A stretch of DNA of 64,000 nt, from the NCBI GenBank assembly GCA_029212925.1, contig JARGOB010000009.1, forward strand, positions 1 through 64,000. The letters are read 5' to 3'. A program made the translations under genes and the position numbers. The stretch comes from Coxiellaceae bacterium (GTDB lineage: Bacteria > Pseudomonadota > Gammaproteobacteria > Coxiellales > Coxiellaceae). A model generated the notes under the pieces. It did not search any database, was not told the origin of the DNA, and saw only the letters and a program-made list of their open reading frames with translations. Position 1 is the first letter of the stretch; each line of letters opens with the position of its first letter. Shown one piece after another: positions 1 through 64,000 of this stretch.

Positions 1-60
1 TTAACTTAAACTTGTCCCCAGAACTGCAGAATGATTAAGATACAATCCAGAATAAAACAC

Positions 61-2355
61 TCATGCCGCCGCAAGATTATCTCGCTTGGCACGTAATTGC
101 TTAGCAGCGGACACCAAATTAGTTAATGCCGCTTTTACTTCAGGCCATGCGCGAGTTTTTAATCCACAATCCGGATTCACCCACAGCCGCTCTGTAGGCA
201 CATACTGTTCAGCCTTATCCAATAACTGACAAATCTCTTCAGTGGCTGGTACACGTGGCGAATGAATATCATACACCCCCGGCCCAATTTCATTGGGGTA
301 AGCGAAGGTGTCAAATGCTTTGAGCAATTCCATATCCGAACGCGAACTCTCTAAAGTAATAACGTCTGCATCCAAATCAGCAATGGAAGAGATGATGTCA
401 TTGAATTCTGAATAACACATATGGGTATGTATTTGCGTCTCATCCTTAACACCACTGGAACTTAAACGAAAACACGCGGTTGCCCAGCTCAAATAAGCCT
501 GCCAATCAGCTTGACGCAAAGGCAGCAGCTCTCGAAATGCTGGCTCATCGATTTGGATAACTTGTAGGCTTGCCGCCTCAAGATCAGTGACCTCATCGCG
601 TAATGCCAAAGCAATTTGGCGTGCCGTATCGCTTTCGGGTTGATCATCACGCACAAAAGACCACGCCAAAATAGTAACCGGCCCAGTTAACATTGCCTTA
701 ACTGGCTTGCCGGTTAACGACTGCGCATACTGACTCCAAGCGACCGTCATTGCATGCTTACGACTAACATCACCATAAATAACCGGTGGTTTAACGCAAC
801 GCGAACCATAGCTCTGCACCCAGCCGTATTGTGTAAAGGCAAAGCCATCTAAGTGTTCAGCAAAGTGCTCCACCATATCATTGCGCTCTGCCTCGCCATG
901 CACCAATACATCAAGGCCTAATGACTCCTGCTCTTTGATGTCCGCCGCAATATGTTGCTTTATTCTCTCATCGTATTGTTTTTGTGATAGCTCACCTTTT
1001 TTATAGTCTCTACGTAAAAGTCGTATTTCATTGGTTTGTGGAAAAGAACCAATGGTTGTCGTTGGCAATAAGGGTAATTTTAGTTTTTCACGCTGCTTAT
1101 CTGCGCGTTGTTGATACGGTTGTGTGCGATGATAAAATCGACTGGTGATTTGCGCTAATTTTTCAGTAATGCTTGGATTATGTATACGTGAAGATTGATG
1201 CCTGCTATCAACCGCCGCTTGGTTAATAGCCAGCTGATCTGCTATTGCCGGCTTACCCTCACCTAAGCCTTTTGCTAATAAAACGAGCTCATTGAGTTTC
1301 TGTTTCGCAAATGCTAACCAACTTTTGATTTCTTTATCCAAGTGATTTTCTAGCTCGAGATCAATTGGACAATGCAATAACGAGCAACTAGGCCCTATCC
1401 ATAAACGCTCACCAAATTTCTGCTTAATAGGAATTAACTGATTAATGAGCGCATTTAAATCAGCACGCCAAATATTCCGGCCATCAATCGCACCCACTGA
1501 TAGAATTTTATTTTGGGGCAATACGTTGACTATTTTTTCAAGCTCGTCGGCACCACGGCAAGCATCAATATGCAAACCTGCCACTGGTAACTTAGTAACC
1601 CAATCCAAATTATCTTTTAGCGGCCCAAAGTAAGTAGCTAACAAGCACTTAGTACCGTTGATATTTAAATCTTGATAACAATCAATCGCTGCTTGCTGCC
1701 ACTCTTTAGGTAAATCTAAAACAAACGCCGGCTCATCCAGCTGCACCCACTCAACACCAAGCTCATGCAAAATCAATAACACTTGTTGGTATACACATTT
1801 TAACCGCGACAATAAATTCAGTTTTTCTACATCGTCCTTTGCTTTGCTAAGCCATAGCAACGAAATAGGGCCCAATAGCGTAGGCTTTGGTTTATAGCCC
1901 AGCTCAATTGCCTGCCTCACTTCGCTAAATAATTTTCGATCGATAATCTCGAAGCGGGTATCTTCAGTCAACTCAGGCACAATATAATGATAATTAGTAT
2001 CAAACCACTTAGTCATCTCACATGCCGGCGCATCTAAACCATTCGGCGCTTTACCACGCGCCATGCAAAAATAGGTATTAATATCATAATTCAATTGCTG
2101 CTGCTTGAAGCGCTCAGGAATAATGCCAAATAAAGCTGCCGTATCCAGCACATGGTCATACCACGAAAAATCGCCGACCGATACAAAACCCAAGCCTGCG
2201 TCTTGCTGCCATTGCCAATGTTTTCTTTTAATCTCAGATCCGATTTCTTGTAGTTCCGTATAGCTAATACCACTCTTCCAGTAGGCTTCTTGTGCTTTTT
2301 TAATTTCGCGATGCGAACCAATGCGAGGGAAGCCTAAAATATGTGTTGTTGTCAT
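61..2355 (-). CDS. metE: Cobalamin-independent methionine synthase MetE
   Basis: Transfers the methyl group of 5-methyl-tetrahydropteroyltriglutamate to homocysteine, the last step of methionine synthesis, without B12. The 764 residues match the usual length. The N-terminus has the family opening HILGFPRIG. The C-terminal half carries the zinc-site motifs (HTHMCYSEF and NPDCGLKTR) and the block after TTTIGSFPQT. The ATG at 2355 is chosen over an upstream in-frame TTG because AAGGAT lies 8 nt before it. The gene is monocistronic, behind a leader with a riboswitch-like fold and a terminator. A B12-dependent MetH is also present at 48.3 kb. Identification is firm. Confidence 0.97.
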   Translation of the reverse strand: MTTTHILGFPRIGSHREIKKAQEAYWKSGISYTELQEIGSEIKRKHWQWQQDAGLGFVSVGDFSWYDHVLDTAALFGIIPERFKQQQLNYDINTYFCMARGKAPNGLDAPACEMTKWFDTNYHYIVPELTEDTRFEIIDRKLFSEVRQAIELGYKPKPTLLGPISLLWLSKAKDDVEKLNLLSRLKCVYQQVLLILHELGVEWVQLDEPAFVLDLPKEWQQAAIDCYQDLNINGTKCLLATYFGPLKDNLDWVTKLPVAGLHIDACRGADELEKIVNVLPQNKILSVGAIDGRNIWRADLNALINQLIPIKQKFGERLWIGPSCSLLHCPIDLELENHLDKEIKSWLAFAKQKLNELVLLAKGLGEGKPAIADQLAINQAAVDSRHQSSRIHNPSITEKLAQITSRFYHRTQPYQQRADKQREKLKLPLLPTTTIGSFPQTNEIRLLRRDYKKGELSQKQYDERIKQHIAADIKEQESLGLDVLVHGEAERNDMVEHFAEHLDGFAFTQYGWVQSYGSRCVKPPVIYGDVSRKHAMTVAWSQYAQSLTGKPVKAMLTGPVTILAWSFVRDDQPESDTARQIALALRDEVTDLEAASLQVIQIDEPAFRELLPLRQADWQAYLSWATACFRLSSSGVKDETQIHTHMCYSEFNDIISSIADLDADVITLESSRSDMELLKAFDTFAYPNEIGPGVYDIHSPRVPATEEICQLLDKAEQYVPTERLWVNPDCGLKTRAWPEVKAALTNLVSAAKQLRAKRDNLAAA

Positions 2356-2430
2356 TTGTAATATCCTTATCTTCAAAATTTAAATAAGGCTAAAGTGGTT
2401 AGGATAAGGGCAGAGTGAAGTAGCAGACAT

Positions 2431-2461
2431 AAAAAAACCACCTCACTAAAGCCATGGTGGT
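2431..2461 (-). terminator. Rho-independent attenuator in the metE leader
   Basis: On the minus strand ACCACC and GGTGGT (2456-2461 and 2437-2442) form a hairpin followed by seven T, about 80 nt before the metE ATG. The hairpin loop contains GCTTTAG (2446-2452). This is fully complementary to CTAAAGC at 2472-2478, which overlaps the conserved AGCTAAAG of the aptamer. The two pairings exclude each other, giving a simple terminator/antiterminator switch. Confidence 0.8.
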
Positions 2462-2463
2462 CA

Positions 2464-2524
2464 TCCCAATCGCTTTAGCTGTTTATTTTACATGCCCAGC
2501 AAGCTGACGAGTCAAATCGGCATG
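2464..2524 (-). promoter_or_regulatory. Putative SAM-II-like riboswitch aptamer in the metE leader
   Basis: On the minus strand a CATGCC/GGCATG stem (2519-2524 with 2491-2496) closes a loop that begins GATTTGA. It is followed by AAATAAA and then AGCTAAAG. This order, P1 stem with GATTTAA-type loop then ATAAA then AGCTAAA, is the signature of SAM-II pseudoknot aptamers. Loop TCGT can pair with GCGA just after AGCTAAA, giving a possible second helix. SAM-II is known mainly from alphaproteobacteria upstream of methionine genes. The call is by eye; a covariance-model search (Rfam SAM-II) would decide it. Confidence 0.65.
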
Positions 2525-2542
2525 AGGTTTTATACTAGCGCA

Positions 2543-3364
2543 CTATTTCACAACAAACCAGGGGTTGAGCAGATCTTTTTTGTTGTAAACGACGGGCTGT
2601 TTATTTTCGTATTGCAGCACCTGCTTGCCCGCTTGCTCAACTATGCATTGAGCTGCCGCCGTATCCCATTCCATGGTGGGTGCTAAACGCGGATAAATAT
2701 CTGCACTGCCTTCGGCCACCATGCAAAGCTTTAACGAGCTACCCTTGGAAACTTTTTCTACCGACTTACCCTGCTTTTCTACTGTTTTGATAAATGCTTC
2801 TGTTTCAGGGGTGCAATGCGATTTTGAAGCAACAACCCTTACTTTTTTTACATCACTTTTTTCACATGGCAGCTGTTGCGGTAACAGGTTTTTATATTGC
2901 TTATAGGCGCCTAGACCTTGAGCGGCATAATATAACGCATCCAACACCGGCGCATATACCACCCCCAGCACTGACTTACCCTCTTCAATCAAAGCAATAT
3001 TGACAGTAAACTCACCATTGCGCTTGATAAATTCTTTAGTGCCATCTAAAGGATCAACCAGCCAATACTGTGACCAGTCATTACGTATTTCATATTCAGT
3101 GAACTGTGTAGATTCTTCAGATAAGATCGGTATATCAGGTGTTATTGTATTTAGTTGCTTGACAATCAGGTTATGCGCGGCTTGATCAGCTGCTGTCAGC
3201 GGTGAGCCATCCGATTTTTGCTTTTGCTCAAGGTCATCTCGCTGATATATCTCTAATATTTTTTCACCAGCATGTTTAGCAATTTGTTTAACTTGATTTA
3301 ACAGGCTGCTGCTCACCCTGATTTTTGATTCGACCAAAATTGACTCCATGCCATGCGCGCTCAT
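2543..3364 (-). CDS. cysQ: 3'(2'),5'-bisphosphate nucleotidase CysQ
   Basis: Hydrolyses PAP (and PAPS) to AMP (or APS), removing the by-product of sulfate transfer. Inositol-monophosphatase-fold signatures are visible: LSEE, the metal-binding block LVDPLDGTKEFIKRNGEF, GVVYAPV and WDTAAAQCIVEQAG. Length fits CysQ (about 250 aa plus a short extension). The start is uncertain. The ATG at 3364 overlaps the preceding DUF2061 gene by 77 nt, while the GTG at 3316 would begin just before LLNQVKQIAKHAGE, which aligns with the usual CysQ N-terminus. The gene follows DUF2061 and sat-cysC in one overlapping unit. Confidence 0.93.
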   Translation of the reverse strand: MSAHGMESILVESKIRVSSSLLNQVKQIAKHAGEKILEIYQRDDLEQKQKSDGSPLTAADQAAHNLIVKQLNTITPDIPILSEESTQFTEYEIRNDWSQYWLVDPLDGTKEFIKRNGEFTVNIALIEEGKSVLGVVYAPVLDALYYAAQGLGAYKQYKNLLPQQLPCEKSDVKKVRVVASKSHCTPETEAFIKTVEKQGKSVEKVSKGSSLKLCMVAEGSADIYPRLAPTMEWDTAAAQCIVEQAGKQVLQYENKQPVVYNKKDLLNPWFVVK

Positions 3365-3560
3365 GTAAATAAAATAATATTAATTTAGCAAATACCTCAA
3401 TTGAACCTATCGATAAAGCAAAAGCCAAACTGCCCGTCACAAAGTAACTAATTACCATCGTTGTGATCGTGGCGCAAACACGCCAACTAAGCGACTTCAC
3501 TAGGCTGCGATAATGTGTTTCTTGCTTTTTTTGTGTCTGCAGCTGTTTCATTTTTATCAC
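3288..3560 (-). CDS. DUF2061 family small membrane protein
   Basis: A 90-residue protein with a hydrophobic core in two segments around residues 30-65 and the family-typical ending LFYLHERAWHGVNFGR. DUF2061 proteins have no established reaction; in many gammaproteobacteria they lie beside sulfate-activation genes, as here. The reading frame overlaps the 3' end of sat-cysC by up to 74 nt and the 5' end of cysQ, so translation of the three is probably coupled. The ATG at 3560 is used; a second ATG lies at 3551. Confidence 0.8.
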   Translation of the reverse strand: MIKMKQLQTQKKQETHYRSLVKSLSWRVCATITTMVISYFVTGSLAFALSIGSIEVFAKLILFYLHERAWHGVNFGRIKNQGEQQPVKSS

Positions 3561-5205
3561 CCATGGCGGTGGTTTCTGTTAACAAATAACCCTGACCAAA
3601 TAAATAGCCCATTACTTTATCTACCTGACTAGCTACCGTTTGACCTGTAGTATCAAGCACTAGTTCAGCATGTTCCGGGGCCTCATAAGGATCATCAATA
3701 CCGGTAAAGCCTTTGATCTCACCTGCTCGTGCTTTTTTATATAACCCTTTAACATCACGCCTTTCACACTCCACCAATGGCGTGGATACATGCACCTCTA
3801 CAAAAGTGCCATATTCACTGACCATATCGCGCACTTGGCGACGTGTATGGCGATACGGCGCAATCGGTGCACAAACCGCAATGCCACGATGCTTAGTAAT
3901 CTCACTTGCTACATAGCCAATACGTGTAATATTTAAATCACGATGCTCTTTAGAGAAACCCAACTCACTAGACAGGTGCTTGCGTACCAAGTCACCATCT
4001 AACAAAGTAACCGAGCGACCACCGTATTCCAATAAACGACTAATAAGTGCTTTGGCAATCGTTGATTTCCCAGCACCGGAAAGACCAGTAAAGAATACAG
4101 TAAAGCCCTGCTTTTCTTTAGGTGGGATTGTGCGCTTTAATTCCTCAATCACCTCAGGAAATGAGAACCACTCAGGAATTTCTTCGTCTGCTCGCAGTCT
4201 TCTGCGAAATTCTGTTCCAGAAATACGCGCAATTTGCTCTGGGTCAGTCACACTATCGGCAGGCTGGTAAGTTTTAGTGTCTTTAACATAGACCATTTCT
4301 TTAAACGGTACCATTTCGATACCGATTTCATCCTGGTACTTAGCCACAATATCTTGTGCGTCATATGGGCCGTAAAACAGTTGGCCATTGGAATCATTAC
4401 CTGGACCGGCATGATCGCGCCCAACAATAAAGTGGGTACAACCATAATTTTTACGAATCAATGCATGCCATAATGCTTCACGTGGCCCAGCCATACGCAT
4501 AGCAAGTGGTAATAAACTTAACATCGCTGAGTCTTCAGGGTAGCGTTTGATTAATTTTTCATAACAACGTACGCGGGTAAAGTAATCAATATCACCCGGC
4601 TTGGTCATACCCACTACCGGATGGATCAACACATGTGCGCCTAGGTCGTTTGCGGCATTAATGGTTAATTGTTGATGGGCGCGATGCATTGGGTTTCGAG
4701 TTTGAAACGCCACCACCTTATCCCAGCCGTTTTCTTTAAAATAAGCCTTTAACTCTGCAGGTGTACGACGTATGTGTGTAAAGTCATAATGTGATGGCAA
4801 TTGTTTCGGTGTAATTTTACCACCCAAATACACTTCGCCTGATTGTTCCATCAGATACCGTACCGCTGGGTGGGCCAAATCAGTTGTACCAAATACTTTT
4901 TCAGCTTCTTCTTTTTTATTTGGCACCCACTTATCTTCGACAATCATCGTGGCTAATACCACACCCTCTTGATCACGCAGTTCAATTTCTGTGTTTAGAT
5001 CGATACTATCTGCAAATTGCTGCGATACATCCAACGTAATGGGCATTGGCCACACTTCGCCGGTGCTTAGGCGCATATTGTCTAATACAGATTGGTAATC
5101 TTTTTGCGTTAAAAAACCAGTTAGTGGTGCGAAGCCACTGTTACTGAGTAATTCCAAATCGCAGATTTGGCGGGGGGTAAGGTTCCATTGCATTAGTTCA
5201 GGCAT
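3487..5205 (-). CDS. cysC: Bifunctional sulfate adenylyltransferase / APS kinase
   Basis: Makes APS from sulfate and ATP, then phosphorylates it to PAPS. Residues 1 to about 365 are the ATP-sulfurylase part with QTRNPMHRAH near residue 168 and VGRDHAGPG near 262. The rest is an APS kinase with the P-loop GLSGAGKST near residue 376 and LDGDLVRKHLS after it. This sat-cysC fusion is a known architecture at about 570 aa. It sits 12 nt after the bi-domain oxidoreductase at the downstream end of the polysaccharide locus, with cysQ beyond. The pair could serve sulfation of the glycan, but no sulfotransferase is recognisable in the window; assimilation is the alternative. Confidence 0.93.
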   Translation of the reverse strand: MPELMQWNLTPRQICDLELLSNSGFAPLTGFLTQKDYQSVLDNMRLSTGEVWPMPITLDVSQQFADSIDLNTEIELRDQEGVVLATMIVEDKWVPNKKEEAEKVFGTTDLAHPAVRYLMEQSGEVYLGGKITPKQLPSHYDFTHIRRTPAELKAYFKENGWDKVVAFQTRNPMHRAHQQLTINAANDLGAHVLIHPVVGMTKPGDIDYFTRVRCYEKLIKRYPEDSAMLSLLPLAMRMAGPREALWHALIRKNYGCTHFIVGRDHAGPGNDSNGQLFYGPYDAQDIVAKYQDEIGIEMVPFKEMVYVKDTKTYQPADSVTDPEQIARISGTEFRRRLRADEEIPEWFSFPEVIEELKRTIPPKEKQGFTVFFTGLSGAGKSTIAKALISRLLEYGGRSVTLLDGDLVRKHLSSELGFSKEHRDLNITRIGYVASEITKHRGIAVCAPIAPYRHTRRQVRDMVSEYGTFVEVHVSTPLVECERRDVKGLYKKARAGEIKGFTGIDDPYEAPEHAELVLDTTGQTVASQVDKVMGYLFGQGYLLTETTAMGDKNETAADTKKARNTLSQPSEVA

Positions 5206-5217
5206 CCTAGAAATTAT

Positions 5218-7344
5218 TTAGGCGCCATTGTAACCAAGAGAAGTACTAATTGCTATTGTTGCCCGGCTTACTTCAAAGAGCTCCTCAAAAGGTATTAGAG
5301 ACTGCTTTCCTTCAGTAATCGCGCCGACAAACGCTGAGGCGCATGCTTGCTGCCCCTTATCCATCCGCCATGCTCTCATTTTTTTAAAGCCTTTCCAGCC
5401 ATTTCCAATTAAACTACGATAATTATTCATCTCTAATATTTTTCCTGCAGCAAAGACTTGTAATTTTTCTTTAGGATAACCTTTATGACCATTAGCGAAA
5501 TAATGAATGGTGCCAATTGAACCATCAATGAATTTAAGAGTTATAGTTACTGTATCAGGAACTGTTACTGGATTGTCTTGCATCGCTTCGGCATGATATG
5601 AAGCAATCGACACGCCGGCTAAGTGTCGCAATAAATCAATAAAATGACACGCTTCGCCGATTATTCTACCACCACCTATAGCAAAATTTTGCGTCCAGTG
5701 GTCTGGCGGAATATGCCCAGCATTTACCGTCATTACAAATGACTTGGGTTGGTTAATAGTAGATAGTAGCTGCTTCATTTTGATTATAAATGGACTAAAT
5801 CGTCGGTTAAATCCAACCATTAGATGCTGCCCTGAAGACTGCTCATAGGCAAATTTGATTTTTTCTAACTGTTCTAAGGTAAGCGCTAATGGCTTTTCAA
5901 CAAATACATGCTTACCTGCATTTAAGGCACTTACCACTAAGTCAGCATGCTTATTATGTGGAGTAGCTACAATAATCGTATTAATATCATCTTTAGAAAA
6001 AATTGACTCATTATCAGTCGTCGCTTGTTCAAAGCCTAGCTTTTTACCCACATGCACGCCACTAAAACCACCCGAAGTGGCCACTGAAACCAATCGCGCA
6101 CCTGTTTGTTTAAAAGCTGGCAACAGCACACGTGAAGCGTAATTTCCCGCACCAATTGCACCTACGCTCACACCCGATTTTTTATATTGCTTATCGTTAT
6201 TAGCCACCATATTGATAGTACGTTCAGTCAGCTCTTTTTGTGGGTAGTTTATAATAACGGCTAAGCTTGACGTCTTTTCAGTAAGTAGCGCATAAGCTTG
6301 ATCTGCATTTTCAATATCAAAACGATGACTTATCAATAGAGTAGGATCTACCTTACTCATAGCTATCATCTGCAAGACTGCTTCAAAGTTTCGCTGCTCC
6401 GTCCAGCGAACATAGGGCAACGGATAATCTATGCCCTGATCTTCATATTGCGCATCGTATCTACCAGGCCCATAGGAACATGACACTTGAAACGAAAGTT
6501 CTTTTTCATAAAAATCGGCACGTGACAACTCCATACCCGTCACACCAACCATAATAATTCGACCCCGTTTACGGCACATGTGTGCAGCTTGTGAAATAGG
6601 TTCACTACTTTGTGTAGAAGCTGTAATAATCACACCGTCGACACCACAATGCTCAGTCTGTTGCTCTGCATAAGCTACTGGGTCTTGACCCGATGCTAAG
6701 CATAATACAGTTGCCCCCATTTCCTGAGCGAGATCGCACCGAGATTGATCAAAATCCAAACCTATTACACTACAACCATGAGCGATCAACAGCTGCACAG
6801 CCATAAGCCCAACCAAACCCAGACCTGCAACAACAAAGCATTCACCCAATGTTGGATTGGCTAGGCGTATGCCTTGCAGTGCAATTGCACCAATAACAGT
6901 AAAACTTGCAGCTTCATCGCCCACATTATCAGGAATTTTGGCGCATAAATTAGGTGATACTGACACCATTTCTGCATGCTGACCATTTGAAACCACCCGA
7001 TCACCTACTTTAAGCCCAGAAACATTTAAACCTATCTCAGCTATCGTGCCCACATTGCAATAGCCTAGTGGCAATGGCTGATCAAGCTTAGACTTAACTG
7101 CATCTATGGTTTGTAGCAAACCATCTGTTTTGATTTTATTGAGAACCTCTTTCACTTTATCTGGTTGCTGTTTTGCCTTCTGCAAATAACTCGCCTTGCC
7201 AAAATTAACCAGCATTTTTTCGGTGCCTGCAGAAATCAAAGTCTTTGATGTTTTAATTAAACATTTTTTGCTCCCGCACTGAGGCACTGGTGAATCAATG
7301 ACCTCAGTATCACCATTAGCTAAATTTTGCATGACTTGTTTCAT
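5218..7344 (-). CDS. Bi-domain oxidoreductase (MDR alcohol-dehydrogenase-like + Gfo/Idh/MocA)
   Basis: Residues 1 to about 360 are a medium-chain dehydrogenase with the nucleotide motif AGLGLVGLMA near 170. From about residue 385 follows a Gfo/Idh/MocA dehydrogenase with VGAIGAGNYASR and the EKPLAL block. Such two-domain proteins are often found in O-antigen and capsule loci next to heparinase-II/III-fold proteins, as here (19.8 kb). The substrate is unknown, presumably a nucleotide- or lipid-linked sugar. AAAGGATATT precedes the ATG. It is the last gene of the sugar block before sat-cysC. Confidence 0.85.
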   Translation of the reverse strand: MKQVMQNLANGDTEVIDSPVPQCGSKKCLIKTSKTLISAGTEKMLVNFGKASYLQKAKQQPDKVKEVLNKIKTDGLLQTIDAVKSKLDQPLPLGYCNVGTIAEIGLNVSGLKVGDRVVSNGQHAEMVSVSPNLCAKIPDNVGDEAASFTVIGAIALQGIRLANPTLGECFVVAGLGLVGLMAVQLLIAHGCSVIGLDFDQSRCDLAQEMGATVLCLASGQDPVAYAEQQTEHCGVDGVIITASTQSSEPISQAAHMCRKRGRIIMVGVTGMELSRADFYEKELSFQVSCSYGPGRYDAQYEDQGIDYPLPYVRWTEQRNFEAVLQMIAMSKVDPTLLISHRFDIENADQAYALLTEKTSSLAVIINYPQKELTERTINMVANNDKQYKKSGVSVGAIGAGNYASRVLLPAFKQTGARLVSVATSGGFSGVHVGKKLGFEQATTDNESIFSKDDINTIIVATPHNKHADLVVSALNAGKHVFVEKPLALTLEQLEKIKFAYEQSSGQHLMVGFNRRFSPFIIKMKQLLSTINQPKSFVMTVNAGHIPPDHWTQNFAIGGGRIIGEACHFIDLLRHLAGVSIASYHAEAMQDNPVTVPDTVTITLKFIDGSIGTIHYFANGHKGYPKEKLQVFAAGKILEMNNYRSLIGNGWKGFKKMRAWRMDKGQQACASAFVGAITEGKQSLIPFEELFEVSRATIAISTSLGYNGA

Positions 7345-7352
7345 AATATCCT

Positions 7353-8510
7353 TTATACCATTATTGTATTTTGTATTATTGGATGGGTTGCTTGATGTGT
7401 TTTAATAAGCTGCTCAACAATTCTTTGGGCAGCCTTACCATCGCCATAAGGATTGCATGCACTACTCATTAACTGATACGCGTTTGAATTATCAAGCAAA
7501 TGATTTGTAGCTTGAATCAACGCCTTAGTATCTGTGCCAATTAATTTTGCTGTTCCAGTCGCAATACCTTCTGGTCTTTCCGTTGTATCACGAGTAACCA
7601 AGATAGGTTTACCTAATGAAGGCGCTTCTTCTTGCACTCCACCAGAATCTGTAATAACTAAATAGCACTTTGATAGTAAATAAACAAAAGGCAGATAGTC
7701 TAAGGGAGGAATCAAATGCACATTATCATAGCTTGACAAAATCGCATGAGCTGATTGCTGAACTATTGGATTCAAATGCACTGGATAAACAATCTCTACA
7801 TCATCACGCCCGGCCAATTGCGCCAAAGCAAGGCACATGTTATTTAACCCATCTCCCCAATTTTCACGACGATGCCCTGTCACCAAAATAATACGCTTAT
7901 TAAAGTTAATAGGCGTAAACAGCGCACGCATATCGCTGCTTAAATGTTGATCATACTTAAGTCGATGAACCACATTCAATAATGCATCAATCACAGTATT
8001 TCCAACTGTGAATACACTTTCTTTAAGTGTAGCTTCCTGAGTTAAATTTTTTTTTGCTTGTTCTGTTGGTGCAAAATGTAATGAAGCAATACGAGCAGTA
8101 ATCTGTCGATTCATTTCTTCTGGCCATGGCGAATAAGTATTATATGTGCGCAGTCCCGCCTCAATATGAGCTACTGGAATTTTATGATAGAAAGCTGCTA
8201 ATGCACTGATCATTGCCGTTGTCGTATCACCTTGCACCAAAATATAATCAGGTTTGACCTGTTGAATAATTGGATCAAGTCGTGCAATCGTTTTTTGTGA
8301 AATGGAGGATAAGGTTTGATTCGACTCCATTAGATCTAAATCAAAGTCCGCTTTAATGTTAAAAAACGACAACATTTGATCTAACATTTGTCGATGCTGG
8401 CCTGTAACACATACAAACGACTCTATTACATCATGTCGTTCTAACTCTTTAACCACAGGCGCCATTTTGATCGCCTCTGGCCGTGTGCCAAAAATACTAA
8501 GAACCTTCAT
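7353..8510 (-). CDS. wecB: UDP-N-acetylglucosamine 2-epimerase (non-hydrolysing)
   Basis: Interconverts UDP-GlcNAc and UDP-ManNAc. The 385 residues carry the family opening FGTRPEAIKMAPV, HIEAGLRT, TGHRRENWG and the UDP-binding DSGGVQEEAP near residue 290. It lies 13 nt downstream of wecC on the same strand, so the pair should provide UDP-ManNAcA to the polysaccharide pathway. Assignment is firm for the family; the non-hydrolysing type follows from length and motifs. Confidence 0.94.
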   Translation of the reverse strand: MKVLSIFGTRPEAIKMAPVVKELERHDVIESFVCVTGQHRQMLDQMLSFFNIKADFDLDLMESNQTLSSISQKTIARLDPIIQQVKPDYILVQGDTTTAMISALAAFYHKIPVAHIEAGLRTYNTYSPWPEEMNRQITARIASLHFAPTEQAKKNLTQEATLKESVFTVGNTVIDALLNVVHRLKYDQHLSSDMRALFTPINFNKRIILVTGHRRENWGDGLNNMCLALAQLAGRDDVEIVYPVHLNPIVQQSAHAILSSYDNVHLIPPLDYLPFVYLLSKCYLVITDSGGVQEEAPSLGKPILVTRDTTERPEGIATGTAKLIGTDTKALIQATNHLLDNSNAYQLMSSACNPYGDGKAAQRIVEQLIKTHQATHPIIQNTIMV

Positions 8511-8523
8511 AAATTTCCATTTT

Positions 8524-9831
8524 TTAAAATTCTATAACAGTAAGCAAGCTTGTATTTTCTCGTAATTGATTTAGAAATGGCTCGTCAAATTCACAATGAT
8601 TGACCAATAAAACAGCGATATCATACTGAGTTAGGCCATGATCAACCGTTACCAAAGTGGGAGCGACATTTTGCTCATCACACTCACTTGATGACATCAC
8701 TTTACTGACCTTCAACTGCGCAAGCTTTACTGGTAGCTTGGAAATATTCGGCTCTATCACAGAAATCTGAGCAATATCAGCCAAGCATAACTGCTCAACA
8801 ATTTCCATTGCTGGACTTTCACGTATATCATCAATATTCGGTTTATAGGCAAGACCTAAACAAAGCACCCTAGGTGATTGATAGCCGGCACACTTATCAG
8901 CAACGACCTTCACTACTTGTGCTGGACGCGCATCGTTAATCTCTCGAGCTGTATGTATTAGTTTTGCCTTTTGTTGCGCGCGATCTACAATAAACCATGG
9001 GTCAACTGCAATACAATGTCCACCAACACCTATACCAGGTTCTAAAATATTAACTCGAGGATGATGGTTAGCTAATTGAATAAGCTCCTTAACGTTAATG
9101 AGCTCGTCACTACAGATGTTTGCTAATTCATTTGCAAATGCAATATTGACATCACGGTAAGCATTCTCAGTAAGCTTAGCTAATTCTGCGGTTCGTGCAT
9201 TCGTGACCAATACCTTTCCTGTAACAAAACTTCGATAAAATTGCGCGGCTTTTTCACCGGACTTCTTACCTATACCGCCAATAATACGATCATTTTCAAC
9301 CAGCTCTCTGATAATATGACCCGGTAAAACACGTTCTGGACAGTGCGCTATATAAATTTGCTCTCCAAAAGGGCTATTCTTTACCGCACCTACATCTGTA
9401 AGTGGAATATTAAGGTCTTTTCTTAACTCTGTTAGCCATTGTGAAATTTTATCAGTTGTACCCACAGGGCTAGTCGACTCTAAAATAATTAAGTCGCCCG
9501 CTTTAAGAAGTGGGGCAATACTTTTAGTAGCTTGCTTTATATAACTCAAGTCAGGGACATGATCATCCTTGAATGGCGTCGGCACAGCTAAAATATAGAT
9601 ATCTGATGGTTGCGGTGTTACATGCGCAGTAAGTAGTGCACTGCCAACGGCAGATTTGACTAATAAATCAAGATCGTTCTCTACAATATGTACTTGCCCT
9701 TGATTTATTTTATTAACAATACCTTCGGAGATATCACACCCATTAACAGTAAACCCTTTCGTTGCCAATAATGCTGCTGTTGGCAGGCCAATGTAACCAA
9801 GCCCTAAGACACATACCGTTTGATTAATCAA
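8524..9831 (-). CDS. wecC: UDP-N-acetyl-D-mannosamine dehydrogenase
   Basis: Oxidises UDP-ManNAc to UDP-ManNAcA in two NAD-dependent steps. The Rossmann motif LGLGYIGLPTA opens the protein, and the catalytic-cysteine block GVGGHCIAVDPWF is near residue 270. Its length (435 aa) fits the UDP-glucose/GDP-mannose dehydrogenase superfamily, and the neighbouring wecB points to the ManNAc substrate. The start codon is TTG at 9831, supported by AAGGAA 8 nt upstream; no in-frame ATG lies nearby. Confidence 0.92.
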   Translation of the reverse strand: MINQTVCVLGLGYIGLPTAALLATKGFTVNGCDISEGIVNKINQGQVHIVENDLDLLVKSAVGSALLTAHVTPQPSDIYILAVPTPFKDDHVPDLSYIKQATKSIAPLLKAGDLIILESTSPVGTTDKISQWLTELRKDLNIPLTDVGAVKNSPFGEQIYIAHCPERVLPGHIIRELVENDRIIGGIGKKSGEKAAQFYRSFVTGKVLVTNARTAELAKLTENAYRDVNIAFANELANICSDELINVKELIQLANHHPRVNILEPGIGVGGHCIAVDPWFIVDRAQQKAKLIHTAREINDARPAQVVKVVADKCAGYQSPRVLCLGLAYKPNIDDIRESPAMEIVEQLCLADIAQISVIEPNISKLPVKLAQLKVSKVMSSSECDEQNVAPTLVTVDHGLTQYDIAVLLVNHCEFDEPFLNQLRENTSLLTVIEF

Positions 9832-9843
9832 TCTCTTTTCCTT

Positions 9844-11376
9844 CTAATGATTTAAGGCTAACTCTTCCATATCAGTGTGATAATAGGCTGAGTGATCACG
9901 ATAGAGCAATGCTTCTTTTAAATAAACTGCATTACTGTATTTTGGCTCACGATAACTGGTCACATGCCCTTCTCTAACAGCCGTTAGTACTTGTGTAATA
10001 CCCTGCTCCAAACTCCATTGCGTATCATACCCCAATTGAGAATGAATTTTTTCAAATGAAACACGGTAATTACGACGATCTTGGTCACTTTCTAAATCTA
10101 GTAATTTAGCGCTTGGCACTTGTTGATTAATTAACTCACCCGCCTGTTTGATAGTGTAATTTAAGCGGTCACTACCGACATTAAACACTTGCTTTTTAAC
10201 CTTCTGAAGTGGTGCTTTTAGTGCCGAAAACACTGATAATGCTGCATCGTCAACATGTAGAAATGGACGCCACTGATCACCATTGATTACCGTTATTTCT
10301 CCATCTAAGATCGCTTTCGCACTTAATAAGTTCACTACTAAATCGAAACGCATACGTCCAGACAAACCAAAAATTGTACTGAAACGTAAAACAACCGGAG
10401 AAAATTGGTCATCCGCCATTTTTTGTAATACTTGCTCACATGCAATTTTTGATTTGGCATACAATGAAACTGGGCTTAATGCCGAAGTTTCATCAAGCAC
10501 TTCATCGCTGGCACCGTATACAGAACACGTGCTCGCAAAAATAAAGCGTTTAACACCAAATCCTTTACATACCTCAGCAATCATTCGCGTAGCCATCAAG
10601 TTAATTTCGATGGTCATGTTCTCATCTATTGCACAAGCAGGGTCACCCACGATTGCTCCTAAGTGAATCACACTGCTCACCCCCTTAACTGCATTCACCA
10701 CAGCATCAACCTGTCTAAAATCCGCCTTGATTAGCTCTAACTGTGGACTGCTCAAGTAAGGCTTTATAGCATCATCACCATATACCAACATATCTAAAAT
10801 ACGTACGTTGAAACCATCTTTTAATAATTTAGGTACTAAAGCTGAGCCAATATAACCAGCGCCACCAATGACTAAGACTGTTTTATCATCAATATAATGT
10901 GGCAATTCATTTTGACTCACTGCGCGTATCGTCATCCGGCGCCATAATACCGACCAAACGCGTGAAGTCATCATAACTACAGAAGTCATAAGCCATGCTG
11001 TAAATATAAAGGACTGGCTAATAATTGGACTAATAACGGAAAAATTGTTAATGATATAAAAAATAGCAAATGCCGCACTAACAGCAGAGAACACATGTAA
11101 AGCTTTATAACGACCTGACAAGCTCCTGACTCGAGAATACACACCTGATAATGTAAAGATCGCAACCGTAGCCAATGAAATAATTAAAAATGCAGATACA
11201 TAAGCATAAAATTTATCAGTAAAGTCCGATAGAATAATTTGTTCATTACCCTTCGCAAGTAACTTTACAATAAAACCAACCCATACAGCAAAAAAAAGGC
11301 AGAGATTAACCAAAAACAAGTCCGTTGCAGAACGAATGATTGTGGCAAACGTCCGGTGCTTAGTGTGTGCGTCCAT
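9844..11376 (-). CDS. Membrane-anchored NAD-dependent epimerase/dehydratase (4 TM + extended SDR)
   Basis: The first ~150 residues hold about four hydrophobic helices, like the N-terminus of WbpM/PglF or WcaJ. A complete extended SDR follows from about residue 160, with VIGGAGYIGSAL, the VYGASDE region and the catalytic YAKSK. Unlike WbpM there is no extra Rossmann (CoA-binding-like) domain between the two parts, and the SDR resembles UDP-glucose 4-epimerases rather than 4,6-dehydratases. The ATG at 11376 (AAGGAAG 6 nt upstream) is preferred to 11412. It probably modifies a nucleotide- or undecaprenyl-linked sugar at the membrane; the substrate is unknown. Confidence 0.8.
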   Translation of the reverse strand: MDAHTKHRTFATIIRSATDLFLVNLCLFFAVWVGFIVKLLAKGNEQIILSDFTDKFYAYVSAFLIISLATVAIFTLSGVYSRVRSLSGRYKALHVFSAVSAAFAIFYIINNFSVISPIISQSFIFTAWLMTSVVMMTSRVWSVLWRRMTIRAVSQNELPHYIDDKTVLVIGGAGYIGSALVPKLLKDGFNVRILDMLVYGDDAIKPYLSSPQLELIKADFRQVDAVVNAVKGVSSVIHLGAIVGDPACAIDENMTIEINLMATRMIAEVCKGFGVKRFIFASTCSVYGASDEVLDETSALSPVSLYAKSKIACEQVLQKMADDQFSPVVLRFSTIFGLSGRMRFDLVVNLLSAKAILDGEITVINGDQWRPFLHVDDAALSVFSALKAPLQKVKKQVFNVGSDRLNYTIKQAGELINQQVPSAKLLDLESDQDRRNYRVSFEKIHSQLGYDTQWSLEQGITQVLTAVREGHVTSYREPKYSNAVYLKEALLYRDHSAYYHTDMEELALNH

Positions 11377-11444
11377 GTATACTTCCTTTTGTCCCTTACA
11401 AACCTGAAACATTATGCAGCTTTTTTTGCAGCGTTACTACACTA

Positions 11445-12629
11445 TCAAGTAGTTATTACTAAGTTATTAAAATGGCGACTGAAAATTGCTGATAATTTTA
11501 CAATCCAGTCATTGATTTGATCTTTCGTAATATTATGATGAACACTTAAAACAAAGGTATGATCAGTTAGGCAACGCGCATTATCTAAACGCTTCGCTGG
11601 CCTTGTATGATTTTTTTCAAAGCATTTTTCTAAGTATATTTCTGAGCAACTTCCAACCACACACTTAATACCAGCGTCATTTATTGATCGCATTAATTTA
11701 TCTCTGTTTACCCCACAGCTTGAATATTCCGGCTTGATCACTAAGTAGTACTTATAATAGCTATGTAATACCCCCTCGGGCACTTCTGGGAGTAACAGTT
11801 GTTCAAACTGTTTAAAGGCGGCATTTAATTGGTCCGCGATAAATCTACGTGTAGACAGCCACTGGTCCAGTTTTTTTAGCTGACATCGCCCAATTGCTGC
11901 TTGCATTTCAGTCATACGCCAATTGGTGCCGAAATCCTCATGCAACCAGCGAAATCCTGGTGGGTGTTGTTTGATATATACCGTATCATAACACTTACCA
12001 TGATCCTTAAATGCCCAAGCTTTTTCCCATATAGCCTTATCATTTGTAGTAACCATTCCACCTTCACCACCCGTGGTCATAATCTTATCTTGGCAGAAGG
12101 AAAAGGCATTAATATGCCCCCAGCTGCCTACTTTTTTGCCTTTATACTCTGCACCATGGGCTTGCGCACAATCTTCAATGACATAGAGATTATGCTTTTC
12201 AGCCAATGCCATAATCTTATCCATTTTACATGGCCAACCGCCCAAATGAACGCATATCACCGCTTTTGTTTTCGGCGTAATAACGGCTTCAATAGATTCA
12301 GCAGTAATATTTTGCGTCAACAAATCAACATCGGCAAATACAGGTATTGCCCCTCTCATCACCACACTACTTGCAGTTGCCACAAATGTTTTCGGTGTAA
12401 CAATGACTTCGTCACCAGGACCAATGCCAAACGCATAAAGCGCCAGTTCTAAAGCCACCGAGCCATTAGCAACAGCTATGCCATATTCACATTGGTGATA
12501 AGATGCGAATTCCTTTTCAAATTTACGCCCCTCTTGGCCGGTCCAATAGTTAACCTTCCCTGATCGCAAAATTTTTTCGACTGCTTGTATTTCATCTTCT
12601 TCAAAATACGGCCACTCATTTTCAACCAT
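11445..12629 (-). CDS. DegT/DnrJ/EryC1/StrS family PLP aminotransferase
   Basis: A sugar-aminotransferase-type enzyme of 394 residues. Visible are ANGSVALELAL, the VIEDCAQAHGA block, and the PLP lysine in SFCQDKIMTTGGEGGM, so it should be an active transaminase, unlike the second DegT protein at 28.9 kb. The ATG at 12629 overlaps the stop of the upstream LuxC-like gene by 8 nt and has AAGGAAG before it; the longer frame to 12662 would start inside that gene. The substrate could be a keto-sugar or, given the tight coupling to LuxC, an aldehyde; neither is shown. Confidence 0.88.
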   Translation of the reverse strand: MVENEWPYFEEDEIQAVEKILRSGKVNYWTGQEGRKFEKEFASYHQCEYGIAVANGSVALELALYAFGIGPGDEVIVTPKTFVATASSVVMRGAIPVFADVDLLTQNITAESIEAVITPKTKAVICVHLGGWPCKMDKIMALAEKHNLYVIEDCAQAHGAEYKGKKVGSWGHINAFSFCQDKIMTTGGEGGMVTTNDKAIWEKAWAFKDHGKCYDTVYIKQHPPGFRWLHEDFGTNWRMTEMQAAIGRCQLKKLDQWLSTRRFIADQLNAAFKQFEQLLLPEVPEGVLHSYYKYYLVIKPEYSSCGVNRDKLMRSINDAGIKCVVGSCSEIYLEKCFEKNHTRPAKRLDNARCLTDHTFVLSVHHNITKDQINDWIVKLSAIFSRHFNNLVITT

Positions 12630-13884
12630 AATACAACACTTCCTTTTGCTGTGAGCCATCACTTAATGTATGATTTCCAGAATCAGCCTCCACGCGAATT
12701 TGATATGAAAAATTTGAGATTAGACTAATACCATCCCATACTTCAGAAAAGTTTAACGCATGACCTGGTAGCACAAATCGCATACGTGCTTCAGGCTGAA
12801 CCTGTATAATTGATTGTTTTATTTCTTTCGGCGTAATACCGAAAAAAACAGCCGTTTGGTAATGCTTTTGAACACTCAATAAAACATCTATCAATGTGCG
12901 GTTAGACTTTTCAAAAAACAATCCATGACCACAGTGGTGCTCTTCTGGTATGTAATCAGCATCTAAAAGCGCTATACGATTTACATACTGAGAGGAAGTC
13001 ACCTGAACCCGAACTGTAGATCGAATAGAAATCAGCTGCTCAGCTAGCTGCTTTCTTGCTACACCAGAGTAGTTATTTTGTTTGCCTAATTTTTCTATAA
13101 CATAAGCTTCAAATTCACCCCAGAATTTTCTTTGTGCACGAAAAATTTCCTCATCTCCGCCGACCCAATTAACTAACCTAGGTGAAGAACAAGCCATTTG
13201 GTCAAACCAATAAGTATCACTATAAAAACCGCCCACCAGGTTTTCTATGTTTTCATTTAGAACAGCACGCGCATTGAAAACAGCCATAGAAAATTTATTT
13301 GGAAAAGCTATCTGATTAGTACCAACAGGCAATTTAACTCGATTAATTTTTTCAACCGTTTCATCACCACCCCAAATGATCCTCAAGTCACATACCGATG
13401 AAAACATTTCTGTCTGCTTATCATCATGATCGTACGTCATTAAAAATAACCTTGACGATATCGCATGAAACTTATCTTGGGATAGCAATTCGTCAATCAC
13501 GTGAAATAGGTCTTTATTTCTGTTATATGTCCGTTTTGATACGCGAATAATATTTTTATTTCCAGCCAATAAAGAGAGTAGCCATGAGTACAGAAATATA
13601 CTGTCAACATTTGTTGGTGCTATATGAAATACGGTACCTACTGCAACAGAAACAGCATCTGTATCATTGGCCGTGTACTTTCTCATCAATCGCTTGATGC
13701 TTGAACGTCGCATCCAAAAAGCCAATGCTAACAGCTCGGGGTTTTGTTTAAACTGCGGTTTTTTTTGTAGTATTTCAGAAAAGCTTGCAACAAAGTCGAT
13801 AGCTGTATCGGAGAAAAATGCTAATTTACGATGCTTAATAAAGTGCTCAAAAGGTATCGAATTTTTTAATAGCATTTCAATCAT
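12622..13884 (-). CDS. LuxC-like acyl-CoA/acyl-protein reductase
   Basis: About 420 residues resembling the LuxC family, which reduces an activated acyl group to an aldehyde with NADPH. Seen are an NAD(P)-binding aldehyde-dehydrogenase-like layout (VGTVFHIAPTNVDSIF, LAGNKNIIRVSKR, DLRIIWGGDETV) and a candidate catalytic cysteine in DQMACSSPRLVNW. The ATG at 13884 directly follows the LuxE-like stop, with GAGAGGG before it; a longer frame to 13914 is less likely. There are no luciferase genes, so this is not a light-emitting operon. Confidence 0.85.
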   Translation of the reverse strand: MIEMLLKNSIPFEHFIKHRKLAFFSDTAIDFVASFSEILQKKPQFKQNPELLALAFWMRRSSIKRLMRKYTANDTDAVSVAVGTVFHIAPTNVDSIFLYSWLLSLLAGNKNIIRVSKRTYNRNKDLFHVIDELLSQDKFHAISSRLFLMTYDHDDKQTEMFSSVCDLRIIWGGDETVEKINRVKLPVGTNQIAFPNKFSMAVFNARAVLNENIENLVGGFYSDTYWFDQMACSSPRLVNWVGGDEEIFRAQRKFWGEFEAYVIEKLGKQNNYSGVARKQLAEQLISIRSTVRVQVTSSQYVNRIALLDADYIPEEHHCGHGLFFEKSNRTLIDVLLSVQKHYQTAVFFGITPKEIKQSIIQVQPEARMRFVLPGHALNFSEVWDGISLISNFSYQIRVEADSGNHTLSDGSQQKEVLYYG

Positions 13885-13885
13885 A

Positions 13886-14971
13886 CTACCCTCTCCCCAT
13901 CTCATGCGTGTCACTGCATCCTCTCACTTCAGCTTTAGGAATACGACCTATAACTAAAAAATATTTTCCCTTCTTACCGCACTTGCAGTCGTCCACACCC
14001 AATAGGACACCCATATCCTCCGTAAGTATACTGATACCTGGATAGCTAATCGGTAATACAGATATAACCTGTATTTGTCCAACACCGCCCACAGCTGATG
14101 GCTTACCAGTAGAAAAATCACGAATAATGATATCTGCAAATAATGGGGCATGCAGATGCCCCTCTTTACACTCAACAAATATTGAGCCTACCTGCTCAAC
14201 CATTCCATAAAAGTTATGTACATTTGCTATGCCCATAGTTTCTTTTAGGCATTGTTTAAAATCGCTATTGCTCACTGCTTCACTTTCAAGCTTTTTCCAT
14301 CCACCACTATGAAACAAAATAGCATTACTAAGATCTAATTTTTTTTTAGTCTTGTTTAGTGACTTATAAAAATATTGCCAAATCATGAAAGTGAATCCAA
14401 ATATAAATACCGGGCCATGTTTATACTTTTCAATAAACTCCTCAATAGCATCCCACTTTAAACCCATTTGTTCATCTAATGCAAAGGTATGATGCCTTCC
14501 AAACGAATACAAACCTTTAATACCAGCTGATCTTGCAGAAAACTGTTCTCTATTTTTAATAGTCGATGCCTTATCGATAATTAACATAGGCAGCCGGTGT
14601 TTACCTAAGTAGTTCTGCATGATTTTAATCAAAGCTGTCGATTGCAACTTAGCCGTATATTGATCTAAATAGATCTTGGATATAGCTGCACCTGTCGTAC
14701 CTGACGATTGCATAACCCGAAAAGGGGAATCTGTTCCCATGCTATGTAAATCTAGGTACTTAAATAACTGAACAGCAACATATGGTAACTTTTCTATAGA
14801 TTTAAAATAAGACTCAGACCAGCCTTCGCGGCTTGAAATAATTTTATTGTAAGCCAAACAATGTTTATTATGGTATCTCACCATATCATTTAGTATCGGT
14901 AAAAGTAGCGCCTGCTTCTCATCTTGCTCAATATCATAGCAACTCATAGATAAAAGTTTATCATAGTTCAT
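13886..14971 (-). CDS. LuxE-like acyl-protein synthetase
   Basis: 361 residues of the LuxE family, which activates a fatty acid as acyl-AMP and carries it on a cysteine for LuxC. The adenylation-type motif SSGTTGAAIS lies near residue 88. The C-terminus contains AEVRGCSD, a plausible counterpart of the acyl-accepting LuxE cysteine. Its ATG overlaps the stop of the upstream ligase as TAATG, so translation is coupled. A run of nine A codes for TKKKL near residue 208 and could slip. Confidence 0.85.
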   Translation of the reverse strand: MNYDKLLSMSCYDIEQDEKQALLLPILNDMVRYHNKHCLAYNKIISSREGWSESYFKSIEKLPYVAVQLFKYLDLHSMGTDSPFRVMQSSGTTGAAISKIYLDQYTAKLQSTALIKIMQNYLGKHRLPMLIIDKASTIKNREQFSARSAGIKGLYSFGRHHTFALDEQMGLKWDAIEEFIEKYKHGPVFIFGFTFMIWQYFYKSLNKTKKKLDLSNAILFHSGGWKKLESEAVSNSDFKQCLKETMGIANVHNFYGMVEQVGSIFVECKEGHLHAPLFADIIIRDFSTGKPSAVGGVGQIQVISVLPISYPGISILTEDMGVLLGVDDCKCGKKGKYFLVIGRIPKAEVRGCSDTHEMGRG

Positions 14972-16338
14972 TAAGCAAAAGCCTCCCTTAACTGATGGTA
15001 ATTGACTTTACCAGATTGTGTCATGGGGAGCTCTCTCATAAACTCTATTGAATACACCGTATGGTGAAGTTTTAAAGCATTCCCGATCTCTTTTTTTATT
15101 TTCTCTACATTTTCAACTTGGGGTGTTATAACGGCTAAATGATCATCAGACCCAGTGCATACAACCTGATAGCCCGCGTTTTGTAGTACCCGCTCTACAT
15201 CATCTAAATTGATTCGATTGCCGTGTATTTTGATAAAGCGCTTCAATCTCCCCTCAATAGCATAATAATCGTTACTTATTTTTTTTGCTAAATCACCCGT
15301 CAACAGTCTACCGTTAAGCTGGTCACCAAGAGCTAAATCATTCCTCGCTTCAGCATACCCCATCATTACATTATCACCCTCATACACTAGCTGACCAACC
15401 CTCTCAGTAGTCGTAATAGTATTACCACCCTCATCCATTAATGAAAGCCTACCACCTGGTATCGCTTTTCCAATACTGTTTGGGTGATCAGATAAATCTC
15501 TGGGAGGCATATAAGCAATACGAGCTGTAGCCTCTGTTTGACCATACATAACACAAAATTGATAGCCGTGATCAAGCGATATAGCTTGAAATTTTTTAAT
15601 CAGTTCTGGTGATAGCTTGCCGCCCGCTTGTGTTAATGTGCTTAAATCCGGTAATACCATACGCTCAAAACGTAAGCGATCTAACATTTGATAGGTATAT
15701 GGCACACCAGATAACGAGGTTACATGATATTGCTTCATATACTTCCAGAATGGCTTTTCCATGATACCCGCCGAGGTTAAAACCAAAGAGGCGCCGGCTA
15801 AAAGATATGAATTAACGATTGATAGACCATAACTGTATGAAAATGGCAATGTTGAAATAGCACGATCAGCGTGACCAATATTTAAATACTGCTGAATTGA
15901 TAGCGCATTTGAATACACATTTTTCTTTGATAATCGAACTAACTTTGGGGAGCCCGTCGAACCTGAAGTCGATAAGCAAATGGAAAGCTCACCATGTAGC
16001 ATTATCGCTGCTACTTCATTGCGCTCGATCAGGCACTCACCGTCAAACGTATGAATGATAATGTTTGGTCTATAAATAGTTTTCAATCGTTTTTGTGTAT
16101 CTTTGTCATCACTACATAATATAGCGACGTGACCTTTTCGTAGACACGCCAAATACGCAGCAATTGAAGCAAGGTTGTAAGACATTGGCAAAAGCACACA
16201 CTCTCGCCCACTTGGCAATTGTTCACATATACGACTAACCAATTCATCAAGCTGTCGATAGGTAATTTCATTATCTGATGTTGCGTCTATTAGGGCTGTG
16301 TGTTCACTATATACATGATCAAATTGCCAAAAAGTCAT
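14971..16338 (-). CDS. AMP-dependent acyl/amino-acid ligase (ANL superfamily)
   Basis: 455 residues with the ANL signatures STSGSTGSPK, YGQTEATARIAY, the LTGDLAK block and the C-terminal catalytic lysine in MTQSGKVNYHQL. Such enzymes adenylate a carboxylate and load it onto CoA or a carrier protein. A dedicated acyl carrier protein lies two genes upstream, which suggests loading of that ACP. It overlaps the SDR stop by 4 nt (ATGA). The length is short for acetyl-CoA synthetases but normal for stand-alone domains. The substrate is unknown. Confidence 0.87.
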   Translation of the reverse strand: MTFWQFDHVYSEHTALIDATSDNEITYRQLDELVSRICEQLPSGRECVLLPMSYNLASIAAYLACLRKGHVAILCSDDKDTQKRLKTIYRPNIIIHTFDGECLIERNEVAAIMLHGELSICLSTSGSTGSPKLVRLSKKNVYSNALSIQQYLNIGHADRAISTLPFSYSYGLSIVNSYLLAGASLVLTSAGIMEKPFWKYMKQYHVTSLSGVPYTYQMLDRLRFERMVLPDLSTLTQAGGKLSPELIKKFQAISLDHGYQFCVMYGQTEATARIAYMPPRDLSDHPNSIGKAIPGGRLSLMDEGGNTITTTERVGQLVYEGDNVMMGYAEARNDLALGDQLNGRLLTGDLAKKISNDYYAIEGRLKRFIKIHGNRINLDDVERVLQNAGYQVVCTGSDDHLAVITPQVENVEKIKKEIGNALKLHHTVYSIEFMRELPMTQSGKVNYHQLREAFA

Positions 16339-17075
16339 ATTAGCATACCGCCATCCACACCAATGACCTGGCCGGTGACATATTCTGATAAATGGCTACA
16401 TAAAAAAAGCGCGGTGTTAGCTATATCTCTGGTTGTTCCAATACGGCCCATTTTAATTGAATCTAATCTTTCTTGATATTTTTCGTTAGGAATACTTTTA
16501 GCCATATCGGTGTCTATAAAACCAGGCGCAACGGCATTAACTCGTATATTGTCTAAAGCTAGTTCTTTCGCCAAAGATTTGGTCATGCCAATTAATGCAG
16601 CCTTACTACTACCATAAACCGCTTGTCCTGCATTGCCATTTGAACCAATAATTGAACTCACATTGACAATGCTTCCAGACTTATTACGCTTCATTAACCT
16701 GGAGGCATATTGAGATGTTAGTAGCGCTGAAAAAACATTGGTTTCATAGGTTCTTTCAATTTGGTCGAAAGTTACCATGCCTATCAAAGCATCTTCAAGT
16801 ATTCCAGCATTATTCACTGCAATATCAAGTCGCTTATCATTTTTATGAATTGTCATAAAAGCTTGTTTTAACGCAGATGAATCAGTCACATCAAAATATA
16901 ACGGTTCCGCTTGAATTTTGTAGGATTGTTTTAAATTATCAATTAGCTCATCAAGGCTGTTGGGGGTACGAGCATTTAGATATAGCTTTGCCCCTTGCTC
17001 TGCAAAGCAGTGCGCCATCTCTTTACCAATTCCACGACTACTTCCTGATATAAAAGCTATTTTTCCATCAAGCAT
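16335..17075 (-). CDS. SDR family oxidoreductase, FabG-like
   Basis: 246 residues with a classical SDR layout: SGSSRGIGKEMA nucleotide motif, NNAGILED, catalytic S and YGSSK, and the typical ending EYVTGQVIGVDGGM. FabG reduces 3-ketoacyl-ACP. Because the gene overlaps the ACP gene by 19 nt and precedes an AMP ligase, reduction of an ACP-bound keto-acyl group is the likely role. Sugar-active SDRs of this short type are also known, so the substrate is open. Confidence 0.87.
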   Translation of the reverse strand: MLDGKIAFISGSSRGIGKEMAHCFAEQGAKLYLNARTPNSLDELIDNLKQSYKIQAEPLYFDVTDSSALKQAFMTIHKNDKRLDIAVNNAGILEDALIGMVTFDQIERTYETNVFSALLTSQYASRLMKRNKSGSIVNVSSIIGSNGNAGQAVYGSSKAALIGMTKSLAKELALDNIRVNAVAPGFIDTDMAKSIPNEKYQERLDSIKMGRIGTTRDIANTALFLCSHLSEYVTGQVIGVDGGMLI

Positions 17076-17314
17076 TCAAATACAACCCCGTGCTTTGTTA
17101 ATATTTCCTTAGCTGTGGCAACAGAGCTCATATCAATGATATCATCTGTGTCTAACATTAAGTCAAAAGCATCCTCTAGTTGAGTAATCAAATTCATGTG
17201 AGCAACCGAGTCCCATTCGGAAATCGTATTGTACTTTAAACTATCAGTTACAATATCCTTATCAATACCCAGTGATTCAACAAACGCATTTATAAGTTTA
17301 TCCGTATTGTCCAT
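17057..17314 (-). CDS. Acyl carrier protein
   Basis: 85 residues, acidic, with the carrier-protein helix layout and a DSVAHMN motif whose serine is the likely phosphopantetheine site (DSL in standard ACPs). The ATG at 17314 has AAGGA 8 nt upstream; an in-frame TTG two codons earlier is less likely. It begins a tightly overlapping run: ACP, SDR, ligase, LuxE, LuxC, aminotransferase. It is therefore a pathway-specific carrier rather than the fatty-acid-synthase ACP. Confidence 0.88.
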   Translation of the reverse strand: MDNTDKLINAFVESLGIDKDIVTDSLKYNTISEWDSVAHMNLITQLEDAFDLMLDTDDIIDMSSVATAKEILTKHGVVFECLMEK

Positions 17315-17330
17315 CTTCAATTCCTTAACT

Positions 17331-17984
17331 CTATCCTATCTTAAACGGTTCTGCAGGCACTCCCATCACAGATTGATCTGCTCTAACTCGACGTATTACT
17401 GAGCTTCCTGCTGCAACCCTAGCATTGTCCTTGATTTCAATTCCCGGCGCAATGGCCACATGCGCCCCTAAAAAAACGCGTCGCCCTAATATTGCATTCC
17501 CATTAACTGAGCAGTGGCCATTAATAATTGAAAAGTCGCCGACCTTAGCATCATGCCCTATCGAAGCAAAAATATTAATATATGCCCCTTGCTTAATTGT
17601 GGCATTTGCTGAAACAAACACAAATGGTGCAATAAACACTCCTTTCTCAATTTTTGCAGAACGGCTCACATAGGCTGTCGGATGAATAGTAGTAATAAAA
17701 ACAGCACCTCGAAACTGCAGTGTATTATAAATAGCTTGTCGAATTTTAGGATTACCAACCGCCAGTACATGCAAACTATTTTCATTTGGTTGATAATTCG
17801 CTATATTACCCAACATGGGGTAATCCATTTTAAAAGGTGTAAGTGACTCTATATTATCATCGATAAAACCTACAATCTGCCAGTCAACACCTTCCTTCTG
17901 CACATCTTCGATAAACTCTACCATCTCTCTTGCTAGGCCACCAGCTCCAACAATAACTAGCTGTTTTTTCATGTTTTCACTCAC
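17331..17984 (-). CDS. PglD/NeuD-like sugar O- or N-acyltransferase
   Basis: 217 residues: an N-terminal Rossmann-like part (QLVIVGAGGLAREM) followed by a left-handed beta-helix of hexapeptide repeats (from about residue 95: IEKGVFIAPFVFV, NGHCSVNGNAILG, GVPAEPF at the end). PglD and NeuD acetylate amino sugars from acetyl-CoA. The GTG at 17984 has GGGAAG upstream and overlaps the sugar-transferase stop; an ATG at 17972 is the alternative. It lies next to the ACP, so an acyl donor other than acetyl-CoA is conceivable but unproven. Confidence 0.88.
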   Translation of the reverse strand: MSENMKKQLVIVGAGGLAREMVEFIEDVQKEGVDWQIVGFIDDNIESLTPFKMDYPMLGNIANYQPNENSLHVLAVGNPKIRQAIYNTLQFRGAVFITTIHPTAYVSRSAKIEKGVFIAPFVFVSANATIKQGAYINIFASIGHDAKVGDFSIINGHCSVNGNAILGRRVFLGAHVAIAPGIEIKDNARVAAGSSVIRRVRADQSVMGVPAEPFKIG

Positions 17985-18570
17985 CGTTACTTCCCTTGTA
18001 CTCTTTCATCGTTGCGTGTATATCGGATGAAATATCACGAGAGCCAAGAACTTTAAAGAATGTTTTAAAAATAATTTTCAGATCTAGCCAAATATTTTTA
18101 TTTTCCACATACCAGACATCCAAATCAAATTTTTCATGCCAAGACAATGCATTCCGACCATTAACCTGAGCCCATCCCGTAATACCAGGTTTAACATATA
18201 ATCGTTGCTTATGCATTGTACTGTAACGGCCTACATAACGCACATGCAAAGGACGCGGTCCTACCAAGCTCATAGTACCCGCCAGCACATTAATCAACTG
18301 CGGTAGCTCATCCAAGCTATATTTTCTTAGAAATTTTCCATAAGCATTAAGACGGTCTGCATCAGATAACAAAGCTCCCTCAAGATTCGTCTTATCAGCC
18401 ATTGTTTTGAACTTAATGATATTAAATGCATTCCCATAAAGACCCGCACGTTGCTGATAAAAAAATGGTGCGCCATAGACTAGAAAACCCAGAAATGTAA
18501 GACCAAGCAATACAGGGCTTGTCAAAGTAAGTATTATCATACTGATCAATATATCAAGCAATCGCATCAT
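17977..18570 (-). CDS. Initiating sugar-1-phosphate transferase (PglC-like)
   Basis: Transfers a sugar phosphate from a UDP-sugar to undecaprenyl phosphate, starting the repeat unit. About 197 residues, the small monotopic type with one hydrophobic N-terminal segment. Family motifs are KFKTM, SLDELPQLINVL, MSLVGPRPL, and KPGITGWAQVNGRN. The ATG at 18570 (or 18567) after GGCGGAAAA is preferred to the GTG at 18612, which would overlap the upstream glycosyltransferase. This is the only initiating transferase in the window. Confidence 0.92.
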   Translation of the reverse strand: MMRLLDILISMIILTLTSPVLLGLTFLGFLVYGAPFFYQQRAGLYGNAFNIIKFKTMADKTNLEGALLSDADRLNAYGKFLRKYSLDELPQLINVLAGTMSLVGPRPLHVRYVGRYSTMHKQRLYVKPGITGWAQVNGRNALSWHEKFDLDVWYVENKNIWLDLKIIFKTFFKVLGSRDISSDIHATMKEYKGSNGE

Positions 18571-18599
18571 TTTTCCGCCAACTGTTTTTTTCTGATGAT

Positions 18600-19817
18600 T
18601 CACCCATAACACTCCAGCTGTGCTAAAAAGCGACTAGCTAATTCTTGCCGTGAAAACTGATTCATAGCTAAGTCATATGAATTTTCCCCCATCGTTTTTA
18701 GCTCGTCAGGCTGATCCCTCATCCACAAAATACTTTCCACCAAGCTATCAGGGTCATCTGGCCTTACCACAAGACCACAATGATGCTCCTGGATCAAACT
18801 CGCCAACCAGCCGGGATAATTATTCAGTACAGGCAACTTTGCAGCTATATAATCAAAAAATTTATTCGGTGAAGTGCCATAGTAAAATGCCGGAATGTTT
18901 TTTAGTAGCATAAGACCAGCATTAGCTCGCCTAAAAACCGCACCCAATTGGTCTTTACTGAGTGGGTTCATGAAAACACAATTGTCTAATCCGAGTTCAT
19001 CATTCTTTTTTATTAAGGCACTTTTTTCTTTACCATCACCGACCAGGACAAATTTAACATCACTAACATTACGTTGCATTAAAATTTCTGCTGCTTCAAT
19101 AATCACATGTAATCCATTGGCAGCTCCATGTGCTCCAGCAAAAATGAGAATGAAATCATCATCATAAGTATTGGGTATGTCAAACACATGATTTGAGCAA
19201 AACACTTCCAAGTCGCAACCATTAGGTATTAAAACTGCTTTTGGTTTATTAGCCTTTAATCGCATATTGATTCCATCAACGATACCAGGCGACAAGCCAA
19301 TGCATTGAACGGCAGAATTATATGCAAAACCCTCAAACCATGACAAAACTCTCAGTAAAGCTTTTGATTTTATAACCGACATGGCCTTAGGCAGCTCTGG
19401 CCACAAATCTCTCACTTCAAAAACAAAGGGGATTCGTTTAATTTTTGTTGCCAAAATACCTGGTAGAGCAACTGTCAATGGCGTACTCGTTGTAAAAATT
19501 ATATCACTTTTAATCAGCAAGGCGCCCATGCAGCTATAGAAAGCAAATTTAATAAATTTAAGGATTCGAACAATAAAAGACTGATGGTTCGCATAAGAGA
19601 TATCAAATTCCACAACGCGTATTCCATCAACATATCCAACACGAAAACCACCATACTTAAATGGTGACGTCACTCCAGTATGCCCAACCCCAAAAGAACC
19701 ACATAACATAGTAACGCTATGGCCTGATTGAACTAAATATTTTGCAAACTCATAAGACCTTGTGCCACTAGCCCCTCCGGTTGTAGAAAAATGCTGATGG
19801 ATGTAGAGTATATTCAT
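18600..19817 (-). CDS. GT4-family glycosyltransferase, WbuB-like
   Basis: 405 residues of GT-B fold: N-terminal IHQHFSTTGGASGTRSYEFAKYL, then a C-terminal donor-binding half with PNGCDLEVF, VLVGDGKEKSAL and the ENSYDLA ending. The N-terminus with its GGASGTRSYE resembles WbuB, which adds the second sugar after the initiating transferase. It directly precedes the PglC-like gene, fitting that role. The acceptor and donor cannot be read from sequence. Confidence 0.87.
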   Translation of the reverse strand: MNILYIHQHFSTTGGASGTRSYEFAKYLVQSGHSVTMLCGSFGVGHTGVTSPFKYGGFRVGYVDGIRVVEFDISYANHQSFIVRILKFIKFAFYSCMGALLIKSDIIFTTSTPLTVALPGILATKIKRIPFVFEVRDLWPELPKAMSVIKSKALLRVLSWFEGFAYNSAVQCIGLSPGIVDGINMRLKANKPKAVLIPNGCDLEVFCSNHVFDIPNTYDDDFILIFAGAHGAANGLHVIIEAAEILMQRNVSDVKFVLVGDGKEKSALIKKNDELGLDNCVFMNPLSKDQLGAVFRRANAGLMLLKNIPAFYYGTSPNKFFDYIAAKLPVLNNYPGWLASLIQEHHCGLVVRPDDPDSLVESILWMRDQPDELKTMGENSYDLAMNQFSRQELASRFLAQLECYG

Positions 19818-19819
19818 AT

Positions 19820-21649
19820 CTAGGCCAATATATAAATTTGTGTTTCGACTATAACAGGAACCTCATTGATTCTATACATCAACGCAGGCTTTTCTTGTTT
19901 CTTGTAATAATACAAAGATTGCTCAGAATAATATTTCTGAGGCTTTACAATTTTATCATTTACACATACCTGAATCGTAATTAAATCGCTGCACCAAGCG
20001 TTATTTCTAAATTCCCATTCAATATCATCCAAATGCCAACGAATAACTGCGCTTTTTTTAAACTGTCTTATTTCGTCAATAATACGATAATACTTAGATT
20101 CACATATTACTGTTCGCTTATGATAACACCCTCGATAATCAATATAATATCCCGACCAGATTTGCCTATCTTGATTTAATGTCAATGGGATATCAACACT
20201 CGTTTTAACCCACTCTCCAAAGAGAAACCGAGAAAGCATCGGCATAGGCTGTTCGTTATCAAATTGAATGGTATTATGTGATTCTATACCACGAAAATAA
20301 TCTCGCAATTCAGGCTTAGCATTATAGCTATAAGTGCCATTATCTCTTAACACATTAACACCCTTCACCCAAAGGTCAAAGTGCATACAATCTGCTTGTG
20401 AGGGACGGAACTTAAACTGAGGGTAATTCAATAATGCCCAGCTATTTAAACCAACAAACTTTACAAACCCACCGCTGCTGAATTCTTTTGGCACTTGCTT
20501 TATAGGCACTAATGGGCAGGCCTTATAATCCACGCATAACCATTTCAATACTTCATCACAAGGCCCCTCTTCATATACGCGCTGATTTCTTAGTATCACA
20601 GATAATGTCTGAATTCTTGCCCGAAAATCACGGTAGCTTAGTGTATCAATCTTATACAGCGCAGTAGTATCATTTGCACCTAGATTAGGTGCGTCATAAC
20701 TAATAGGATCCACCAAGGTAATCAGCCAATCTAAAACTAGATTAGATTTTTTAATAAATTGGTCTGAAAAAGCAGTAAGTTTGAATTTTTTTTGAACCCA
20801 CAGTGATATAGTGATAATCTCTACAACCAAGCAGTGATATGTTACAGAGTATTGTGAAAAAGTACCATCTTGCAATACAAGTTTATTTAATTGAGCATTA
20901 AGACCATTATAGCCTAGACGTATATAGTAATTAGAGCGCTGCTGCCCTCCTGAAAAATATATCGCAAGCGCCTCGCTTAAGCTATGATTGTTTTTTTGAG
21001 ATCTGGCATAACCAAATGAAATTGATATACGCTTACTATGCGACTCTATAAACTCATCTGATAATAAATAAGTACACTTATCACCTAATATATGCTGGGA
21101 TAACAGATAGTTAACTAATCTGATTGATGCTTCTTGAGCACACAGCCAATTTACCCCCGCATTTATATGGTTTGACTGCATCCATGAAATAAATCTTTTG
21201 TATATAACAAATAAACTCTCATTGCTCTCACTCGCAACATACCTCATTGCAAGTAAAGGCATCCAATAAAACCTAGATGGTTCCCATACTACTTTAATAT
21301 CATCATCTGGCGCTTTAAATATACTGTCAGCCTTTATTTGACTCCAATGACACCGAGATAGCTCCATACGGTCAATTTGCTTAATTGGATTTGAATACCA
21401 AGAAAGAACTTTATTACTACTTATAGGTAGCCAAAAGAAATAAAGCAGCCTATCTGATTGGTTTTTTAGAGAACCAACCAAAACTTCACTCGCGCACTTA
21501 TTCAGAAACGAAACATCATACGGAGCTATATTATTGCGTAATTTAAAATACCCAACTGTTTTTTTTAATGCATAGATTTTATATTGAATAATGCTTATTA
21601 TGCCTAGCTTTTTTGCCAGCCTGACTTTTTTTAATACAAGATCAAGCAT
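19820..21649 (-). CDS. Heparinase II/III-like (alginate-lyase-fold) protein
   Basis: 609 residues. An alpha-helical toroid-like N-terminal part (WLCAQEASIRLVNYLL, NNHSLSEALAIYF) is followed by a beta-rich heparinase II/III domain with PSQADCMHFDLWVKG and the GTYSYNA and HNTIQFDNEQP blocks. No signal peptide is visible, so it is either cytoplasmic or not a secreted lyase. Members are common in O-antigen and capsule loci with a bi-domain oxidoreductase, where their role is not settled. It starts 1 nt after the hydroxylase-like gene. Confidence 0.82.
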   Translation of the reverse strand: MLDLVLKKVRLAKKLGIISIIQYKIYALKKTVGYFKLRNNIAPYDVSFLNKCASEVLVGSLKNQSDRLLYFFWLPISSNKVLSWYSNPIKQIDRMELSRCHWSQIKADSIFKAPDDDIKVVWEPSRFYWMPLLAMRYVASESNESLFVIYKRFISWMQSNHINAGVNWLCAQEASIRLVNYLLSQHILGDKCTYLLSDEFIESHSKRISISFGYARSQKNNHSLSEALAIYFSGGQQRSNYYIRLGYNGLNAQLNKLVLQDGTFSQYSVTYHCLVVEIITISLWVQKKFKLTAFSDQFIKKSNLVLDWLITLVDPISYDAPNLGANDTTALYKIDTLSYRDFRARIQTLSVILRNQRVYEEGPCDEVLKWLCVDYKACPLVPIKQVPKEFSSGGFVKFVGLNSWALLNYPQFKFRPSQADCMHFDLWVKGVNVLRDNGTYSYNAKPELRDYFRGIESHNTIQFDNEQPMPMLSRFLFGEWVKTSVDIPLTLNQDRQIWSGYYIDYRGCYHKRTVICESKYYRIIDEIRQFKKSAVIRWHLDDIEWEFRNNAWCSDLITIQVCVNDKIVKPQKYYSEQSLYYYKKQEKPALMYRINEVPVIVETQIYILA

Positions 21650-21650
21650 G

Positions 21651-22316
21651 TTACTCTATCTTTGACCGAGTTACAATTCGATACAAATGCTTGAAAACCT
21701 TAATCCTGCCTTTTAATTTTTTAGGCTGAAAAATCGTTTTAAAACCTGTATATGCAATATAAATATAAAACAAAATAGCGTGTAGATAATACCGTATATT
21801 TTTTCTTGGCAGCAGCTGAAGTACCCAGTCATTAACCTTAACCATTATAACTATATGAACTCGCTTGATATCACTATCGTTTGCCAGCGCATGTTTATAA
21901 CTGGTGTTTAAACTCCATAGTTGATTTTTTTTCATATGAAACCATTCACCAGCAGCTTGAAATTTGACATCAGGATGGGTGACCAAAGGAATATGAAACC
22001 TTAATCGACCCAACTCTAGCGTTCCCGTTAAGTCACGATGCGGATGTAGCTTCGCCCCGGGGTCAATTTCGTAAAAAACCGCATTTACAATATCACACTT
22101 AAAATACTTTAAAATTTTATCCATCTCACAAAAATCAGCATAGGCAGCCGTTTTCTTTTCTTGATCAATGAGCTTCACAACCCGCCATGCATCTGTTGCA
22201 TAGTCACCATTTTCAACCGTAGGCGTCCATGTTGAGAGCTTCATTTTTTCAAGCATATTTTGAATAGAATGTTCATCTAAAAAATCTTCATGTAGCAATT
22301 GTGCTGCTGGATTCAT
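21651..22316 (-). CDS. Aspartyl/asparaginyl beta-hydroxylase family protein (LpxO-like)
   Basis: 221 residues. The Fe(II)/2-oxoglutarate site is visible as HPHRDLTG, with RFHIPLVTHP and the second histidine in KRVHIVI; the KHALAND block is typical. A hydrophobic segment near residue 180 resembles the membrane-associated LpxO subgroup, which hydroxylates acyl chains of lipid A. In a glycan locus with its own acyl carrier module, hydroxylation of an acyl substituent or of a sugar is possible. The substrate is unknown. Confidence 0.8.
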   Translation of the reverse strand: MNPAAQLLHEDFLDEHSIQNMLEKMKLSTWTPTVENGDYATDAWRVVKLIDQEKKTAAYADFCEMDKILKYFKCDIVNAVFYEIDPGAKLHPHRDLTGTLELGRLRFHIPLVTHPDVKFQAAGEWFHMKKNQLWSLNTSYKHALANDSDIKRVHIVIMVKVNDWVLQLLPRKNIRYYLHAILFYIYIAYTGFKTIFQPKKLKGRIKVFKHLYRIVTRSKIE

Positions 22317-22337
22317 CGCATTTATTCCTTTAAAATA

Positions 22338-23108
22338 TCACCGCTTTTTTGCTGCTACAAAAATCTCTGCATTAGAAAATAACTTCGCATCTAATTTTAA
22401 AAGCCACCTTGGTATTATCTTTAATAGGCCAGGGAAGAAAAAACGGCACATTAGTAAAATGCGATATACGCCACCAGCACCATCCTTTTCAATCACGTCA
22501 TATCCACTGTTAGCAAGTAACTTTTGTAATTCACCCTGTGAAAAGTGCTCATGCCACATTTTTTCCTTTTCTATATCACCAAACAATCCATTTTTACATT
22601 CAACATATCTATCATGATAGCTCTGTTTCCCCCGCCAAAATGTGAAGAAGTATCGATGTAACTTAGGGAACGTAAATTTAAAATTACCCATATCTAAAAA
22701 AGATAAAAAATGCTTACCTGGGACGCCGACAAATATTGTACCACCTACTTTTGTAACACGCGCCAACTCAGAAAGCAGTGTTTTTTGATCATTTACATGC
22801 TCAACAACGCCTACGATACTGATCGAATCAAAGAAATTGTCGGGAAAATTTAATGGACTATTGGGTGTTACTGCATGTAATTTAACATTATCTGGCATTC
22901 TTTTCTGATATTCTATAACTGTTTCTTTATCAGCATCAACCCCGACGCCACTTGCAAGCAAACCATCCTTAGATAAAACTGTAAGCAAGTCTCCATTTCT
23001 TGCTCCAAAATCAAGGTGCATTGTTGAAGGTGAATCCTTTAATATCTCCCATATAAAACCTTTAGCCTCATATGTGAACGGGTTATTTCTGCGTAACTTC
23101 CTTTTCAT
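22338..23108 (-). CDS. SAM-dependent class I methyltransferase
   Basis: 256 residues with motif I MHLDFGARNGDLL, an acidic ribose-binding residue in GVDADKE, SISIVGVVEHVND and TKVGGTIFVGVPGKH. This is the Methyltransf_11 layout. It may methylate a sugar or terminate the chain; no specific family is recognised. Its position between the acetamidino module and the hydroxylase suggests glycan modification. GGGATG precedes the ATG at a slightly long distance. Confidence 0.83.
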   Translation of the reverse strand: MKRKLRRNNPFTYEAKGFIWEILKDSPSTMHLDFGARNGDLLTVLSKDGLLASGVGVDADKETVIEYQKRMPDNVKLHAVTPNSPLNFPDNFFDSISIVGVVEHVNDQKTLLSELARVTKVGGTIFVGVPGKHFLSFLDMGNFKFTFPKLHRYFFTFWRGKQSYHDRYVECKNGLFGDIEKEKMWHEHFSQGELQKLLANSGYDVIEKDGAGGVYRILLMCRFFFPGLLKIIPRWLLKLDAKLFSNAEIFVAAKKR

Positions 23109-23197
23109 ATTTTAACATCCCTATATCTTTAATTTTTATTCTTTAGTCTATCTATACACAATAACCGAGTCAATGCACTAATCGTTAAGATCAAGGA

Positions 23198-23986
23198 TTA
23201 ACCCTGCAACTCAGGCTCCAAGGAGATACTATTAATATAATCTTTTTGCACTTCAGTTAAATAATTAATCAACACAGCCCTATAAACCCCCTTAAATACA
23301 AACATACTACCCGCTCCAGCACCAATAATCTTATGGTTTTCAACCAGTGATTGTATATGCTCAATTGATCCAGCCCCACCTAAAGCCGTTACAGGAACTC
23401 GTGCCAACTGCATCGTTTTTTCGATAAGGCTTAAGTCATAGCCCTTCATGACGCCATCTTGATCGATTGAATTTAGCACAAGCTCACCGGCGCCTAAATT
23501 TTGCACGCACCTAATAAAATCAAATAATTTAATATCGCTTTTTTGAGTTGCATTGTGATAGTAAACATCATAGCCACTAAATCTTCTTTGCTTGATATCA
23601 AGCACAACAACCACGCTTTGCGACCCAATCTCCTTACTCATTTCACTCACAAGGTCAGGGCTCTTTATTACTGCAGAACTCATCGCAACCTTCTCAACGC
23701 CTAAAGATAAAATTTTGTTAGCTTGCTCAACACCCCTAATACCACCACCATAGCATAATGGCATCCGACACTCCGCTGACAAATGGGATATCAACTTATA
23801 GTTTGGCTCTCTACCATATCTGCTCGCATCAATATCTAACACGATTAACTCGTCCACCTGCTTTTCATTAAAGATTTTAACTGCATTCAGTGGATCGCCG
23901 ACATATTTTTCATTTTTGAAATTAACTGTTTTTACTAATCCACCATTTTTAATTAGTAAACAAGGAATAATTCTCGGCTTTAGCAT
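23198..23986 (-). CDS. hisF: HisF-like ammonia-channel subunit of the sugar amidotransferase system
   Basis: 262-residue TIM barrel of the HisF family with CYGGGIRG, VVVLDIKQRR and NSIDQDGVMKGYD. In HisF the active-site aspartate near residue 11 lies in PCLDVKDGR; here it reads PCLLIKNGG, so one catalytic acid is missing. That fits the WbpG-associated paralogues, which pass ammonia to the amidotransferase rather than make imidazole. Start overlaps the hisH stop as TAATG; hisH and wbpG lie immediately upstream. Confidence 0.9.
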   Translation of the reverse strand: MLKPRIIPCLLIKNGGLVKTVNFKNEKYVGDPLNAVKIFNEKQVDELIVLDIDASRYGREPNYKLISHLSAECRMPLCYGGGIRGVEQANKILSLGVEKVAMSSAVIKSPDLVSEMSKEIGSQSVVVVLDIKQRRFSGYDVYYHNATQKSDIKLFDFIRCVQNLGAGELVLNSIDQDGVMKGYDLSLIEKTMQLARVPVTALGGAGSIEHIQSLVENHKIIGAGAGSMFVFKGVYRAVLINYLTEVQKDYINSISLEPELQG

Positions 23987-24600
23987 TATGGTAGCCCTGC
24001 GAAATTCTTCAAAAAGGTTATTCCATTTTCATGGCTTTTTTCAGGGTGACATTGCATGCCGTAAATGTTATGGCTAGCTATTACACAAGCAAAACTGTCT
24101 CCGTAATGTGCCTCTGCCACCACATCTATTTTGTTATTGCAACTCACGTAATATGAATGCAGAAAGTAAAAGTCCTCTTCATTCTGTAAATTTTCTACTA
24201 TCGGGTGTTTTAAATTTATTTTCAAATTATTCCAACCCATATGAGGAAGAGGCTGATTATCTAACCTTAATGAATCAATTTTTTTTACTTTCCCTTTTAC
24301 CCAGCCTAATCCTACTTGTTGCCCCTCTTCACTGCTCTCCATTAATATTTGCATTCCCACACATATACCCAACACTGGCATCTTTTTCTTCAGTACTAAT
24401 TTTTCTAACGTCGCTTTTAAACCAGAATTGTTAAGCAATTTCATTGCATGGTCAAATGCACCTACTCCGGGTAATATAATTTTATTTGCTTGCTGCAATA
24501 GTGCTACAGAGTCCGCAATACAATAAGGAATATTCAACCTTTTATAGATATTAGCAAATGCACGAATATTCCCAAGCCCATAATCAACTATAGCTATCAT
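23986..24600 (-). CDS. hisH: HisH-like glutaminase subunit of the sugar amidotransferase system
   Basis: 204-residue class I glutamine amidotransferase. The nucleophile is in LGICVGMQ and the His/Glu pair in [16 protein letters not shown] and [11 protein letters not shown] are HisH signatures. It releases ammonia from glutamine for WbpG through the HisF-like partner. It overlaps the upstream wbpG stop by 4 nt. No other histidine genes are nearby, so a polysaccharide role is preferred. Confidence 0.92.
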
Positions 24601-25730
24601 CGCTTAACTGATCGCTCCAATCCTATGAATTTCAATGCGCGTCCACCCCAGATATACATGGCCTCTCTATTTCGGTAGTCTTTATAAGTTTTGTTTGGTG
24701 CACAAAAGTAACCACGAAGCTCACTTACAGGAACATCAAGCTTATTTGCAATATATTCAAAATCATGTTCAGATTCCTCCTCAGGTATCGCTGGTAATTT
24801 TAAACTATCAATTGCTTCTGTTCGTGTCATTTGCCCTGTCAATATCAAACTTGAATATTGTACTTTACGCGTGTCATAACCAAATTTTTTCGGCAGCCAA
24901 TAGCCTTCGTAAAATTTTGTGAAACGTGACTCAAAATGCTTCTGAGGATAAGGTTGCCAACCATATTCCTTCTGTAATTCTTGCATTGCCTCGGCTTTTA
25001 TGTATGGCATATAGTCTAGAGGGCGAATGGCCTTTATCCTTTTTGCATATCTCAAATAAACTCTATGCCTTAAAGTGCTACTAAATGGAAACGTTTTCAA
25101 GGGAACAGTACCAAACCTGCGTGTAATATCTCTTATTTGTGACATATCTGAACCGTAGTAAATCCACTGCATCGGATTTCTAACGCACTCAGTAGATATA
25201 TTTCCCCCGCTTAATATATATTTAATCTTATATTTTGACGCAAAATTAAACAGCGTCGCCTGGAACGCGTGATCTTGAGGAACATCAATATTTGGTAACC
25301 CTGATTTGAAATAACTTAATTGAAAATCACGCATTTCATTCCAGTTAATTACCTCAGTAAATAAATCTAAACCTAGTTTATCAATCATCACATTAATATT
25401 ATTCACTGCAATTTGAGAGTTCCACCCACCATCAACATGAAAAACCAACGGCTTTAACTGATACTCTTTGACCATTTTGTGCAGCATATAGGAACTATCT
25501 GCTCCTCCGCTCATACCCATAATGCAATCAAAGTCTCGCTTTTTACCATCTTTTTTAATTTGAGCTACAATAGCATCAAGCGCTTTATTCCCACGCTCAT
25601 CTGTATACCAATTTGGCTCTATATTTTTATAAAAATCTTTACAGTGGTCGCAGACCCCCCTGCTATCAAAGGCAATTTTTGAATCTGTCGTATCCATTAC
25701 ACAATTCACACAAGACTGGTAAGCGCGCAT
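24597..25730 (-). CDS. wbpG: N-acetyl sugar amidotransferase (WbpG/PseA family)
   Basis: 377 residues. Two CxxC pairs at the N-terminus (CVNCVMD and GVCDHC) probably bind zinc; the PP-loop ATP motif [11 protein letters not shown] follows near residue 75. The family converts an N-acetyl group on a nucleotide-linked sugar to an acetamidino group, using ammonia from HisH/HisF. The three-gene order matches the known module. The target sugar here may be the ManNAcA-type sugar from wecB/wecC, by inference. GGGAGA precedes the ATG. Confidence 0.92.
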
Positions 25731-25789
25731 GACTTCTCCCTACATGGCTCTTTTACGAGATAAAGCGATTAAGCAGCTATTCTACACCA

Positions 25790-26923
25790 TTAACCTTTCA
25801 TGGCAAAATCTACGGCGTCTAAAATACTTTCTTGCATTTTTGAGGTATTATACAAGTTTTTTATCGTATCTTTAGCATTCTTACTCATGCTATCAAGAAG
25901 AGCTGCGTTCTCGGATAGCTCTCGTATGGCAGAGCAAAAGCTATTAACATCGCCATCTTGCAAATGATATCCATTATACCCATTTTTGACTAAATCATAC
26001 TCACAACCATCAGCATTACAAACAATAGCAGGCAAACCAAACGACATAGCTTCAGAAATAACAATCCCACCTCGGCCCGGTACAATAAGAGCATCTGCAG
26101 CACGCATATAACGCTCTATCCCATTACTCACTTTACCTGGTAATAAAATATTGTTAATCCTGTCTTTTTTTGCTTTTCCCCTAAGGTCATCCAAAAGAAC
26201 CCCAGACCCAAGCATAATAAAATAGCACTCGCCCTGCAGCCTTAGGGCAAGCTCAAGGACCAACTCTGGTTTCTTGTTGCTCTCTAAGCTTCCCATATAT
26301 AAAATTACAACCTGATCCCTGATACCTAACTTATTTTTTACGTCAGATTTAGAATCAGTAAAGTTTTCTGAGAGACTAATGAATTTTTCTGTATCACCCA
26401 CATTTGTTGCGACAAAAATTTTCTCTTGTCGCACATAAGTTTCTAACAATTGTTGCCTGCTAAAGGATGAATAAACAACAAATGCAGAAAAAAACCTTCT
26501 TGTTATGTTTTTAAGGAGGCTCGCCACTAGTGGCTTCTTTTTTTTACCCCCAGGGAGCCCAATAAAGCACCAATATATAAGCTTAACACTTCTTTTATAT
26601 ACTAGCTTATAGTAAATAGCTTGCAAATAACCAATGAAATGACTTTCCGCCTCACAAATTATAACGTCTGGGTTATCTCTTACTAAGCTCTTTATCAAAC
26701 CAACGTGCAAAGGAAGTATTCGTCTCCCCAACTTTATAAACCTGGTTTTTACTCTCTCATAGTTTATACCCATGAGGTTACTCGCACTGTATACCTTGCT
26801 ATTTGGAATATCATCACCAATATATAACTTAGCATTTACTGTTGTACTGTTACTAAGCCTCCTAAACAACGATACCCGATATCCTGGACAGATTCTTTGC
26901 AATATAACAACGTTTTTTTGCAA
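25790..26923 (-). CDS. GT4-type glycosyltransferase
   Basis: About 377 residues of GT-B fold. The C-terminal donor half has ILYMGSLESNKKPELVLEL, LLPGKVSNGIERYMRAADALIVPGRGG and VISEAMSFGLPAIVC. The start is probably TTG at 26923, placed 5 nt after GGAGG; the GTG at 26929 directly abuts it. No donor can be named. It is separated from wbpG by about 60 nt, a slightly larger gap than usual in this locus. Confidence 0.85.
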   Translation of the reverse strand: MQKNVVILQRICPGYRVSLFRRLSNSTTVNAKLYIGDDIPNSKVYSASNLMGINYERVKTRFIKLGRRILPLHVGLIKSLVRDNPDVIICEAESHFIGYLQAIYYKLVYKRSVKLIYWCFIGLPGGKKKKPLVASLLKNITRRFFSAFVVYSSFSRQQLLETYVRQEKIFVATNVGDTEKFISLSENFTDSKSDVKNKLGIRDQVVILYMGSLESNKKPELVLELALRLQGECYFIMLGSGVLLDDLRGKAKKDRINNILLPGKVSNGIERYMRAADALIVPGRGGIVISEAMSFGLPAIVCNADGCEYDLVKNGYNGYHLQDGDVNSFCSAIRELSENAALLDSMSKNAKDTIKNLYNTSKMQESILDAVDFAMKG

Positions 26924-26952
26924 ACCCACCTCCCTAAACTAACTTATTCGAT

Positions 26953-27984
26953 TTACTTATATCTAGCATACATTTCTAAAACCTGACGATTTAAAAATGG
27001 TGACATTTTCCTTAAAAGTTGTAACATTAAATCCGCAGGCGCATCAAAGCTCAAAAATATTACGAGCCCCCTTAATAATAATAACTTTAGTATACCTCTA
27101 GCCCGCCTTATTTGAACCAAATAGTTCAACATTAAAATTTTCTTTTCATATTTATTAGAACGAAATTTAGCATAATAATATAGATCTACCAAAACCTTAT
27201 AATCGTTATGAGCAGCAAATGAACCTTCTAGTGCTAAGTATTGTTTTTTGCTGAGGTTAAAAGCAAAGTTTTTAAATGCTCCAACACCTAGACCTGCAAC
27301 AAAGCCATAAGAATAGCCAATTTTAGGAACCACATATTTTACCACCTGTTTTTCAGACAGATGTATATACTTGCTTTCCCCCCTACTCAAACAGTGAAGA
27401 AGCATAATTAGGTGCGGCACATATGTATTAGAGTGCTCATAGCCAATATGATTAATTGATGCAAAATCACTTACTCTGAATAGACCGTTTGTTATAAATA
27501 TAAAAGTATTGAAATGAGCAACTGAAATTGAAATCTCACGTATTAGTTCATTTAAACCATATAAATCTCTACCCCCATCAATAACTTTACATTTATCAGA
27601 TGAAAACCTTATATAAATGGGTTTAGCAACCGAGGCTACTGTAAACTTTTTTATTTCCAGCATTACATTTTGAACTGCATCATTAGCTAGATCATCATCA
27701 TCAGATATCATCCACAACCACTCAGATTCACATAGCTCAAAACAACGCATAAAATTAGCGGACATACCAATGTTGTTTTTGTTCCTCACAAATTTTATTA
27801 TCCCTTCGGAGGTAAGATTTCTAATCGTGTTATTTACACTACAACAAGCTTCTTCATATATATAATCAGATGCATTATCAACGACAATTATAGTTATATC
27901 TTTTGTAAGTTGTTTGCATAATGAAGCCAGCAACTTACAAAGCTTTTCTGGGCGATTATAGCTAGGAATACCAATAGTTAACAT
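26953..27984 (-). CDS. GT2-family glycosyltransferase
   Basis: 343 residues opening LTIGIPSYNRPEKLCKLL with the GT-A aspartate motif in WLWMISDDDDLAND near residue 95, then a helical C-terminus. It is an inverting transferase of the rhamnosyl/deoxysugar-like GT2 group by general appearance. The start overlaps the stop of the upstream reductase gene. Being next to the CDP-deoxysugar genes, it may transfer that sugar; this is inference only. Confidence 0.85.
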   Translation of the reverse strand: MLTIGIPSYNRPEKLCKLLASLCKQLTKDITIIVVDNASDYIYEEACCSVNNTIRNLTSEGIIKFVRNKNNIGMSANFMRCFELCESEWLWMISDDDDLANDAVQNVMLEIKKFTVASVAKPIYIRFSSDKCKVIDGGRDLYGLNELIREISISVAHFNTFIFITNGLFRVSDFASINHIGYEHSNTYVPHLIMLLHCLSRGESKYIHLSEKQVVKYVVPKIGYSYGFVAGLGVGAFKNFAFNLSKKQYLALEGSFAAHNDYKVLVDLYYYAKFRSNKYEKKILMLNYLVQIRRARGILKLLLLRGLVIFLSFDAPADLMLQLLRKMSPFLNRQVLEMYARYK

Positions 27985-28889
27985 TTACTAGCCACCCCTC
28001 CTTCAAGGCATTGCTTAAGCCGAAAAATACCATTCTCAAAACTAATCTTAGGCACCCAGCCGGGAAGCGTTTCTGAGCTCTCTAAAGGTAAATATGGCTG
28101 CATAATTTGGTTATCACGATATGGTATTGCTCCCCACAATATATTTATTGAGGCATCCATTATACTTTCATATATATAAACTATTTGCTTTAATGACAAT
28201 GTCCGCTTTGTGCTAACAAAAAAATACTCTGGTTCATCTGACTGTTTATTAGTCTGATAACTACATGCTAATATGAATGCATTTATAACATCATCAACAT
28301 GAACCATATCTAGTTTTTGCTCCCCAGCTGTCAATTTCAATACTTTTTTACTTGCCGTATGAGCTATCAATAAGTTCAATAATTTTTTTCTTGGATCAGT
28401 CTCACCGTACGTATCATACAATATTAGTGACAAACATCTTATATTATACCTCTTTGCATAATACGCTGCAGTTAATTGAAAAAGTGATTTTGTTGTAGCA
28501 TATAAGGAATTAGGCAGTGGCTTACCACTTACTGAAAATTGCCAGTAGGTGCCTGCATCAATAATTTTCGATGCGCCATATTTACGAGCAATTTCTAACA
28601 AGTGGATTCCAAATGTTACATTACAAGAAACTAAACTATTGATCGATTGACAATCAACGACTGTCGCCAAATGTATAATTACAGTATCATTTCCAAAATA
28701 TGCTGCCCCCCCCTCGAGTGATGCTTCAGTTCCATCGTATATAATAAACTTAACTTTAGAATACCAGCCAAAATGGCTAGCTTTCAGTTTACTTCTTACA
28801 ATGCAAACAACAAAATATCCCTGGGAAACAAATGCCCCCACAAGTCGGCTGCCAATATAACCAGTTGCTCCCGTTACTAATACTCGCAC
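27978..28889 (-). CDS. NAD-dependent epimerase/dehydratase (possible CDP-deoxysugar reductase or epimerase)
   Basis: 303-residue extended SDR with VLVTGATGYIGSRL and a SLYATTKSLF motif carrying the catalytic tyrosine and lysine. It follows rfbF-rfbG and the RfbH-like gene, the place held by CDP-abequose or CDP-paratose synthase in classical clusters, so it probably finishes the CDP-sugar. The start is GTG at 28889 without a strong ribosome site. A G8 tract (28706-28713) codes LEGGAAY near residue 60 and is a potential frameshift site. Confidence 0.82.
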   Translation of the reverse strand: MRVLVTGATGYIGSRLVGAFVSQGYFVVCIVRSKLKASHFGWYSKVKFIIYDGTEASLEGGAAYFGNDTVIIHLATVVDCQSINSLVSCNVTFGIHLLEIARKYGASKIIDAGTYWQFSVSGKPLPNSLYATTKSLFQLTAAYYAKRYNIRCLSLILYDTYGETDPRKKLLNLLIAHTASKKVLKLTAGEQKLDMVHVDDVINAFILACSYQTNKQSDEPEYFFVSTKRTLSLKQIVYIYESIMDASINILWGAIPYRDNQIMQPYLPLESSETLPGWVPKISFENGIFRLKQCLEGGVASKC

Positions 28890-28892
28890 AGC

Positions 28893-30104
28893 TTAATAGC
28901 CTGATAAAAATTCAGATACAACATTATGAGTATGTGCCATCATAATCTCTGTCATACCATGATGGCATCCAAGCAAAATACCCCCACTCATGACCTGATC
29001 CGTATACTGATAACCATCTGAATCTACCCTATGTTTAATTCCCCTAAAACCAGGTTGCCTCAAAATATTTCCCGTAAAAATAGTACGAGTCATTATACCT
29101 CTTTTTTCAAGATAAATTTGCATCTCAGTTCTCGTAAATGGGGCACACTCTTTGAGAGTAACAGGGAATGCAAGCCACCCCGTAAATGATTTATGTAATT
29201 GTTTCGGCAATATAAACCAATCGCTATATTTTTTAAAAAAATCAACTTGCTTATTAAACCAGTAATTTCTTAATTTTATATTTTCATCAAGCTTTGAAAG
29301 TTGAGCAAGTCCAAACGCAGCACCAACCTCGCTTGGCTCCCAATTATAACCTAGTGCCTCAAAAACAAATTTGGCGTCATACTGTATGGAATCCAACTCT
29401 ACATTAAACCTATTCTCAATAGACTCAGACTCAACAAATAATGAAGAACTCCTTCCCCAACTTCTTAGTAGTTTAGATCTGGTATACATTTCAGAATCAT
29501 TAATGCATAGCATGCCCCCATTACCAGCGCAATTAATAACATGAGAACCATAAAAACTGGTAGTGCTCATTTCTGAAAAAGAGCCTGTAGAGACACCATC
29601 AACTTTTGCGCCAAGTGTATCGCAGGAATCCTCAATTACAAACAAGTCGTATTTATCAGCAATTTCTCGAATATGCTTCCAATCCGGTAAATTTCCGAGT
29701 AGGTTGGGCAGCATTATTGCTTTCGTTTTTTTAGAAATAGCACGCTCTACTTTCTTCGCATCTATGTTATATGTTCCTGGCTCAACATCTACAAAGGCAG
29801 GCACCAAATTATTACGAACCAAAGGCGCTACCGTAGTTGAAAAAGTTAATGCAGGTGTAATCACCTCACTATTTTCAGGTAAATCTAGAATTTCAACTGC
29901 TAAATAATTTGCTGAAGACCCTGAGTTCAACATTATGCCAAACTTTTTATCGAAAAGCCTAGATACTTTTCTTTCCATTTCCCTAACATTTTTACCCATT
30001 TGGGTTGAGGATTTTAAACAGTTGACTACAGCATCAATTTCCTCCTGGCCATGGACCGACATACCGTATGGAACACTAAGATATGACTCCTTAGTTAATT
30101 GCAT
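28893..30104 (-). CDS. RfbH-like PLP/PMP-dependent sugar 3-dehydratase lacking the Fe-S cysteines
   Basis: 403 residues aligned by eye to RfbH/DdhC (E1), which removes the 3-hydroxyl of CDP-4-keto-6-deoxyglucose. The lysine of ordinary aminotransferases is replaced by histidine in TTSFYGSHVIN, as in RfbH and ColD. However, the region where RfbH has WGRDCYCAPGCDNTC reads WGRSSSLFVESESIE, without any cysteine. It should therefore work without a [2Fe-2S] cluster, as ColD does. It sits between rfbG and a reductase. Family call is good; the chemistry is inference. Confidence 0.87.
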   Translation of the reverse strand: MQLTKESYLSVPYGMSVHGQEEIDAVVNCLKSSTQMGKNVREMERKVSRLFDKKFGIMLNSGSSANYLAVEILDLPENSEVITPALTFSTTVAPLVRNNLVPAFVDVEPGTYNIDAKKVERAISKKTKAIMLPNLLGNLPDWKHIREIADKYDLFVIEDSCDTLGAKVDGVSTGSFSEMSTTSFYGSHVINCAGNGGMLCINDSEMYTRSKLLRSWGRSSSLFVESESIENRFNVELDSIQYDAKFVFEALGYNWEPSEVGAAFGLAQLSKLDENIKLRNYWFNKQVDFFKKYSDWFILPKQLHKSFTGWLAFPVTLKECAPFTRTEMQIYLEKRGIMTRTIFTGNILRQPGFRGIKHRVDSDGYQYTDQVMSGGILLGCHHGMTEIMMAHTHNVVSEFLSGY

Positions 30105-31173
30105 ATTTATTTACCTCTCTTGACTCATATTCTGAAATTTGATCTAAAGTAATTTTAAGCATATTCGCATTATTACTCCAGGATTTATACCAACTTATTG
30201 TAAAACCAACCTGTTCATCTAGTTCAAATCTTGGTTTCCAGCTTAGTTTCTCATTTGACTTCGTACTATCAAGCAATAAAACTGAAGCCTCGTGCAAATT
30301 TGAATTTGATTCTTCACTCCAATTACAGCCTACACCCCAATGATTTCTAATAATCTTAAGAAGTGATTCAACCGAAATTACTGACTCTTCATTTGGTCCA
30401 AAATTCCATGCTCCACTATACTCATTTGGATAATCATATAGCTTTTCAGCTAACAATAAATAACCATACAAGGGCTCAAGCACATGCTGCCATGGTCGAA
30501 TAGCGCGTGGATTTCTGATTTTTATAGACTCATTACTTAACACTGCTGTAATAACCGATGGTATAAGGCGATCACTCGACCAATCCCCTCCACCTATAAC
30601 ATTTCCTGCTCGTGCAGTTGCCACCATTGCCCCTTCAATATGCTTGCTAAAGAATGACCTGGCATACGCTGATGAAATTATTTCTGAACAAGCTTTACTA
30701 CTACTATAAGGGTCGTAGCCACCCATCGGGTCTGTTTCGCGATACCTATAAAAACTCTCATTGTTTTCATAACATTTATCTGTTGTTACATTTAGTAGAG
30801 CACAGTGTGTGCTACTATTCCTGATTGCTTCTAACACATTGACTGTGCCCATAATGTTTGTTTGATAGGTGTACACAGGCTCTATATAAGATTGCCTAAC
30901 AAGTGGTTGCGCTGCTAAATGAAATATCACATCAGGGGATACCCTACGTACTGTTTTTTTTAAACTCTCAAAATCCCGAATGTCAGCTATAGTATGATCG
31001 ATGCGTTTCTTGAGCTTCAATAAAGAAAAAAGTGATGTCTGAGTTTTTGGCTCAAGAGCATAACCACTCACTTCGGCACCTAATGATAATAGCCATAAGC
31101 TTAACCAGCTTCCTTTAAAACCTGTATGTCCTGTAATCAGAACTTTTTTCCCATGCCAAAAATCTTTTTTCAT
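30091..31173 (-). CDS. rfbG: CDP-glucose 4,6-dehydratase
   Basis: Converts CDP-glucose to CDP-4-keto-6-deoxyglucose. The 360-residue extended SDR has KVLITGHTGFKGSWLSLWL, HLAAQPLVRQSY, VTTDKCYEN and the SSSKACSE region, all typical of RfbG. It overlaps the rfbF stop by 4 nt and the RfbH-like start by 14 nt. Together these make the first steps of a CDP-3,6-dideoxyhexose pathway. Confidence 0.95.
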   Translation of the reverse strand: MKKDFWHGKKVLITGHTGFKGSWLSLWLLSLGAEVSGYALEPKTQTSLFSLLKLKKRIDHTIADIRDFESLKKTVRRVSPDVIFHLAAQPLVRQSYIEPVYTYQTNIMGTVNVLEAIRNSSTHCALLNVTTDKCYENNESFYRYRETDPMGGYDPYSSSKACSEIISSAYARSFFSKHIEGAMVATARAGNVIGGGDWSSDRLIPSVITAVLSNESIKIRNPRAIRPWQHVLEPLYGYLLLAEKLYDYPNEYSGAWNFGPNEESVISVESLLKIIRNHWGVGCNWSEESNSNLHEASVLLLDSTKSNEKLSWKPRFELDEQVGFTISWYKSWSNNANMLKITLDQISEYESREVNKYAIN

Positions 31174-32012
31174 GAAACAACCTTCTCAAAACTAATATCA
31201 CTAATTTTTGATTTGCTATCATCGTAAATTTTTTCCCTATCACTCCAAATCTTCCAAGGTGCCTTATCAGCTCGCCACAACTCATCTAGTTCATTTTTTT
31301 CACGAAGTGTATCCATTGGGCGCCAAAACCCTCTATGAAAGTAGCAACTCATTTCACCTTGCTTTGCAAGTTTCTGCATTGGCTCCCTTTCCCAGATACA
31401 ATTATCACCTGAAATATAGTCAAGTACAGCGGGGGATAACACAAAATATCCACCATTTATCCAAGAACCATCACCACGAGGCTTTTCCTTGAACTTATTG
31501 ACTCGATTTCCTGTAAAATCAATTGCACCAAATCTTCCTGCCGGCTGCACTGCTGTAACAGTCGAAAGCCTACCCTCACGCCTATGCAGTTTTATCAAGG
31601 CATCTAAGTTTATATCTGCAACACCGTCACCATACGTAAAGCAAAATTCAGGCTCATTCTCAATATACTTTTTAACCATTGCCAGCCTTCTGCCAGTCAT
31701 ACTCTCCGCCCCAGTATCAATTAAAGAAACATTCCAAGGCTCAGCCCTTTGTTGATGTATTTTTATGCTATTTGACCTGACACAAAATGTGACATCAGAC
31801 TGATGTAAAAAATAGTTAGAAAAATACTCTTTAATTAAATACCCTTTATACCCAAGACAAATGATAAAATCGTTAATCCCATAGTAGGAATACGTTTTCA
31901 TAATGTGCCATAAAATAGGCATTCCACCTATTTCTACCATTGGCTTCGGTTTAGTCGAGGTCTCTTCACTTAACCTTGTTCCTAAACCACCAGCCAATAT
32001 AACTGCTTTCAT
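31170..32012 (-). CDS. rfbF: Glucose-1-phosphate cytidylyltransferase
   Basis: Makes CDP-glucose from CTP and glucose-1-phosphate. About 280 residues with the nucleotidyl motif AVILAGGLGTRLSEETSTKPKPM, VEIGGMPILWHIMK and FTYGDGVADI. The ATG at 32012 has GGGAGG 9 nt upstream and puts the AGGLGTR motif at the usual distance from the start; the upstream frame to 32036 is probably leader. First gene of the rfbF-rfbG-RfbH-like-reductase set. Confidence 0.95.
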   Translation of the reverse strand: MKAVILAGGLGTRLSEETSTKPKPMVEIGGMPILWHIMKTYSYYGINDFIICLGYKGYLIKEYFSNYFLHQSDVTFCVRSNSIKIHQQRAEPWNVSLIDTGAESMTGRRLAMVKKYIENEPEFCFTYGDGVADINLDALIKLHRREGRLSTVTAVQPAGRFGAIDFTGNRVNKFKEKPRGDGSWINGGYFVLSPAVLDYISGDNCIWEREPMQKLAKQGEMSCYFHRGFWRPMDTLREKNELDELWRADKAPWKIWSDREKIYDDSKSKISDISFEKVVS

Positions 32013-32078
32013 ATTATAAACCTCCCTGGTATACATCCTGTCAATCTAAGGATTGGTAAACAAAACTTAAAATAAAGC

Positions 32079-33917
32079 CTAGAAATCCTTGTTAGAATGC
32101 TTATAAAAAATTTCGAACCATAAATGAACCTGATATAATCTAAACAAAATACGTTCAAACTTCAAATTATACACTGCCTTGCTATTAAGAAAATTTTGTA
32201 AGCCATTACTAAATATTTTCCAACTTTGAATGGGGGAGTCCCTAAGGCCTGCAATCATAATTTCTTTAGTTTCACTACGAATGTTAGATGAAAATCCAAT
32301 TTTGTCTCTTTCAAGATATTGTCTAAGAGCACCATATTCAGGCATTACTCTAAGCACATACTTATTTAAACCATTCCAAATTTTTAGTGATTCTGCATGT
32401 TTCATAGAAAAATCCACTAAACGATAGTCCATGAACGGCGATCTATTTTCAATAGAGTACTTCATTGCAACGATATCGCCATAATAAAGCAAATTTTCCA
32501 ATCCTCCAGTATGCTGCTTAATAAGGTAGTTATTTAGTTTGTTTTTATTATTTGTTATACTGTGCTCACTATTAAAAATAGTTGACGACCGTAGTTTATG
32601 ATCGCTTGAGAATAATTGTTCATAGCCATAGAGACGACGACCTATCTTTTTTAATGGTTCAGGGAGTATAAATCTAATATACGCAATGCTTTTAGAAACA
32701 ATACCTTTACGAAAAAAGTCCTTAATTAAAAGTAAAACCTGCCTAAATTCCCCTCGAAGTAACATCATTGATATAATAACAGGAAAATAATGTTCATAGC
32801 CAGCCAGTAATTCATCAGCACCCTGCCCATCTAGTGAGACTTTGCCCCCCCATAATGACATCGACTCATACAAGTAATCTAATGAAACAATGGCTGGAGA
32901 TGAATGTCCGCGCCCTAAATGCTTAACTAAAGACCTTAATCTTTCAATATATTCATTCGGCTCCATTCCCTGCTCTTTTTTTAATATTTTCAGGTTTAAT
33001 TCACTTGCAATTCCCTCAGCATACATGCTTTCATCATAAGAATCATGTGACTTATATGTAAAGGCAGCAAATTTTTTTTCATTATTATCGGACTTTTTTG
33101 CAATTGCAGCAACCAACGTACTATCAACACCTCCTGATAACATAATCCCATATGGTATATTTTTATCAGATCTCAATCGAAGCCGAACTGCATCCCTAAA
33201 TAAATCTGAAAACTCTCTCAGCGATTCTGAATGAACCTTCTTCACAGCTCCCGACCAATACTCCCAATACCTATGAACCTCTATTGTTCCATCTATAGAA
33301 ATATTGCAAAAGCTTCCCTTAGGAAACAGCTCCACTGATTCAAAAAAAGTGCGCCCACAAACCTCAAAACTTCCCTCCCGCAAAAAGCTTTGTATTGAAT
33401 ATAAATCAGGCCTAAAATTATATACACAAGTTAATTGTTGTATCTCGCTGGCTACTAAAATAGTATTATCCAGCCTAGTAATAAAAAGGGGCTTTTGACC
33501 AAAACGATCTCGAGACACAGTAATTTTTTCTCTCAGGCTATCATAAATAACTAAAGCCCACATACCATTAAATTTACTAAAACAATCTGAGCCCCAGTAA
33601 TGGTAAGATTTAATAATAACTTCTGTATCTGATGTTGTTTTAAAGGCATAACCAGCTGCAATTAACTCAGCTCTTAATTCAATATAGTTAAAGAGCTCAC
33701 CATTATATGTCATGACTAGATGTTCGAAGAAAAAAGGTTGATCAGCCTCACTTTTTGAGTCAATAATGGCCAATCTTGTATGTCCTAAATAGCATATTTC
33801 ATCACTATATACGCCTAAATTATCTGGGCCACGATGTATTGCTGACTCCACCCCTTTCTTCAACTTTTCAATTGAAAAGGCAGGTTTATAATTAAATGCT
33901 GCAAAAATTCCACACAT
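32079..33917 (-). CDS. asnB: Asparagine synthase (glutamine-hydrolysing) family amidotransferase
   Basis: 612 residues: an N-terminal glutaminase domain with nucleophile Cys2 (MCGIFAAF), HRGPDN and YNGELFNY, then a synthetase domain with the PP-loop SGGVDSTLVAA and SLDGQGADELLAGYEHYF. In O-antigen loci such proteins (for example WbpS) amidate the carboxyl group of a uronic acid. With wecC making a uronic acid here, a uronamide is a reasonable inference; ordinary asparagine synthesis is the alternative. A C7 tract lies at 32845-32851. Confidence 0.92.
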   Translation of the reverse strand: MCGIFAAFNYKPAFSIEKLKKGVESAIHRGPDNLGVYSDEICYLGHTRLAIIDSKSEADQPFFFEHLVMTYNGELFNYIELRAELIAAGYAFKTTSDTEVIIKSYHYWGSDCFSKFNGMWALVIYDSLREKITVSRDRFGQKPLFITRLDNTILVASEIQQLTCVYNFRPDLYSIQSFLREGSFEVCGRTFFESVELFPKGSFCNISIDGTIEVHRYWEYWSGAVKKVHSESLREFSDLFRDAVRLRLRSDKNIPYGIMLSGGVDSTLVAAIAKKSDNNEKKFAAFTYKSHDSYDESMYAEGIASELNLKILKKEQGMEPNEYIERLRSLVKHLGRGHSSPAIVSLDYLYESMSLWGGKVSLDGQGADELLAGYEHYFPVIISMMLLRGEFRQVLLLIKDFFRKGIVSKSIAYIRFILPEPLKKIGRRLYGYEQLFSSDHKLRSSTIFNSEHSITNNKNKLNNYLIKQHTGGLENLLYYGDIVAMKYSIENRSPFMDYRLVDFSMKHAESLKIWNGLNKYVLRVMPEYGALRQYLERDKIGFSSNIRSETKEIMIAGLRDSPIQSWKIFSNGLQNFLNSKAVYNLKFERILFRLYQVHLWFEIFYKHSNKDF

Positions 33918-33947
33918 ACTTCTTAAGCCGTTTTAGTTCAATGCTCT

Positions 33948-36269
33948 CTATTGCTTGTCTTCAGCGTAATAGCCTTCATATTTATTATTATAACCATAGT
34001 TATGGTATGCATAAGAACCGTATTTATTTTGACTCTTATAATTAGCAAAATTTAAGATAGCACCAGAAAGATTTAACTTATTGCGAGAAAAAATATCTAA
34101 GCCTGCCTTTAGATCGCTGGCTGTATGTTTTTCTGAAGCCAGCAGCATAACATTCACATCCGAGTTTTTTGCTGCAACGATAGCATCTGTTAATAATAAA
34201 ATCGGCGCTGTGTCAAAAATAATTATGTCATACTTGGCTTTTGCCCAGCTCACCACCTCATCAAACTCTTTAGCTGATAAAATGTCAGATGTATTATTGA
34301 TTTGTTTACCCCGTGGCATAAAACTGAGAGTGCTGTTTTGGTAAGGTTTAATCACCTCATCAATACCTGCAGTTCCCATTAATAAATCAGTCAACCCAGG
34401 CTCCATTGATTTATGAAAGTATTTATGGATATACCCTTTTCTTAGATCCGTATCAATTAATAAAGTCCTTAGGTTTAAGGCGGAAAACAAGTAGCTAATA
34501 TTTGCCGATAGAAATGACTTACCCACCCCAGGCGTTAAGCTAAATATTGAAATCACTTTTCCACTACACTCCATTAAATTTAGCTGTAAGTTTGTTCTTA
34601 AGCTACGGAGAGACTCAACTAAAGCAGTGTTAGGGAATACCTCAGATGCCAGATAAGATTTACCCACAGGGAAACCGCCTTGCTGCATATCTTCCAATAA
34701 TTTTACTTGCTTATCGCTATACGGTATAACTGTTTTAACATCTAACCCAAACTTTTCTTCCAATATGCTTGTGTCTGATATTGTACGGTTTGTGAATATT
34801 TTTATCAAAATATAAAGTAGACTAAGCATTAATCCTAAAAAAATACCTGAAAGAACAAATGCGACCCTACTGGGCGGTATCATTAAAGGGGGGGTTGAAG
34901 CATAGTTTAATATTCTAATATTACTTTTCACACCCGCTTTTAAAACACGCAATTCTTGTTGCCTCGCCAGTAACATTAAATACAATTTATTTTTGGTTTT
35001 AACCTCTCGCAACAATTGAACCGCTTTTTTATCTGTTATTGGCAGTTTATGTAACTTCCTCTCTAACAATGTCACAGCTTTTTGTGCTTCATGAATTTTA
35101 CTGTTTAGCGTTACAACATAAGGGTGCTCACTAGTGTATTTCTGTAATAATTCAGCACGCTGAAGTTTTAAGCCTTCAATTGTCGCTTGGCTAGTGGACA
35201 ACTCTCTTAATAAAAATCTATATTGCTCCCCCATATCGATATTTCCACTTTTTGCCTGGTAGGCTGAAAGCGCGGCCTCAGATGCTTTTAATGAGCTTTG
35301 AATTTCAGGGAGCTGTCTATTCAAAAACATTAGCGTTTGCGCGGCACGTTCAGCTTGTAACTTTGCCCCACTTTCATAGGCCACATCCGCCAATGTATTT
35401 AAAAAAAGAATTGTACTATCAGGATTTCTTGATAAGTACACTAATTTCAATATACCTGTATGTGCACGAGTATCTCCAGACCCTATATCAGTTACTTTAT
35501 AACGTAACTTAAGCTGCTGAATTGCCCTATCTAAGTCCGTTTTTCTTATAGAAAAATAGTTGCCAGGGCTCGCCTGCAATTCATTGACCCGCACTGTTAT
35601 TGCGGGGTTGTGCCTGCCAGATTGAGCAAGCTTACCAACCTCACCATTCAATAATTTTTGCCCATTAGGCCCATATAAAGTATAATGTCCTCTCTTGTTA
35701 GCAACAAGCCTGAGATTCTTATTTATATATTGAGTATTTACTTTAAGGTAGTCGACTTCTATTTTTTGCCCACCCCACCCAAAGTGTCTAAGCCCTAGGA
35801 AAGGGGCTGCGATTCCACTACCTTTAAAACTACTAGCTATCCAACCACCGATCAGTGGAAATTTTCTCGGCATAGCATGAACATCTAAATGTAGCTTCTC
35901 AACAACGGCACCAAGAATAAAACTTGAACCCATTAATGTTTGCTCGACCAATGAGGCATTAGCTTGCCCCCCCCCCATAAAAGGGAACCTTCCAAGTATT
36001 GAACCCAAACTACCCGCCACACTCATAGCAGCATTATTTGTTGCTTCCACTTTTATTAGAACACTGGACTTGTAAATTGGCTTCTTATGGTGAGCATACA
36101 GTAGTGCCAGACAAAAGAATATACTAGTAACTGTTATAATTAGCCATTTGTGGATTTTAATTTCAACAGCTAACCTACGAAAGTCTAGGCTTATAGTTCC
36201 ACTATCACTTTCCACATAGCTAGGAGGGTATCCATCAACATATCCTTTCTCTGCAGTTGCATCTCTCAT
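33948..36269 (-). CDS. wzc: Polysaccharide co-polymerase / tyrosine autokinase Wzc
   Basis: 773 residues. A Wzz-type domain with membrane segments near residues 35-55 and 465-485 encloses a periplasmic part with coiled coils. The cytoplasmic kinase has Walker A TPGVGKSFLSAN, Walker A' LLIDTDLRKG and Walker B IIFDTAPILLL. The last ~30 residues hold nine tyrosines, the autophosphorylated cluster. It controls polymer length and export with Wza directly upstream. No Wzb phosphatase is seen in the window. A G10 tract near residue 98 makes the frame unstable. Confidence 0.94.
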   Translation of the reverse strand: MRDATAEKGYVDGYPPSYVESDSGTISLDFRRLAVEIKIHKWLIITVTSIFFCLALLYAHHKKPIYKSSVLIKVEATNNAAMSVAGSLGSILGRFPFMGGGQANASLVEQTLMGSSFILGAVVEKLHLDVHAMPRKFPLIGGWIASSFKGSGIAAPFLGLRHFGWGGQKIEVDYLKVNTQYINKNLRLVANKRGHYTLYGPNGQKLLNGEVGKLAQSGRHNPAITVRVNELQASPGNYFSIRKTDLDRAIQQLKLRYKVTDIGSGDTRAHTGILKLVYLSRNPDSTILFLNTLADVAYESGAKLQAERAAQTLMFLNRQLPEIQSSLKASEAALSAYQAKSGNIDMGEQYRFLLRELSTSQATIEGLKLQRAELLQKYTSEHPYVVTLNSKIHEAQKAVTLLERKLHKLPITDKKAVQLLREVKTKNKLYLMLLARQQELRVLKAGVKSNIRILNYASTPPLMIPPSRVAFVLSGIFLGLMLSLLYILIKIFTNRTISDTSILEEKFGLDVKTVIPYSDKQVKLLEDMQQGGFPVGKSYLASEVFPNTALVESLRSLRTNLQLNLMECSGKVISIFSLTPGVGKSFLSANISYLFSALNLRTLLIDTDLRKGYIHKYFHKSMEPGLTDLLMGTAGIDEVIKPYQNSTLSFMPRGKQINNTSDILSAKEFDEVVSWAKAKYDIIIFDTAPILLLTDAIVAAKNSDVNVMLLASEKHTASDLKAGLDIFSRNKLNLSGAILNFANYKSQNKYGSYAYHNYGYNNKYEGYYAEDKQ
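35967..35976. repeat. Homopolymer C10 (G10 in coding sense) inside wzc
   Basis: Ten C on the plus strand, read as ATG GGG GGG GGG C on the coding strand (residues MGGGQ near 98). Gain or loss of one G would stop the protein within its first periplasmic segment. Poly-G tracts of this length are classical phase-variation sites. Confidence 0.9.
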
Positions 36270-36287
36270 ATTAAATAGGCTCCTTAA

Positions 36288-37088
36288 CTAGTTTGCAATA
36301 GCAGCGGCAGTAATTGCCGTAGAAAATGATGGCAATAAATTATTGATAAACCTACCCCAATTAACAATACCAGCTGTACTTACATAGATTATATCTCTTG
36401 ACTTGATATAGAATGACTCGGCTACTAGTATCGCAGTTGGATCATCAGAATTAAATGTATAGACCACAGGCACAGGATACTCAGGTCTAACCACATAAAT
36501 AAACGCTGTATTAGCAGCCAACGGATCAAAACCTCCTGCTTCACTAATCGCCTCCATGACTGAAACAGGAACACTATTGATAAACAAAGTCCTTGGAGTT
36601 TTAACCGATCCCAAAACTTGCATTTTTTGGCTATTATAACCAGCCACACGAACACTAATCTGTGGATTTTTAATATACGGACTCAATCGCTTCGTTAACT
36701 TAGATCGTATTTGATTTACTGTTAAATTTTTTACTGAAAAGTGACCGGCAAACGGATAAAAAATTAATCCATTTGCCTGTACTTCAATACCACTTTCTTC
36801 TGCTGATCGAAACTGCCCCGCTGGAATGGTAAGTTCTGGATGGTCCCAGACAGTGATATTTAATACATCTTCTGGGCCAATATGATAAGCGTGTGGTCTA
36901 AACAGATCAGGTTTCTTATGTGGTAGACTATAATCCAAACGCACCAATTTTACAGGAGCTGCAACTGCAGGTTTAGGGTTATTTAAAGGGCGCATGATAT
37001 AGTGCTGACCTGGTGCCAAAAAACACCCCGACATTAAGATTGAAATGATAACCAAGTAACAACATTTAAAAATATTACTCAGCACCAT
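36288..37088 (-). CDS. wza: Outer-membrane polysaccharide export lipoprotein Wza
   Basis: 266 residues. The lipoprotein signal peptide ends at MSGC (cysteine near residue 22). Poly_export and SLBB domains follow: YHIGPEDVLNITVWDHPELT near residue 70 and QVLGSVKTPRTLFI. It forms the outer-membrane channel for capsule or EPS together with Wzc, whose gene follows after 18 nt. It is shorter than E. coli Wza (about 380 aa), as in many other genera. GGAGG lies 9 nt before the ATG. Confidence 0.94.
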   Translation of the reverse strand: MVLSNIFKCCYLVIISILMSGCFLAPGQHYIMRPLNNPKPAVAAPVKLVRLDYSLPHKKPDLFRPHAYHIGPEDVLNITVWDHPELTIPAGQFRSAEESGIEVQANGLIFYPFAGHFSVKNLTVNQIRSKLTKRLSPYIKNPQISVRVAGYNSQKMQVLGSVKTPRTLFINSVPVSVMEAISEAGGFDPLAANTAFIYVVRPEYPVPVVYTFNSDDPTAILVAESFYIKSRDIIYVSTAGIVNWGRFINNLLPSFSTAITAAAIAN

Positions 37089-37154
37089 TTATTTTTTCCT
37101 CCATTGAAAGCGGCTATTCTAACTAAAAAGGATAAATAAAACCAGTATTTATAT

Positions 37155-38171
37155 TTATAATTTGCTTAACTTAGCTTCTTCAAATATTTTTTCTAAATTT
37201 TTTTTCAGTGCTTCAAATGAGTGTTGTTTGATGAATTTTTTGTGGCTAGCAATATTGCCTTCATAATCTACCTTTAAATCTAGCAGCAATTCAACCTCTT
37301 CAACGATATATACTATTCCTGGAAATACATCTCTCAATTCTCGGGCAAATAAACAATCAAGCATTACTAGCGGTTTCCCGTACCCCAGGGCCTCATAGCA
37401 AATATTGCTAACCCTATAATCATACCGCCTTGCTATAAAAATAATGCTATATTCTTCCATTATTTTTGTATAATCATGGAAAAATGGTCTAAACTCATAC
37501 CCACCTCCGCTTTCATACTTACCTCGAGCAATCAATTTTAAATTATTATTAGTATTTGAGCATAATTTTTTCAACCTTTGCTTAACACCCCCATCAGCAT
37601 CATAGGCAGGGACAAAAACAATTTTTTCTTTTAAGGAAAGCATACGTTCAGATTTCCCTATCCAATTTTCTGCGTTATGAAGGTAACAAGGGTCTTTAAT
37701 TCGCCTTACCCGTCTTTTGGTGTTCTTCTGTGTATACAAGAGCATATGCTCTTGTATCGATAAACTAATTGCTTTGGGTGTCAACCATTTAAAAATAAAT
37801 CGCTTAATTTTATTCTTCCCTATACCAGATATATTGTTATGCTCTGTAATTAATACATTTGAATGGTTCACACCAGCAATAAAAAATGAAACATTTTCAT
37901 ATGATAGAAAAAATACAACATCATAATTACGACATATAAATTTTTTATTTAAATATCTTAAAGCTCTTATGTACCCTAAATATATTAGAAGTTTGCTCTT
38001 TTTTCCATAGTACATATTGGGTATGGCATAAGTAACCCACCGACTATATTTATCAGCAACCCTTTCAGGGCAAACAAATGTAACCTCACCCAGCGAATGC
38101 GCTATATCCAAATAAAAATTATTAAATTGCCAATGCTCTTCTTCAATGTATGTTATAACTAAAATTTTCAT
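37155..38171 (-). CDS. Putative GT-B glycosyltransferase
   Basis: 338 residues with an N-terminal MKILVITYIEEEHW and a C-terminal segment YEALGYGKPLVMLDC that looks like the donor-binding part of GT-B transferases. It has no clear known family by eye. It lies between wza and the first nucleotidyltransferase-like gene. It is predicted cytoplasmic, without a signal peptide. A glycosyltransferase is the best guess because the locus needs several. Confidence 0.6.
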   Translation of the reverse strand: MKILVITYIEEEHWQFNNFYLDIAHSLGEVTFVCPERVADKYSRWVTYAIPNMYYGKKSKLLIYLGYIRALRYLNKKFICRNYDVVFFLSYENVSFFIAGVNHSNVLITEHNNISGIGKNKIKRFIFKWLTPKAISLSIQEHMLLYTQKNTKRRVRRIKDPCYLHNAENWIGKSERMLSLKEKIVFVPAYDADGGVKQRLKKLCSNTNNNLKLIARGKYESGGGYEFRPFFHDYTKIMEEYSIIFIARRYDYRVSNICYEALGYGKPLVMLDCLFARELRDVFPGIVYIVEEVELLLDLKVDYEGNIASHKKFIKQHSFEALKKNLEKIFEEAKLSKL

Positions 38172-38190
38172 GGGTACTCGATACTGCTGT

Positions 38191-39411
38191 TTAAATATTA
38201 ACCTGATCTAATTTAACCACCCTATCCCACACAGACTGGGCAACAACAGACATTTTGTTTGCACGTTCATTGAAGTTTATAGATCGGGCATTTTCCAACC
38301 AAGACAAGTACTTGCCAAGATTGAGTGAAAGCTTTTGATATAGGATTGGGTTATACCTTGCTATTGTGGTTATTCTTGCAATCACTCTCGTTCTGAACCT
38401 AGGCTCATTCCAGTGCTCCCATATTTCACATACCTTAAGAATCTCATCCGCCTCTTCAGGTGTAAAAAAGTCCTGTAATCTGCTAAATGCATTTCGTTTA
38501 AAGCACGGGGAATCACACACCTGAGCAACGAGGCAAGGAAGAAAATAAACTCTATGTAAAAAAGCAACCTTATCTAAGGTATTCCAACGCTTTAGCCGGC
38601 TAAATTGAGTTAAATCAGCAACTCCATCTCGCCATAGTAAATTCATAGCCATTTCCTTATCTGCCCTTTCATAGATTTTAAATATTTGCTTTTTTGAAAA
38701 AACACAGGACGCATACTTAAATAACCCAGAGGGGAACATACAACTGGGCAAGGAATTAAAATCAATTTCAGCTAAAACAAAGTGCCCATGCATTTGATAT
38801 GGCCACATATCAACCATATATTTCCTCATATTAATTAATTTTTTTCTTATCTTCTTCAAATATTCTGAAGATAATAATGCCTTGCTTGATAAAATGACTA
38901 AACTATCCATATCAGACCAACCTTGCTTAACTTCACCTGATCCAATACTTCCATGAAACCAAAACGAGTGTATTGGCACATCAGTATTCCGCAATGACTT
39001 AACAATACGCTTAGTCAGTTTATTTTCACATAGATCGTAATTGACGACTGACGGTACTTTTACAAGCTTGCCCGGCCACGAAATCCTATCAAGCTCTTTT
39101 CCTATATATGAATAGTGTAGGCAAATTACATCTGCAACATCTAGCTGTTGTTTTGTACGACTGTATTTATGACCAAAAACATATGAGTACTCAGCCCACA
39201 TTGAAAGCAAAGAACTCGCCATAGCTTTAATAGACTTACTTTCTCCATATATAATGGGGTAAAGAATCACCGCTTTACCAAGCCCTCCATTTACGTACTT
39301 AGTTAACAACTGCCAACCTAATATTTGCAATATTCCCACACATTTTTGGCGATTTCTCAAGCGAACAGCTCTAAGCCAACGCCCCATTTCTCCATATGGC
39401 ATGTCTGTCAT
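38191..39411 (-). CDS. Uncharacterised nucleotidyltransferase-fold protein A
   Basis: 406 residues; not a family I recognise. A motif GSIGSGEVKQGWSDMDSLV near residue 160 has the GS...SDxD pattern of the polymerase-beta nucleotidyltransferase fold (metal-binding aspartates). About 155 residues precede it and a long helical region follows. Together with the similar gene at 40.5 kb it flanks a GDP-sugar-type dehydratase gene. It might transfer a nucleotidyl or phospho-alcohol group, like LicD or aminoglycoside nucleotidyltransferases, onto the glycan or its precursor. No signal peptide. Confidence 0.6.
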   Translation of the reverse strand: MTDMPYGEMGRWLRAVRLRNRQKCVGILQILGWQLLTKYVNGGLGKAVILYPIIYGESKSIKAMASSLLSMWAEYSYVFGHKYSRTKQQLDVADVICLHYSYIGKELDRISWPGKLVKVPSVVNYDLCENKLTKRIVKSLRNTDVPIHSFWFHGSIGSGEVKQGWSDMDSLVILSSKALLSSEYLKKIRKKLINMRKYMVDMWPYQMHGHFVLAEIDFNSLPSCMFPSGLFKYASCVFSKKQIFKIYERADKEMAMNLLWRDGVADLTQFSRLKRWNTLDKVAFLHRVYFLPCLVAQVCDSPCFKRNAFSRLQDFFTPEEADEILKVCEIWEHWNEPRFRTRVIARITTIARYNPILYQKLSLNLGKYLSWLENARSINFNERANKMSVVAQSVWDRVVKLDQVNI

Positions 39412-39454
39412 AATTCACCCTAAATATTAAAACAAAAATACATTAGCCAAAAAA

Positions 39455-40435
39455 TTAAATTTGCACAATCGCACCACTGCCAGTCTCCGAGCAAGTCATT
39501 TCAGCGTATTTGATAACATTATATAGAGTTGTATTTATATCAACTGATTGTTGCCACCCTGTATGTCCTTTTAATTTTTCAGTAGACCCCCAAATGATAG
39601 GCTCATCTGATTTTCGCATAAGAGCAGGGTCCTGTTTAATTTTGAACTTTTGACCTAATACCTCTTCTAAATAAGTTACTACTTGTCTTATTTGGTAAGT
39701 GTGCTCTGAGCAAATATTATAAGCCTCCCCCCCCTTACCTTGACCGGAGAGGAGCCATAAGGCATCAACTAAATCTGAGACATCTAAAATTGCTCTATGG
39801 GTATCAAGGTTTCCAACCATAAGGGGTTGTTCTTGCTTGCTGTTTACTATTTTAACAGCACGTTTCGCAAAATCTGAAACAACATCATTTGTTTTTCTTG
39901 GTCCAGTTGTGTTAAATATACGAGCACGAATACCTTTAATTCCATCATTAATATAATATTGGTAAGTCAACAAATCCTGAGCCACTTTGCTAACGCCATA
40001 AGGGTGTAAAGGTAAAAGTTCAGTTGTTTCGTCTACAGGCTCTCCTCTCATGCTAGCACCGTACTCAGCACTTGAACATGCAACCACCACCACAGGCTCA
40101 TATAGTTTTTGTCCATTTATTTTTTTAATAGCTTCAAATACATTTATGGTACCGCCAGCATTTATTTCCATTGTCTCTAACGGCTTGCTCCATGACACTA
40201 CTGGATAGCTTTGTGCTGCCAAATGAAATATTTTCGCCGGTAGATATTTCAAGATAATTTTGTATATTTCATCAGCATTCCGAATGTCGCATGGTATTAA
40301 TTTCGCTGACTTATTCAACTCCGTTGAGCTTACAGTCGCATCATGGTATGTTCCAATCACATTATAATCCGCTGAAAATTTATCCAGCATGTGTGAACCC
40401 ACCATACCTCCAGCACCTGTAATAAGTATATTCAT
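39455..40435 (-). CDS. GDP-mannose-4,6-dehydratase-like SDR
   Basis: 326-residue extended SDR with ILITGAGGMVGSHML, HLAAQSYPVVSWSKP, ACSSAEYG and YGVSKVAQD, and RIFNTTGPRKTND, close to the Gmd/Rmd group. With hddC/hddA making a GDP-heptose, a GDP-heptose dehydratase (as DmhA in Yersinia) is one possibility; GDP-mannose is the other. A G8 tract at 39727-39734 codes GKGGEAY near residue 235 and may slip. AAGGAA precedes the ATG. Confidence 0.8.
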   Translation of the reverse strand: MNILITGAGGMVGSHMLDKFSADYNVIGTYHDATVSSTELNKSAKLIPCDIRNADEIYKIILKYLPAKIFHLAAQSYPVVSWSKPLETMEINAGGTINVFEAIKKINGQKLYEPVVVVACSSAEYGASMRGEPVDETTELLPLHPYGVSKVAQDLLTYQYYINDGIKGIRARIFNTTGPRKTNDVVSDFAKRAVKIVNSKQEQPLMVGNLDTHRAILDVSDLVDALWLLSGQGKGGEAYNICSEHTYQIRQVVTYLEEVLGQKFKIKQDPALMRKSDEPIIWGSTEKLKGHTGWQQSVDINTTLYNVIKYAEMTCSETGSGAIVQI

Positions 40436-40460
40436 TTTAGTTCCTTGTTATATTTTCGTC

Positions 40461-41639
40461 CTATCGATGAAAAGTCCGTAATGGCCTTATCTTTCCAGCT
40501 GTTTTTGACATAACTTTCAAAAACTTACCCACATAACTATCATCCATCCATATACTTCCAAAATTTGCATCACCAACCCCCCCCTGTCTCAGGGCATTTG
40601 CAAATTCTAGGTTAACATCAAATTGCTTTTTTAACGTTCTTGATAGTTTTTTATTTGTAGCAAGGTATATATCCCTATCTACACAGGGGCCCCATGTGTA
40701 AGCACCAAGTTTTTTACGATGGACTTTAGCAACATCATGCTCTAGGGCTAAAATAGAAAATCCAGCAGGCCCAGCAAATGCAAAATCACCCAGAAATAAT
40801 CGCCTATATCTATTAAACTTAAGCATAATATTAGTTATATATTTTTTACTCTTTACTAGATTTAATAGCGTACAAACATCTGAGGTATCAGTTTCAAATA
40901 TAAAACTCATAGGAGATTGCTGCATCCCCCTGTTCTTATGTTGTATGAAGACATCTGGAAGTGATAGTAAGTGCCGCGATAATTTTTCAGGTAGTGCAAT
41001 TGAAATACGTAATGCTCGTAACAAAAAATCTTCAAGCTCGACAATCAAATCAGTTTTTCTATCTGTATTTATCCACCGCTCCCTAAATGTTAATATTTGC
41101 TCAGCATACTTAAGCTCTTCCAATGAAACCGGCAAAGAAAATCGCTGAAGCCATTCAACAGACCTAGCAACCGAAGTTAAAGCAAGTATAACCCGCCTGC
41201 ATGGCCTAACTTTTCTATACTTCATTGACCACAAAGTGGACTGCAAATAATAAGTCTTTTTCAATACATTTATAGCCGCTATTAACATAAGATCATCCGG
41301 CTTTTCAGGCTCTGGCATCTCAGGGTCTTTTTCCCAAACAATGTCAATCAAGTGATAATATGGCAGTTTATTTAACAATGATACCGGTATAATTAATGGT
41401 TTATGCGTGACTATATATTGATCTCCCTCAACAGGAGAAGGAAATGAGAGCTTTTTTAACTTTAGAAACTCATCGTCAACAAGGACACATAAATCCAAAT
41501 CTGATAGGCCTGGCGCCTTTATACTCCCAAACGTCCCATAATTTATTATCTCTAATTGACTACTAAAATGATTAAAGTAACGATTTCTAACCACATTATA
41601 ATTTTCGATAGTTAATTGTTTTGTGTCATCTAACCACAT
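40461..41639 (-). CDS. Uncharacterised nucleotidyltransferase-fold protein B
   Basis: 392 residues; family not recognised. YGTFGSIKAPGLSDLDLCVLVDD near residue 35-55 is a clear GS..GxSDxD nucleotidyltransferase signature, here close to the N-terminus, unlike protein A at 38.2 kb. The C-terminal third contains GDFAFAGPAGFSILALEHD and GDANFGSIWMDDSY. It lies between the flippase and the dehydratase gene. A G8 tract at 40577-40584 codes QGGVG near residue 352. Function is unknown; a transferase acting on the repeat unit is a guess. Confidence 0.6.
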   Translation of the reverse strand: MWLDDTKQLTIENYNVVRNRYFNHFSSQLEIINYGTFGSIKAPGLSDLDLCVLVDDEFLKLKKLSFPSPVEGDQYIVTHKPLIIPVSLLNKLPYYHLIDIVWEKDPEMPEPEKPDDLMLIAAINVLKKTYYLQSTLWSMKYRKVRPCRRVILALTSVARSVEWLQRFSLPVSLEELKYAEQILTFRERWINTDRKTDLIVELEDFLLRALRISIALPEKLSRHLLSLPDVFIQHKNRGMQQSPMSFIFETDTSDVCTLLNLVKSKKYITNIMLKFNRYRRLFLGDFAFAGPAGFSILALEHDVAKVHRKKLGAYTWGPCVDRDIYLATNKKLSRTLKKQFDVNLEFANALRQGGVGDANFGSIWMDDSYVGKFLKVMSKTAGKIRPLRTFHR

Positions 41640-41641
41640 AG

Positions 41642-43060
41642 TTAATCATTCCTAAAATATTTTTTAATGAGGCTCTTCGGTTGCCACAGCCCAGCCCATG
41701 CAGAAATAAAAGTATATAGTAACAAAAAAAAGCCCAGTTTTGCTACATGATCAAGGTGTAAGGGAGCCCAGAGAGCAACCGAAACAGCAAAGATCATAAG
41801 CGCAAGTATGTGCTGCTCCCAAGGAATATATTTTCCTAACTCAACAGCATTAATCCCCCAGAGCAGTATGAATGAAACAATATCAGCTGTAAGCATTGCA
41901 GAAACAACCGCCATAGGTCCATATTTGGGATATAAAAATATAGTCGAAACAACGATGATAAATGAAGAAACAATTTGAACAGCTACTCTAAGCCATTGGC
42001 GCTTCCTACCTTCTAACATATCCCCCGCTGGAATTGATAGCGATTTAAATAAAAAGGCAACACCCGCTACTGGCAGTAATTTAGCGCTCTCCATATACTG
42101 ATTAGAAGCAAAAACTTTAATGATAAGATGAGGGGCTATAATTGCTGCCCCAGCAAAACAACCCCCAACAACCCATAGTGGGCCTACAAGTTTTCTTAAA
42201 AAATCATGCAATGCTCTAAAATCACCGCTATGTGATAAAGCATGAAAATGTGGAACTGTTACATTAGTTGTTGTTGTAGCAGTTAATAAGAGCACCTGAT
42301 ATATTTTTACTGTAAAACCTATTATCCCAGCCTGATAGGTATGCTGTGATGATAAAATATAAGACAGCCCAAAATACAATCCAACACGTGATACTATTAG
42401 ACTGAACGAAAATGGTAACCCCACCTTTAAAGCTGAATAATTATACATGGATAACTTACAACTTAAATCTTTAGGCTTTATAGCAATGAGAGTTAACCCA
42501 GCCCAAAATGCAATACCCAGAAAATAACCCAACGCTAGTTTGAAAAAAGATGGCTGCCAGATATACACAAAACAAGCAGCCAAGAAAACCCCAAATACAG
42601 AAAAAACATTTAGGACGGCTGCTTTTTTATATTCCCGCGCCATATATAAATCCATGTTTAATATATCTGGCCAATATACCAAAAGTGAGCCAGCTGCAAC
42701 TAGCATCACCCCTAGATCTAAACCTTGCTTAGCATCCAAGTAAGCCATAACACAAATAAAATAAGCCATCAACATTAAGCTTTGTAACAAAAGCGAGCTT
42801 CCCAGTAACCTTTTTCTCAAATGTGGTTTCCTAGAAACAATTTGCCTGTACGCATTTGAAAGTCCCAGACTGCAAAATCCTGTGCCAATAAATACGAGAG
42901 CCTGTATGCCTAAAAACTTACCTAGCATGCTTGGGCTCAAAATTTTTATTAAAGCAAAATTGGCAATCAAACCAAGGCCTCTTGCTAAAATAGAAGAAAG
43001 CACTGAAAGAATTACGCCCCCACCTAAACTTTTAACTTTTGAGTTTATCTTTACTATCAA
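41642..43060 (-). CDS. wzx: Wzx-type oligosaccharide flippase
   Basis: 472 residues, almost entirely hydrophobic, with about twelve to fourteen predicted helices and the MATE/PST-like opening GGGVILSVLSSILARGLGLI. It moves the lipid-linked repeat unit across the inner membrane. The start is TTG at 43060, placed 9 nt after GAGG, just behind the wzy stop; no nearby ATG fits. Position between wzy and the sugar genes supports the role. Confidence 0.85.
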   Translation of the reverse strand: MIVKINSKVKSLGGGVILSVLSSILARGLGLIANFALIKILSPSMLGKFLGIQALVFIGTGFCSLGLSNAYRQIVSRKPHLRKRLLGSSLLLQSLMLMAYFICVMAYLDAKQGLDLGVMLVAAGSLLVYWPDILNMDLYMAREYKKAAVLNVFSVFGVFLAACFVYIWQPSFFKLALGYFLGIAFWAGLTLIAIKPKDLSCKLSMYNYSALKVGLPFSFSLIVSRVGLYFGLSYILSSQHTYQAGIIGFTVKIYQVLLLTATTTTNVTVPHFHALSHSGDFRALHDFLRKLVGPLWVVGGCFAGAAIIAPHLIIKVFASNQYMESAKLLPVAGVAFLFKSLSIPAGDMLEGRKRQWLRVAVQIVSSFIIVVSTIFLYPKYGPMAVVSAMLTADIVSFILLWGINAVELGKYIPWEQHILALMIFAVSVALWAPLHLDHVAKLGFFLLLYTFISAWAGLWQPKSLIKKYFRND

Positions 43061-43062
43061 TC

Positions 43063-44673
43063 TTATAAACCTCGAACATTAGCAGCTTGGTATTTAGTTT
43101 CTTCTTCAACAAAAGCATTGAGTACTGCAATAATAAAACCACTAATAAACAGCCCTTTTGCAGACCAATATAAAGCATTCATTGATGTAAAAATAAACGG
43201 AACTAAGGCAAACAACATGATATAATAAATATCATGTTGTTTGTCAAATATGCGTACTTGCCTTTTAAAAATTAAATATGATCTATATGCCGGATGCAAC
43301 CAAAGCAAAGATATCAAAACCACCCCGACCAAACCAAACTTAAGAAATACCAATAGAAAAAAATTATGTGCAGAATAAAACTGGCCGACAACATAGTATC
43401 TGTCAGGAAAGGCGCTTTTCAAAAAACGGGGGAAGTGAATCACACTATCCTTATAGTACCCACCATAGCCACTCCCCCACAAAAGCGACATGCGACCTAA
43501 AGAATCATGTAGTATATTCAATAGTTCACCATACCTACCAGGATCAATTCTGGCAAGATGATTATTGCCAGCGATGAGTGATACTTTCCGAAGATCTCTA
43601 CCCTTAGTAATAGTATTCAACCTAGCCAGTGTAATTTGAGCTGACGCAGGCTTAATCAACGCCACCGCTGATAGAGCAATAAAACACGAAAGACCAAAAA
43701 CAGTAAGAAATCGTACCACCCCCCTAACCCCCAGCATATAGAACAGAACAATAGCACCCAAGAGGGCAAGAAGCCAAATCATTCTAGTACCGTAGCCAAC
43801 CACTAAAATTAAAATCACGCATTGCGCCGCCCCCCCTAAAAAATATCTTTTACATACCACTGATACTATAGTGCCCAAATAAAACAATAAAACTATACAG
43901 CTTTTTGCTGAATCAACACTCCCCCTACTGGCCCGACCAAGCATTGGTCCAATATTTAACATATAATACAGAAGATCTGTAGCATGGCGAAAAAACAGAG
44001 CAATAATAAAAACAAGTAATAACTTGGTAATATAGGCCTTATCATGCTTAACTAACGAATAAAAGAAGGTAATGCTTATTATTAGCATCGCAGGAAATTT
44101 AATATCTTTTACAACCTCACCGAGCAAGCCACTATAACTATAATCAGCATATATACCCCCTGCAATCACCGGAATACTTAAAAAGAAAATCAAATTCAAC
44201 CAAACAATCCGAGGCAGGTGTACCTTATGAAGTCTAAACAACATAATAATTAATAAAATAAAAATCTGCCATGAAGGATTTAACGGCCCTATACTAACCT
44301 GCCAAACTGAAGAAGTAGCATAGTCAACGATCTTAGTACTGCTATCTGATACAATGTCCTGACCTAATGCTGAAAAAAAAAGCACGAAAAGAGCGGCCTT
44401 TTTTATAGGAAATACAATTACTGATAGCAACAAGAAAAAAATTACGGCGAAATGAATCACATAAAAAATTATTCCAGCTGTACTCGGAATATCAGAGAGC
44501 AGCTGACCCAATAACCCCAAGGCAATAAAAAAGATCAGTTCATTTTTTGAAAAATACTTTATAGTATTTTTTGCCGGTAGGATATATTTTATGGCATTTT
44601 TTTGCTGTCTGGCGTGTGTTTCTCTTAGCACTGCCAATACTCCATTAAACGTTGTTACCCAGCCACACGTCAC
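43063..44673 (-). CDS. wzy: Wzy-like O-antigen/capsule polymerase or ligase-family membrane protein
   Basis: About 536 residues with ten or more hydrophobic segments and a large periplasmic loop containing GSGYGGYYKDS and YSAHNFFLLVFLKFGL, a pattern of the O-antigen ligase/polymerase (Wzy_C) family. It probably polymerises the repeat unit. It is the first gene of the minus-strand block. The GTG at 44673 is uncertain; a GTG at 44631, 8 nt after GGAG, is an alternative. Confidence 0.83.
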   Translation of the reverse strand: MTCGWVTTFNGVLAVLRETHARQQKNAIKYILPAKNTIKYFSKNELIFFIALGLLGQLLSDIPSTAGIIFYVIHFAVIFFLLLSVIVFPIKKAALFVLFFSALGQDIVSDSSTKIVDYATSSVWQVSIGPLNPSWQIFILLIIMLFRLHKVHLPRIVWLNLIFFLSIPVIAGGIYADYSYSGLLGEVVKDIKFPAMLIISITFFYSLVKHDKAYITKLLLVFIIALFFRHATDLLYYMLNIGPMLGRASRGSVDSAKSCIVLLFYLGTIVSVVCKRYFLGGAAQCVILILVVGYGTRMIWLLALLGAIVLFYMLGVRGVVRFLTVFGLSCFIALSAVALIKPASAQITLARLNTITKGRDLRKVSLIAGNNHLARIDPGRYGELLNILHDSLGRMSLLWGSGYGGYYKDSVIHFPRFLKSAFPDRYYVVGQFYSAHNFFLLVFLKFGLVGVVLISLLWLHPAYRSYLIFKRQVRIFDKQHDIYYIMLFALVPFIFTSMNALYWSAKGLFISGFIIAVLNAFVEEETKYQAANVRGL

Positions 44674-44896
44674 TTATTCGCACCAACTAAAAAAGAATAC
44701 GACCAAGAACCCCCTACAACGAGGAAATGATAATACGCCAGAAAGAATTGAATTAATAGTCAAATAATAATTAATTCAACTCTCTCTAATATATCAGCTA
44801 CTTTAACCATATAAACAAACAACATATGGCTTGCTAATCTACCCACTAAAATATATAGTTACCTTCATTGTTGCTACCGTGCAATTTAAAGTGTAT
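44674..44896. promoter_or_regulatory. Divergent intergenic region with a long inverted repeat
   Basis: This AT-rich gap separates the minus-strand polysaccharide block from hddC/hddA and must hold promoters for one or both. Ten-base arms TTGAATTAAT (44748-44757) and ATTAATTCAA (44770-44779) form a perfect inverted repeat with a 12-nt spacer, a possible operator. No ops/JUMPstart element was found by eye. Exact -35/-10 boxes cannot be assigned. Confidence 0.45.
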
Positions 44897-45642
44897 ATGG
44901 ATATTATGAATCTTACTGCCGTAATTTTAGCTGGGGGCCAAGGAACGAGGCTCAAAGCCCTGCTTAATGGAAAGCCCAAACCAATGATCCCCACATCAAC
45001 TAATGATCCATTTTTATCCATATTGCTCGAGGAGTTGAAGCAACTTGGTATAAGGCATGTAGTAATATTGACAGGGTATAAAGCTGAGTGTATTCAAAAT
45101 TATTTTGGCTCAGGCAAGCATCTCGGACTAAATATACAATACTCTAATGAATCATCACCTCTGGGCACAGCAGGTGCATTATTCAACGCTAAGCACCTTT
45201 TGCATGAAAAGAGCTTCGCACTGCTAAATGGCGATACCTATGTTGAAAAGGCTCTTGCAAAGCTATTTGCAGTGCAAAATAACTACGGAATCTATTCTAT
45301 GCTTGCAGTAAAACATAAAAATGCAAAAGAGTATGGCGCAATAACCTTTGATGAAAAAAAATATGTAAGCAGCTTTAATGAAAAAGCAGAAAGGCCGCAT
45401 GAAAGCTATATCAATGCAGGTAGCTACATATTTGACCCATCTATATTCAACTACGAAACAAAAAAAAAAATTCTTCACTAGAAAAAGATATTTTACCTTT
45501 ATTAGTAAAGGAAAAAAAATTAATCGCAGTCCCTTATCAAGGTGATTTTTATGATATTGGAACACCAACTAGCTTTGAAGCCTTTAACAAGTACATTTCA
45601 ACTCATAAAAAGAATATCAGCAAAGAAGAGTTAGTAAAATAA
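44897..45642 (+). CDS. hddC: D-glycero-alpha-D-manno-heptose-1-phosphate guanylyltransferase HddC, out of frame at a poly-A tract
   Basis: Sugar nucleotidyltransferase with AVILAGGQGTRLKALLNGKPKPM, LLNGDTYV and INAGSYIFDP. The open frame stops at TAG 45479-45481 just after an A11 run (45460-45470). Reading continues in the -1 frame as SSLEKDILPLL then DFYDIGTP, typical of the family's C-terminus, to TAA 45640-45642. That stop overlaps the hddA ATG. One extra A (or two fewer) restores about 245 residues. So this is either a phase-OFF state, a transcript-slippage gene, a mutation or a sequencing error. The start is ATG 44897 or 44906. Confidence 0.82.
45460..45470. repeat. A11 homopolymer in hddC
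   Basis: Eleven A in a row at the exact point where the hddC frame breaks. Runs of nine or more A are known sites of RNA-polymerase slippage and of replication slippage. Confidence 0.95.
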
Positions 45643-46694
45643 TGGAAACAGGAATAGTAATAACAAAAACTCCCTTTAGAATTAGCCTTTATGGTGGAGG
45701 AAGCGATATACCAAGCTACTTCAATTCTACCCAACAGGGGGCTGTAATCGGTTTTGCAGTTAAGCAGTATTTATATGTCACACTAAACTCACTTAAACGC
45801 CTTCTCGATAAAAAAGTAAGGCTGTCATACTCAAAACTTGAGATAGTAGATGACTACAAAACATTACAACACAACTATGTTAGGCAAGTTCTTGAGTCTT
45901 ACCCAAATCTATACAAAGGGGGGTTTTTAGATATTCACACATTTTCTGATTTGCCAGCATCCAGTGGAGTTGGTTCATCATCGGCTTTTACTGTTGGCTT
46001 TATAAACGCCCTAAACATTTTAAATGGTATTTTCAACACACCCAAACAACTTGCTTATAAAGCCATTAACATTGAGCGTGTTGAGCTAGGTGAGGCTGGT
46101 GGTTGGCAAGACCAGATATGGGCCTCTTACGGGGGCTTTAATAAAATTACTTTCAATAAAAATGCGTTTTCTGTACAGTCAATAAATGTTCCTCCTGCGG
46201 TCATATCATCACTAGAGGAATCAATGGTTATTTTTTTTACAGGCCTGACGCGCTCTTCTCATCAAGTACAACATAATGATATTAAATATAAAAACCCGAA
46301 CAAAACCGCTGTAATAACTGAGATTGTGAACCTAACTAACGTAGCTGAAAAAATTATATACGAAGGAGCACCTTGTGAATACAACCTAATCAAGTCACTC
46401 GGGAAGCTGCTACATGAAACATGGTTGCTAAAAAAACAACTTAACCCCTATATTTCAACCACTGAAATAGATGAGCTATATTCAAAAGGCATTAAGAATG
46501 GCGCTATAGGTGGAAAGTTATGTGGTGCAGGAGGAGGAGGGTTTGTTTTATTTATTGTACATCCAGAAAATAAAGATCGGTTAATATCCTCCTTAAGTGA
46601 TTATAAATACCTACCTATTGAGATAGAAAAAAACGGCAGCAGGGTTATATATTCTGATTTTATAGAATCAAAAAGGCCAGCGCTACTCCCGTAA
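45642..46694 (+). CDS. hddA: D-glycero-D-manno-heptose 7-phosphate kinase HddA (GHMP kinase)
   Basis: 350 residues of the GHMP kinase family: TKTPFRISLYGGGSDIPSYF at the N-terminus, the ATP-binding LPASSGVGSSSAFTVG near residue 108, and the C-terminal KLCGAGGGGFVLF. HddA phosphorylates D-glycero-D-manno-heptose 7-phosphate at C1; HddC then adds GMP to give GDP-heptose. It follows hddC with a 1-nt TAATG overlap, so its translation may depend on whether hddC is read in frame. gmhA and gmhB are not in the window. Confidence 0.9.
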   Translation: METGIVITKTPFRISLYGGGSDIPSYFNSTQQGAVIGFAVKQYLYVTLNSLKRLLDKKVRLSYSKLEIVDDYKTLQHNYVRQVLESYPNLYKGGFLDIHTFSDLPASSGVGSSSAFTVGFINALNILNGIFNTPKQLAYKAINIERVELGEAGGWQDQIWASYGGFNKITFNKNAFSVQSINVPPAVISSLEESMVIFFTGLTRSSHQVQHNDIKYKNPNKTAVITEIVNLTNVAEKIIYEGAPCEYNLIKSLGKLLHETWLLKKQLNPYISTTEIDELYSKGIKNGAIGGKLCGAGGGGFVLFIVHPENKDRLISSLSDYKYLPIEIEKNGSRVIYSDFIESKRPALLP

Positions 46695-46698
46695 TAAA

Positions 46699-47238
46699 TT
46701 ACCCCACAAAGGTGGGTGGGTAACACTTTAAATAGTGCCGTTTAAGTGAAAATAAAAACACAACCCACAACATATTGCCTAATATTTCATTGCGTAAAAA
46801 TGGCAGAGCCAATACGTAACAGTCCACCAGCCCGAATAAACTATGCGCATACGAAAGCCACCACGCCCCAAGGTTAGTCCACAGCCAATATCCAAAGCTG
46901 GAAAATACAGTAAACATAGCCAGCTTTGAGTATTTCGAATGTAAACTCAACCGTGAGCCTACCAATGCAACAGTCAAAAATCCACTATAAACAAAAAATG
47001 ACCAACCACCCAACCAAGGGTAACCCAGCAAATAAGCTAAAACCGCATCTGACAAAAGCAAGCTAACCAACACTATTGATACAGCATATTTTTTATCTAA
47101 CGTAGCGCCCGCCAACAGTGACAAAGCCATGAGCGGCGTCATATTTGGTAGGTGAGGCACTATACGGCCTAACGTGGCAATTAAAATCCACAGCACCATA
47201 ACAGTGATATTTTTGTGTGCTTGATTAGACAGTTTCAT
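46699..47238 (-). CDS. Small integral membrane protein (DUF6580-like)
   Basis: 179 residues with about five hydrophobic segments, including MTPLMALSLLAGATLDKKYA and the WSFFVYSGFLTVALVG stretch. The layout resembles DUF6580/ECF S-component-like proteins that may bind a small vitamin-like ligand. The start overlaps the metF stop by 14 nt, so it is cotranscribed and may serve folate or methionine metabolism, by context only. It converges with hddA, 4 nt apart; a CCCAC/GTGGG hairpin lies at the junction. Confidence 0.65.
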   Translation of the reverse strand: MKLSNQAHKNITVMVLWILIATLGRIVPHLPNMTPLMALSLLAGATLDKKYAVSIVLVSLLLSDAVLAYLLGYPWLGGWSFFVYSGFLTVALVGSRLSLHSKYSKLAMFTVFSSFGYWLWTNLGAWWLSYAHSLFGLVDCYVLALPFLRNEILGNMLWVVFLFSLKRHYLKCYPPTFVG

Positions 47239-48091
47239 TTTGTTTTTTTTTAACCTCTAAATTTAAGCGATCAATTATCGCCAAGCTGCGCGCTGCTTTA
47301 TTTAATGTATAAAAATGTAAATCTTTTGCACCTAACCCAACTAATTGCTCACACAACTGACTGACGACGTCCAAACCAAATGCTCGAATAGATTTCACGT
47401 CATCACCAAATCCAATTAATCGCTTAGTAATCCATCGTGGAATTTCTGCACCACAACGGTCTGAAAAACGCGCCAACTGTGTATAGTTTGTAATTGGCAT
47501 AATACCGGGCGTAATAGGAATATCAATGCCTAGCTTTGCTGTTTCTTCAAGCAAACACTCGTAAGCATCGGCCGAATAAAAATACTGCGTAATTGCTTCA
47601 TTAGCACCCGCATCAACCTTTTGCTTAAAGTAGCTTAAGTCTGTTTGCATACAGCCTGATAATGGATGACACTCAGGGTATACTGCGACACAAATATGAA
47701 AATGATCCTCGCTGTGTTCACGAATAAATCGCACTAAATCTTCTGCATAATTAAAATCACCACCGCCGCTGCCATAACCTGATGGCAAATCCCCGCGTAA
47801 CACAACTAAGCGCTTTATGCCCTGGCACTTATATTCATCTAATAGCTGACTAATTTGTGCTTTATCAGTACCAACACAAGAAATATGGGGGGCTAAATCT
47901 AAGCCGGTATGTTCACGAACGGCCCTCACCGTTTTCTTTGTATTGTCTTGTGTTGAGCCACCCGCGCCAAAAGTGACCGAAATATAATCGGGGTTTACCG
48001 CCTTTAATTCATCGGCTACTGCGACTAATTTTTGCAAGCCATCGGCCGTTTTTGGTGGAAAAAATTCAAAGCTGACAGATGCTGAAGCCAT
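47225..48091 (-). CDS. metF: 5,10-methylenetetrahydrofolate reductase
   Basis: Reduces methylene-THF to methyl-THF, the methyl donor for MetE and MetH. 288 residues of TIM-barrel fold with SFEFFPPKT at the N-terminus, SVTFGAGGST, DLPSGYG and the ITPGIMPITNY block, all MetF signatures. It is divergent from metH across a 217-nt gap containing a palindromic repeat. A run of nine A (KKK near the C-terminus) could slip but affects only the tail. Confidence 0.96.
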   Translation of the reverse strand: MASASVSFEFFPPKTADGLQKLVAVADELKAVNPDYISVTFGAGGSTQDNTKKTVRAVREHTGLDLAPHISCVGTDKAQISQLLDEYKCQGIKRLVVLRGDLPSGYGSGGGDFNYAEDLVRFIREHSEDHFHICVAVYPECHPLSGCMQTDLSYFKQKVDAGANEAITQYFYSADAYECLLEETAKLGIDIPITPGIMPITNYTQLARFSDRCGAEIPRWITKRLIGFGDDVKSIRAFGLDVVSQLCEQLVGLGAKDLHFYTLNKAARSLAIIDRLNLEVKKKQNETV

Positions 48092-48167
48092 GGATTAAAT
48101 CACTCCTTATATATTGATGGGGGCTATGGTACCATGCAAAAAATTTAATTTCACTGGGATTTTTATT

Positions 48168-48244
48168 GTCATCCCGGCCCCCGAGACGGGACCTAGTAAT
48201 AATACCTGGATCCCGGATAATTGCTTTGCAATTTCCGGGATGAC
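48168..48244. repeat. Dispersed palindromic repeat (REP-like), two units
   Basis: Two hairpin units: gtcatcccgg...gggac at 48168-48193 and tggatcccgg...ccgggatgac at 48207-48244, the second with inner arms around TTGC. The same sequence family recurs at 54.2, 57.6, 59.5 and 61.7 kb. It lies between metF and metH and could affect both transcripts. Confidence 0.85.
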
Positions 48245-48308
48245 AAGGCAGGTTGCGGAATGAAAATGCATACAAAAATGACGTGAAAGCTAGGGAGACA
48301 AATAGACA

Positions 48309-51300
48309 ATGCGTAAACAAATCGAACAAGCACTACAAGAAAACATCATGGTCCTCGATGGCGGCATGGGAACACTGATCCAAACCTACGAACTGCAGGA
48401 AAAAGATTTTCGTGCTGAGCAATTTAAAGACCATGACCACCCGCTTAACGGTAATAATGACCTATTGTCTTTAACTCAGCCCGATATTATTCGCGCAATA
48501 CACTGTGCGTATCTTGAGGCTGGTGCTGACTTTATCGAAACCAACACCTTTAATGCTAACCCTATTTCACAACTGGACTATCAGTTACAAGACTATGCTT
48601 ATGAGCTCAATGTCGCCAGTGCAAAAATAGCTAGGTCAGCCGCTGATGAATTTACTAAAAAAACGGGTCAACAACGCTACGTCGTGGGCACTATTGGCCC
48701 AACTAATAGAACAGCAACCATTTCACCTGATGTTAATGACCCAGGATGTCGTAACGTCACATTTGATGAACTGGTCGATGCCTATACCATTTGCATTAAA
48801 GGATTAATCGATGGTGGTGCTGATATCTTAATGGTTGAGACTATTTTCGATACGCTCAATGCCAAAGCGGCCCTCTATGCCATTCAGCAATACTTTGACG
48901 AACACGATGTAAAAAAACCGATAATGATTTCCGGCACAATTACTGATGCCAGTGGTCGCACATTGTCGGGCCAAACAATTAGCGCTTTTTGGAACTCGGT
49001 TAAGCATGTTAAACCTTTAACCATAGGCATTAACTGTGCACTCGGTGCAGCAGATATGCGGCCTTATATTCAAGAACTCTCCGAGATTGCTGATACTTAT
49101 ATATGTGCATACCCCAATGCTGGACAGCCAAATGAATTCGGTGAATACGACGAAACGCCCGAACATATGGCTGGCCTAGTTAAAGATTTTGCGGCCAGCG
49201 GCTTCGTCAATATTGTTGGCGGCTGTTGTGGCACCACCGCTCAGCATATAAAGGCTATAAAAGAAGCCGTGAGTGATTGTCCCGCTAGAGAAATTCCAAA
49301 CATCGAGCCTTTATGCCGGTTAAGTGGTTTAGAAACATTAGAAATTCGTGAGGACACTAACTTTATCAATGTCGGTGAGCGAACAAACGTCGCCGGGTCA
49401 GCACGTTTTGCAAAGCTTGTGCGCAATGGTGAATTTGAAACAGCGCTCGATGTCGCTTTACAGCAAGTCGAAAACGGCGCACAAATTATCGATATCAATG
49501 TAGATGATGCCATGCTGGATGGCGTGCATGTAATGCGCCAATTTTTAAATCTTGTGGCGAGTGAACCCAATATCAGCCGCGTACCGATCATGATTGACTC
49601 CTCTAAGTGGGAAATCTTAGAAGCTGGCTTAAAGTGTGTGCAAGGCAAGTGTATTGTTAACTCAATTAGCCTTAAAGAAGGCGAAGATGAGTTTATAAAA
49701 TATGCTAAAGCTTGTTTACGCTATGGGGCCGCTGTTGTCGTAATGGCGTTCGATGAAACGGGGCAAGCCGACACCAAAGCACGAAAAATCGAAATCTGTT
49801 CTCGTGCGTACAAAATATTAATTGATCTGGGCTTTGCGGCGCATGATATTATTTTTGATCCCAATATTTTTGCAGTAGCTACCGGTATTGAAGAACATAA
49901 CCCTTATGCCAAAGACTTTATTGAAGCCACAGCAGAAATAAAAAAGCAATGCCCTGGCACTTTAATCAGTGGTGGTGTGAGTAATGTGTCGTTTTCATTC
50001 CGCGGTAACAACCCTGTGCGTGAAGCCATGCATGCGGTGTTTTTATACTATGCCATTAAAGCTGGCATGGATATGGGGATTGTTAATGCCGGTCAATTAC
50101 AAATCTATGAAGAAATACCACAAGAACTGCGTGATTGCTGCGAAGATGTGATCTTAAATCGTCGCGAGGATGCCACTGATAACCTGTTAGAAATGTCAGA
50201 AAACTATAAAGGTGAAGGCAAAAAACGCGTAAAAGATTTAAGTTGGCGCGAAAATGATGTGGGTAAGCGCCTAACACACTCCCTGGTTAATGGCATTACC
50301 GAATACATTGAAGAAGATACCGAAGAAGCGCGCCTTGGCTTTGATAAGGCACTAGAAGTGATTGAGGGTCCATTGATGGACGGCATGAATGTCGTCGGTG
50401 ATTTATTTGGCGATGGCAAAATGTTTTTACCGCAAGTGGTAAAAAGTGCACGCGTCATGAAAAAAGCGGTTGCTTATTTAATGCCATTTATCGAACAAGA
50501 AAAAACAAAGAAATCAGACATTGCTGATAGCTTTAAAGGTACCGTGTTAATGGCCACTGTTAAAGGTGATGTACATGATATTGGTAAAAACATTGTTGGC
50601 GTTATTATGCAGTGCAATGGATATCGAGTGATTGACCTTGGTGTGATGGTGCCTTGTGAAAAAATCTTGTCCACAGCACGTCAAGAAAAAGTGGATGTCA
50701 TTGGGTTGAGTGGATTAATCACCCCATCACTGGATGAGATGGTGCATGTAGCAAAAGAAATGCAACGCTTAGACTTTAAGTTACCTTTATTAATTGGTGG
50801 CGCAACAACTTCTCGCGTACATACGGCAGTTAAAGTTGATCACCACTATGATGGCCCCGTCCTATACGTTAAAGACGCATCGCGCAGTGTTCCAGCACTG
50901 TCTAAACTGCTGGGAAACAATAAAACAAGCGAAGTTGCCGCTATCAAAAAAGAATATGATGAAGTGCGCATAAACCATCAAGGCCGCAAAGCAAACACCA
51001 ACTGGTTAACTTTAGAAGAAGCGCGCGCCAACAAGCCACAATTTGATTGGCAAAACTATCAGCCACCCATTCCTCAGTTTTTAGGCACTAAAATTATTGA
51101 CGACTTTGATCTCAACACATTAATACAATGTATTGATTGGTCGCCGTTCTTTCGCGCTTGGGGTTTAATCGGCAAGTTCCCTGATATTCTCGACGATGCG
51201 AAATATGGTGAACAAGCGCGTGCAATCTATGAAGACGCTAAAACCATGCTGGCGGAAATTGTTGAAAAAAAACTACTAAAGGCGAAGGGCATGGTTGCTT

Positions 51301-51986
51301 TCTTCCCTGCCAATAGTGCTAACAGTGATGATATCGAATTGTATACTGATGAAACGCGTACTGAAGTGCTTAAAACCATGCACCACTTGCGCCAACAAAA
51401 TCGCAAACCACCCGGCAAAACCAACAAAGCATTGTCTGATTATATTGCACCGAAAGAAACGGATATTGCTGATTATATCGGTGCGTTTGTAGTTACCGCC
51501 GGCATTGGTATGAACCAGCTAACAAAAGAGTATGAAAAAAACAATGATGATTACAGCAGCATTATGATGAAAGCTTTGGGCGATCGTTTGGCCGAAGCTG
51601 CAGCAGAATACTTGCATAAATGTGTGCGCAAAGATTATTGGGGTTATGCAAAAGATGAAAGCTTAGATAACACTCAACTGATCAAGGAGCAATACCGTGG
51701 TATTCGTCCAGCTCCTGGCTATCCCGCTTGTCCCGACCACTCAGAAAAAGAAATTTTATTTAATCTGCTCGACCCTATGAATAATATTGGTGTGCACCTA
51801 ACTGAAAGCATGGCGATGTGGCCAGCTTCATCCGTATGTGGTTTTTATTATTCACACCCCGAGTCAGATTACTTTGTCGTGGGTAAAATTAACGACAACC
51901 AATTGGTTGATTATGCTGAGCGTAAAGAAATGGACCGTGAAACCACTGCATTGTGGTTACAACCTATTCTCGAGCTGGAGCAGTAA
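48309..51986 (+). CDS. metH: Cobalamin-dependent methionine synthase MetH
   Basis: 1225 residues with all four modules in order: homocysteine-binding ([11 protein letters not shown]; zinc cysteines including GGCCGTT), pterin-binding ([14 protein letters not shown]), cobalamin-binding ([21 protein letters not shown], with DxHxxG) and the SAM reactivation domain ([14 protein letters not shown]). It transfers methyl from methyl-THF to homocysteine through B12. GGGAGA precedes the ATG. No B12 riboswitch is seen upstream. Confidence 0.98.
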
Positions 51987-51990
51987 ACAT

Positions 51991-52019
51991 CTAAACACGG
52001 AGGCGCCGTAGTGTTTTAG
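51991..52019 (+). other. Hairpin just after metH
   Basis: CTAAACAC and GTGTTTTAG enclose GGCGCC five bases after the metH stop. It could act as a 3'-end-stabilising or weak termination structure; there is no strong T-run after it. Confidence 0.5.
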
Positions 52020-52038
52020 GGTTTAACTGCCATGGCAA

Positions 52039-52146
52039 GTAAATGGACCAGGGGTACCTTGCGAGCGACGTGCGGTACAGGGACTCGTAAAGGAGCACGA
52101 GTATAGGGATATACGTTCGGGAGTAAGGTATCCCTGGTGCATTTAC
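52039..52146. repeat. 108-nt long inverted repeat with nested hairpin
   Basis: Arms 52039-52060 and 52125-52146 are complementary over 22 positions with one mismatch and one G-T pair. The 64-nt loop carries a second stem ACTCGT/ACGAGT (52083-52088 with 52097-52102). No frame of note runs through it. It may be a miniature mobile element or a structured RNA. The gap between metH and the next gene (263 nt) contains nothing else recognisable. Confidence 0.75.
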
Positions 52147-52249
52147 ATGAAAGTGAGCGGCTTTCCTATAACACTAACAATAACCCATATCATTGACCTG
52201 CCAACAAGATGGTGCCAAAATGCTGTCAACAATAAATGGAGAAACCACG

Positions 52250-52690
52250 ATGCCAAAAGCTTATCAACATATTATTCTTGCCGTTGAATTGGACCCTGAG
52301 TCAGATGCTTACTTGGTTAAGCGCACCAAGGAATTACTGCAAGAATACACAGCTGATCTAACAGTAATCCATGCCATTGAACATAACAGCAACTACGGCG
52401 CGGCTTATGGTGTGATGGCCGGTGTTGATGTCGAAGAAATGTTGGTAGAAGAAGCCAGTAAAAATATGGATGCCTTATTAAAAGAACTCGACATTGCTAA
52501 CTGCAAACATGTAATTAAAATCGGGGTTGCCAAGCAAGTGATCCTCGAAGAGGCCGAAAACTGCAAAGCCGATTTAATTATCACAGGTAGCCATGGCCGC
52601 TCAGGTGTTGCCTTATTATTGGGCTCAACCGCTAATGCTATTTTACACGGCGCGCATTGTGATGTGCTATCTGTGCGGGTGCCATCTTAA
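52250..52690 (+). CDS. Universal stress protein (UspA family)
   Basis: 146 residues with the Usp nucleotide-binding layout: HIILAVELDPES at the start and TGSHGRSGVALLLGSTANAIL near the end (the G-x2-G-x9-G-S/T ATP motif). Usp proteins act in stress survival through ATP-dependent or partner-binding roles. The ATG at 52250 has GGAGA upstream; the longer frame to 52193 is unlikely. The stop overlaps by 4 nt with the convergent ATPase gene. Confidence 0.92.
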   Translation: MPKAYQHIILAVELDPESDAYLVKRTKELLQEYTADLTVIHAIEHNSNYGAAYGVMAGVDVEEMLVEEASKNMDALLKELDIANCKHVIKIGVAKQVILEEAENCKADLIITGSHGRSGVALLLGSTANAILHGAHCDVLSVRVPS

Positions 52691-53979
52691 TATTGATATA
52701 ACCACTGATAAACACTTTCAGACTGAATCCCATCAACCAGGCCTTTGCCTGGTTGTTTTTTTAGGATCAATGCGTTGTGGAAGTTTTTGAGTGTTTTGAA
52801 GTCAGCAGGTCGCACTTGATTGGCCCATTTCACCTCAATAGCTTCTACTTGCTTACCGTCATAGGTTAAGACATCAACCTCTCCATTACTCTTATAATAA
52901 AAGGTTTTGACATGTCGAAAGCACTGGCTTGCTACTGTAGCCTCTACTAGCTCACTTTCTATCGACTTCTCTTGCAACAGCCCTTCTTTTCTTAACCAGC
53001 GCCCAATCGTATTGGCAATAAACGGGTCAACAAAGTGTATCTTCATCGCCTTTTTAGGAAAGGCACGCTTATTGTTTTGATCAAAAGCCTGTAATGGAAA
53101 TACTACATCCATGCGCATTAATATTTGGCAATAATCGATAAATGTTTCTTTACTCATTAGGCCTGTCTTTTGCGTCAGTGCCGAATAACTTACTTGTGTT
53201 CCCGCCGTATCGAATAATGCATGCAAGATGGCTAATAAGTAGTTTTCATTTTTACCCTTACGCAAAAAGTCACCACGTATCCACTGCTCGTAAGTGGTAT
53301 ATGTCGCTGGCGTGATTTCACCATGGTCAGCTAAATCATTTATTGCCCGCAAATAGCCGCCACACCTTAAGAAACTTTTATAGTGTGCAAGCAGATCATC
53401 GTCATTAGCGCTTGTCGAATCAACTAAATCAACATACTGCCTAAAGGTGAGTGGGTATAAATGAAAGTCGGTTTGCGCCGCTTTGCCTCGGCGCCCCGGA
53501 AAGCTCATGGCTGCTTCTTTCAATATTAAAGAGTCAGACCCTGTTAATAAGCAAAGCCCTTTGGCAAAAGCACCACTATCTGCTAACGACTTAATGACGC
53601 GTTGCCACTCAGGCACAAAAGTTATTTCATCGATAATCAATAAAAACGGGTACGACTCAACACCGCTCAAGAATTCACGAATGATTTGACTTAGTTGCTT
53701 TGCATCAAACACTTCATCACATGCTAAATAAAAAATAGATGTTGGATCTAGTTTTTTGTGCGTTAACCAATCTTCAATCAGCAATTTACACGATGTTGAT
53801 TTTCCAATTTGACGACCGCCGGTTAGGATGTAGATACCAGGCTCTTCCACCGACAAGGTTTTCCACCAATTCGGTCGAAATTGATGTGTTAATTGGTTCA
53901 ACTCTACCAGCTGAGGGTCTTGTTTTTGAAAGGATTTTAACGACTCCCAAAATCGGTTGTGTGGCATTAATTTTTTCAT
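52687..53979 (-). CDS. AAA ATPase with DUF4143 C-terminal domain
   Basis: 430 residues. Walker A GGRQIGKSTSCK near residue 55, Walker B LLIIDEITFVPEW near 115, and a C-terminal nuclease-like DUF4143 part with FYYKSNGEVDVLTYDGKQVEAIEVKW. This archaeal-type ATPase family is widespread, patchily distributed and of unknown role. It is monocistronic and preceded by a perfect palindrome 20 nt before the start. No clear ribosome site is visible before the ATG. Confidence 0.85.
   Translation of the reverse strand: MKKLMPHNRFWESLKSFQKQDPQLVELNQLTHQFRPNWWKTLSVEEPGIYILTGGRQIGKSTSCKLLIEDWLTHKKLDPTSIFYLACDEVFDAKQLSQIIREFLSGVESYPFLLIIDEITFVPEWQRVIKSLADSGAFAKGLCLLTGSDSLILKEAAMSFPGRRGKAAQTDFHLYPLTFRQYVDLVDSTSANDDDLLAHYKSFLRCGGYLRAINDLADHGEITPATYTTYEQWIRGDFLRKGKNENYLLAILHALFDTAGTQVSYSALTQKTGLMSKETFIDYCQILMRMDVVFPLQAFDQNNKRAFPKKAMKIHFVDPFIANTIGRWLRKEGLLQEKSIESELVEATVASQCFRHVKTFYYKSNGEVDVLTYDGKQVEAIEVKWANQVRPADFKTLKNFHNALILKKQPGKGLVDGIQSESVYQWLYQY
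52734..52762 (+). terminator. Rho-independent terminator of the universal stress gene
   Basis: CAACCAGGC and GCCTGGTTG (52734-52742, 52747-52755) with a 4-nt loop and seven T. It lies inside the 3' coding end of the convergent ATPase gene, so those codons serve two purposes. Confidence 0.88.
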
Positions 53980-53999
53980 AATAACAACAAGATAGCACT

Positions 54000-54043
54000 A
54001 TTAGACAAATTTGTCTAATGGGCATTGGTCAAATTTGGCTAAT
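54000..54043. promoter_or_regulatory. Perfect 20-bp palindrome plus imperfect second copy upstream of the ATPase gene
   Basis: ATTAGACAAATTTGTCTAAT at 54000-54019 is its own reverse complement. A near copy lies at 54024-54043, sharing 17 of 20 positions. Two sites 24 bp apart, just upstream of the ATPase ATG, look like a repressor operator. Confidence 0.7.
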
Positions 54044-54234
54044 GCAAACATCAATTAAAATCAATAAGTTAGATCTGCGCCGCTAGCGCAGCACACGACC
54101 AAAATGGTACACCACTCCGGAATAGTCAAGACTTTTTCGGAGTGACATCCGAAATAGTCGAGTTGCACTCTTTACCACCAGATAAAAAACACAGATATCT
54201 CAATAATATACACCATATTATTTTTTATTCAGAC

Positions 54235-54329
54235 TGGATACCGGCTCAAGGCCGGTATGACAGAAGCGGCTCGTGATCCATGGATAATATATGGATCCCG
54301 GATAATTGCTTCGCAATTTCCGGGATGAC
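54235..54329. repeat. Dispersed palindromic repeat, two units
   Basis: Unit 54235-54261 (tggataccgg...ccggtatgac) and unit 54292-54329 (tggatcccgg...ccgggatgac). The second differs from the 48.2-kb copy at about one position, in its TTGCTTCGCAA core. In the first, both arms changed together (cccgg to accgg and ccggg to ccggt), so base pairing is kept. Confidence 0.85.
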
Positions 54330-54447
54330 AAACAGGAAAGAAGATTGCTAGCCTACCCCAGCCAAGGAGCCGAGGTCGCAAGCTCCTCGCAATGACACAG
54401 ATTAACAGCCTCCTTGCAATAACGCGCCCTATACCGCAATGACGGTG

Positions 54448-55752
54448 TTATTTTTTTCGCAACTTGGCGTAATAAAACCCATCACCACCGCCTTCACTCG
54501 GCAATAACTGCCAACCAGGTTCAACCGCACGGCCCACCGGCATTTCAAACGCTTCTAACTTCGCATCTTTATGCTGATTCAAAAAGCGCTTCACCTGCAA
54601 TTGGTTTTCATCCGGCAATATAGAACAAGTGGTGTAGACCAAAAGCCCACCAGGTTTTAATAGCTGCCACACCTTATCTAATATACGGGCTTGCTGTTGT
54701 GCCAATTGATCAATGTCATGGTTTTGGCGTAACCATTTAATGTCGGGGTGACGGCGTATCACACCGGTAGCAGAGCAGGGTGCGTCTACTAAAATGCGAT
54801 CAAACTTTTCACCTTGCCACCATTGCTCGGTATGACAGACATCAGCCAGGACCATATGCAAATGATCGTGTGGCAAACCCAAGCGTTCGATATTTTGTTT
54901 AACCAATGGCAGCCGATTGGCTTGATTATCCACAGCGGTTAAATGCACGGATGGCTCGCACTCTATAATATGCGTAGTCTTGCTACCTGGTGCGCTACAG
55001 GTATCCAACACATGAGTGTTAGGCTCAAGCTCTAATAAGGTAGCCACCAATTGACCCGATGAATCTTGTACATATACAGTACCACCAGCAAAACCCGGTA
55101 ACTTATCCACAGCAATAGGTCGATCCAAACAAATGGCTGAGTCACAATAATCAACCGCTTTGGCATCAATATCGGCAGCAGCCAGCAAAGACAAGTACTC
55201 GTCACGACTATTTTTTGTTTTATTAACGCGCAAAAACATCGGTGCCGCCGCATTATTAGCACGCAAAATATCCGTCCACCTTTCGGGATACGCTTGCTTA
55301 ATTCTTTTTACCAACCACACCGGATGAGCGTATTCTGTTACTTCACCATTGCTTGATTCGTTCACAACTTGCTCAGTATTATCAGCAAATTGACGTAATG
55401 TTTTATTTAATAATTTTGCCGCCCACGGTTTTTTCATTTGCTTACTGGCCGCAACGGTTTCAGAAACAGCCGCATAAGCTGGGGTTTTCAAATACATCAG
55501 CTGGTAGATACCCGTTAGTAATAAACACAATACATCGTGATTTTTTGATTTCAACGGCGTATAAAGCAATTGGTTCGCCACGGCTTGCAGTTGCGGGTAC
55601 CAGCGCAAACAGCCATAACTCACCTCCTGCACAAATGCTTTGTCTTCAGCCTTGTCTATCTTAGCAAGTGCTTTTGGTAATACTTGGCTCATGGAATGTT
55701 GTTGATCAATCACTTCGTGAATGACACCTGCTGCAAGTGCTCTGGAGTTCAT
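54448..55752 (-). CDS. rsmB: 16S rRNA (cytosine-967-C5)-methyltransferase RsmB
   Basis: 434 residues: an N-terminal NusB-like helical RNA-binding domain (to about residue 140), then a methyltransferase domain with SAM motif DTCSAPGSKTTHI, the VDAPCSATGVIRRHPDIKW motif and the catalytic cysteine in YTTCSI. It methylates C967 of 16S rRNA. It stands alone and diverges from the outer-membrane protein gene at 55.9 kb. Confidence 0.96.
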   Translation of the reverse strand: MNSRALAAGVIHEVIDQQHSMSQVLPKALAKIDKAEDKAFVQEVSYGCLRWYPQLQAVANQLLYTPLKSKNHDVLCLLLTGIYQLMYLKTPAYAAVSETVAASKQMKKPWAAKLLNKTLRQFADNTEQVVNESSNGEVTEYAHPVWLVKRIKQAYPERWTDILRANNAAAPMFLRVNKTKNSRDEYLSLLAAADIDAKAVDYCDSAICLDRPIAVDKLPGFAGGTVYVQDSSGQLVATLLELEPNTHVLDTCSAPGSKTTHIIECEPSVHLTAVDNQANRLPLVKQNIERLGLPHDHLHMVLADVCHTEQWWQGEKFDRILVDAPCSATGVIRRHPDIKWLRQNHDIDQLAQQQARILDKVWQLLKPGGLLVYTTCSILPDENQLQVKRFLNQHKDAKLEAFEMPVGRAVEPGWQLLPSEGGGDGFYYAKLRKK

Positions 55753-55868
55753 ATGTCGCCTAACTTAATTAACTTCGGTAAATATTTTAACAGTTATGAT
55801 TAAAATCACAAAATCTTCATGAGGTTATAGACATTCAAAATGTTTTTAGATAAAGTTAGTGGCTGAAG

Positions 55869-55909
55869 GGCGACGTCGCCTTACTACTAGTAGTTTTAAA
55901 AACATGGAG
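55869..55909 (+). promoter_or_regulatory. Structured 5' leader of outer-membrane protein gene 1
   Basis: Two palindromes in a row, GGCGACGTCGCC (55869-55880) and ACTACTAGTAGT (55883-55894), then GGAG 7 nt before the ATG. The second palindrome and the following TTTTAAAAAC are identical in the leader of the paralogue at 56.8 kb. The first is a different sequence that still pairs. Confidence 0.7.
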
Positions 55910-55916
55910 TTTTATA

Positions 55917-56642
55917 ATGTCTAACTTTTTAAAAGCAATAACAGTTGCTGGGGTTTCTCTTGCAGCTACTTCTCTTTTCGCTGGTGGAATCGAGCCAGGT
56001 CCAATGATGGATGATATGTCAGGTGTATTTGTTGGTGTTGGTGCTGGTTACACAAGCATGAACGCAAACAACTACAACATCAGCAGAACAGCTGGTGGTG
56101 TAACAACTAGCAACGGTTCTTTCGAAGCTAGCACTGACGGTCTTGCTCCTTTTGGTCAATTAGGTTACTGGGGTAACTTTGATCAAAACTGGATGTGGGG
56201 TGTTAAAGGTTTCTATAAATACCTAAACGCATCTGCAAACTATGTATTAGACAACAACTTTAGTAGCAACAACTTTGATACAGTTGTTTCTCAAGAAGCT
56301 GGTGCATTAGTTATGGCTGGCTATCACATGAACAAGTCATTAGCATACATCGGCGTAGGTCCTGTGTGGATGCCTGTTCAAAGCAAACTTAGAGACAGAA
56401 CAGGAACTGGCGCTACTCAAAACTTTAGCTCAAACGTTCAAACAGGTTCTTGGGGTGCGGTTCTTGGTTTAGGCGTTCGTTATGACGTAACACCAAGCTG
56501 GTTCTTAGACAGTGAATACTCTTATGCATTCACAGGTCAAAAAACCTACACTGGAACTTTGAACAACGTATCTTGGTCTCGCCAATTACGTGTTCACGTA
56601 CAACAATTCGATGTTTCTGTAAACTATCGTTTTGCGATCTAA
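55917..56642 (+). CDS. Outer-membrane beta-barrel protein 1
   Basis: 241 residues: signal peptide (KAITVAGVSLAATSLFA) with cleavage near residue 22, then alternating beta strands rich in Gly and aromatic residues and a C-terminal FDVSVNYRFAI, where the terminal aromatic residue is near the end as in barrel proteins. The length suggests an eight-stranded barrel of the OmpA/OmpW-like class; no known family is recognised. A strong paralogue follows 194 nt downstream. A terminator follows the stop, and the ribosome site is strong, so it is probably abundant. Confidence 0.82.
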   Translation: MSNFLKAITVAGVSLAATSLFAGGIEPGPMMDDMSGVFVGVGAGYTSMNANNYNISRTAGGVTTSNGSFEASTDGLAPFGQLGYWGNFDQNWMWGVKGFYKYLNASANYVLDNNFSSNNFDTVVSQEAGALVMAGYHMNKSLAYIGVGPVWMPVQSKLRDRTGTGATQNFSSNVQTGSWGAVLGLGVRYDVTPSWFLDSEYSYAFTGQKTYTGTLNNVSWSRQLRVHVQQFDVSVNYRFAI

Positions 56643-56663
56643 TTACAAGTAATTGTAATTCCC

Positions 56664-56688
56664 AAAGGGTGCCTCGGCACCCTTTTTT
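56664..56688 (+). terminator. Terminator of outer-membrane protein gene 1
   Basis: AAAGGGTGC / GCACCCTTT stem with a CTCG loop and a T-run. The sequence from 56681 repeats imperfectly from 56710 (23 of the first bases, one change), a small tandem duplication. Confidence 0.9.
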
Positions 56689-56786
56689 AATCCAACACAC
56701 CTCTGGCGTCCTTTTTTAATCCAGCACACCTCAAAACCACATCTTTTTTTTAAAATGGTTTTCATATATAGTAATTGCCACTAAGC

Positions 56787-56830
56787 GACGGGTACCGTCA
56801 GCTTTACTACTAGTAGTTTTAAAAACGGAG
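56787..56830 (+). promoter_or_regulatory. Structured 5' leader of outer-membrane protein gene 2
   Basis: GACGG/CCGTC hairpin (56787-56799), then the shared palindrome ACTACTAGTAGT (56806-56817), TTTTAAAAAC and GGAG. It parallels the leader of gene 1, with compensating changes in the first stem. Confidence 0.7.
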
Positions 56831-56836
56831 TTTCAA

Positions 56837-57538
56837 ATGTCTACATTTTTAAAAGCGATAACAGTTGCAGGTATTTCACTTGCTGCTACTTCATTATTTG
56901 CTGGCGGCGTTGAGTCAGGCCCGATGATGACCGATATGTCTGGTGTATTTATCGGTGTTGGTGCTGGTTATACTAGCATAAACGCAAACAGTACTAACGT
57001 TACTCGAGCAGGCACTAACTTCGGCAACTTTGAAGCCAGCACTGACGGTCTCGCTCCTTTTGGCCAATTAGGTTACTGGGGTAACTTTAGCCAAACATGG
57101 ATGTGGGGTGTTAAAGGTTTTTATAAATACACCAATGCATCTGCTAACTACGTACTAGACAACAACCTCAGAAGTAATAATGTCGATACCATTGTTAATC
57201 AAGAAGCGGGCGCATTAGTCATGGCCGGTTTCCATATGAACAAAACATTAGCCTATGTAGGCTTAGGCCCTGTGTGGATTCCGGTTGAAAGTAAAATCCG
57301 TGATAGCGCAACTACAGCCTTTAATGTAGACACCCAACGCAGCAACTGGGGCGCAGTCTTTGGGTTAGGTGTGCGTTGTGATGTAACACCAGAATGGTTC
57401 CTGGATACTGAATACTCTTATGCATTTACACCAAGTGAAGCATACAACAGAACCGTCAATGGTGTTGCTTGGTCAGGCCGTAAGCGTATTCACATACAAC
57501 AATTTGATGTTTCTGTGAACTACCGTTTCGCAATCTAA
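56837..57538 (+). CDS. Outer-membrane beta-barrel protein 2 (paralogue of 1)
   Basis: 233 residues, highly similar to the preceding gene over the whole length: same signal peptide type, PFGQLGYWGNF, WMWGVKGFYKY, NYVLDNNLRSNN and FDVSVNYRFAI. Differences cluster in two surface-loop-like segments (after the first strand and near residue 150). It also shares the leader and carries its own terminator, so the pair is a tandem duplication of a complete transcription unit. Confidence 0.82.
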   Translation: MSTFLKAITVAGISLAATSLFAGGVESGPMMTDMSGVFIGVGAGYTSINANSTNVTRAGTNFGNFEASTDGLAPFGQLGYWGNFSQTWMWGVKGFYKYTNASANYVLDNNLRSNNVDTIVNQEAGALVMAGFHMNKTLAYVGLGPVWIPVESKIRDSATTAFNVDTQRSNWGAVFGLGVRCDVTPEWFLDTEYSYAFTPSEAYNRTVNGVAWSGRKRIHIQQFDVSVNYRFAI

Positions 57539-57560
57539 TGACACACTGGTTGTAATACAA

Positions 57561-57586
57561 AAAAGGCGCTAAAAAGCGCCTTTTTT
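57561..57586 (+). terminator. Terminator of outer-membrane protein gene 2
   Basis: AGGCGCT / AGCGCCT stem with AAAA loop, flanked by A-run and T-run, so it can also work for transcripts from the opposite strand. Confidence 0.93.
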
Positions 57587-57597
57587 ATAGCATTGTT

Positions 57598-57625
57598 GTC
57601 ATCCCGCCCCCCGAGCCGGGATCCA
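57598..57625. repeat. Dispersed palindromic repeat, one unit
   Basis: gtcatcccgc...gggatcca, the same family as at 48.2 kb in the opposite orientation. It sits directly before the Na/Pi symporter stop. Confidence 0.82.
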
Positions 57626-57629
57626 GAAA

Positions 57630-59228
57630 TTAAGCTTTTGAAAGCCCGTATGACACACCCAAAGCAACAGCGGGCGCGACAACAAAAGTGCCAACCGTGT
57701 AAGCCGCTGGGAATAAACGATGCTTAGCCGCTAAATTACCCAAGCCTCGCGCGCCATCCAATAATTTATTTCTAACCGGTTTAATCGGGTATGCCAACAA
57801 CGTGCCAATCACATTAAACGCCACATGAGCCAAAGCCACTTGCAATGCTTGTTTAGGGTGACTGGTCGCCGCATAAGCGGCTAACAAACCCGTAACCGTC
57901 GTTCCCATGTTAGCGCCGAGTGTCAACGGAAACATTTCTTCCAATGTGACAATACCACCCGCGCATAACGGCATCATTGCTGAGGTTGTTACCGAGCTGG
58001 ATTGCACTGCTACCGTTAAGCCTGTGCCAATCAACATGGTTACTAGCGGATGAAAACTTAATGCTTTCTTTAATCCTTTTGCTAGCCCGCCTTTAAGTAC
58101 GTTTTTGAGGTTTTTCACCAAGAAATACAAGCAAAAATACAGAATGGCTATCGAACCAATAGAGCAAACCAAGCCAGCTACTTTATCAGACATACCCGCA
58201 TCTTTTAGCCAGCCACCTTTAAGCAAAGGGTCATCACAAATCGAATCAGCACCACTGCAGTCGTTTTTTGCGATAGCCTTTAATACCTTTTTATCCACTT
58301 GCGCAATATAATCAGCCACATCATCAATTATCTTTTCCGTCAGTGGATTTTTCCAAGCCTCACAAGTTCCCTCACAAGGTTGTGGATTGCCAACCATCCA
58401 GTTGGTTAGTTCCCCCAAGAAATTAAAACCCCACTGAAATGGTAATAACGCAGCAACAGTCGCCACATTAAATAAATCATGAATAGTGGCACAAGAAAAA
58501 CTGCGGCGTCTTTCTGCTTGTTGTGATTCGGTTAACTGCGCGCTACGCTTAACACACAATCCAGCCCGTTGTAACCAACCTGTCGGCTGTTGACCTGTGG
58601 GTAAGTGTGGTGCTGCAGCTGTTGCTTTGGATTCATCTGTATCGCCTTTCTCTCCTTTTGCACTAAACAAAGCCACCAAAGTGTTTGTCACTGTAGTACC
58701 AATATTGGCACCCATAATAGCCGCAATCGCATTTTGCACGCTCATCTCACCAGCACCAACCGCCGCAATAAATAATGACGTGCTAGTAGAAGAACTCTGC
58801 AGCAAGATCGTAGACAAAATACCCACCATCACACCGCTAAACGGGTTATCCACAAAATCAAACATTTTAGCGGAGTCTCTACCGCCTAAAATCTTCATCC
58901 CGGTGCCAAGTATTTTTAAACTCAGCATAAATCCCCACAGTAATACAGCCGCATTAATACCCGCCGATGCACGACGCTTCCAGCTTAAATGGTTTTTTTC
59001 AGTCCATTCACGCAATATCAACTCTTGTTCTGATAACCCTGATGTCGCACTTGCTGATACACCACCGAATGCTCCCGCACCCGGCTTTTCGTCTTCCTCC
59101 AAATCCACATCAACCAAATCGCCAATACCATGCACCCCAGCTGCTGGCGGCGCTTCCATCTTATCATCGGCCATAATCGTTAATTCAACTTCTTTTGGCA
59201 TCCCATTTTGCCGGTTTGGTTGTCTCAT
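57630..59228 (-). CDS. Na/Pi cotransporter family protein
   Basis: 532 residues. Two inverted QSSS repeats, LLQSSSTSTSLFIAAVGAG near residue 140 and AVQSSSVTTSAMMPLCAGG near 410, define the Na+/phosphate symporter family (PF02690). A cytoplasmic N-terminal extension of about 80 residues and a central hydrophilic insert with several cysteines (GTCEAW, NDCSGADSICDD) are additional to the core. It is monocistronic, with GGGAGA before the ATG. It probably imports phosphate. Confidence 0.88.
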   Translation of the reverse strand: MRQPNRQNGMPKEVELTIMADDKMEAPPAAGVHGIGDLVDVDLEEDEKPGAGAFGGVSASATSGLSEQELILREWTEKNHLSWKRRASAGINAAVLLWGFMLSLKILGTGMKILGGRDSAKMFDFVDNPFSGVMVGILSTILLQSSSTSTSLFIAAVGAGEMSVQNAIAAIMGANIGTTVTNTLVALFSAKGEKGDTDESKATAAAPHLPTGQQPTGWLQRAGLCVKRSAQLTESQQAERRRSFSCATIHDLFNVATVAALLPFQWGFNFLGELTNWMVGNPQPCEGTCEAWKNPLTEKIIDDVADYIAQVDKKVLKAIAKNDCSGADSICDDPLLKGGWLKDAGMSDKVAGLVCSIGSIAILYFCLYFLVKNLKNVLKGGLAKGLKKALSFHPLVTMLIGTGLTVAVQSSSVTTSAMMPLCAGGIVTLEEMFPLTLGANMGTTVTGLLAAYAATSHPKQALQVALAHVAFNVIGTLLAYPIKPVRNKLLDGARGLGNLAAKHRLFPAAYTVGTFVVAPAVALGVSYGLSKA

Positions 59229-59452
59229 AGAAATTTGTCTCCCACTTCATTTCTAGTTAATTTGAGCGAAGCAAGATACGCGATGTTTATTACAAAAAAA
59301 AGGATAAAGGAATAATAAACTTTTATGGGTATTGCAGGTGTTACAAGTTAATAGCAATATATATGCATAAAATTTTGATGGGGTACGAAAACGGGGACTC
59401 TGTTCACGAGAACAAGCGCTACAGTAGGCCTTACTTTGTAAGGCTATTTGAC

Positions 59453-59500
59453 TGGATCCCGGATCAGGGTCCGGGATGACAAAATCAAGCCCGGGATGAC
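59453..59500. repeat. Dispersed palindromic repeat, one full and one partial unit
   Basis: tggatcccgg...ccgggatgac at 59453-59480, then a half unit cccgggatgac near 59490-59500. It follows the glyS stop on the minus strand. Confidence 0.82.
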
Positions 59501-59514
59501 AATGTCAAACAGCC

Positions 59515-61587
59515 CTAGTCTTGCAACAACGAAATATCCGCGACTTGTGTAAACAACTGCCGTAACTGTTGTAACATTGCCAAACGATTCGCGCGTTTCT
59601 TTTTATCATCATCCATAATCATCACTTGATCAAAAAACGCATCAACCGGTTTTTTTAATTCCGATAACTGACTCAACGCCTCTGTATAGTTTGCTTTACC
59701 GTATAACGCATCAACACGTTTCGTTTGTTGTGCTAACTGTTTTGCCAAGCCACTTTCTGCATCGCTATCAAACAATGACTTGTCCAAATCTTTTGGAATC
59801 GTTTTACTGTTTTGCTTTTTGAGTATGTTGTGCACACGCTTATTCGCCGCCGCTAGCGTTTGTGCTTCAGGTAGCGATTGGAAATTTTTTACTGCTTGAA
59901 TGCGCAAATCAAAGTCCAACGGTTGTGTTGGATGTATTGCAGACACCGACTCAAACACATCAGCACTCACGCCTTGATCAGCATAAAATGCTTTTAAGCG
60001 ATCAATACAAAAATCAAACGTGTTTTGAACAGTGTCGTCATTGGTTAAAACACCTTTGTAATTTTTATGCGCAACCTTAATGAGTTCCATTAAGTCTAAT
60101 GCCATCGGCGTTTCAATTAAAATACGCAACACACCCAGCGCCGCACGACGCAATGCAAACGGATCTTTATCACCGGTAGGCATTTGCTTAATACCGATAA
60201 TGCCAACGAGTGAGTCCAATTTATCCGCAACTGCTATACAAGCACCAATAGGGCTGCTTGGAATGCTATCGCCAGCAAATTTTGGTGAATATTGCTGCCT
60301 GATGGCATCAACAACTTTGCTGTCTTCCTTGTCATGCGCAGCATAGTAAGCACCCATTGTGCCTTGCAACGACGGAAACTCACCAACCATCTCAGTAAGC
60401 AAATCACATTTGGCTAAATGTGCCGCACGCTTGGCTAACTTTTCATCACTATTGATTTTACGTGCCATCGATGCTGCCAATAAACCAATACGATGTGATT
60501 TATCTGCTAATGTGCCCAATTGTTTTTGAAACACCACGCGCTCTAAGGGCTTGCTGTGGTCCGCTAGCGGTTGCTTCAAGTCTTGGCGGTAGAAGAAGTC
60601 AGCATCAGATAATCGTGCGTTGATGACGCGCTCGTTGCCCTTGATGATGATCTTGGGGTCTTTGCTAACAAGATTACTGACCAAAACAAAGTACGGCTGC
60701 AAATTTCCCTGCGCGTCTGTTACCGCAAAACACTTTTGATGCGATTGCATTGAACAAATAAGTGCCTCAGACGGCACCGTTAAAAAATCACGCTTAAATT
60801 CACCTAACATAGCAACAGGCCACTCAACCAACGCTGTTACTTCAGATAGTAAATCCTTATCCAGCACAGCTTTGCCATGCTTAGCAACTACCTGGTTAAT
60901 TTGATCAAGAATGATACTCTGACGCTGCTGATAGTTAACAATCACCTGACCTTCGTTTTTTAGTTGATCAACATAGTCACCAGCCTGCTCTAAACTAATC
61001 GCATCGGGATGCATAAAACGATGACCGTAGGTTTTGCGGTCCGTTTTAATATTGAGTATCGTCGCCGGCACCACTTGGCGACCAAATAACATCACCACCC
61101 ATTTAACTGGGCGCACAAACTGCACATCACTAGCCCCCCAGCGCATCGGTTTGGGAATCGGTAACTGCTTTACAGCCTTCTCTACAATCTCTGGTAATAA
61201 TTCCGCTGTCGACACCCCCGGCTTATCCACAGTGCACTGCAGATAAGTGCCCTTAGCTGTCTCAACTTTTTCAACTTCATCAACCGATACACCACAAGAA
61301 CGCGCAAAACCCATACAAGCAAGTGTCGGGGCACCCGTTTTATCATACGCTGCCGCCGCACTCGGGCCTTGACGCACTATCTTGCGTGGTGGCTGCTTAA
61401 CCACCAAACCATTAATCAATACCGCTAAACGACGCGGCGTCGCAAAACACTGGCTAGCACCATATTGTAACTCGGCTTTTTGTAAGCCAGCCTCAATCTG
61501 TTGCTGCAATGTTTCAGCTAACATCAATAAAGATTTAGGAGGCAGCTCCTCACAACCAATCTCAACCAAAAAATCTCTTGTTTCCAC
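59515..61587 (-). CDS. glyS: Glycine-tRNA ligase beta subunit
   Basis: About 691 residues of the bacterial heterotetrameric glycyl-tRNA synthetase beta chain, with the opening FLVEIGCEELPPKSL, RWGASDVQFVRPVKWVV and the C-terminal anticodon-binding region. The GTG at 61587 is preferred because AGAAGGA lies 9 nt upstream and it starts at VETRDFLVEIG as in E. coli GlyS; the ATG at 61635 would add 16 unrelated residues. A palindromic repeat separates it from glyQ. Confidence 0.96.
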   Translation of the reverse strand: METRDFLVEIGCEELPPKSLLMLAETLQQQIEAGLQKAELQYGASQCFATPRRLAVLINGLVVKQPPRKIVRQGPSAAAAYDKTGAPTLACMGFARSCGVSVDEVEKVETAKGTYLQCTVDKPGVSTAELLPEIVEKAVKQLPIPKPMRWGASDVQFVRPVKWVVMLFGRQVVPATILNIKTDRKTYGHRFMHPDAISLEQAGDYVDQLKNEGQVIVNYQQRQSIILDQINQVVAKHGKAVLDKDLLSEVTALVEWPVAMLGEFKRDFLTVPSEALICSMQSHQKCFAVTDAQGNLQPYFVLVSNLVSKDPKIIIKGNERVINARLSDADFFYRQDLKQPLADHSKPLERVVFQKQLGTLADKSHRIGLLAASMARKINSDEKLAKRAAHLAKCDLLTEMVGEFPSLQGTMGAYYAAHDKEDSKVVDAIRQQYSPKFAGDSIPSSPIGACIAVADKLDSLVGIIGIKQMPTGDKDPFALRRAALGVLRILIETPMALDLMELIKVAHKNYKGVLTNDDTVQNTFDFCIDRLKAFYADQGVSADVFESVSAIHPTQPLDFDLRIQAVKNFQSLPEAQTLAAANKRVHNILKKQNSKTIPKDLDKSLFDSDAESGLAKQLAQQTKRVDALYGKANYTEALSQLSELKKPVDAFFDQVMIMDDDKKKRANRLAMLQQLRQLFTQVADISLLQD

Positions 61588-61715
61588 TTTTTTTAATCCT
61601 TCTGCCAAGTCATATTTTTTATACCCCTCAAACACCTCTATTTGGGCATTCTTTTCAATTCGGTTTCTTCATATCTTTTCTACCCTGTCACGCAAGCATC
61701 CAGGTATTATTTTTC

Positions 61716-61743
61716 TGGATCCCGGCTCGGGGGCCGGGATGAC
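61716..61743. repeat. Dispersed palindromic repeat between glyQ and glyS
   Basis: tggatcccgg...ccgggatgac, one unit inside the glyQ-glyS operon gap. As an mRNA hairpin it might alter the subunit ratio. Confidence 0.82.
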
Positions 61744-61750
61744 AAAACCA

Positions 61751-62641
61751 TTACGCCACTTGCTCCGCACACAACGGAAAACCTAAAGCCTCGCGCGATT
61801 CGTAATACGACGAGGCCACCGACTGTGCCAATTTACGTACTCGCAAAATAAATCGCTGACGCTCAGTCACAGAAATCGCTTGCCGTGCGTCTAATAAATT
61901 AAATGTATGCGACGCCTTCAACACCATCTCATACGCCACCAACGGCAGTTGCTGCTTAATCAAATATGCCGCCTGCGATTCATAAAAATCAAACTGCTTA
62001 AATAATGCATCCACATCAGCATGTTCGAAGTTATATGTCGACATCTCCACTTCGTTTTGATGAAATACATCACCGTAAGTCACAGGACCAGCAGGTGTCT
62101 GCGCCCAAACAATATCAAACATACTGTCGACACCCTGCACAAACATTGCTAAACGCTCTAAACCGTATGTGATCTCACCTGTCACCGGCTTACACTCCAA
62201 ACCACCGACTTGCTGGAAATAAGTAAACTGCGTCACTTCCATACCGTCTTGCCAGACTTCCCAACCCAAACCCCACGCACCAAGCGTCGGTGATTCCCAG
62301 TTGTCTTCAACAAAACGAATATCATGTACCAACGGATCAATGCCCAATGCGCGCAAAGAATCCAAATACAATTCTTGAATATTGTCCGGCGATGGCTTTA
62401 GCACCACCTGAAATTGATAATAATGCTGCGTACGATTAGGGTTGTCACCATATCGACCATCTGTCGGACGACGAGACGGCTGCACAAACGCCGCATTCCA
62501 CGGCTCCGGGCCAATCGCCTTTAAAAATGTCGCTGGATGAAACGTTCCCGCACCCACCTCCAAATCATACGGCTGCAAAACCACACAACCTTGCTCCGCC
62601 CAAAAACGTTGCAACGTCAATATCATCTCTTGAAAAACCAT
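61751..62641 (-). CDS. glyQ: Glycine-tRNA ligase alpha subunit
   Basis: 296 residues of the class II alpha chain: [51 protein letters not shown] and [12 protein letters not shown]. It activates glycine together with the GlyS beta chain, encoded downstream. AAGGG precedes the ATG. Confidence 0.97.
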
Positions 62642-62821
62642 TTCTTTTGAACCCTTCTGCCTATGTATTTTTTATACCTCCATAGTAGAGATATATTCAG
62701 ACTTCACACTACGGAAGCATTTACACCCTTCTGCCAAATCACCTTTTAAAGCGCCTTGCTAGATTTTAGTTAAATCCATTTAAACTACCGAGGCCTTTTA
62801 CACCAACCCCCAAAAACAAGG

Positions 62822-62843
62822 ATGCCGGCCCTTTGGCCGGCAT
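62822..62843 (-). terminator. Probable terminator of the DsbA-like gene
   Basis: ATGCCGGCC / GGCCGGCAT stem with a 4-nt loop; on the minus strand it is followed by CCTTGTTTTT. It lies about 50 nt downstream of the DsbA-like stop. The gap from here to glyQ holds no other feature I can support. Confidence 0.72.
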
Positions 62844-62893
62844 ATAAACCCAATTACTGTTGCCCTCAACTAGCAGGGCTTAGCAATAACAAA

Positions 62894-63691
62894 CTAGTGC
62901 TTAGCTGCGTTTGATTGGTCCACCGACTGAATCGCGGCTTCCAACCCAGCTTGTGATGTTGCACCAGGGATAAACTTAAAGTCTGTACCTGCACGGTTAC
63001 CCACTATAAACGCAGGAGTACCCACTAACTGCAGCTTTTGCGCTAACTTAAAGTCATCTTTAACCACTTTATCAATCTCAGGGCTCTTCATGTCTTTATC
63101 TAACTGCTTCATGTTCAGTCCAACTTTCTTAGCTGCCGCTAACACTTTTGCATTGTTTAACGGATTAGCCGTTTTCATCAACGCTTGATGAAAAGCTTGG
63201 TACTTGCCTTGCTTGTTCGCAGCCAATGCCGCTTTTGACGCAAACTGCGAGTCAGCACCAAAAATTGGTAATTCTTTGTAAACCACACGCAAATTTTTGT
63301 TCTCAGCCATTACTTTCTCAACAACCGGCTCCATTTCTTTACAGTGACCACACTGGTAATCAAAGAACTCAACTAAAGTTACTGTTCCTTTTGGGTTGCC
63401 GCCAACAGGTGAGTCTGGGTTAGCAAAAATGTCATGGGCATTACTCTTAATTGCCGCTAATGCTACCGCTTGTTCTTTTTTAGCCGCTTGTTCGCGTAAT
63501 TTAACCGAAGCAGCTACCAAAACTTTTGGGTTATTCACAATATAATTGTAAATAATTTTGTGCATCGCATCGACTTGAGCCGGTGTAAACTCAGCTGAGC
63601 TTGCCGCTGGTGCTGCCATACCTGAAGTTAAAAACCCCAAACCCACGCTAGCAATAGCGCCTATTGCAAATTGTCTGAATTTCACGTTCAT
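62894..63691 (-). CDS. DsbA-family periplasmic thiol-disulfide protein (Com1-like)
   Basis: 265 residues: a signal peptide (FAIGAIASVGLGFLTSGMA), then a DsbA/thioredoxin-fold domain with the redox motif CGHC in FFDYQCGHCKEMEPVV and the cis-proline segment VGTPAFIVGN. It probably oxidises or isomerises disulfides in the periplasm or at the outer membrane. It resembles Com1 of Coxiella in general plan. The ATG at 63691 has AAGGAAC before it; the frame to 63730 lacks a ribosome site. Confidence 0.88.
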   Translation of the reverse strand: MNVKFRQFAIGAIASVGLGFLTSGMAAPAASSAEFTPAQVDAMHKIIYNYIVNNPKVLVAASVKLREQAAKKEQAVALAAIKSNAHDIFANPDSPVGGNPKGTVTLVEFFDYQCGHCKEMEPVVEKVMAENKNLRVVYKELPIFGADSQFASKAALAANKQGKYQAFHQALMKTANPLNNAKVLAAAKKVGLNMKQLDKDMKSPEIDKVVKDDFKLAQKLQLVGTPAFIVGNRAGTDFKFIPGATSQAGLEAAIQSVDQSNAAKH

Positions 63692-63742
63692 GTTCCTTTG
63701 ATAGTTTTGAAAGAATAAAATTAGGCTCACAATATACGCCTG

Positions 63743-64000
63743 CTAAGCTATGCCTGCAACCTCAGTCATCGCCAGCTGCATTTTTTTCATCGCATTTTTT
63801 TCTAACTGACGCACACGCTCAGCTGAGATCTGATATTCTGCGGCCAATTCATGCAATGTTTTTTTATTTTCACTTAACCAACGGTTCGCAATAATCGCAC
63901 GGCTACGGTCATCCAGTGTGTCTAATGCTGCATACAGTGCATTTTCTTGCTTATTGCCCCATTCATTATCACTGACCTGCTGCTCAGGATTACAGGAAAG
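63743..64000 (-). CDS. rpoH: RNA polymerase sigma-32 factor RpoH (C-terminal part)
   Basis: The last 85 codons before TAG, cut by the window edge. Region 4 is readable: ALYAALDTLDDRSRAII, then the helix-turn-helix TLHELAAEYQISAERVRQLE, ending NAMKKMQLAMTEVAGIA. This is the heat-shock sigma factor C-terminus. It is on the same strand as, and about 50 nt upstream of, the DsbA-like gene. Confidence 0.95.
   Translation of the reverse strand, partial: LSCNPEQQVSDNEWGNKQENALYAALDTLDDRSRAIIANRWLSENKKTLHELAAEYQISAERVRQLEKNAMKKMQLAMTEVAGIA

Follow-up and report, generated by a model that had tools for sequence, protein, structure and literature searches.

What controls metE in this member of the Coxiellaceae, and whether its leader could be a riboswitch that acts on transcription, are questions raised by a short intergenic stretch on the minus strand of the 64,000-nucleotide region of DNA that we analysed (the window). 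The stretch lies between the cysQ stop codon (2543) and the start of metE at ATG 2355, which we used in place of the upstream TTG 2376 found in a mechanical list of open reading frames. Upstream of metE on the same strand are cysQ and then a bifunctional sat/cysC gene. An earlier note on this DNA, made from the letters alone, had stated that metH is present alongside metE, and we located it in the same window (48309-51986). No MetJ was found in the genome, the assembly of which is ~92% complete; this completeness bounds the absence of MetJ as well as that of a cobalamin riboswitch, given below.

The earlier note had described a SAM-II-like leader in front of metE and had suggested a covariance-model search as a check. 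We ran this search, and the leader passed: RF00521 (SAM_alpha, the SAM-II aptamer) matched positions 2533 to 2454 of the minus strand with 43.4 bits, which exceeds its gathering score (36). The match covers the full model (1-79/79), with an E value of 1.8e-6 when the window was searched against all of Rfam and 2.1e-8 for a genome-scale search with RF00521. It is the single match above a curated threshold for the whole window against Rfam, and the sole RF00521 match in the 3.26-Mb genome. All of the leader elements that the note had listed were present on the minus strand where they had been placed. The coordinates of the features are collected in the table. In a promoter scan of the leader no candidate reached threshold, and the promoter is weak by consensus.

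Table. Features of the metE leader and gene, with window coordinates and the evidence for each.
Feature	Position	Strand	Evidence
metE, cobalamin-independent methionine synthase, 764 aa from ATG 2355	61..2355	minus	NF003556 1151 bits, TIGR01371 1088 bits, both above cut-off
metE Shine-Dalgarno AAGGA	2364..2368	minus	sequence; kept in two same-genus genomes
Intrinsic terminator, ACCACC/GGUGGU stem then U7	2431..2461	minus	sequence; MFE -11.7 kcal/mol with pseudoknot strand blocked
GCUUUAGU, antiterminator 3' strand, inside terminator loop	2445..2452	minus	8 bp with 2479-2472, z -5.26
SAM-II aptamer, full-length RF00521 match	2454..2533	minus	43.4 bits, GA 36
GCUAAAGC, P2 3' strand, alternatively antiterminator 5' strand	2472..2479	minus	GCTAAA invariant
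AGCTAAAGC	2480-2472	minus	sequence
P1 3' strand GGCAUG	2491..2496	minus	covariation over 46 sequences
Conserved loop GAUUUGA...CAGCUUGC, holds pseudoknot P2 5' strand	2499..2518	minus	GATTTGA, CTTGC (near-)invariant, 46 sequences
CAGCTTGC	2506-2499	minus	sequence
GATTTGA	2518-2512	minus	sequence
P1 5' strand CAUGCC	2519..2524	minus	6/6 pairs with two-sided changes, 96.4% of cells paired, 46 sequences
Possible -10 box TATAAA	2529..2534	minus	read from sequence; start site would fall near P1

Across 46 aligned aptamers, GATTTGA, CTTGC (bar one position) and GCTAAA were invariant or nearly so, and the binding core (GAUUUGA, CUUGC, the A-rich linker and GCUAAAG) was conserved, the window included. 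Every pair of P1 (2524-2519 with 2496-2491) had changed on both sides, giving 37 doubly changed cells compared with 12.4 in shuffles and 1-7 in slid controls. For P2, four inner pairs are possible in the window and the outer pairs are weak; over the 46 sequences the outer pairs were often non-standard, and no covariation of P2 pairs was seen, the inner columns varying so little that they are uninformative on this point. The location of the aptamer, 5' of a methionine gene, also fits membership of the class. The metE leader is thus very probably a SAM-II riboswitch and a putative SAM sensor, and by analogy with other members of the class its RNA would bind SAM.

Of 112 genomes sampled, 33 had a match to RF00521 at E <= 0.001; the three genomes of the window's own genus are all among them, and most of the 33 belong to other families of the same class. 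Only 11 of the 112 were above the Rfam cut-off, so annotation at the gathering score misses most SAM-II loci. Within the window's family, 15 of 36 genomes had a match at E <= 0.01. Among the matches listed by a pattern search of GTDB, this core recurred in alpha-, beta- and gammaproteobacteria, along with a few records from Bacteroidota and elsewhere. The remark in the earlier note that SAM-II is known mainly outside the gammaproteobacteria consequently needs qualifying, given its presence in these 33 relatives, mostly of the same class, and gammaproteobacterial reports that go back to 2005-2007 (PMC1273637, PMC2258182).

The aptamer is followed by an intrinsic terminator, with arms ACCACC (2461-2456) and GGTGGT (2442-2437) and a T7 run at 2437-2431 on the minus strand; both same-genus genomes have one as well. 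CTAAAGC in the aptamer core (2478-2472) had been reported to be fully complementary to GCTTTAG in the terminator loop (2452-2446). This is correct, and one added G-U pair extends the helix to 8 bp between GCUAAAGC and GCUUUAGU. The pairing stands out from dinucleotide-shuffled terminator segments (z -5.26), and it reached p<0.05 in 17 of 24 terminator-bearing loci from the window and same-class relatives (mean z -3.1). Mean z was -2.1 in named gammaproteobacteria, -1.2 in betaproteobacteria and -1.2 in the few alphaproteobacteria with a close terminator. CTTTAG occurred in 17 of 35 SAM-II terminators (the window and same-class relatives plus named gammaproteobacteria) versus 1 of 241 unrelated terminators, for which the Fisher value of 1.4e-16 overstates independence because the species share ancestry, though the sample spans many families. 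A chance match between terminator and antiterminator was rejected on the basis of the shuffles and the 241 unrelated terminators.

We folded the segment from the pseudoknot strand to the U-tract with that strand either free or blocked. With the strand free, the antiterminator formed (-14.3 kcal/mol); with it blocked, the terminator formed (-11.7 kcal/mol). The same folding gave -14.6 and -10.2 for the two same-genus species, and the flip from antiterminator to terminator on blocking the pseudoknot strand was seen in all three genomes of the genus. In some relatives (L013, L020 and L022 are examples) the terminator was preferred even when the strand had been left free; the equilibrium view does not, therefore, cover every leader, and in these cases kinetics must play a part. 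The minimum free energy of the full 113-nt leader was no more stable than that of shuffles (z -0.46), a value that is uninformative because pseudoknots lie outside the folding model. Computationally, the leader contains an attenuation platform, a terminator and a mutually exclusive antiterminator that is built with a strand of the aptamer. Conservation of the pairing in related genomes had been named as a further check; both the pairing and the proposed terminator/antiterminator logic hold within the genus and recur in many other families.

We consider it highly likely that the metE leader is a SAM-II riboswitch working as a transcriptional OFF switch. In plentiful SAM, the nascent RNA would form P1 and the P2 pseudoknot around SAM, thereby sequestering GCUAAAGC (2479-2472). 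With this strand tied up, the ACCACC/GGUGGU hairpin and its U7 would form, and transcription would stop at about 2431, upstream of metE, leaving the gene off. When SAM is scarce, GCUAAAGC would pair with GCUUUAGU (2452-2445), so that the terminator is opened and metE is transcribed. Computation supports the identity of the aptamer and of the gene, the covariation of P1, the terminator, and the mutually exclusive pairing together with its conservation, whereas we infer the ligand, the co-transcriptional timing and the effect on metE in vivo by analogy with the SAM-II family. The failure to find MetJ or a cobalamin riboswitch in the genome also speaks for this reading. Points against it are the weak outer pairs and missing covariation of P2, the weak promoter, the unremarkable stability of the whole leader (in a model blind to pseudoknots) and the absence of a terminator from metE leaders of more distant family members.

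The region 3' of the terminator has features of its own. A 23-nt block, ATCCTAACCACTTTAGCCTTATT (2405-2383, minus strand), does not vary among three species of the genus (permutation P 0.0003). Its possible pairing partners are the Shine-Dalgarno region of metE (ATAAGG, 2370-2365), the 3' arm of the terminator and GCTAAAG of the aptamer. We rejected a genomic repeat, since the block gave one match at up to 3 mismatches and is thus single copy. Directly after the U-run is a short ORF (MSATSLCPYPNHFSLI followed by a stop; 2430-2380 of the window, minus strand), for which AGGTGG in the terminator arm is a possible Shine-Dalgarno sequence; in the sister locus L002, the short leader ORF extends into the metE start and overlaps it. 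In the window (2430-2411) and in L011, L021, L023, L024, L027 and L028, the sequence after the U-run is complementary to the terminator 3' arm. Such complementarity at z<-2 was found for 16 of 87 SAM-II and 10 of 246 other terminators, with the whole distributions alike (p 0.16). That the metE leader of this genus carries a post-terminator layer of control, with one SAM-II aptamer governing translation as well as transcription, is a conceivable arrangement that we regard as doubtful.

It is improbable that SAM-II acts chiefly on metE translation and that the terminator is constitutive. This has been proposed for the S. meliloti metA leader, in which the terminator 3' of SAM-II is predicted to be unaffected by SAM (PMC9373788), and the metE Shine-Dalgarno sequence does sit in a possible hairpin. 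However, that sequence lies ~100 nt beyond the aptamer, and the terminator loop holds an exact antiterminator partner that is strongly enriched across relatives.

Genes 3' of SAM-II in relatives were metE, metN, metZ, metK or metF-like. Within the family, metE is intact in the window's own genus and in G012 and G028, and each of these leaders has a SAM-II core. In G028 the leader (L162) has a core with an unusually short linker, lacks a terminator and is not called by RF00521; its expression platform must differ from that of the window. Four genomes of genus g6 contain metE remnants riddled with stops. Three of these four small-genome relatives (L018, L032 and L033, from G023, G007 and G033) keep the SAM-II core upstream of the remnants, without a terminator; the terminator is missing from the metE leaders of these three and of L162, all more distant members of the family. 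Elsewhere in the family SAM-II precedes genes for metN-like ATPases, which we identified by reading the sequences. The SAM-II loci of the family look like one methionine regulon.

The decayed metE copies that follow the g6 aptamers indicate that aptamers can outlive their function, and by the same token the aptamer of the window could be a degenerate one that no longer senses SAM, its terminator a leftover or a separator of cysQ and metE. We think this very improbable, because metE is intact in the window, and because three species of the genus have retained the aptamer together with its two alternative helices while the remainder of the leader has drifted.

Other aptamer models gave nothing comparable. 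The long-loop SAM-II model RF01726 was rejected with 14.9 bits against a cut-off of 44, and no second aptamer besides SAM-II was found here. Searches for the cobalamin riboswitch (RF00174) had no match in the genome at E 0.001 or in the leader at E up to 10, and on these grounds cobalamin control of metE was rejected. A different SAM-class or B12-class riboswitch that merely resembles SAM-II is barely credible: SAM-V shares the fold type and related pseudoknots have been described (PMC6061858, PMC9481103), but RF00521 alone reached its cut-off in the leader, the SAM-V, SAM-I and cobalamin models were unmatched there at E up to 10, and the genome is without a detected cobalamin riboswitch.

SAM-II was described in 2005 as the metA motif, in a paper that gave many putative terminators and named Coxiella burnetii in its list of organisms (Corbino et al., PMC1273637); the riboswitch binds SAM and is often found ahead of a terminator (PMC1273637, PMC2258182). 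By 2007 it had been reported in gammaproteobacteria, with terminators commonest in alpha- and betaproteobacteria (PMC2258182). Neither the occurrence of SAM-II in gammaproteobacteria nor its combination with terminators is therefore new to the literature. The metE leader shares with the metA motif/RF00521 (PMC1273637) the P1 stem, the conserved loop, the A-rich linker, the GCUAAAG pseudoknot strand, a methionine gene 3' of the aptamer and a downstream terminator; it differs in its metE target and its short, lower-GC P1 (CAUGCC/GGCAUG), and its P2 lacks the long GC extension of the alphaproteobacterial SAM-II model. The SAM-II of S. meliloti metZ, which has a predicted transcription terminator and yields a riboswitch sRNA, similarly has behind it a Rho-independent terminator that is predicted to fold once SAM is bound (PMC9373788), but it comes from an alphaproteobacterium, precedes metZ and, unlike the metE leader, has been studied in vivo. 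We found no report of SAM-II before metE or metN in the literature searched, most subscription papers being outside that search. The metE leader is very probably an ordinary member of SAM-II, although few examples of the class are on record for this lineage or this gene.

The comparison also touches two catalogue entries. At four Paraburkholderia loci (L083, L091, L100 and L107), RF02424 (Bp2_287, a Burkholderia 'sRNA'; 112-158 bits) is called on the strand opposite the SAM-II core. In L100 and L107 the core precedes metZ. Reverse-complemented, the RF02424 consensus includes GATTTGAT..AGCTTGCGGACGC...GCTAAAGCG, so the family seems to be a SAM-II leader, with a GGG-GCAA-CCC insert in its linker, whose model was built from the wrong strand. 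The second entry is the metXZ element of betaproteobacteria, which Leyn et al. 2014 (PMC4239095) presented as new and without an assigned ligand. By that description, on which our comparison is based, it resembles the metE leader in having a pseudoknot, a terminator/antiterminator and methionine genes, and it is probably SAM-II. The betaproteobacterial loci L041, L053, L072, L078, L096 and L099 score above the RF00521 cut-off, and most of them lie ahead of metX or metZ, in agreement with the account of metXZ. Corrections to both entries are thus pointed to.

The 2014 regulon survey reported SAM_alpha from Rhizobiales and Rhodobacterales only, with metY, metA, metX, metC, hom and metW as targets (PMC4239095). 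Beyond these two alphaproteobacterial orders, our comparison shows that SAM-II leaders with a conserved CUUUAG antiterminator occur widely in the window's own class. In a lineage without detected MetJ, our results place metE and, in relatives, the metN importer gene under predicted SAM-II control.
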